Shown: piece after piece, positions 1 to 20,573 of the stretch | Position numbering within the stretch: the first letter of the stretch is position 1 | Layout of the letters: the number at the start of each line of letters is the position of its first letter | IMG/VR virus record: IMGVR_UViG_3300030329_004782 | Coordinates: 1-20,573 of that record | DNA: 20,573 bases | Reading direction: 5' to 3' (one strand) | DNA from: a virus | Translations under genes and position numbers: made by a program | Notes under the pieces: model-generated | The model's database searches: none | Seen by the model: only the letters and a program-made list of their open reading frames with translations | What the model was told of the DNA's origin: nothing

Positions 1-15
1 GAAGATTAATGCAAA

Positions 16-21
16 TATAAT
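16..21 (+). promoter_or_regulatory. Possible -10 box near the window edge
   Basis: A perfect TATAAT lies 35 bases before the first visible start codon. Its -35 partner would fall before the window begins, so the promoter cannot be confirmed. In an AT-rich genome an isolated TATAAT is weak evidence. Confidence 0.2.
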
Positions 22-55
22 AAAAAACTAATAGACTAAAAACAAAGGAGAGAAA

Positions 56-223
56 ATGGGGAAAATGAAAGAGTTTATATCAGACTTTCTTGATGTAGCT
101 AATAATGACTTAAAGGGTAAGTATAAAGACAAAGAGTGGGGTTGGGACAATCTTCCTCATTTTGAGAAAATGTTAGAAGTTATAAAAGAAGGAGAAGAGA
201 ATGGCAAAACAAAAAACGTCTAG
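56..223 (+). CDS. Small hypothetical phage protein (55 aa)
   Basis: I do not recognise this protein. The ATG at 56 follows a strong ribosome binding site (AAAGGAGAG), and the frame stays open to a TAG at 221-223. The product is charged and mostly hydrophilic, with an aromatic patch (EWGWDN) in the middle. It shows no membrane segment and no cysteine motif. Its 3' end overlaps the next gene by 23 bases, and the next gene's ribosome binding site sits inside its last codons, so the two are probably translated together. It is likely an early phage gene; its function is unknown. Confidence 0.6.
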   Translation: MGKMKEFISDFLDVANNDLKGKYKDKEWGWDNLPHFEKMLEVIKEGEENGKTKNV

Positions 224-413
224 AATAAAAAGGGCGGAAAATAACATCGAAACTATTGCGAGTGAGGTTCAAAAAATGGGTCACTATCTCAATTTAACAA
301 TGAATACATTGAATGAGTATATAGACTTTAAAAAGGACTTGAGCAAGTTTGAGAAACATATAAAAGAGACAACAGAAAAAAATGAAAAAAAAGTTGACAA
401 AAAGGAGGAATAG
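201..413 (+). CDS. Small charged coiled-coil-like protein (70 aa)
   Basis: The function is not recognised. The protein is lysine- and glutamate-rich, with heptad-like spacing of hydrophobic residues through most of its length (IETIASEV, MGHYLNLTMNTLNEYI) and a very charged C-terminal tail. This suggests a helical, possibly coiled-coil, small cytosolic protein. The start is supported by AAGGAG about 8 bases upstream. It overlaps the preceding gene by 23 bases in another frame. The last codons contain a TTGACA that may serve as the -35 box for the following gene. Confidence 0.6.
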   Translation: MAKQKTSRIKRAENNIETIASEVQKMGHYLNLTMNTLNEYIDFKKDLSKFEKHIKETTEKNEKKVDKKEE

Positions 414-422
414 TGATAAATT
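394..422 (+). promoter_or_regulatory. Candidate sigma-70-type promoter
   Basis: A perfect TTGACA at 394-399 is followed after 17 bases by TAAATT (4 of 6 matches to TATAAT) at 417-422. Transcription would begin near 430, about 20 bases before the ATG at 451. The -35 box lies within the last codons of the preceding gene. This is inferred from consensus matches only. Confidence 0.35.
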
Positions 423-450
423 ATCGGACTAAGTTACAAGGGGGTTTGCA

Positions 451-810
451 ATGAAAATAAACACAACATTAAGAATAGAAAGTGATGCTATTCAATATTA
501 CAAAGACAAATATAGGACAAATCATGCGGGATGTGTACTTGCGGTAGAAAGTTTTCCCTATCTAAGAGAAGAGTCATTAAAGCTATTAGAGGGTAAATTT
601 ACAGAAGAAGAGCTTGATTATCTTAAAAAAGCTAGTCCAAGCAAGATATCTTCTAAAGATATGGCATCTAGGAGACATTGGGAAGCAGAAATAGGGGATT
701 ATTATGAAAGTGGAAATGATGAATCTGTTCATTTTGCTACACTTATTGCTAAAATAAGAGAATTATCTCCACTTGAAAGATTTACTTTAAGAGAATTGGT
801 TATATCTTAA
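451..810 (+). CDS. Hypothetical early protein (119 aa)
   Basis: I do not recognise a family. The ATG follows AGGGGG about 10 bases upstream. The product is a soluble, predominantly helical, acidic protein. It has an N-terminal strand-like start (MKINTTLRIES), a GKFTEEELDYLKKA helix and a C-terminal LSPLERFTLRELVIS helix. There are no catalytic motifs or membrane segments. It is the largest product of the leftmost cluster and is separated from its neighbours by a candidate promoter upstream and the structured noncoding stretch downstream. It may be an early host-takeover or counter-defence protein, but that is inferred from position alone. Confidence 0.7.
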   Translation: MKINTTLRIESDAIQYYKDKYRTNHAGCVLAVESFPYLREESLKLLEGKFTEEELDYLKKASPSKISSKDMASRRHWEAEIGDYYESGNDESVHFATLIAKIRELSPLERFTLRELVIS

Positions 811-931
811 TCGTTAATTATAAAATTGAGAGAGTTTCAGGGGCAATAAAAACCTAACGGACCCTACGAGAAGTCAAGGATATCCAGAAGCAACGCTCTT
901 CAACTCAAGCAATGGTTCTCTCTCATAATTA

Positions 932-1016
932 TTAGGGGATATTGACAGACGAGTAAGCGTAGAGCGATAACACTATATGTGTAGGTCGTATGCACTAACG
1001 AGAGTCAAACCCCTAA
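932..1016 (+). other. Long interrupted hairpin within the noncoding stretch
   Basis: Five helices nest in order: TTAGGGG 932-938/CCCCTAA 1010-1016, TTGAC 942-946/GTCAA 1004-1008, GCGTA 957-961/TATGC 989-993 (one G-U pair), CGA 965-967/TCG 986-988 and ACAC 970-973/GTGT 979-982, closed by the loop TATAT. This gives 24 pairs in an 85-base arm. It could be an RNase III target, a cis-acting transcription element or part of a larger RNA. Confidence 0.5.
942..971 (+). promoter_or_regulatory. Alternative reading: promoter inside the hairpin arm
   Basis: TTGACA at 942-947 is a perfect -35 box, followed after 18 bases by GATAAC (4 of 6) at 966-971. If used, RNA would start near 978, giving the gene at 1099 a leader of about 120 bases that still contains hairpins at 1022-1042 and 1058-1075. 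The box shares bases with the hairpin helix, so the two readings compete, although both could be true on different transcripts. Confidence 0.3.
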
Positions 1017-1057
1017 ACATTAGGTAAATGTGATGTTTACCTTGTCGAAAAGAGAAC

Positions 1058-1075
1058 GGGAGTCTTCGGGCTCCC
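1058..1075 (+). other. UUCG-capped stable hairpin before the AbrB-like gene
   Basis: GGGAGTC and GGCTCCC form a 7-pair stem (one G-U pair) around a C(UUCG)G tetraloop, an exceptionally stable RNA cap. The hairpin ends 12 bases before the AAGGAG of the gene at 1099. No run of T follows, so it is not a normal intrinsic terminator. It may block 5' decay or act as a processing or translation-control element. Confidence 0.5.
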
Positions 1076-1098
1076 AGACTCTAAACTAAGGAGAGAAA

Positions 1099-1284
1099 AT
1101 GAAATACTATAAACACGTAACACTAAGAAGTACATCTGGAAATAAAATTAATCTACCTAAAGAGGCTTGGGCTAAACTAGGTTGGAAGTTAAATGACAAG
1201 CTTAGAATATCATTTGGATTTGATGGGCCTTATGATGGTGCAAACCCAGTAACTTTGTATATTGAAAAGGCAGATGATGAGTAA
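1099..1284 (+). CDS. AbrB/SpoVT-like swapped-hairpin protein (61 aa)
   Basis: This is probably a small DNA-binding regulator of the AbrB/MazE swapped-hairpin fold. Residues about 15-38 read KINLPKEAWAKLGWKLNDKL, which follows the family pattern of a beta strand, then (I/V)xLPKExxxxLGxxxGDxL, then a second strand (RISFGF). The C-terminal part is short and acidic. The ribosome binding site AAGGAG is excellent and is preceded by the structured leader region. No toxin gene follows, so a complete toxin-antitoxin pair is not apparent; a phage transcription regulator or an orphan antitoxin-like protein is more likely. The family call is by motif resemblance only. Confidence 0.6.
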   Translation: MKYYKHVTLRSTSGNKINLPKEAWAKLGWKLNDKLRISFGFDGPYDGANPVTLYIEKADDE

Positions 1285-1288
1285 ATAA

Positions 1289-1564
1289 ATGAGTTCTCTG
1301 ATAATATTCAGCATAATGATTGAAGCATATGCTTATATGACATTGTCTTCACTAGTAGATGAAGTTTGGAATTGTGCGAATCCCAGACCATATCCTAAAA
1401 AGAAGTATGAGGTGTGTCAATGGACCGAGTTAGACTTAGTAGAACATAAAGGTCATTGGTTTTTAAGACCTAGAGTTGATAATGATACGGCTATTAAAAA
1501 AAAGATAAGAAAGATATACTGGAAGAAACGTGGCTACGATGTCACAAAAATAAGGTTAAGATAA
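1289..1564 (+). CDS. Hypothetical protein (up to 91 aa)
   Basis: Not recognised. The frame opens at ATG 1289, four bases after the preceding stop, but no good ribosome binding site is visible there. ATG 1316 and ATG 1337 are alternative starts, also without clear sites. If 1289 is used, residues 1-23 are hydrophobic (SSLIIFSIMIEAYAYM) and could be a weak membrane segment or a buried helix. The remainder is aromatic and very basic, with lysine-rich clusters near residues 37-39 and 70-80. Its stop is followed one base later by the next ATG, so it belongs to a tight operon. Confidence 0.5.
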   Translation: MSSLIIFSIMIEAYAYMTLSSLVDEVWNCANPRPYPKKKYEVCQWTELDLVEHKGHWFLRPRVDNDTAIKKKIRKIYWKKRGYDVTKIRLR

Positions 1565-1565
1565 T

Positions 1566-1715
1566 ATGAATGAAAAAATGATTGAAGCATTGGAAGATAA
1601 TTTTAGTTTGCATGATGCTGATAAAATTTATGAGTTATTAGATGAGTTTTATCATTTCGACACAGAGCAAGGTAAGATTCCATTTTTCCATTGGCTAGAA
1701 AAGAGGTTTAAGTGA
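1566..1715 (+). CDS. Small acidic hypothetical protein (49 aa)
   Basis: Not recognised. The ATG at 1566 begins one base after the previous stop, suggesting translation by coupling rather than from its own strong site. The product is acidic and helical, starting MNEKMIEALEDNF and continuing DADKIYELLDEFYHF. It ends FHWLEKRFK at a TGA (1713-1715) that overlaps the next gene's GTG start as GTGA. Functions of such phage miniproteins cannot be read from sequence. Confidence 0.55.
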   Translation: MNEKMIEALEDNFSLHDADKIYELLDEFYHFDTEQGKIPFFHWLEKRFK

Positions 1716-1894
1716 ATTGTTGGCATTGTAATAGTGAGGTGATATGGGGCAGTGACCACGATTATGAAGATTATGGTATGGAAGGTGAAGGTATTGTTAG
1801 TAATTTAAGTTGCAGTAAATGTAATGCTTTTTATTTATGTTATTTAGGAGAAGTAAATGAAGAAAATGAAAAAAAAGAAAGTAACCCTAGCTAA
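1712..1894 (+). CDS. Small zinc-ribbon-like protein (60 aa, GTG start)
   Basis: Cysteine pairs CWHC (residues 3-6) and CSKC (34-37) are spaced as in zinc ribbons, so this is probably a small zinc-binding protein. An acidic stretch (DHDYEDYGMEGEGE-type) lies between the pairs and a short charged tail follows. The GTG start overlaps the stop of the preceding gene by four bases (GTGA) and has AGAGG just upstream, which supports it over later starts. The 3' end overlaps the next gene by 38 bases. Binding partner and role are unknown; phage zinc ribbons often contact nucleic acid or polymerases. Confidence 0.6.
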   Translation: MNCWHCNSEVIWGSDHDYEDYGMEGEGIVSNLSCSKCNAFYLCYLGEVNEENEKKESNPS

Positions 1895-2072
1895 GTTTTC
1901 TGACGAAAGAAGACAAAATGCGATAAGAACTTCTAAAAAAAATCGTAAAAAAAAGAAAGATAGTCTTACTACACATCAACGAAACTTAAAGAAAATAAAA
2001 GAAGTAGCTAATGGATGTTGGTGGATTGAGGTTTATTTGCACGATAGATGTATGGTTTATAAAGAAAAATAA
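1857..2072 (+). CDS. Small very basic protein (71 aa)
   Basis: Not recognised. The N-terminal two thirds are packed with lysine and arginine (MKKMKKKKV, KKNRKKKKDS), consistent with nucleic-acid binding. The C-terminal part, ANGCWWIEVYLHDRCMVYK, is hydrophobic and strand-like, possibly a small folded beta unit. AGGAG lies 6-10 bases before the ATG and supports this start. The gene overlaps the zinc-ribbon gene by 38 bases in another frame. Its stop (TAA 2070-2072) is fused to the AAAGGAG that serves the next gene. Confidence 0.55.
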   Translation: MKKMKKKKVTLAKFSDERRQNAIRTSKKNRKKKKDSLTTHQRNLKKIKEVANGCWWIEVYLHDRCMVYKEK

Positions 2073-2082
2073 AGGAGAAATA

Positions 2083-2205
2083 ATGAAAAATGCCACACTA
2101 CCAAGCTCTATAAGGGCTATAATGAAAGAATTATCAAAAGCAGTATCTGGAATTGGAACAAAGCCTAAGCGTAAAAAAAGAAAGGGTAAAAATGATAAGA
2201 AATAA
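2083..2205 (+). CDS. Basic-tailed miniprotein (40 aa)
   Basis: The ATG at 2083 has an ideal AAAGGAG seven bases upstream, which selects it over the earlier in-frame codon at 2011 that lies inside the preceding gene. The product has a short amphipathic helix (SIRAIMKELSKAV) followed by a lysine/arginine-rich tail (KPKRKKRKGKNDKK). The function is not recognised; binding to nucleic acid is plausible from charge only. Confidence 0.5.
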   Translation: MKNATLPSSIRAIMKELSKAVSGIGTKPKRKKRKGKNDKK

Positions 2206-2368
2206 ATCATTTATAAATGAAATGGTTAGGCTTTATGATGGGCTATTAGAAGCTGGCAAAAAAAATATTGGTAATCCTATAACTATGGGATTTGGAACAT
2301 GGACCCCAAGCGAAAAGGGTCTTGCTACAATAAAAGCTAGAAGAGATAAAATATATTATGGTAGATAA
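2192..2368 (+). CDS. Hypothetical protein (58 aa)
   Basis: I chose ATG 2192. The longer frame reaches back to a TTG at 2153 with no binding site, whereas GAAAGGG lies 6-12 bases before 2192. The product begins with an amphipathic helix (INEMVRLYDGLLEAGKKN) followed by a glycine- and proline-containing segment and a basic end (KARRDKIYYGR). No family is recognised. It overlaps the previous gene by 14 bases and the next by 11. Confidence 0.45.
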   Translation: MIRNKSFINEMVRLYDGLLEAGKKNIGNPITMGFGTWTPSEKGLATIKARRDKIYYGR

Positions 2369-2582
2369 CATATCTGAAAATATAAAGGTTTCGGGTGGCA
2401 AACAATCTAGAAGCTGTGATGCTTGTAGAAAGTATAAGATAAGTCATCAATTTTATATATGGAATAGTATGTTGACAGATAAGTTTCTAGGATTAGTATG
2501 TAGCCTTTGTGCCTACAAAGAGGGATTTGGTGGTAACTATAAACGTAATAAAAAATACATAGAATGGAAGGAGGATAAATAA
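2358..2582 (+). CDS. Small zinc-finger-like protein (74 aa)
   Basis: Two cysteine pairs, CDAC (residues 20-23) and CSLC (48-51), separated by 24 residues suggest a zinc-binding treble-clef or ribbon fold. The tail is basic and aromatic (NYKRNKKYIEWKEDK). No clear ribosome binding site precedes the ATG, which lies inside the previous gene, so coupled translation is likely. The stop at 2580-2582 overlaps the next gene's start by one base (TAATG). This is the second such miniprotein in the early cluster and may contact nucleic acid; the specific function is unknown. Confidence 0.55.
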   Translation: MVDNISENIKVSGGKQSRSCDACRKYKISHQFYIWNSMLTDKFLGLVCSLCAYKEGFGGNYKRNKKYIEWKEDK

Positions 2583-2809
2583 TGAATGAACAAAAAGATA
2601 TGTCTGGAGTTCTTTTTAAGAATGACAAAGGAGATAATGAGAAAAGACCAGATTATACTGGTAAAGCTCGTATCAATGGGACAGACTTTTATATTTCAGC
2701 TTGGATAAATGAATCTAAAAAAGGAACTAAATATTTTGGATTATCGTTTAATCTACCTCAAGATAAAAGCTCTAGTTCAAAAGAAGCTACAGACGATATA
2801 CCATTTTAA
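2582..2809 (+). CDS. Small protein with SSB-like acidic tip (75 aa)
   Basis: The C-terminus ends TDDIPF, the acidic-hydrophobic tip by which bacterial single-stranded DNA-binding proteins recruit repair and replication partners. It follows a serine-rich linker (SSSSKEAT). The body (SGVLFKNDKG, PDYTGKARINGTDFYISAWINES, KYFGLSFNL) has the alternating pattern of a small beta-barrel, resembling the DUF736-like proteins common in phages. AAGGAGG before the ATG is strong. Its position immediately before an annealing recombinase and a replication initiator fits a role on single-stranded DNA. At 75 residues it is far shorter than a normal SSB, so it may be a minimal SSB or an adaptor; this is inference. 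Confidence 0.6.
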   Translation: MNEQKDMSGVLFKNDKGDNEKRPDYTGKARINGTDFYISAWINESKKGTKYFGLSFNLPQDKSSSSKEATDDIPF

Positions 2810-2876
2810 GTTGTAATTGGGGAGTATGGGTGAAAGCTATTATAGGCAAGTAGCCCATTTAAATAAAGGAGAAGTT

Positions 2877-3488
2877 ATGGCCGATAAAAAAGGTAATGCT
2901 TTTGCGACTCTAAATAAAATTAATGTCCAAAAGTATGTAGAGAAGAAAGGGAACTTCAATTATCTTAGTTGGAGTTATGCAGTTCAAGAGTTGTTAAAGG
3001 TGTGTCCTAATGCAACTTGGGAAGTGCATATATTTAAAGATAAAGATGGAGTTGACCAACCATTTATGAGAAATGAGACTGGTACATATGTTCAAGTTTC
3101 TGTAAATGTAGATGACATCATAAGAACTCAAGTACATCCAGTCCTTGATAATAGAAATCAGAGCATATTAAAGCCGAATGCTTTTCAAGTAAACACATCA
3201 ATACAACGATGTCTTGCTAAAGCTATTGCCCTCCATGGACTAGGTCTTTATATCTATGCGGGTGAGGATTTACCAGAAGTTATGATGGAACTTAAACAAA
3301 AGAAATCTATCCTTTCTATGCTAGAGTCTAAAGAATGTAATTTGACTCCAGATGAAAAAGATGCAACTCTTGATTATGTTGAGAAAGATATAACATATCA
3401 AGATGCAGAAAATCTAATAAAAAGGTTAAAGTCTAAAATGGGCGGGCCTAAAAAGTTAGGAGATGTGATAGATGAAGTCAAAGGGTAG
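2877..3488 (+). CDS. Sak3-type single-strand annealing recombinase (DUF1071)
   Basis: This probably anneals complementary single strands during phage recombination. Residues about 17-134 carry the features of the DUF1071/Sak3 family: NFNYLSWSYAVQEL (26-39), ATWEV near 46-50, a central TGTYVQVSV strand, and the IQRCLAKAIALHGLGLYIYAGEDLP type motif at 109-133. A helical C-terminal extension follows. I chose ATG 2877 because AAAGGAG lies nine bases upstream; the frame is open back to a TTG at 2817 and an ATG at 2826 with no good site. The length of 203 aa is normal for the family. It overlaps the initiator gene by 17 bases and sits next to an SSB-like gene and a resolvase, as expected of a phage recombination module. 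Confidence 0.75.
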   Translation: MADKKGNAFATLNKINVQKYVEKKGNFNYLSWSYAVQELLKVCPNATWEVHIFKDKDGVDQPFMRNETGTYVQVSVNVDDIIRTQVHPVLDNRNQSILKPNAFQVNTSIQRCLAKAIALHGLGLYIYAGEDLPEVMMELKQKKSILSMLESKECNLTPDEKDATLDYVEKDITYQDAENLIKRLKSKMGGPKKLGDVIDEVKG

Positions 3489-4161
3489 TTCAGAGCCTAA
3501 TTACTTTGCAATATTACCCGCAGAGGTAAGATATGATAGAAGATTATCATCTTCTCAAAAACTGCTATATGCAGAAATAACTTCATTATCAAACCAAAGC
3601 GGGTATTGTTGGGCATCTAATAAGTATTTTGCAGAACTCTATGGAGTTGGTAAGAATACTATTTCAACATGGATGTCAGGATTATGCAAATGTGGTTATG
3701 TTGAAGTAGATGTTAATAGGTCTAAAGGAAATCTGAGAAAGGTATACTTGAAAAACAATATACCTATAACGAAAAATCGTGATACCTATAATGAAAAATC
3801 GTTACATAATAATAAAAAGAATAATAAAACTAATAATAAATATAATAATACTATAGAATATATTCATAAAAAATGGAACGATATTTTTGAGGACACTACA
3901 GTCCCTAAAGTGATGAACATAAAGGGCTCTAGATTGTCTGGGTTAATAGCAAGAATAAAAGAACATACAGATGAATCGTTTTGGGATGATTACTTTAGTA
4001 AAATACATGAGTCTGATTTTCTTTCTGGAAGAAGTGATGAATGGACCGCTACATTTGACTGGGTAATACAACCTAGAAATATGATAAAGATACTTGAAGG
4101 CAACTATAGTAACACTAAAAACCAGACGGACTGGTTAAATAAACTTAAAAAATACGGGTAA
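3472..4161 (+). CDS. O-like replication initiator with winged helix-turn-helix
   Basis: Residues about 12-95 form a helix-turn-helix domain of the HTH_36/phage replisome-organiser type: FAILPAEVRYDRRLSSSQKL, then CWASNKYFAELYGVGKNTIS and a wing at 74-93. Residues 95-127 are an Asn/Lys-rich linker. Residues about 128-212 match the C-terminal domain of phage replication proteins that contacts the helicase or its loader (IHKKWNDIF, then TATFDWVIQPRNMIKILEGNY). The gene would bind the origin and recruit the replicative helicase. AGGAG lies about 13 bases before the ATG, inside the preceding gene. The DNA encoding the linker carries iteron-like repeats and an A/T-rich stretch, the same layout as lambda O with its origin. 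Confidence 0.75.
   Translation: MKSKGSSEPNYFAILPAEVRYDRRLSSSQKLLYAEITSLSNQSGYCWASNKYFAELYGVGKNTISTWMSGLCKCGYVEVDVNRSKGNLRKVYLKNNIPITKNRDTYNEKSLHNNKKNNKTNNKYNNTIEYIHKKWNDIFEDTTVPKVMNIKGSRLSGLIARIKEHTDESFWDDYFSKIHESDFLSGRSDEWTATFDWVIQPRNMIKILEGNYSNTKNQTDWLNKLKKYG
3760..3877. other. Candidate phage replication origin (iterons plus A/T-rich stretch)
   Basis: Two direct repeats, TACCTATAAYGAAAAATCGT at 3761-3780 and 3783-3802, differ at one base out of 20 and start 22 bp apart, about two helical turns. Because 22 is not a multiple of three, they are read in different frames (PITKNR against TYNEKS), so the DNA rather than the protein is conserved. Each contains the inverted arms ACGA/ATGA and TCGT. 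A further inverted repeat, GGTATA 3741-3746 with TATACC 3759-3764, flanks the first copy. From 3803 to about 3877 the sequence is almost all A and T, a natural unwinding element. Position inside the initiator gene, between its two domains, matches lambdoid origins. Confidence 0.55.
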
Positions 4162-4164
4162 ATT

Positions 4165-4737
4165 ATGACTAAAATAGAACTTGTAAGCGAATTGTTTTTG
4201 GATTTCAATAGAGACCCCTATAAAAACAAACCACTAGTAGAACACTATGTTAAGAGATTGCAGGATTGCGATATAACGCTCTTAAATAGGTCAATTACAG
4301 AGCTTTCTAATGAAAAGGATACTCTACCTAGGTGTAAAGAAATATTAGCTAAATATAGTAGTTTTGAATACAAAGAAGATAGGTATGAAAATTCTGAATA
4401 CTGTGACTCTTGTGGTAACACTGGTGTCGTTATGGGTGTTTTTTGTGGGAAAGATATGATTTATTCATTAAATTATATACCAGAAGGTGAATATTACTAC
4501 ACATCTGTAATAGGTAGGTGTAGTTGTGAAGCTAGAAAAAATTGGAGTCCTAACTGGACAATAACAGAGCCAAGTAAAATGCTTCGATTATATTCAAAAC
4601 AAAATGAAATGGATTGTTCATCTGGGGCTAATTTCTTAGTCATAGAATTGAACCAAAGGAAACATAAATGCAAAGAAAAGGTAGAAAACAATACCTCGCA
4701 ATTGACCCAGGAGTCAAAGGAGGGATTGCCCTTTTAG
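4165..4737 (+). CDS. Probable helicase-loader-type protein with Cys cluster (190 aa)
   Basis: The N-terminal 65 residues (ELVSELFLDF, then LVEHYVKRLQDCDITLLNRSI and a TLPRCKEIL helix) follow the pattern of small helical phage helicase loaders such as G39P. The middle carries a cysteine cluster, CDSCGNTG at 80-87, C94, and CSC at 119-121, likely a zinc site. The C-terminus is hydrophilic and ends KEGLPF, which echoes an SSB-type tip. It lies three bases after the initiator gene, where phage loaders usually sit. There is no ATPase motif, so it is not a DnaC-like AAA+ loader. The loader role is inferred from position and weak resemblance. The last 70 bases overlap the resolvase gene. Confidence 0.5.
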   Translation: MTKIELVSELFLDFNRDPYKNKPLVEHYVKRLQDCDITLLNRSITELSNEKDTLPRCKEILAKYSSFEYKEDRYENSEYCDSCGNTGVVMGVFCGKDMIYSLNYIPEGEYYYTSVIGRCSCEARKNWSPNWTITEPSKMLRLYSKQNEMDCSSGANFLVIELNQRKHKCKEKVENNTSQLTQESKEGLPF

Positions 4738-5135
4738 ATAAAAATATCTTAAGTGCATACAAATGTCCACCCACCGTCAAAGGAATGTCTGACCTCCTTT
4801 ATGAAATAACTTCTGAGAATACGATTGGAATACTTGAGAAAGTTCATAGCTTTCCGAATCAAGGAGTTGCTTCTACCTTTAAATTTGGAAATAATTTTGG
4901 TCAATGGCAGGGGATATTAACCTCGATGTGCATTCCATATATTGAAGTATCTCCACAGAAGTGGATGAAAATGTTTCAACCTCTGCCTAAAGTAAAGGGA
5001 GATAGGAAAAGAAGATTAAAAGAAATAGCTATAGAATATCACCCAGAAACAAAAGTGACGCTGGACACAGCAGATGCTATCGTTATGGCGTATTATTTAA
5101 AAGAAACAAATGAAAACTTGAATAGTATAAGTTAA
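4668..5135 (+). CDS. RuvC-like Holliday-junction resolvase
   Basis: This is an RNase H-fold endonuclease expected to cut branched DNA made during phage replication and recombination. The fold's acidic residues are visible: D13 in LAIDPGVKGGIALLD (strand 1), E57 in GILEKVHSFPNQGVAS (strand 4 region), and D133 with D136 in DTADAIVMAYYL (last helix). A FGQWQGIL motif follows the second site. The length of 155 aa is typical of the small phage/RuvC group. The start uses AAGGAAAC just upstream and lies 70 bases inside the preceding gene. It closes the replication-recombination block, where it would process junctions generated with the annealing protein. Confidence 0.8.
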   Translation: MQRKGRKQYLAIDPGVKGGIALLDKNILSAYKCPPTVKGMSDLLYEITSENTIGILEKVHSFPNQGVASTFKFGNNFGQWQGILTSMCIPYIEVSPQKWMKMFQPLPKVKGDRKRRLKEIAIEYHPETKVTLDTADAIVMAYYLKETNENLNSIS

Positions 5136-5149
5136 TGGAAAGGTTTAAA

Positions 5150-5329
5150 ATGTCTAAAAATATAAATACTATAACCATGTTAAAATATAATAAGAGGTAT
5201 CCAAAGTATATCAATGTGCCTTTTAATTATTGGGATTACTGTCCATTTGCTTATAAACAAATAAACGGAGAAACATATGTCACAAGAGTATATATTTCAG
5301 CTGGAAACAGAAAAAAATATGTTAGCTGA
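5150..5329 (+). CDS. Hypothetical protein (59 aa)
   Basis: Not recognised. I prefer ATG 5150, which has GAAAGG eight bases upstream, over the in-frame ATG 5135 that overlaps the resolvase stop by one base (TAATG). The product is basic and tyrosine-rich (KYNKRYPKYINVPFNYWDYC, then VTRVYISAGNRKKYVS), suggesting a small beta-type protein. It overlaps the following gene by 53 bases. Confidence 0.45.
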   Translation: MSKNINTITMLKYNKRYPKYINVPFNYWDYCPFAYKQINGETYVTRVYISAGNRKKYVS

Positions 5330-5468
5330 TTCTATCTCGAAAACAAATAAAAAGCTAATTGTTGCGATGGAAGCTTTAGAGGCTATTGAAGAGTCTGGTA
5401 GAGCAGATATTGCAAAGAAAGCTATTGAAGAGATAAAAAATATAGACTTCCTTTATCATGATAGATAA
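5277..5468 (+). CDS. Small helical protein, last gene of the rightward operon (63 aa)
   Basis: The ATG follows ACGGAGAAAC. The product is nearly all helix, with regular heptads from residue 5 to 55 (YIFQLETEKNMLADSISKTN, then MEALEAIEES and IAKKAIEEIKNI), so a coiled coil is likely. The function is unknown. Its stop codon at 5466-5468 directly abuts the stop codon of the leftward gene at 5469-5471. Confidence 0.55.
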   Translation: MSQEYIFQLETEKNMLADSISKTNKKLIVAMEALEAIEESGRADIAKKAIEEIKNIDFLYHDR

Positions 5469-5774
5469 TTAAAGCATAGGGATATCTAATTTTTCAATCA
5501 GCAAGTCCCCTAACCCTAACTGAAACAGAGCGTTAGCCAAAACACATATCTCTAATTCACTCAAACCTAAATCAACACTAGACTCTATAGCATGAATAAT
5601 TTCGTGTATTAAAGACTCTTTTTTCTTACTAGATGTGGAATTTAATTCTATTTCTATGACTTGTTTTCCAGGATGGATTCTGCCCCATGCATGACGGTCA
5701 CCACTAGAATCAGTTAAATTTTCTACAAACCTAACCTCGTAGTAATGACCGCATATTTTGATGTGATTTTGCAA
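5469..5774 (-). CDS. HExxH zinc metallopeptidase-like protein (101 aa)
   Basis: Residues 55-64, LIHEIIHAIE, hold the HExxH zinc site (H57, E58, H61). An acidic residue in the following helix (E73 or E75 in LSELEICVLANALFQ) could be the third ligand. This arrangement is typical of small phage proteins related to SprT or ImmA/IrrE-type peptidases. The N-terminal half (HYYEVRFVENL, GRIHPGKQVIEIEL) is beta-rich, as in those families. The only usual start codon is TTG at 5774, with an in-frame TAA four codons upstream; no strong ribosome binding site is seen, so coupling to the preceding gene is likely. The substrate is unknown. It is the last gene of the leftward operon. Confidence 0.65.
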   Translation of the reverse strand: MQNHIKICGHYYEVRFVENLTDSSGDRHAWGRIHPGKQVIEIELNSTSSKKKESLIHEIIHAIESSVDLGLSELEICVLANALFQLGLGDLLIEKLDIPML

Positions 5775-5780
5775 AAAATA

Positions 5781-5990
5781 TTAAAGTTTTTCTAGCATTA
5801 CTTCCTTAACTACATCTTCAATAGAATCGTAGATAGCATTTAATATCTTTTCTTCTGTCTTTTCAGATATAATCGGAATATCTACATGCTCATTTAATTT
5901 AGAAACGATTTTACCTTGAAGCTCATCATCAAATATCTTATTAATAATGTCTTCTTTATGTTCACTAATCATGTCTTTTAGAAAGCTCAT
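5781..5990 (-). CDS. Small helical acidic protein (69 aa)
   Basis: Not recognised. TAGGAGAG lies about eight bases before the ATG. The product is acidic and helical throughout (SFLKDMISEHKEDIINKIFD, then EEKILNAIYDSIEDVVKEVM) with no membrane segment and no cysteines. It lies between a small coiled-coil gene and the peptidase gene at the end of the late operon. The ribosome binding site overlaps the last codons of the upstream gene. Confidence 0.55.
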   Translation of the reverse strand: MSFLKDMISEHKEDIINKIFDDELQGKIVSKLNEHVDIPIISEKTEEKILNAIYDSIEDVVKEVMLEKL

Positions 5991-5991
5991 T

Positions 5992-6159
5992 TTACTTCTC
6001 TCCTATATTGGTTTTAATACAATGTTCTAATGTATTTTCTATTTTATCTAATCTTTCTCTCACCGAGCCCATTTGTTGGTCTAAATCGTTTTCTTCAAAC
6101 ACATATTTCATAATAGCTTTTAAAACTTTAGGAGTTAATATTTTAAATATTGGAAGCAT
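5992..6159 (-). CDS. Small helical protein (55 aa)
   Basis: The ATG immediately follows the TAA of the upstream gene (TAAATG), so it is very probably translated by coupling. The product starts MLPIFKILTPKVLKAIMKYV, an amphipathic and fairly hydrophobic helix. It ends with a coiled-coil-like stretch (SVRERLDKIENTLEHCI). It could associate with the membrane or with the neighbouring transmembrane coiled-coil proteins of the lysis region. No family is recognised. Codon pattern, spacing and flanking signals support a real gene despite its size. Confidence 0.55.
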   Translation of the reverse strand: MLPIFKILTPKVLKAIMKYVFEENDLDQQMGSVRERLDKIENTLEHCIKTNIGEK

Positions 6160-6459
6160 TTACCAGCCCTTATCGTTATTCTTTTTAACAAATTTCTCTT
6201 TTAGTCCATTTCCGCTTAAACTAGCCATAATTTCAATAATTGCTCCAATCTTAGACTTTATCTCAGCTTGATTTATTTGCATACCTTTTTGAGCATCTAT
6301 GAGTTTTATAATTATACTTTCTAACCTTTCAAAGGACTCTCTAAGCTCAGTTTGTAATTCATTTTGAATCCAAGCATTTTGAGCCTTAACATACCAGCCC
6401 AATGCCACTACCATCATAACAGGCAGGCCAAATCGCTCTAATAAATCAAATAATTCCAT
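6160..6459 (-). CDS. Single-TM coiled-coil protein, holin/spanin candidate (99 aa)
   Basis: Residues about 9-25 (RFGLPVMMVVALGWYVK) form one transmembrane helix. Residues 27-80 form a long charged helix with heptads (ELRESFERLESIIIKLID), and the tail is basic (KEKFVKKNNDKGW). Small phage holins of the BhlA-like kind have this topology, as do some spanin-like proteins. AAAGGA in the last codons of the upstream phosphoesterase gene is its ribosome binding site. The endolysin encoded nearby has no signal peptide and so needs a holin; this is one of three candidates in the region. Which one acts as holin cannot be decided from sequence. Confidence 0.55.
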   Translation of the reverse strand: MELFDLLERFGLPVMMVVALGWYVKAQNAWIQNELQTELRESFERLESIIIKLIDAQKGMQINQAEIKSKIGAIIEIMASLSGNGLKEKFVKKNNDKGW

Positions 6460-6460
6460 T

Positions 6461-7177
6461 TTATCCTTTTATTAATTCACCCCACAAAGAGGTTCTTCCG
6501 TCTATTATCTGAATGATATGGACTGTAAAATGTCCACCTTCATAAAAATCTACTATCGCAAAGGCATGAGCCCAGTTAATGTTTCTATTTTCTAACCAGC
6601 CATTCGCACTGGGACTCATATCCTTTAAACATCCAATACTCCATGCAGACTTAGGGCCATCCATATGAGTAGCACTCATCTGCTGTAAGTCATGCCAATG
6701 TCCATACATTATATTGCAACCCATTTTTCTTAAATGGTTAGCAGTATGATATTGGCCACCAAATTGATGACCATGATAGAAGTATAACTTTCCTATCTTA
6801 AGATGCTTACCAAAAGGATAGTAAGTGTATCCTCTATCGCTAAGATGCACTGCATTGGCAAATTTATACTGCGGAATATAAGGGTATTTTTCGACAGCCA
6901 TATTACACCAATTGTCGTGATTCCCCTCAGTAATGTACTTTTCTTTACAGTTAGCCTTATCCAGCGACTCATCTATCCAATCCATTCCATCATTAACTTC
7001 CGCAACATCATGCTCCATATCTGGGACCATAAATTCCAAAGGAGGAGCTTTCTTTCTTTTATATTTCCAGGCACTAAAAGCAGACCACTCGCCTACGTCT
7101 CCCAAATCTATATAAATATCGGGTTTTACTATTTCTATTGTCTGCTTAAGAACGCTAATAGCGTCTGGGTCATGCAA
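6461..7177 (-). CDS. Calcineurin-like metallophosphoesterase
   Basis: The binuclear metallophosphatase motifs appear in order: GD at residues 26-27 (YIDLGDVGEW), GNHD at 85-88, HGH at 135-137 and GHWH at 159-162. The protein should hydrolyse a phosphodiester or phosphomonoester; the substrate is unknown. The given start is the only usual codon available (TTG 7177), but the family's first motif, D-x-H, lies upstream in the same open frame as DKH (7184-7192), in a stretch reading IVTPDKHFPLHDP. That frame continues to a TGA at 7265-7267 with no ATG, GTG or TTG. The true product therefore probably begins further upstream, from an unusual codon, a frameshift, or after an assembly error. It lies between holin-like genes in the late operon. 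Confidence 0.75.
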   Translation of the reverse strand: MHDPDAISVLKQTIEIVKPDIYIDLGDVGEWSAFSAWKYKRKKAPPLEFMVPDMEHDVAEVNDGMDWIDESLDKANCKEKYITEGNHDNWCNMAVEKYPYIPQYKFANAVHLSDRGYTYYPFGKHLKIGKLYFYHGHQFGGQYHTANHLRKMGCNIMYGHWHDLQQMSATHMDGPKSAWSIGCLKDMSPSANGWLENRNINWAHAFAIVDFYEGGHFTVHIIQIIDGRTSLWGELIKG

Positions 7178-7238
7178 GGGGAAATGTTTATCTGGCGTAA
7201 CTATCGCACGTTTAACAACCCCTATATCTTTTTTACGT

Positions 7239-7385
7239 CTACCGATATTCTTTCCAAATTTTAGTCACTAAATAACACAAAGTAACAAGTCCTATGCTAA
7301 TTTTAATAATCTCAGGAACAGATTCCATAAACTGAACCATAAAACCAACACCACCTACACTAGCAATTTTTAAAGTATCTATCAT
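7239..7385 (-). CDS. Small membrane protein, holin candidate (48 aa)
   Basis: Found by direct reading. The ATG at 7385 has AAAAAGGA seven bases upstream and the frame is open to TAG at 7239-7241. The product has a small-residue hydrophobic stretch near residues 7-20 (IASVGGVGFMVQFM) and a clear membrane helix near 25-41 (IIKISIGLVTLCYLVTK). It ends with a basic tail (KIWKEYR), positive on the cytoplasmic side. This size and layout suit a pinholin or small holin. It sits between another TM protein and the phosphoesterase, whose upstream open frame overlaps its 3' end in the +1 frame. Confidence 0.55.
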   Translation of the reverse strand: MIDTLKIASVGGVGFMVQFMESVPEIIKISIGLVTLCYLVTKIWKEYR

Positions 7386-7396
7386 TTTAATCCTTT

Positions 7397-7642
7397 TTAG
7401 TTTTCGATTAGAAGGGTCTCTAGTCGCTTAAAACCCTCATCTATCTTAGATTCTATTTTTGCGACACTTACTTCTAACTCCTGTATAGCCTCTATGTTCT
7501 TATTTATTTTTATAGAGTGGGTATTGGTATCATTTTCAAAAGAGTCTACTTTGTTTGACATAATGCCTTGAGTGTATATGCATGTAGCCAGTATTGTTAA
7601 TATTGTAATAACAGTACCTAAAGATATTTTCTTATCAATCAT
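7397..7642 (-). CDS. N-anchored coiled-coil membrane protein, spanin/holin candidate (81 aa)
   Basis: Residues about 6-25 (ISLGTVITILTILATCIYTQ) form a single transmembrane helix with a basic start (MIDKK). Residues 30-80 form an acidic coiled coil (IEAIQELEVSVAKIESKID, then FKRLETLLIEN). The topology resembles small holins and i-spanin-like proteins. AAAGGA precedes the ATG, and the gene overlaps the lysozyme stop by four bases (ATGA), tying the two translationally. There is no lipobox or partner lipoprotein, so a full two-component spanin is not shown. Confidence 0.55.
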   Translation of the reverse strand: MIDKKISLGTVITILTILATCIYTQGIMSNKVDSFENDTNTHSIKINKNIEAIQELEVSVAKIESKIDEGFKRLETLLIEN

Positions 7643-8061
7643 TCTAATCCTTTAATTATATCACTTAATCTTTTAGCTCTGTTTGGAGTCTGTTTACTCC
7701 ACCTTGAATCAAGCATTTCAATAGCAGCTAAGCCATAATCACCCTCTTTTAATGCTTGCAAAAATCTTTTAAATTTAGAAACTCCCGAAACACCCATTTG
7801 ATAAGCCATTTCATAGACTACCTCCCTTGCCTCTTCAGGCAAATCCTCTATAAATTCAAATCTATCATTAACTCTTTTCACTAAAACTTCTAATTTTCTT
7901 TCTAGTATTATATCACATATATCTTCTTCTAAAGCAAGGTCTTTAATTGCAAATCCATAACCAATAGTATCAATATCAAGAGTATCTTTATAAACTCTGG
8001 CCCTATAACCTTCAGACAATTTAATAGCATCTTTAAATTTATTTGAAATATCACTAGACAT
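7639..8061 (-). CDS. T4-type lysozyme endolysin (GH24)
   Basis: This enzyme should cut the glycan strand of peptidoglycan between MurNAc and GlcNAc at the end of infection. The catalytic triad of T4 lysozyme is present at identical spacing: E17, D26 and T32 in SEGYRARVYKDTLDIDTIGY. The later helix EEAREVVYEMAYQMGVSG and the C-terminal SRWSKQTPNRAKRL motif are also typical of the family. It has 140 residues, slightly shorter than T4 lysozyme (164). No signal peptide or SAR helix is seen, so release depends on a holin. The start is supported by AAGGAG and overlaps the upstream stop as TAATG. Confidence 0.9.
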   Translation of the reverse strand: MSSDISNKFKDAIKLSEGYRARVYKDTLDIDTIGYGFAIKDLALEEDICDIILERKLEVLVKRVNDRFEFIEDLPEEAREVVYEMAYQMGVSGVSKFKRFLQALKEGDYGLAAIEMLDSRWSKQTPNRAKRLSDIIKGLE

Positions 8062-8249
8062 TATTTCTCCTTTTTATCCTTTTTTTTACTAGAGCATTTA
8101 CCTTTACACTCTTCCTCCAATTGACTTACAACCTCTATAGCTCCTAATAATCTTGACCTTAATTGATTTAAACGAGAAAGCTCACTTTCAACTTTTTGCA
8201 AGTCTGCCCCAAGCTCCTTTATCTTATCTGAAAATAAATCATTTTCCAT
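8061..8249 (-). CDS. Small coiled-coil protein before the lysozyme (62 aa)
   Basis: Not recognised. A continuous helix with heptads spans residues 5-48 (IKELGADLQKVESELSRLNQ, then LLGAIEVVSQLEEE). It is followed by a Cys-containing basic tail (CKGKCSSKKKDKKEK). AAGGGA, with AGGAG a little further up, lies before the ATG. The stop overlaps the lysozyme start by one base (TAATG), so the two are co-translated. It could be a lysis accessory or a minor structural protein; the sequence does not decide. Confidence 0.6.
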   Translation of the reverse strand: MENDLFSDKIKELGADLQKVESELSRLNQLRSRLLGAIEVVSQLEEECKGKCSSKKKDKKEK

Positions 8250-8280
8250 TCCCTTTTATTCTCCTGTGAATGTTGAACTA

Positions 8281-8511
8281 TTAACTATCACTATTCCAAT
8301 CTGATTTAGCAAGTTCAGTTAAAATCTCGCTATGGTTATATGTTGTTAATCCATTAAAACAAGATGGAGTATCGCCATCCCATTTTAATATTGCTTTAGA
8401 ACCATCTAAAGTCTTTTTTAATGTATTCATACTTGTTTGTATAGCATTTTCAATCATCTCATCTGTTATATCAGATACATTAATTATTATCCATTTTCTA
8501 TTCTCAAACAT
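8281..8511 (-). CDS. Hypothetical protein after the LamG gene (76 aa)
   Basis: Not recognised. A beta-like start (NRKWIIINVSDIT) is followed by helices (MIENAIQTSMNTLKKTL). The middle segment AILKWDGDTPSCFNG is followed by THSEILTEL-type text and an acidic end. This looks like a small folded protein, possibly a tail-fibre chaperone or assembly partner of the LamG protein, because the start overlaps that gene's stop as TAATG. That role is inference from coupling. AGGAGAAAC lies just upstream of the ATG, inside the LamG gene. Confidence 0.55.
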   Translation of the reverse strand: MFENRKWIIINVSDITDEMIENAIQTSMNTLKKTLDGSKAILKWDGDTPSCFNGLTTYNHSEILTELAKSDWNSDS

Positions 8512-9605
8512 TATGGTGTTTCTCCTACAAAATCAGATGCATCCATATTAACCACCTCACCTGCATTTCCTCCGACTTCTTGTACTGTAACAGAATCAGC
8601 TACTGTAAAATTTGTTGCAGCCGCAGTAGGACTTCTAAACCCTAAATACATCGTTGAAGCTGATGCTTGGAATACAAATTCAGTTCCACCAGTAGTTATA
8701 GATTGAGAATAAGCATCTGTGCCTGATAAACCAGTATTTGTTGATACTTCTACTTTTGGAGTAGCTCCTGAATTAATAGTAGCATTATAAAAAACTTTAT
8801 AAATTTTACCTGCAGTGCAACTTATAGCTGATTGATTATTTTCATTAGAACTTGGAGTAGTATTTGCTGCAGTAAAGCCAGTTCCATCTACTGAATGAGA
8901 ATCAAAATCTGCATTAGTAAAGGAAGAATGTAATTGAGCTCCTAATGTTGGAGATGCTTCATCATTAATTAAACCATTTGATGTGAAGTATTTATCATAT
9001 CTACCATCACCCATTCTCCACCATTGAGTTAGATTTCCTGCTTTAGACCAATTCTTATGGTCAAAAGGTTCTCTACCATTATATATTTGTTTTGCTTGGC
9101 TTGATGATAATGCAATATTATAAACTGCTATCTCTGATATATTCCCGTCAAACTCATTAACTGTTCCATTAGTTCCTTGTCCTGCAATAGTATTAATAGT
9201 TAGATTATTATCACCAACATTATTTGCAACAGAACAAACAATTCCGTTTTGATACATTGTAACAGTACCTGAACTTACTATTACTGCATAATGATGCCAA
9301 TTTGTATCAGTTACTATTAAAGTACCAGTTGCATTATCACCACCTGTATCTGACTCTATTTGCAATTTATCATTAGATTCGAATCGAATATGCCTACTTC
9401 CATTAGTTGCAGTACTTCCTAAAACAGTATGTATTACACCAGTTGCATTCCTCTTGCACCAAAACACAAAAGAAAAATCAGCATCATGAACACTATACTC
9501 TATTTCAGGTATTCTAATATTATCATCAGTACCATCAAATGCTAATGAATATTCATCTCTGAATGAATCCCCGCCTAATATTGTCATTGCTCTTGTAGGA
9601 AACAT
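8511..9605 (-). CDS. LamG/concanavalin-like virion protein, probable adhesin
   Basis: Residues about 18-180 carry the laminin-G/LamG jelly-roll pattern: LAFDGTDDNIRIPE, FSFVFWCKRN, TNWHHYAVIVSSGTVTMYQNG, FDGNISEIAVYNIALSSSQ. This fold commonly binds sugars and occurs in phage tail and surface-decoration proteins. A short linker with QWWRMGDG follows. Residues about 230-350 form a second beta-rich domain (AISCTAGKIYKVFYNATINSG, then VEVSTNTGLSG and TMYLGFRS), similar to carbohydrate-binding sandwich modules. It is probably involved in host recognition or head/tail decoration. The start overlaps the upstream stop as TAATG. It lies between a virion-like gene and the lysis genes. Confidence 0.7.
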   Translation of the reverse strand: MFPTRAMTILGGDSFRDEYSLAFDGTDDNIRIPEIEYSVHDADFSFVFWCKRNATGVIHTVLGSTATNGSRHIRFESNDKLQIESDTGGDNATGTLIVTDTNWHHYAVIVSSGTVTMYQNGIVCSVANNVGDNNLTINTIAGQGTNGTVNEFDGNISEIAVYNIALSSSQAKQIYNGREPFDHKNWSKAGNLTQWWRMGDGRYDKYFTSNGLINDEASPTLGAQLHSSFTNADFDSHSVDGTGFTAANTTPSSNENNQSAISCTAGKIYKVFYNATINSGATPKVEVSTNTGLSGTDAYSQSITTGGTEFVFQASASTMYLGFRSPTAAATNFTVADSVTVQEVGGNAGEVVNMDASDFVGETP

Positions 9606-10117
9606 TAGTCTTTTATAATTCCTAGTCTAATATCAATAGCATCTGCTGCCCTAGCAGTGCCAGCTTCTCTTATAACCCCACCAACATATACACTTGTAGA
9701 TGATGATGATATCGCAGACAAAACTAATCCAATATTATTTTTAGTAGCAACTTGCCCATTTATCATATCTACATAGTTTGTAATAGAGACAATCCCCAAT
9801 ATCCCATCAAGTACCGCATCCGCACCACTCACAGCTGAATCTAAAGACCCTAAAACAGTAGAGTCTTGCGTAAACACTAAATCAAGCTGTACTCCTGCAT
9901 CAACAGATGTATCTGTTTGGTCAATTAAGCAAATGGATTGTAATATAGACCTTCCTCCGTTCTGTGATGCCGCATAAGGTATCTCTGTTGGATTAAAGAA
10001 AACATCGTTTGCATCTATAGTTGACGTTTCAATTGTAGGTGTTATTGTGATTAAATCTACGTCCATTCTGCCTAATCTTTCTACGACAGTTGAACCTCTT
10101 ATTAGGGTTTTTGCCAT
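9605..10117 (-). CDS. Probable virion structural protein (170 aa)
   Basis: No family is recognised with certainty. The protein is rich in Ser, Thr, Ala and Asp, beta-strand prone, without cysteine-pair motifs or charged clusters, as is usual for phage decoration or tail proteins. It begins MAKTLIRGSTVVERLGRMDV and contains repeating hydrophobic strands (VQLDLVFTQDSTVLGSL, then NIGLVLSAISSSSTSVYVGG). GAGAGGA before the ATG is a clear ribosome binding site, and its upstream gap is one of the few intergenic spaces in the late region. It overlaps the LamG gene by one base, so the two are coupled. Confidence 0.6.
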   Translation of the reverse strand: MAKTLIRGSTVVERLGRMDVDLITITPTIETSTIDANDVFFNPTEIPYAASQNGGRSILQSICLIDQTDTSVDAGVQLDLVFTQDSTVLGSLDSAVSGADAVLDGILGIVSITNYVDMINGQVATKNNIGLVLSAISSSSTSVYVGGVIREAGTARAADAIDIRLGIIKD

Positions 10118-10223
10118 TATATTCCTCTCTTTTTGTTATTGTGCCTTACCGCCCAGAGTGGTTGACATGGGCACATATATTATAAAATTTCTAGCGTAAT
10201 TTAAGACATCTGTATAGATTATC
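10118..10223 (-). promoter_or_regulatory. Intergenic gap with possible late -10 box
   Basis: This 106-base gap holds no gene. On the leftward strand a perfect TATAAT lies at 10179-10184, but the matching -35 area is poor (GTCTTA at 17-base spacing), so host sigma-70 use is uncertain. A 5-pair inverted repeat (GCCCA/TGGGC around 10151-10172) has no T-run and is not a terminator. The gap could separate the giant-protein gene from the decoration, LamG and lysis genes. Confidence 0.25.
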
Positions 10224-13200
10224 CTAATTGGATTTTTTCCCGCTACCCATTCCAATATATCTTGTAACTCTGTCTAAATTTATTATATCTTTTTGATATT
10301 TTGTGAAATAACCATTCTTGATTGCATCACTTGCCCATGCATCCTCAATAGTATCCCAATCATCAAAATCTTTAAAAGCTTCATTCCATATATCTAAAAC
10401 TTTCTGAAAGTTTTTTCCTTCTCTTGAAACAGCTCCAGTCTTTGTTCTTGCTTGAATACTTCTGTAAAGAGAGTCACTCACTTTATTTAATTTAGCAAGT
10501 TTATATGCTGTATAATCTATAAGAAACTTATCTTTCTCGCTCATATCATCTGGATTTTTCCAATTTCCAGATTCATCCATTGCAACACCTATAAATTCAT
10601 TAAATAACTTTTTAGAAGCCCTACTAACAGTATTTGTCAATACTTCCATTGGCTTAAATCCATTTCTCTCTAAGGCATCAAATACTTCAGGAACAAATTT
10701 CTCTAGTTCTGGTTCAAAATTTTTAAATTTCTTTCCAAATATAGGCTCTAGTTTATCAGAACCATACTTATTTATAGCTCTTTGATATATACTTGGGTCA
10801 ATATATGATTCTATAACCTTATCCATTAGTTCTCTTCCCTCGTATCTTGTCATTCCTTTATGAACTGGGAGAGCCCATGCAAAACTATTTCCTTTTAACG
10901 AAAAGGGAACAAACCTTTCTGAAAATCCACTAGCCCATCCACTAGGACCTTCACCTCTCCATTCTGAGGGAAAATCTGATGTACTATAGCCTGTCACAAG
11001 TTCATACACATATCCTACCATCGGGGAAGACTTTCTTTTAAATGTATTAATGGGACCTGCAAACCCATCAAAATATCCTGCTATTTCTTTATACTGCTTA
11101 CCGAAGCTAGTATAATATCTTTGGTCTGTAGTCCACTCTTTCCCACTCGATTCAGCCAATGCTCTATATAATGGAGTTATATCAGCAGACCATTGCTCTC
11201 CAGTTTCATTCTCCCACATATATGGCTTATCCCCTTTTTCTTCATCTCCATATTTCTCATATATAGCAAGTTGTAGTAACTGTTGTGCTCCAAGAACAGA
11301 AAATATGATATTCTTCCAATAATTACTATAAAATTTACCTTTCATATTTCTAAATTTAGGGTCTTTAAATCTTGGGTCTCTTCCAATAAGTCCAAGTCCA
11401 TCTGCAACAGGTTTATATGCCATTGAAGCTGATGAAGTTGTCCAATCAGGAGCAAGTAATATTCTTGTTAACCATTTTTGAACTTTAGGATTACCAAGTA
11501 TTAATCTTGATTCCCATTCTTGACCACCAAAAGCATCATTAATAAGACTTGCAGTAAGTTCTTTTACCTCTGTAGAAGATAACTCTGGATATAAATCTAA
11601 AGATTTATTTACGACATCATTATAAGCAAATGCTTTTAGTCCTGAATGATAATGATTCCATAATCCTTTTTGAAATGCTATTATAGGATAATAAGCTGCT
11701 TGTATAGAATTTTTCCAAATAGGGCTATCAAACCAATCTTTAAACCCATCTCTTTGATTTATCCATGTACCAGTATGATTATCTAAGTTAGGATGCTCAA
11801 TTTGCAATCCATGCATTATCATATCTTCATAAAAAGCCTCATCTTTTATAAGCTCTAGTCCTACTCTGTATGGAGCTCTAAATAATTCAGTTTTGTTTGT
11901 TGTTGGATTCTTTTCACCAAACAAGAATATCCCTCTAATTGGATTTTTCCCAGCAAGAACAGCTTGCGAGCTTTCAGTAAGAGCTATATGATGGAAAAAA
12001 GACACTGATAATTGGAATGTCTTTTGTACAGCATTTACTTTATCATAAGCTTTCCCTATATTAATTAATCCTTCTGGACTCATATCATATTGATACTTCT
12101 TTAACATTTTTAATACAGGTAGAACATCTGGATGAACTCTAACCCCAAAACTTGTTGGCTGCACAAATCCATTTTCATCTTTTTTCCCAAAGATTCTATT
12201 TGCTAAAGGATGGTCAAATCTTACATAATTAGAAGGAGCTTTTTTATTGTCTGGAACAATCATTGGATTACCATCTATATCTGTAACCTTAGATAATTTA
12301 TCTAAAAACAATTTATTAGTAGCCATGCTCCAGTTAGTATTAATATATTTATTATATAATACAACAGGGTCTTGGCTTATAGGAACTAATCCAGCATCTT
12401 TAGCATCTTGTAATGTAGGTAATTTTCTTTTCTTTGCATTGGGACTATTCTTAATAATATCAATAGCGGGTCCAAAATCTTTTCCTTTGCCTGTAGTAAC
12501 ATAAAAGTGAGGTAAGTAATTTTCTAAAAATTGTATATATTCACCTTCAGCTCCTGTAGCTTCAGCTAAAAGTTCATTAATATCATTTCTAGTTTTTTCT
12601 ATTGCAATTTTATATTCCTTCTTTGCTTTTTCTTTAGCTGGAGTCATCCTACTTTTTACATCAACAATAGTATCCCCTTCAATCATTATATTGCCTATGC
12701 CTTCAATAGAAGCTCCTATATCAAATCTATCTAATTCATTAGGAACGGTCTTGGTCCACTCTGAGGCTACCATATTAGCCTTGCTGATTTCAAGTTTTCT
12801 TTTTCTAATTTTCTCTAAAAAGATTCTATGAGCTTTATCTTGTAGCATGTAAGTATCATTTAAGAAATCCAATTCATGCTTAGGGATTGATGTCCCCCCT
12901 TTAGATATTATATAATCTATTTGTTCTAAATCTGCGTCAGTAAAAGGTTTTTTCTTTCCAGCTTTATACTTATTCTCAAGCAATTTAAATAAATGTATAA
13001 TTGGAGGAGGAATCATAGAGCTATATAATTGTCCGTATACTTCATGAGATACAGATAAGCCTTCATCTTCTAATTGTTTCTTTAGTTTTTTAGCAATTTT
13101 CAATCTTTTATCTAAATTGGATATATCACGCTTAGTTCTACCAAATGGATTCTTTTTAGCAAATACTATCTGTTTTTGAGTATCAGATATAGTTTTATTT

Positions 13201-16200
13201 AATCTAAGAATAGTATCTTTTTTTACTTCTATTTGATACACTTTTTCATCTCTTAATATTTTAGCTTTTTCATTTTTATATAATTTTAAATCTGAATTTT
13301 CTTTAGATGTTCTATTCTTCTTCCCCTCAAGTGCAGTTATTTTACTATCTACAATATTCAATTTCCCTTTAAATGAACGAGCTGATTCAGCTATATCCTT
13401 CTCTGCAGAAAGTATTTCGTCTTTATCTTTTTTAATCTTCCCTCTAATATTACTTTGAACTCTCCGAATCTGCCCTAATTTTATTCGCTCTTCTGCGGTA
13501 ATAGTCTTATTAAATTCTTTCTTATTTAAATCTGATACCATTTTATCAAGCTCAAGAAGCTTATCAGGTAATGTTTCAGCTTTAACTTCTCCAGTTTTCT
13601 TTTCAGGGGGTTTAGGTTTAGTCTTTTTAGGTTTGACTATAGTAGGTTTAGAGACTGGGGGTTTTTCAGGATAAATAACACTTCCAAATTTAGCATTATC
13701 AAATCCCTCTATGCCTCTCATATCTATACCATCATAACCTAGTCTTCTCATAAGTCTTGTTGAAGCTGTTTCTGTATTGAGCCCTCCGAAACCATCATTA
13801 GCCTCTATCTCTGCTCTAACCTCTTGGATGACCTCATCTACGATTTTTGGTGAGGCTTTTAATCCTGTCCAATACTCTAGACGCTTTGATATTCCAGTTG
13901 GATTATCTCTCCAACTGATGGAGTTTGGATTGTTTTTAGCATCATAATCTCCTAGTCTATAGGATGCCTCATTTATATATCTCAAAATCCAATGAAGTTC
14001 GTTTGCCATTCCGAAATTACCGCCTGCAGGTATAATTTCTGTTAAAGGACTTCCATCTTTCTTCTTACCAACAACTCTTGTCATGTCAAAGGGTCTAAAT
14101 AAATTCTTACCCTCTAAATTTATTACTGTTATTGGTCTGTCTCCACCCTCACGACTTTTTGCGTGTTTTTTAGCATCTTTCTTGCTTCCAAAAAAATATG
14201 TTCCAGAACCGAAATGTCCAGTTTCTCTACCAAACATCATATTTATATTATCTTTTTTAGATACTCCTTTGCCTGATTGATATCCTACATTAACTTTAGG
14301 TTCTACTTTAGGTTTGGCTGTAGCAGGGACCTCTTTCTTGGCTTCAGATAGTTTTTTTCGATATTCAGAAAAGCTGCCTATATCTAGTCTGTCTAAAAGA
14401 TTGCTTAATTCTGTTTTAGCATCCTTTTTATTTCCTTTTACTTTACCATCTATAATACTTAAAAACTTTTCACCTTCTAATAGGTTGCTAAATTCTGTTG
14501 CCTCTATAGGAGCTTTAGGAGTTATTTTAGAAGGTTTAGAGACTGGGGGTTTTTCAGGATAAATAACACTTCCATAAGAAGCATTATCTAACCCCTTTAT
14601 TCCTCTAACATCAATACCATCATATCCTGCTTTTCTCATAACTCTAGTTGAAGCTGATTCTATATTAATATTAGGGTCAGAAGTTATTTTTTTCCTTTCA
14701 TTAAAATTATATTTTTCATTAAATGCTTTTATATCTTTTTTAGTTTCTAAAATAATTCGCTGCACATCTTTTTTAGTAACCTTTACTCCTATATCATTTA
14801 ACTGTGTAACTATTTTATCTATTGTCAAACCAGGAGTACGACCTCCCTGAGCTCTGCTATTTATAGCTTTAAGTACATCGTGAAGTTCTATACCAGCTTC
14901 TCTTTGTGATATTTTCATTGGGGTAGGAGGGTCACCTTTTTTCTCTCCTGGTATTTTTGCCGTACTAGATGTATACTCTTCTGGTCTAAATAGATTTTTC
15001 CCAGTTACATCAATTTCTGTTACTTGTCTATCTTTTTTATAGGATTTTGCAGCATCTTTCCCTCCAAAAAAATATTCACCAGTACCAAAATGACCAGTTC
15101 CATGACCTCCATATCCAATACTTTCTGAAATTTCACCTCTCTCACCACTCCTATATCCTACATTCTCTTTAGGTTCTACTTTAGGCTCTAGTTTAGTGTC
15201 TTTAGCTTTAGTTTCTTTAGGTCTAGGCTCTTTTCTAATTTTAACAATAGATAATCTTTCTACAGGAATGTCAAGCTCGTACTCCATTTTCTTTGCCCAT
15301 GCTATAGCATCATTAATACTTTCAAAAGAATATATTTCCCCTTCACCATATTTTTTTCCAGTAGCTTGTTGCCTCCAAAGTCTTCTATCGGGACTAGATG
15401 GTTTTATTCCTTCTTTTTTTATTGTTTCTCCCGCAAATGTAACATGATAAACTACCCCCTTCTCTGATTTATGCTTAGGAGATTCTTGCATTTTCACAAC
15501 CCTTCTCCCATCTTTATATGTAGGAGAAGTTTTTGGAATTAACTCTTCAAGACTTACTACTTCTATAATATCTTCAGCAGGTATTTTCTGATTCTTATCT
15601 TTTGTTCTATACCATTTTCCTTCATTTGGTCCCATTGCACTTCTTTGAATTGGGGTGCCATCAACAATATCAATATCTTCTTCCCAAATACTATCTTTAT
15701 CTTTCTTGGTTTCTTTAGGTTTAGTTACTTTAGTTTCTACTTTAGGTTTAGTAGGAACTTCCTCTAGTGGTTTTTCTACAGAAGGTGGTTTTGCAATAAT
15801 GCCTTTATCTATTAACGAGATTTCTGCAAATGATGATAATGCGATTTGAGCTTCCTGTAAAGTTGGATATACCTCAGCATCTATAACTTTATTATTTTTA
15901 TCAATAACTTGAACAACATGATTTTCGCCCACCTCTTCTATAGTTACTTCCTTGACCTTATCGGGATTAATAGCCTTCTTATGAGATTCTTTTTTAGATA
16001 AATCAAGAACTTTTGGTTCTACTGTAGGTTCTACTACAGGGTCTACCTTTGTTTCTTTCGCAGCTTTCTTTCCTTCTTTTAAAAGAGGAGGTTCTACAAC
16101 TTCAAACTCAGCCCACTCCGCTACCTCTCTAATCAGTCTTTCTTTAGAGCTTTCAACTACATTTTTCATATTATCAGGAATGCCCCACTTTTTCATGAAT

Positions 16201-17189
16201 TTTTCAGTAGACATCCCTCTAATAACAATATCATCAATCATTATATCCTGAAAATACTTGCTATGAAATTGCTTATCACTCCATTTATGTATAGTTAAGG
16301 ACTTCCCGTTTATTTTATTTTGCTTATAAGTATTATATTTAGCCCTAGCAGGACTAATGAGAAATGGAGCTCCACCTAATAACGATTGTGTAGCAGCTCC
16401 TGCTACTGGGCTCCCTGTTACATCATAAACTTTATCTCCAATGAATTTTACCCCCTGCATGTAATATTCCCATGGCAATGTTATAATTCTGACACCTAAA
16501 TCACCACTTTCTGTCCTTGGAATATATGTCATTTTTTCTTGTAATTCTGCAATCCATTCTTCTTGTAAATTTGGGTCTATCCCTTCTATAAGTCCAATAT
16601 TAGCAAGAACTCTCTCAGTTCCACCTATAATACCAGAACTTCCCCATCCAATCATCCCAGTCCCTATAGATAATGGAATCTCCACTAGACCACCAATAGC
16701 ATCTAAAAATGGGTCTGGTGAAGCTCCAGGAACATCTGCCACTTTCAATGATGTGGCCACTTCTTCTGTTGGAGATATTTTATCTAAAATGCTTCTATCA
16801 ACTACTCCTTCAGACTTTATTAAATTGTCTGATTTTATTAAATCATCTGGAAGTTCAATAGGTTGGGATACTTCTTCTATTATACCATTCTTATTATTAC
16901 TAACAAGCTCAATCTCTTTATTTAGCAAATCTTCTGCAGGAGTTTCTACTATATTATTATATTGATTTTCTTCGGTATCTAAAGGGATTTTTATTTTTTC
17001 AGAAAAAAAAGCAGAATCTCCCAATACATCTTCTCCATGTCTATCTACAAGAAGTTTTCGTATTTGCTCTGCATTTGCAGGATTTTGCATTTTATTCTTG
17101 AATTTTTCATAGTCCCCAAATTCTGAAGAGTATTGGGGATAAGCCTCATTCACTGTATCATAAATAAGCTTTAAATTAGTTTCACTCAT
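10224..17189 (-). CDS. Giant polyvalent virion protein with three ART-like segments (2,321 aa)
   Basis: This is probably an internal virion protein ejected with the DNA. Residues 1-150 are hydrophilic. Residues about 163-190 and 260-283 are glycine-rich hydrophobic segments that may enter membranes. Proline/lysine/glutamate linkers (PKVEPK-type) separate modules. Residues 578-652 (VVYHVTF through the AIAWAKKM helix), 676-880 and 967-1176 resemble ADP-ribosyltransferase folds of phage polyvalent proteins; the last two are diverged duplicates (TGHFG(T/S)GxYFFG and GYDGIDxRG). Residues 1200-1375 are coiled coil. Residues 1380-2321 form one large helical region with NYLPHFY (1558) and LLAPDWTTSS (1911), reminiscent of large-polyvalent-protein domains such as LPD38. 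No lytic transglycosylase or polymerase motif was seen. No strong ribosome binding site precedes the ATG. Roles are inference. Confidence 0.75.
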   Translation of the reverse strand: MSETNLKLIYDTVNEAYPQYSSEFGDYEKFKNKMQNPANAEQIRKLLVDRHGEDVLGDSAFFSEKIKIPLDTEENQYNNIVETPAEDLLNKEIELVSNNKNGIIEEVSQPIELPDDLIKSDNLIKSEGVVDRSILDKISPTEEVATSLKVADVPGASPDPFLDAIGGLVEIPLSIGTGMIGWGSSGIIGGTERVLANIGLIEGIDPNLQEEWIAELQEKMTYIPRTESGDLGVRIITLPWEYYMQGVKFIGDKVYDVTGSPVAGAATQSLLGGAPFLISPARAKYNTYKQNKINGKSLTIHKWSDKQFHSKYFQDIMIDDIVIRGMSTEKFMKKWGIPDNMKNVVESSKERLIREVAEWAEFEVVEPPLLKEGKKAAKETKVDPVVEPTVEPKVLDLSKKESHKKAINPDKVKEVTIEEVGENHVVQVIDKNNKVIDAEVYPTLQEAQIALSSFAEISLIDKGIIAKPPSVEKPLEEVPTKPKVETKVTKPKETKKDKDSIWEEDIDIVDGTPIQRSAMGPNEGKWYRTKDKNQKIPAEDIIEVVSLEELIPKTSPTYKDGRRVVKMQESPKHKSEKGVVYHVTFAGETIKKEGIKPSSPDRRLWRQQATGKKYGEGEIYSFESINDAIAWAKKMEYELDIPVERLSIVKIRKEPRPKETKAKDTKLEPKVEPKENVGYRSGERGEISESIGYGGHGTGHFGTGEYFFGGKDAAKSYKKDRQVTEIDVTGKNLFRPEEYTSSTAKIPGEKKGDPPTPMKISQREAGIELHDVLKAINSRAQGGRTPGLTIDKIVTQLNDIGVKVTKKDVQRIILETKKDIKAFNEKYNFNERKKITSDPNINIESASTRVMRKAGYDGIDVRGIKGLDNASYGSVIYPEKPPVSKPSKITPKAPIEATEFSNLLEGEKFLSIIDGKVKGNKKDAKTELSNLLDRLDIGSFSEYRKKLSEAKKEVPATAKPKVEPKVNVGYQSGKGVSKKDNINMMFGRETGHFGSGTYFFGSKKDAKKHAKSREGGDRPITVINLEGKNLFRPFDMTRVVGKKKDGSPLTEIIPAGGNFGMANELHWILRYINEASYRLGDYDAKNNPNSISWRDNPTGISKRLEYWTGLKASPKIVDEVIQEVRAEIEANDGFGGLNTETASTRLMRRLGYDGIDMRGIEGFDNAKFGSVIYPEKPPVSKPTIVKPKKTKPKPPEKKTGEVKAETLPDKLLELDKMVSDLNKKEFNKTITAEERIKLGQIRRVQSNIRGKIKKDKDEILSAEKDIAESARSFKGKLNIVDSKITALEGKKNRTSKENSDLKLYKNEKAKILRDEKVYQIEVKKDTILRLNKTISDTQKQIVFAKKNPFGRTKRDISNLDKRLKIAKKLKKQLEDEGLSVSHEVYGQLYSSMIPPPIIHLFKLLENKYKAGKKKPFTDADLEQIDYIISKGGTSIPKHELDFLNDTYMLQDKAHRIFLEKIRKRKLEISKANMVASEWTKTVPNELDRFDIGASIEGIGNIMIEGDTIVDVKSRMTPAKEKAKKEYKIAIEKTRNDINELLAEATGAEGEYIQFLENYLPHFYVTTGKGKDFGPAIDIIKNSPNAKKRKLPTLQDAKDAGLVPISQDPVVLYNKYINTNWSMATNKLFLDKLSKVTDIDGNPMIVPDNKKAPSNYVRFDHPLANRIFGKKDENGFVQPTSFGVRVHPDVLPVLKMLKKYQYDMSPEGLINIGKAYDKVNAVQKTFQLSVSFFHHIALTESSQAVLAGKNPIRGIFLFGEKNPTTNKTELFRAPYRVGLELIKDEAFYEDMIMHGLQIEHPNLDNHTGTWINQRDGFKDWFDSPIWKNSIQAAYYPIIAFQKGLWNHYHSGLKAFAYNDVVNKSLDLYPELSSTEVKELTASLINDAFGGQEWESRLILGNPKVQKWLTRILLAPDWTTSSASMAYKPVADGLGLIGRDPRFKDPKFRNMKGKFYSNYWKNIIFSVLGAQQLLQLAIYEKYGDEEKGDKPYMWENETGEQWSADITPLYRALAESSGKEWTTDQRYYTSFGKQYKEIAGYFDGFAGPINTFKRKSSPMVGYVYELVTGYSTSDFPSEWRGEGPSGWASGFSERFVPFSLKGNSFAWALPVHKGMTRYEGRELMDKVIESYIDPSIYQRAINKYGSDKLEPIFGKKFKNFEPELEKFVPEVFDALERNGFKPMEVLTNTVSRASKKLFNEFIGVAMDESGNWKNPDDMSEKDKFLIDYTAYKLAKLNKVSDSLYRSIQARTKTGAVSREGKNFQKVLDIWNEAFKDFDDWDTIEDAWASDAIKNGYFTKYQKDIINLDRVTRYIGMGSGKKSN
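13644..13686 (-). repeat. 43-bp perfect direct repeat, copy 1
   Basis: It is identical base for base to 14532-14574, with both copies on the same strand and in the same reading frame. It encodes the GSVIYPEKPPVSKP end of ART-like copy B and the start of its linker. Identity at every third codon position indicates recent duplication or gene conversion. Confidence 0.9.
13662..14291 (-). repeat. ART-like domain copy B (residues 967-1176 of the giant protein)
   Basis: This is the second of two duplicated modules. It begins NVGYQSGKG, carries TGHFGSGTYFFGSKKDAKKHA at 990-1010 and NLFRP at 1029-1033, and ends with STRLMRRLGYDGIDMRGIEG and FGSVIYPEKPPVSKP. Conserved blocks align one-to-one with copy A, while the middle 100 residues have diverged. 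Confidence 0.6.
14532..14574 (-). repeat. 43-bp perfect direct repeat, copy 2
   Basis: This copy lies 888 bp (296 codons) from copy 1 and encodes the same GSVIYPEKPPVSKP segment at the end of ART-like copy A. Flanking bases differ immediately on both sides. Confidence 0.9.
14550..15164 (-). repeat. ART-like domain copy A (residues 676-880 of the giant protein)
   Basis: This first copy starts NVGYRSGERG, carries TGHFGTGEYFFGGKDAAKSY at 698-717 and NLFRP at 732-736, and ends STRVMRKAGYDGIDVRGIKG and YGSVIYPEKPPVSKP. In many related ART domains the terminal motif is EYVVFxP with a catalytic Glu; here both copies read GSVIYPEK, so catalysis is doubtful. Confidence 0.6.
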
Positions 17190-17199
17190 TTTGTGTTAT

Positions 17200-18282
17200 T
17201 TATTCTTTCCATTGAAATTCAGAATCTACTGGAGGAGGAGAGTCGGTATCTATTTCATATAAATATTTAAACTTTTCTTTAGCCTTTATATAAAAATCAT
17301 AATCATCGCCCCTACCCTTAAAAACTAAATTCTGTAAAACCCATTTATAAGCTTGTGTGTCTTTTTCATCTTCAGTTAATGATTTATTTTTAGCAATTTT
17401 ATCTCTTGCTGCTTTTATATCAGGACCATATCTATCAGAAGATATAAATTCGTTATATATATCAACGGGATTTCCAGCAATATCCACTCTAACTCCAAGT
17501 TTATCATTTATCTGTCTTTCTAAAACACCCATTCTTGTGAATTGCTTCTTATCTTTTTCTGACAAATCTCCAATTTTGTCTTCTTTTGGAGCAGAGGTAC
17601 TTAAACTAACACTCCCAAGACCCCTGTCTTGTAAGTCTACAGCAACATTTATTGGAACAGTCACAGTTTTATTTGCAGGATATGTAGTCCCATCATCCAA
17701 CTTAACATCTTTACTTGGAGTAAAATATACATGCTGTGATTTTTTAGTTTCAGCATCTTCTTTCTCATCTGCAAAAACAGGGTCATCTGTATAAAATTTA
17801 ATAGCATCTTTATTTAATGGAGCCTTTTGCTCATATTCATTAAGATAAGAAGTCGTAATAGGAGTTAATTTTGCTTTTAATTTTTCCTTTTTATCAGGGT
17901 CTGTTTCTCTATCTATTTTAGATTTATAAGAATCTACTAAACTAAAAAAGCTTACATCGGCATCAGTAACTGGTCTATTTAATACAGGTCCATATTTCTC
18001 TTCAACCGCATCTATATCTTTTTGTTCTTGAGTAGGGTCTTTTATTGTTTTCTTCTTTGTTAAATATCCTTCAGACTTAAGTGCTTCACTTTCAGGTACA
18101 AAACGAGTTATCGTATCACCATCTTCATTTATTTCTGTGATTTTAACTACTTTTTCTTTTTGTGGCTTATAGTCATCTCTTCTTTTCTGTCGGTCTTTAA
18201 GGTAAGTATCAAGTACTCCTAAAACACCTTGGATATCCTGCTCTCTTCTTACTAATTGCTTTATATCATCACTTAATGCCAT
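17200..18282 (-). CDS. Hydrophilic virion protein, inner-core candidate (360 aa)
   Basis: No family is recognised. The protein is highly charged and mostly helical, with Lys/Glu/Asp-rich segments. A beta-like central insert (VYFTPSKDVKLDDGTTYPAN, then KTVTVPINVAVDLQDRG) covers residues of about 186-226. The end is proline-rich (TDSPPPVDSEFQWKE). TTTAGGAG lies before the ATG. It lies directly upstream of the giant protein and downstream of the gp14-like protein, the place where podovirus inner-core and ejection proteins (T7 gp14-gp15-gp16 order) are encoded, so a gp15-type role is a reasonable but unproven guess. Confidence 0.6.
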   Translation of the reverse strand: MALSDDIKQLVRREQDIQGVLGVLDTYLKDRQKRRDDYKPQKEKVVKITEINEDGDTITRFVPESEALKSEGYLTKKKTIKDPTQEQKDIDAVEEKYGPVLNRPVTDADVSFFSLVDSYKSKIDRETDPDKKEKLKAKLTPITTSYLNEYEQKAPLNKDAIKFYTDDPVFADEKEDAETKKSQHVYFTPSKDVKLDDGTTYPANKTVTVPINVAVDLQDRGLGSVSLSTSAPKEDKIGDLSEKDKKQFTRMGVLERQINDKLGVRVDIAGNPVDIYNEFISSDRYGPDIKAARDKIAKNKSLTEDEKDTQAYKWVLQNLVFKGRGDDYDFYIKAKEKFKYLYEIDTDSPPPVDSEFQWKE

Positions 18283-18290
18283 AATTGCTC

Positions 18291-18881
18291 CTAAACTCTA
18301 TCCATATATTCTTCACCTAACATATCATATTGTGCTTCTAAGTCAGCCCATGTATTTCTCATAGATGCCTCTGTTCGTGCTCTTTCACCTGCTATTTGAA
18401 GGGCTAATGCTTCTTCTTTTTGTCTTCCTAGGCTCTTTATATCTTCAGTTTTCTTAGATGTTAAATCTTTTATGGTAGATATTTTCTTATCTACACTAGA
18501 CATCTCAAGACCTGTTTTTGCTCCTACATCTTCTAAGGTTTCAATCTGACCTGCGGTATTTTCTACAAAGGTATCAAGAGCAGTACTTGTCTCTTTATCT
18601 ATTATATCAGTTTGATATTCTTCTAAAGTATCAAAATATGTAGCAATTCCTCTAGTCTTAGCCCCTACTTTCTTTTTCTGGGACTTAACAAGATTTCTTT
18701 GCTTTTTTATTTTCTTATTATGTTTGTCAATTTCCCTATTTTGTTTTCGCCTTTTAGCTTGAGACCCAAAGAATCCTACAAGACCACCAATAATTGCACC
18801 AGGAACAGCTAAAGGACCTGGCAGCGTTGCTCCAGCAGCAGCTCCTTGAAAAGCACCACCCGCATCATCCCATGTAGCCAT
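18291..18881 (-). CDS. gp14-like internal virion/ejection protein (196 aa)
   Basis: The N-terminus has a Gly/Ala-rich hydrophobic segment (residues about 7-40: GGAFQGAAAGATLPGPLAVP, then GAIIGGLVGFFGSQAKRRKQ). A strongly basic patch and a long coiled coil to the C-terminus follow. T7 gp14-type inner-core proteins, which enter the outer membrane during ejection, have this layout; glycine-zipper membrane proteins look similar. The start is supported by AGGGGG and by a one-base TAATG overlap with the preceding gene. It is followed by a hydrophilic protein and the giant protein, in the order of an inner-core set. Sequence identity to gp14 cannot be judged by eye. Confidence 0.6.
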   Translation of the reverse strand: MATWDDAGGAFQGAAAGATLPGPLAVPGAIIGGLVGFFGSQAKRRKQNREIDKHNKKIKKQRNLVKSQKKKVGAKTRGIATYFDTLEEYQTDIIDKETSTALDTFVENTAGQIETLEDVGAKTGLEMSSVDKKISTIKDLTSKKTEDIKSLGRQKEEALALQIAGERARTEASMRNTWADLEAQYDMLGEEYMDRV

Positions 18882-19663
18882 TATACAAGCCCCCTAAATA
18901 GTTCTTCATATTCATCATCTTCTACACCACCCATATTACTATATATATTATCTATTAAATCTAATTCTGATTGTACTGATTGTTTTTGATTGGAGTCTAA
19001 ATTTTTATCTGCTAAATAATTTTGATTTGTTATTTTCCTTTCTTTTATCTCATCTAATGTAGGCATACCTAAAGTTTCAGATATATCTTGATTTTGGGGC
19101 TTTGCTTTTAACCAATTTTCAAGTTGTGTTTCTCCAAATCCTATAGATGGGTCTGGCTTCTCTTCTACAGGAGGTATCCATTCATCTATTGATGCATCAT
19201 ATCTTTGCCCTTGATTCCCCTTAAATTCATCTCTTTGTTTTTCTGTATAACTCGCTATCTTCTTTAATAACCCATCCTCTTTATCTTCTTTTTTTGGAGC
19301 ACCTAGCTCAGAGCCTACTGTTTTAGTACTTCCTGCCTCAGAGCTTTCTTTAGGAATTATTGTAGATGGGTCTAATCCTTTTTCTATATAGGATTTCTGA
19401 ATTTCAGGAGAACTGCCAATCCACTTTAATATCCCACCTTCAAACCCACCTTTCTTTGCCTCTTTAAATCCTCCAAGCTCTTTTCCTATACTAGACATAA
19501 TAGATAATTTTGCTTCCCATGTTTTATTTATAGAATCAATTGCAAGGTTAGTTTCTTGGTGAGCTTTTTGCACATTATGGTCAACTTTAGCAAGCGTTCT
19601 TTTAATACCTGCAAACTTTGTGTCGGGATATAATGCAGTTAATGTTTTAGCGGATATTTTCAT
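18881..19663 (-). CDS. Hypothetical virion protein (260 aa)
   Basis: Not recognised. Residues 1-70 are helical (MKISAKTLTALYPDTKF, then a long helix with AIDSINKTWEAKLSIMSSIG). The rest is hydrophilic and rich in Gly, Lys, Glu, Asp and Pro, with low complexity (GAPKKEDKEDG). The C-terminal SELDLIDNIYSN is followed by an acidic end (GGVEDDEYEEL). Such proteins are often minor tail or inner-core components. AGAGGTAG lies about 10 bases before the ATG. It is coupled by TAATG to the gp14-like gene, which suggests a common structural assembly. Confidence 0.6.
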   Translation of the reverse strand: MKISAKTLTALYPDTKFAGIKRTLAKVDHNVQKAHQETNLAIDSINKTWEAKLSIMSSIGKELGGFKEAKKGGFEGGILKWIGSSPEIQKSYIEKGLDPSTIIPKESSEAGSTKTVGSELGAPKKEDKEDGLLKKIASYTEKQRDEFKGNQGQRYDASIDEWIPPVEEKPDPSIGFGETQLENWLKAKPQNQDISETLGMPTLDEIKERKITNQNYLADKNLDSNQKQSVQSELDLIDNIYSNMGGVEDDEYEELFRGLV

Positions 19664-19746
19664 TACAATTTACTACCTCTATATAAATGTTATAATTTAT
19701 TAATATTTTAAATAATTTCATAGTCTAAAAATATTAGATATTACTA
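19664..19746 (-). other. A/T-rich intergenic gap
   Basis: This 83-base gap holds no gene. It is almost all A and T, with a TCTAA/TTAGA inverted repeat near 19723-19738 and several TATA-like strings on the leftward strand (for example TATAAC near 19689). A late promoter is possible, but no convincing -35/-10 pair can be fixed. Confidence 0.25.
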
Positions 19747-20055
19747 TCATTCTGACCCTAAATCTAGAGATATCCCTAAATCATCAGAATTTGCCCCTAA
19801 AATAACTAAATTTGAGCCACTTTTTGATAATGTAGCATTAACAGTAGATAATACATTATAGTTCGCTATAATCCAATCTAGCCACGCAGAAAGCGAAGTG
19901 TCAGATTCTATACTCAAATCTAATGTAAAATCTTTAATAGTTAAAGAAATGCTATCTCCTGAACTTATACCACTAATAGGACTAAAATCTAAAATAGCTT
20001 TACTTTTACTATCTTCAGTGGATAAAGTTATTGATATATCATTTACAGCTATCAT
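19747..20055 (-). CDS. Small beta-rich virion-like protein (102 aa)
   Basis: I chose ATG 20055, which overlaps the upstream stop as TAATG, the pattern used repeatedly in this operon. An earlier in-frame ATG at 20076 lies inside the upstream gene and has no binding site. The product is rich in Ser, Asp, Ile and Leu, with alternating strand patterns (DISITLSTED, SISLTIKDFTLDLSIES, then NLVILGANSDDLGISLDLG) and one helix (SAWLDWIIANYN). It contains no cysteine. A tail or decoration role is likely from composition and position; no family is recognised. Confidence 0.55.
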   Translation of the reverse strand: MIAVNDISITLSTEDSKSKAILDFSPISGISSGDSISLTIKDFTLDLSIESDTSLSAWLDWIIANYNVLSTVNATLSKSGSNLVILGANSDDLGISLDLGSE

Positions 20056-20573
20056 TAAGAAGGTATCCACCACCATCTAAATAATTGATTGTCAGATGCA
20101 TCAACCATTCTAGTACCTACTCCTGACCTAGTTGTAGCATTATAAGCAATAGTTAAATTTTTATTACTATTTCCATCTAAAGTAACTTCTGGACTTCTTA
20201 CCCAATACCATTTACCAGTAATATTTGCAGATGTTCCTGACGATTCTGTATACATAAAAGAAGTAGAACCTGTTTGTGCTACTGATACAGTTGCACTTGC
20301 AAATGTGGTAGGACTTGCATCACCATCAGAATAAGTAACAGCAACTCCATCTGCAGGGCCTGTATAAGTTGAACCTGTGCCAGATGCTCTTGATATCCTA
20401 GCATTTGAAACGCCATTAACACAAGCAGCCCAAGATTGACTAGTTGCATTTATAATATCATAATAATTTTCATATCCTGCATTAACAGTATTTAATCCTG
20501 TCACAGTCGCATATTCCCAGTCCGTATAATCAGCTGCAACAGAAAAAGACCAGCCATGATTTAATACCACATC
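20055..20573 (-). CDS. C-terminal part of a beta-rich virion/tail protein (truncated by window edge)
   Basis: The frame is open to the end of the window, so the start lies outside; a GTG at 20570 is not preferred because the frame continues upstream. At least 172 residues are seen. The composition is Ser/Thr/Gly/Ala/Asn/Tyr-rich with strand-like repeats (TVSVAQTGSTSFMYTESSG, KWYWVRSPEVTLDGN, LTIAYNATTRSG), typical of tail fibres, baseplate or host-binding proteins. It ends FRWWWIPS. It is coupled by TAATG to the next gene. No specific family is recognised. Confidence 0.55.
   Translation of the reverse strand, partial: DVVLNHGWSFSVAADYTDWEYATVTGLNTVNAGYENYYDIINATSQSWAACVNGVSNARISRASGTGSTYTGPADGVAVTYSDGDASPTTFASATVSVAQTGSTSFMYTESSGTSANITGKWYWVRSPEVTLDGNSNKNLTIAYNATTRSGVGTRMVDASDNQLFRWWWIPS

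What the first reader, a model, noticed from the sequence alone, without database searches (positions are those of the whole stretch)
814..1081. Multi-domain structured RNA region between two early genes
A 288-base gap in an otherwise overlapping gene cluster is less AT-rich than its surroundings and contains at least four complementary segments in series, including an 85-base arm with five nested helices and a UUCG-capped hairpin. It matches none of the RNA classes I know. It could be a free phage RNA, a leader controlling the AbrB-like gene, or a cis-acting element on the early transcript, in the way PUT RNAs act in phage HK022.
Basis: partly seen in the sequence, partly recalled or inferred. 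Interest (0 to 1): 0.65.

Follow-up and report, generated by a model that had tools for sequence, protein, structure and literature searches.

The report
Mix-and-match structured RNAs in phages
The gap between two early phage genes is a chain of folded RNA pieces, and well over a hundred other viral DNA fragments carry the same conserved RNA frames with interchangeable end-domains slotted into them, a modular RNA system absent from the RNA database searched here; what it does is not yet known.

Summary
Gap 811-1098 folds better than shuffles (z -3.0; its 85-base arm z -4.6) and matches no Rfam family. In related uncultured viruses the gap is a mosaic of RNA 'frames': invariant internal-loop cores with covarying outer stems, each holding an apical 'plug-in' that differs between phages. 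The 85-base arm (frame B) recurs in 42 other viral contigs: 27 invariant columns in 38 sequences, 99 compensatory cells against 36 in shuffles, 40 different plug-ins. Frame F occurs in over 100 contigs; frame C forms the window's last two hairpins. The same plug-ins sit in different frames between non-homologous flanks (30 cross-frame pairs; none in shuffles). Elements lie in sense orientation between genes, on the strand opposite the late genes where these are known. Frame B is usually single-copy and neighbouring genes vary. RNA structure and module exchange are shown here. Function is inferred: I favour early trans-acting RNAs whose frame docks on a common, probably host, factor and whose plug-in is the variable effector; cis-acting intercistronic elements are the main rival. 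A leader for the AbrB-like gene is not supported.

The parts
811..1098 (+). Whole intercistronic gap: four structured modules in series, from the stop of ORF 451-810 to the start codon of ORF 1099-1284
   Evidence: z -3.0
827..924 (+). Frame A: stem GAGAGAG 828-834 / CTCTCTC 918-924. Conserved frame parts 827-872 and 901-924; inner plug-in about 873-900
   Evidence: L174 homologue, 87% over 102 nt, with a different inner part; exact core in one other viral contig only; weak folding energy
932..1016 (+). Frame B (the 85-base arm): P1 932-938 / 1010-1016, core strands 939-953 and 995-1009
   Evidence: 42 viral contigs; covariation; z -4.6
954..994 (+). Plug-in of frame B (41 nt apical domain), identical in frame B of L040, whose flanks are not homologous to the window's
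1022..1042 (+). Frame C, first hairpin (AGGUAAAU...GUUUACCU); other phages carry longer inserts between AGGUAA and the 3' arm
1043..1056 (+). Frame C conserved strand TGTCGAAAAGAGAA between the two hairpins
1051..1082 (+). Frame C, second hairpin with UUCG loop (outer AGAG/CUCU, inner GGGAGUC/GGCUCCC). In other phages the UUCG cap is replaced by larger plug-ins, in L036 by the whole of frame F
1088..1093 (+). Shine-Dalgarno-like AAGGAG of the next gene, just after the last hairpin and not part of it
   Evidence: sequence; fold of the hairpin
451..810 (+). Upstream gene (119 aa, no known family)
1099..1284 (+). Downstream gene (61 aa, AbrB-like by eye only; no Pfam or PHROG match)

Best explanation
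SHOWN: the gap encodes RNA elements of a modular family that uncultured phages carry in sense orientation between genes; where the late genes are in the record, the elements lie on the opposite (early/replication) strand. Each element is a frame (covarying outer stem plus invariant internal-loop core) holding an interchangeable apical plug-in, and plug-ins are shared between unrelated frames and non-homologous contexts. INFERRED: the elements act mainly as RNAs in trans early in infection. They would be cut from, or stay exposed on, the early polycistronic transcript. The invariant frame would dock on a constant host (or common phage) factor, and the plug-in would be the variable effector or decoy domain, renewed by recombination between phages of the same host. 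The confidence given is for the functional part; the modular-RNA part alone I put at about 0.9.
For: RNA: on 38 frame-B sequences 6 of 7 P1 pairs change on both sides, 99 compensatory cells against 36.5 +/- 6.1 in shuffles, slid structures 30-44% paired against 90.9%. On 111 frame-F sequences the ten P1 pairs form in 92-111 of 111, with G-U pairs among the variants. Frame-B plug-in lengths spread over all three phases (18/15/14), so the element is not coding. Plug-ins: 30 cross-frame pairs share at least 16 nt at 85% or more, 0 in shuffles; flanks of 11 of 12 plug-sharing pairs checked show no blastn similarity, the twelfth only a 36-nt match on one side. Shared gap segments are mostly same-sense: 521 local pairs on plus, 93 on minus, 2 and 1 in shuffles. 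Trans rather than gene-specific: neighbours in 107 families; frame-B 3' core single in 24 of 25 records that have it. Early: 22 of 22 frame-B and 9 of 9 frame-C elements in records with TerL are on the strand opposite TerL. Shared partner: frame C also occurs in G024 and G029, which share few or no protein families with most other records.
Against: No transcript, processing site, promoter or partner has been seen. Elements fit tightly between a stop codon and the next start (frame F median 16 and 17 nt), which also suits a cis role. Plug-in/target complementarity was not examined. Hosts are unknown, so a host factor is a guess.
Confidence: 0.4

Rival explanations
1. Cis-acting intercistronic mRNA elements: compact folds between cistrons of the early transcript that block ribosome run-through or exonucleases and so set stability or translation of neighbouring genes; plug-ins are tolerated as any stable cap.
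For: Upstream neighbour on the same strand in 40/40 (B) and 97/103 (F), downstream in 38/44 and 101/105; median 16 and 17 nt to the flanking stop and start for F. A plain UUCG loop can stand in place of a plug-in in frame C.
Against: Frame B is usually single per record and its core is nearly invariant, more than a generic barrier needs. Plug-ins keep sequence, not only stability, when they occur in different frames. Neighbouring genes differ widely.
Confidence: 0.3
2. Ligand-binding aptamers (riboswitch-like, or sponges for a metabolite or second messenger): the invariant internal loops are the binding pocket, outer stem and apical domain are variable as in riboswitches.
For: Invariant internal-loop nucleotides between covarying stems.
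Against: No terminator-like site on the + strand at the gap, no constant downstream gene family, plug-ins conserved and exchanged rather than free to drift.
Confidence: 0.12
3. put-like antitermination signals on the early transcript that modify RNA polymerase.
For: Early strand only; in records with both, the first frame B precedes frame F in transcription order.
Against: Lies inside an operon between genes; several unrelated frames per genome; no terminators identified that would need to be read through.
Confidence: 0.08
4. DNA-level element: recombination hot spot, origin or protein-binding palindrome.
For: Short conserved segments flank the exchanged inserts; a Sak-type annealing protein is encoded nearby.
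Against: G-U pairs among P1 variants, internal-loop conservation, sense-strand bias.
Confidence: 0.05
5. Chance folding of a relatively GC-rich spacer.
For: First domain alone z -0.9.
Against: Whole gap 0 of 200 shuffles; arm z -4.6; covariation.
Confidence: 0.01

Closest known systems
GOLLD and ROOL ornate RNAs (PMC12286853)
   Same: Structured RNAs of unknown function encoded in phages and prophages; GOLLD has a universally conserved 3' region beside a less conserved 5' region.
   Different: Those are very large and often lie near tRNA islands; these are about 50-290 nt, lie between early protein genes, match no Rfam model, and share apical domains between unrelated frames.
put RNA of phage HK022 (own knowledge; no paper found)
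   Same: Structured RNA on a phage early transcript.
   Different: put is two adjacent stem-loops near an early promoter; these are several unrelated frames inside an operon with exchangeable inserts. Activity untested.
Bacterial Y RNAs with Ro60/Rsr (own knowledge)
   Same: A conserved protein-binding stem with a variable effector module.
   Different: No TROVE/Ro60 gene in any of 30 records; a host-encoded Ro60 cannot be excluded.
REP/BIME mosaic elements of enterobacteria (own knowledge)
   Same: Intergenic, mosaic, transcribed hairpins.
   Different: BIMEs are many copies per genome of palindromic units; here frame B is usually single-copy and plug-ins are diverse.

Membership tests
Any Rfam 15 family | Covariance-model match at gathering score | tested here: not met
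   None in the window, none in 137 kb of related loci, none in four element-bearing loci
GOLLD / ROOL | Match to the family's covariance model | tested here: not met
   cmscan against all 4227 Rfam families
Y RNA / Ro60 | Ro60 (TROVE, PF05731) partner in the same genome | tested here: not met
   0 of 30 records; the control genome rings. A host gene was not testable
Riboswitch | Conserved core upstream of one functional class of genes | tested here: not met
   107 neighbour families
Riboswitch | Ligand-induced structural change | not testable with these tools
   needs in-line probing or SHAPE
put-like antiterminator | Located on early transcripts | tested here: met
   22 of 22 frame-B elements opposite to the TerL strand; early timing itself is inferred
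put-like antiterminator | Antitermination activity | not testable with these tools
   reporter assay needed
REP/BIME | Many copies per genome | tested here: not met
   frame-B core once in 24 of 25 positive records
Modular frame + plug-in RNA family (defined here) | Same plug-in in different frames with non-homologous flanks | tested here: met

The most novel reading that the evidence does not exclude
A large group of uncultured phages uses a combinatorial RNA toolkit: standard docking frames loaded with exchangeable RNA effector domains, traded between phages, to act on the host early in infection.
Probability: 0.35. Interest if true: 0.93.

Novelty: categorically new. Interest (0 to 1): 0.8.

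Why it matters
At least three RNA families outside Rfam occur in well over a hundred environmental phage contigs, and they share swappable domains in a way usually seen in proteins. If the plug-ins are effectors, they are a library of natural RNA domains evolved against bacterial targets, held in natural scaffolds that tolerate inserts. If they act in cis, they are an unusual kind of mRNA element. Either way the comparative data make direct tests possible.

Tried and rejected
Rfam at gathering and permissive thresholds: only chance-level hits. tRNA/tmRNA: none. Close DNA relatives among annotated phages: none; frames B and F in annotated phages: only chance matches with E of 3 or more. Frame B in genomes of 84,980 species: none. 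Frame F there: 12 exact 18-mer hits, of which only one (L261, from a Flavobacteriales MAG contig) is a real frame, in DNA 98-99% identical to viral contig L185, so the host hint is weak. The Ro60/Y-RNA idea was rejected for the phages themselves. Literature searches found no description of such modules, but that library is incomplete. Gene calling was a simple ORF heuristic, so neighbour counts are approximate. A regex frame-F hit on the late strand of G015 (3625) was not examined and is probably spurious.

Full report
OBSERVATION. The window is an IMG/VR virus record of 20,573 bases. The gap 811-1098 lies between two + strand ORFs in a tightly packed gene cluster with a Sak-type annealing protein, a DnaD-like replication protein and a resolvase downstream. 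It is less AT-rich than its surroundings, folds with z -3.0 on the gene strand and z -1.9 on the other, and matches no Rfam family. Taken singly, the 85-base arm has z -4.6, the UUCG hairpin -3.3, the small hairpin -2.1 and the first domain -0.9.

A MOSAIC IN RELATIVES. Six viral contigs encode close relatives of a flanking gene. Their coding regions align with the window at about 69-96% DNA identity, but the gaps do not align end to end; they share separate pieces. L002 has the 85-base arm and the last two hairpins with other inserts. L003 and L007 have only the last part. L004 and L005 have the arm elsewhere, upstream of another small gene. The gene after the element changes too: a sigma-like gene in L002, a 91-aa gene in L003, the AbrB-like gene in L006 and L007.

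FRAME B. A pattern for the arm's two conserved strands found 42 other viral contigs. The consensus is P1-AUA-UUGAC-AGG-CGAG-[plug-in]-CUAACGAGGGUCAA-G-P1'. In 38 ungapped sequences 27 columns are invariant while the outer stem varies: P1 is 92.5% paired, six of its seven pairs change on both sides, 99 cells are compensatory against 36.5 +/- 6.1 in shuffles, and sliding the partner drops pairing from 90.9% to 30-44%. Nine elements with a different outer joint or a too short plug-in were left out of that test. Among 47 distinct elements there are 40 different plug-ins of 10-55 nt, in all three length phases. The window's copy departs from consensus at three core positions, all G to A: 949, 1003 and 1009 (sequence). 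In L236, L246 and L250 an identical outer stem holds three different plug-ins.

In 111 distinct elements the ten P1 pairs form in 92-111 of 111, with A-U, U-A, G-C and G-U exchange. About a fifth carry an extra arm at one junction. Frame C is the window's last two hairpins joined by YGUCGAAAAGAGAA; its second hairpin carries a UUCG loop here and larger inserts elsewhere, in L036 the whole of frame F. Frame A, the first domain, has one homologue, L174, 87% identical over 102 nt with a different centre.

PLUG-INS OCCUR IN DIFFERENT FRAMES. Among 171 plug-ins from frames B, F and C, 30 cross-frame pairs share at least 16 nt at 85% or more, and none do after shuffling. One plug-in (core CUCAUGGGCAAGUCCCRUGGACGA) was scanned across viral contigs and appears in frames B, F and several other contexts in 14 contigs. 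The window's 41-nt plug-in is identical in L040. Flanks of 12 plug-sharing pairs were compared: eleven show no similarity on either side and one shows only a 36-nt match on one side. Another plug-in, GGU-G-GUGUUC-ACC-GAACAC, reads as an H-type pseudoknot whose loop helix stays complementary in four sequence versions (pairing worked out by eye). Over all gaps, shared local segments are mostly same-sense, 521 pairs against 93, with 2 and 1 in shuffles. Same-strand gaps of 150-400 bases fold better (mean z -1.58) than their opposite strand (-1.12) or coding stretches (-0.67).

GENOME CONTEXT. In 25 of 30 fetched records the frame-B 3' core occurs, once in 24 and twice in one. In the 21 records that hold TerL and a full frame B, all 22 frame-B elements lie on the strand opposite TerL-portal-MCP, as do all nine frame-C elements in records with TerL. 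Upstream neighbours are co-directional in 40/40 frame-B and 97/103 frame-F cases; neighbours fall into 107 protein families. Most records share TerL, portal and capsid families; G024 and G029 carry frame C but share few or no families with most of the others. No close cultured relative was found: TerL is about 27% identical to its best matches in annotated phages.

INTERPRETATION. Modular RNA with domain exchange is shown by the comparative data. The function is not. A gene-specific leader is disfavoured by the varied neighbours, a multi-copy mRNA signal by single-copy frame B, and a DNA element by G-U pairing and strand bias. Frames that cross phage lineages suggest a partner common to those lineages, plausibly a host factor; conserved but interchangeable plug-ins suggest variable effectors. 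I give trans-acting early RNAs 0.4 and cis-acting intercistronic elements 0.3. How plug-ins cross between frames without flanking homology is unexplained; short-homology annealing by Sak-type proteins could explain exchange within one frame only.

NOVELTY. No Rfam family, annotated phage or paper found here describes these frames. The literature library is partial, and the rating 'categorically new' rests on the exchange architecture, not on a proven mechanism; if the cis rival is right, 'new variant of a known kind' would be fairer. GOLLD and ROOL are the nearest kin in spirit (PMC12286853).

Noticed in passing
L002:3235-3929: A sigma-factor-like ORF stands where the window has the AbrB-like gene; the first 29 bases of the AbrB-like gene survive near its end as a remnant (L002 3901-3929).
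   Followed up: partly
L013, L018, L045 upstream of frame B: Another recurrent element, GGTTTGCCGACCAATCGGGTTTACCCCCGTATACCCAGGG, looks like a further frame.
   Followed up: no
L005, L021, L044 near frame B: Recurrent element GTRAGGTGRACAATATATCCTTAAYGRCCCGTTATTGTG next to frame B.
   Followed up: no
L017, L019, L023, L035, L042, L046: A plug-in that reads as an H-type pseudoknot, GGU-G-(6 nt)-ACC-(6 nt), with a covarying loop helix.
   Followed up: partly
L261: Phage-like contig from a Flavobacteriales MAG carries a real frame F, a weak hint of the host.
   Followed up: partly
window 10224-17189 (-): 2321-aa protein with two similar blocks (GYRSGERG..GTGHFGTGEYFFG and GYQSGKGV..ETGHFGSGTYFFG), probably a polyvalent virion protein.
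   Followed up: no

What the first reader, a model, noticed from the sequence alone, without database searches (positions are those of the whole stretch)
13662..15458. Three ADP-ribosyltransferase-like segments in one putative ejected protein
Segments at residues 578-652, 676-880 and 967-1176 show ART-like landmarks (VYHVTF or VGY(R/Q)SG, GTGEYFFG, GYDGI, GSVIY). ART-bearing polyvalent proteins are thought to be injected to modify host proteins early. Two adjacent duplicates that both lack the usual terminal Glu (GSVIYPEK instead of EYVVFxP) suggest decoys, binding modules or an unusual active site.
Basis: partly seen in the sequence, partly recalled or inferred. Interest (0 to 1): 0.65.

Follow-up and report, generated by a model that had tools for sequence, protein, structure and literature searches.

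The report
New phage ART-like domain, duplicated
A giant phage protein, probably injected into the bacterium with the DNA, carries two tandem copies of a previously unnamed, virus-restricted relative of ADP-ribosyltransferases; the absence of the 'usual' glutamate is a hallmark of that whole family rather than damage to these two copies.

Summary
Two of the three segments are real ART-like domains. Segments 676-877 and 967-1173 of the 2321-aa protein (ORF 10224-17189, minus strand) are homologous to each other (BLASTP E 1e-42). They belong to a family missing from Pfam, PHROGs and NCBIfam: 71 non-redundant domains, almost all from IMG/VR viral contigs, none found in 50,697 named phages by the queries run. 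Profile comparison links the family to ART-PolyVal (PF18760): hhalign E 4.6e-7, score 49 against at most 18 in 60 shuffles, landmarks in the same order. 'GSVIY' instead of 'EYVVF' is a family trait (Gly in 71/71), and in ART-PolyVal itself that Glu is present in only 5 of 22. The conserved acid there, D of GYDG, is kept in both window copies, as is the strand-2 Tyr. The true oddity is strand 1: His becomes Arg (copy 1) and Gln (copy 2). Segment 578-652 is another recurrent module, truncated here and not shown to be an ART. A 629-bp stretch (85% DNA identity) covering copy 2 is shared with an otherwise unrelated giant protein, so the domain is swapped as a cassette, under purifying selection (dN/dS 0.21). 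Enzyme activity and packaging are inferred. Foldseek against solved structures did not recognise the fold.

The parts
10224..17189 (-). 2321-aa polyvalent-type giant protein (P0001), late/virion gene block
   Evidence: ORF, translation; no Pfam, PHROG or phage tblastn relative over its full length
13671..14291 (-). ART-like copy 2 (residues 967-1173, NVGYQSG...GSVIY); strand-1 Gln971, strand-2 Tyr998, GYDG Asp1153, Asp1164, Gly1169
   Evidence: family alignment; 77% identical to the domain in L001
14559..15164 (-). ART-like copy 1 (residues 676-877, NVGYRSG...GSVIY); strand-1 Arg680, strand-2 Tyr706, GYDG Asp857, Asp868, Gly873; unique His in place of the near-invariant Arg before TGHFG
15207..15458 (-). 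Segment 1, 'YHVT' module (residues 578-661), truncated relative to its homologues; ART status not shown
   Evidence: homologues in L036, L066, L068 and L132-L136; profile comparison with ART at shuffle level
15153..15185 (-). KPKVEPK-type linker repeat before copy 1; 33 nt, 94% identical to 14280-14312
   Evidence: self-blastn
14280..14312 (-). matching linker repeat before copy 2
   Evidence: self-blastn
14514..14666 (-). 3' end of copy 1 plus PEKPPVSKP linker, 83.7% DNA identity to 13626-13778
13626..13778 (-). 3' end of copy 2 plus the same linker; 42 nt over GSVIYPEKPPVSKP identical in both copies
18291..18881 (-). 196-aa glycine-rich/coiled protein upstream; weak hits to internal virion, pilot and tail proteins
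7639..8061 (-). phage lysozyme downstream
   Evidence: Pfam PF00959 E 5.6e-10
8511..9605 (-). LamG (concanavalin-like) appendage protein
   Evidence: PF13385 E 2.1e-20

Best explanation
The 2321-aa protein is a polyvalent effector/ejection-type protein. Residues 676-877 and 967-1173 are two tandem copies of a virus-restricted ART subfamily, sister to ART-PolyVal (H-Y-D type). Likely mode of action (inferred): the protein is packaged and enters the host with the DNA; each copy binds NAD+ through the split beta-sheet formed by strand 1 (Y-H/R/Q-xG) and strand 2 (GTGxYF), and an acidic side chain (D of GYDG and/or the invariant D of DNxxYGSV) polarises the ribose so that ADP-ribose is moved onto a host macromolecule early in infection. 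The module is inherited as a cassette: linkers rich in K/P/E on both sides, intra-protein homogenisation of linkers, and transfer between unrelated giant proteins. Shown here: homology, family-wide conservation, duplication, cassette transfer, purifying selection on copy 2. Inferred: fold, NAD+ use, catalysis, packaging and target.
For: Copies homologous. 71-member family with Tyr of strand 2, Asp of DNxxYGSV and Gly of GSV invariant, none of them in the pattern that brought in most members. An ART-PolyVal profile picks family members next after true ARTs (iE 2.9e-5 to 1e-3, correct register). hhalign E 4.6e-7, score 49.0 against at most 18.2 in 60 shuffles, strands 1, 2, 3, GYDG and last strand collinear. 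PF18760 is over its cut-off elsewhere in 12 of 50 records, often in the same ORF. Sister giants carry LPD38 (7/15) and ART-PolyVal (8/15). Neighbour genes match DNA ejection, virion and tail, holin and endolysin families. dN/dS 0.21 for copy 2 against L001. Best structural match in the viral library is a PolyVal ADP-ribosyltransferase (E 0.018, prob 0.69).
Against: Foldseek against PDB found no ART with either model, even the good one of L012 (pLDDT 89.7, pTM 0.87). The viral-library match has a low TM-score (0.29). No member was seen to reach the PF18760 or DUF3990 cut-off within this domain. Strand-1 His is Arg/Gln in the window copies. I know of no experimental activity for any member.
Confidence: 0.6

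Rival explanations
1. Pseudo-ARTs: the two copies keep the ART fold but have lost transfer activity and serve as NAD+/ADP-ribose binding, target-binding or decoy modules.
For: Strand-1 His replaced by Arg (copy 1) and Gln (copy 2); copy 1 also has His instead of Arg at a 70/71 position. PMC7955679 describes another ART-like family with a divergent active site as probable pseudoenzymes.
Against: GYDG Asp and strand-2 Tyr are kept; Arg at strand 1 is shared by 20 of 23 domains in the surrounding part of the tree, so it is an old state and not a local decay; dN/dS 0.21.
Confidence: 0.25
2. Not ARTs: an unrelated alpha/beta domain whose GTGxYF and GYDGI motifs resemble ARTs by convergence.
For: No PDB ART retrieved by Foldseek; the central helical insert dominates the matches.
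Against: Profile statistics far above shuffles with all landmarks in order; an intermediate domain in L065 (2628-2844) is hit by both profiles.
Confidence: 0.08
3. Purely structural or targeting modules of an ejection protein, kept for virion assembly and not for chemistry.
For: Located in a giant late protein next to a glycine-rich coiled protein.
Against: Stand-alone versions exist as 195-430 aa genes, including in contigs over 300 kb; the module moves between unrelated giants.
Confidence: 0.07

Closest known systems
ART-PolyVal (PF18760), ART of phage polyvalent proteins, Tox-ART-HYD2 clade (PMC5512222)
   Same: Collinear landmarks YHxG, GxGxYF, xxIDLxxxNL, GYDG, last beta strand; same giant proteins, sometimes adjacent in the same ORF (L057, L061); multiple copies per protein are known (up to 12)
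   Different: Below the Pfam cut-off; Gly fixed in the last strand; an invariant Asp 5 residues before it; RxTG(H)FG signature; a helical insert before GYDG; strand-1 His can be Arg or Gln
DUF3990 (PF13151), listed in the ART clan (PMC7955679)
   Same: Sub-threshold hits over the strand-2 region of several family members (E 3e-5 to 1e-3)
   Different: Never over the cut-off; the C-terminal half does not match
Phage T4 Alt/ModA/ModB
   Same: Works-like analogy: Alt is an ART packaged in the head and injected to modify host proteins
   Different: R-S-E clade, different motifs, not in polyvalent proteins (PMC5512222); no test of homology was run here

Membership tests
ART-PolyVal (PF18760) | Pfam gathering score reached within the domain | tested here: not met
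   no hit for the window; 3 of 71 family members, best E 0.025
ART-PolyVal (PF18760) | His in strand 1 | tested here: not met
   Arg680 and Gln971 in the window; His in 47/71 of the family, 23/24 in ART-PolyVal
ART-PolyVal (PF18760) | Tyr (or aromatic) in strand 2 | tested here: met
   Tyr706, Tyr998; 71/71
ART-PolyVal (PF18760) | Asp in strand 5 (taken here as D of GYDG) | tested here: met
   Asp857, Asp1153; D or E in 60/71 of the family; D 21/23 in ART-PolyVal. That this is the 'strand 5 D' of PMC5512222 is my inference
ADP-ribosyltransferase superfamily | significant profile similarity to a known ART family | tested here: met
   hhalign E 4.6e-7, score 49.0 against at most 18.2 in 60 shuffles; hmmsearch
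ADP-ribosyltransferase superfamily | ART fold | tested here: inconclusive
   secondary-structure order is compatible but there is no PDB ART match; weak PolyVal ART match in BFVD
ADP-ribosyltransferase superfamily | NAD+-dependent transfer | not testable with these tools
   needs biochemistry
Polyvalent proteins | giant multidomain protein with effector and LPD domains | tested here: inconclusive
   window protein has no Pfam LPD hit; 7/15 giants scanned have LPD38, 8/15 ART-PolyVal
Polyvalent proteins | packaged and injected | not testable with these tools
   needs virion mass spectrometry

The most novel reading that the evidence does not exclude
A virus-specific ART subfamily with a rearranged active site (strand-1 His replaceable by Arg or Gln, an extra invariant Asp before the last strand) that is built into giant proteins as cassettes framed by protein-specific repeated tags (AAEQRV, VAPRQQ, PMFQQ, SYQLTP, [KR]YSL). 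The tags would be protease sites that release each effector module separately after injection or during maturation, making the giant protein a phage polyprotein.
Probability: 0.2. Interest if true: 0.75.

Novelty: new variant of a known kind. Interest (0 to 1): 0.5.

Why it matters
It adds an undescribed, virus-restricted ART subfamily to the likely injected-effector repertoire of phages, shows single-domain exchange between otherwise unrelated giant proteins at DNA level, and corrects the idea that absence of a terminal Glu marks inactive copies in this group. If active, it offers a test of ART chemistry without the classical strand-1 His. The repeated inter-module tags make processing of polyvalent proteins directly testable.

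Tried and rejected
Rejected: 'decoys because the terminal Glu is lost' (family-wide Gly; that column is not conserved in ART-PolyVal). Rejected: segment 1 as an ART (profile at shuffle level). Corrected: I first took the His of TGHFG as invariant, but the scan patterns selected for it; a scan on the C-terminal motif alone found members with Ala, Gly or Phe there (TGAFG, TGAYG, TGGYG, DGFFG), so it is not a fixed catalytic residue. Led nowhere: Pfam, PHROG and PDB sequence searches of the window segments, tblastn in named phages with the whole protein and four family domains and one in plasmids, Foldseek on PDB with two models, a text search for the motif. The first shuffle control may have re-read a stale file in some rounds; it was repeated with deletion of the old file. 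The tags were not found in other convincing genes of the loci held.

Full report
Setting. The window is a 20,573-bp IMG/VR virus record. Genes at 0.2-5.5 kb run on the plus strand, with a Sak-like annealing protein, a replication initiator/DnaD-like loader and a Holliday junction resolvase. From 5.5 kb onward the main genes run on the minus strand, with lysozyme, a LamG protein and the 2321-aa giant. The ORF and the residue numbers of the finding are correct.

The two duplicates. Residues 676-900 and 960-1185 align at 40% identity, E 1e-42. Neither hits Pfam or PHROGs convincingly, copy 1 finds nothing in PDB sequences, and neither the whole protein nor copy 2 finds a named phage. Scans of IMG/VR with growing alignments and of GTDB contigs gave 98 domains, 71 non-redundant. 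Only five GTDB contigs were found, all in metagenome-assembled genomes. Most members sit in proteins of 1,100-5,000 aa; others are stand-alone genes of 195-430 aa, including in contigs over 300 kb. Tandem copies also occur in L047.

Family anatomy. Signature: Y[HRQ]xGD ... RxTGHFGxGxYF ... RPxxxIDLxxYNL ... LHDxLKxxN ... (helical insert) ... S[ST]TxxMKxLGY[DEN]G[IV]D ... DNxxYG[ST]V[IV]Y. Strand-1 residue: His 47, Arg 21, Gln 2, Leu 1; window copies Arg and Gln. The GYxG residue is Asp 31, Glu 29, Asn 10, Gln 1; window copies Asp. The Gly of GSVIY and the Asp of DNxxYG are 71/71. The scan patterns bias this set towards TGHFG; a later scan on the C-terminal motif alone returned members with Ala, Gly or Phe at the His of TGHFG, so that His is not invariant. 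The Tyr of strand 2, and the Asp and Gly of the last motif, were not part of the patterns of the scan that gave most of the 71.

Link to ARTs. Twenty-five ART-PolyVal domains were collected from the same loci, starting from PF18760 hits. Their profile recovers family members right after the true ARTs, with iE from 2.9e-5 upwards and in the correct register. hhalign of family against ART-PolyVal: probability 92.6, E 4.6e-7, score 49.0; 60 column-shuffled controls reach at most 18.2. All five landmarks align in order. In ART-PolyVal the strand-1 His (23/24), an aromatic in strand 2 and the D of GYDG (21/23) are conserved; the Glu of EYVVF is not (5/22). PMC5512222 describes these ARTs as H-Y-D; equating its strand-5 Asp with GYDG is my inference. 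AlphaFold models are confident (pLDDT 82.8 and 89.7), with strand order compatible with an ART plus a helical insert, but Foldseek finds no PDB ART and only a weak viral PolyVal ART. The fold is therefore not independently confirmed.

Segment 1. Relatives of residues 578-661 occur in giants that also carry the ART-like domain (L036, L066, L068) and in L132-L136. They share YHVT...G[LI]...F[AS]F...DAxxWA...SIV and continue about 40 residues further, which the window copy appears to lack. Comparison with ART-PolyVal is at shuffle level (14.4 against 14.1), so it should be called a separate, probably truncated module.

Cassette behaviour. Window copy 2 and L001 share 84.9% DNA identity over 629 nt, confined to the domain; the rest of the two giants is unrelated by BLASTP. 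Over that domain dN/dS is 0.21. The tree joins copy 2 with L001 (100/100) and copy 1 as their sister (100/97), within a neighbourhood of 23 domains holding 20 Arg, both Gln and the single Leu type (support 91/87). Window copies share linkers at DNA level, with 42 of 42 nt identical over GSVIYPEKPPVSKP although the domains overall have dS about 1: recent homogenisation or recombination through linkers.

Context. In 15 giants scanned, Pfam finds ART-PolyVal in 8 and LPD38 in 7; in L057 and L061 an ART-PolyVal lies directly before the new domain. Neighbouring genes include DNA ejection, virion, tail, holin and endolysin families. This supports polyvalent ejection-type proteins, but the window protein itself has no LPD hit and packaging is untested.

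Side result: punctuation peptides. The N- and C-flanks of the same domain resemble each other far more than re-paired flanks (sum 1412 against 988 +/- 35, 0 of 2000). Examples are AAEQR seven times in L036 (six followed by V), APRQQ four to five times in L065/L066/L068, PMFQQ three times in L002, SYQLTP in L001, [KR][YF]SL six times in L061. Codons vary within repeated tags, which suggests selection on the peptide; cleavage sites are one explanation, repeated insertion through linkers another.

Verdict. A new subfamily of a known kind, duplicated in one giant phage protein; probably injected ARTs (0.6), possibly pseudo-ARTs (0.25).

Noticed in passing
L036 (residues 1375-2909), L047, L065, L066, L068, L002, L001, L061: Protein-specific short peptides (AAEQRV, VAPRQQ, PMFQQ, SYQLTP, [KR]YSL) recur at module borders inside the giant proteins, with codon variation; candidate protease sites or recombination linkers.
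   Followed up: partly
window 13626-13778 and 14514-14666: The 3' ends and linkers of the two copies are much more alike (dS 0.27) than the domains as a whole (dS about 1), a sign of gene conversion or linker recombination.
   Followed up: partly
L073 (320,934-bp contig): A relative of the domain in an 862-aa ORF lies within a few kb of two separate ART-PolyVal ORFs of 209 and 222 aa.
   Followed up: no
alignment A3 members: Weak PADLOC hits to candidate defence models PDC-M13B (best E 1.3e-5, 5 members) and one sub-threshold hit to NCBIfam AcrIF11 anti-CRISPR ADP-ribosyltransferase (E 0.011).
   Followed up: no
L036 residues 2673-2716: A GNAT-like stretch (weak Pfam hit) lies between two AAEQRV tags, between the ART-like domain and a YHVT module.
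   Followed up: no
L065 residues 2628-2844: An intermediate domain hit by both the ART-PolyVal and the new-family profiles follows directly after a copy of the new domain.
   Followed up: no
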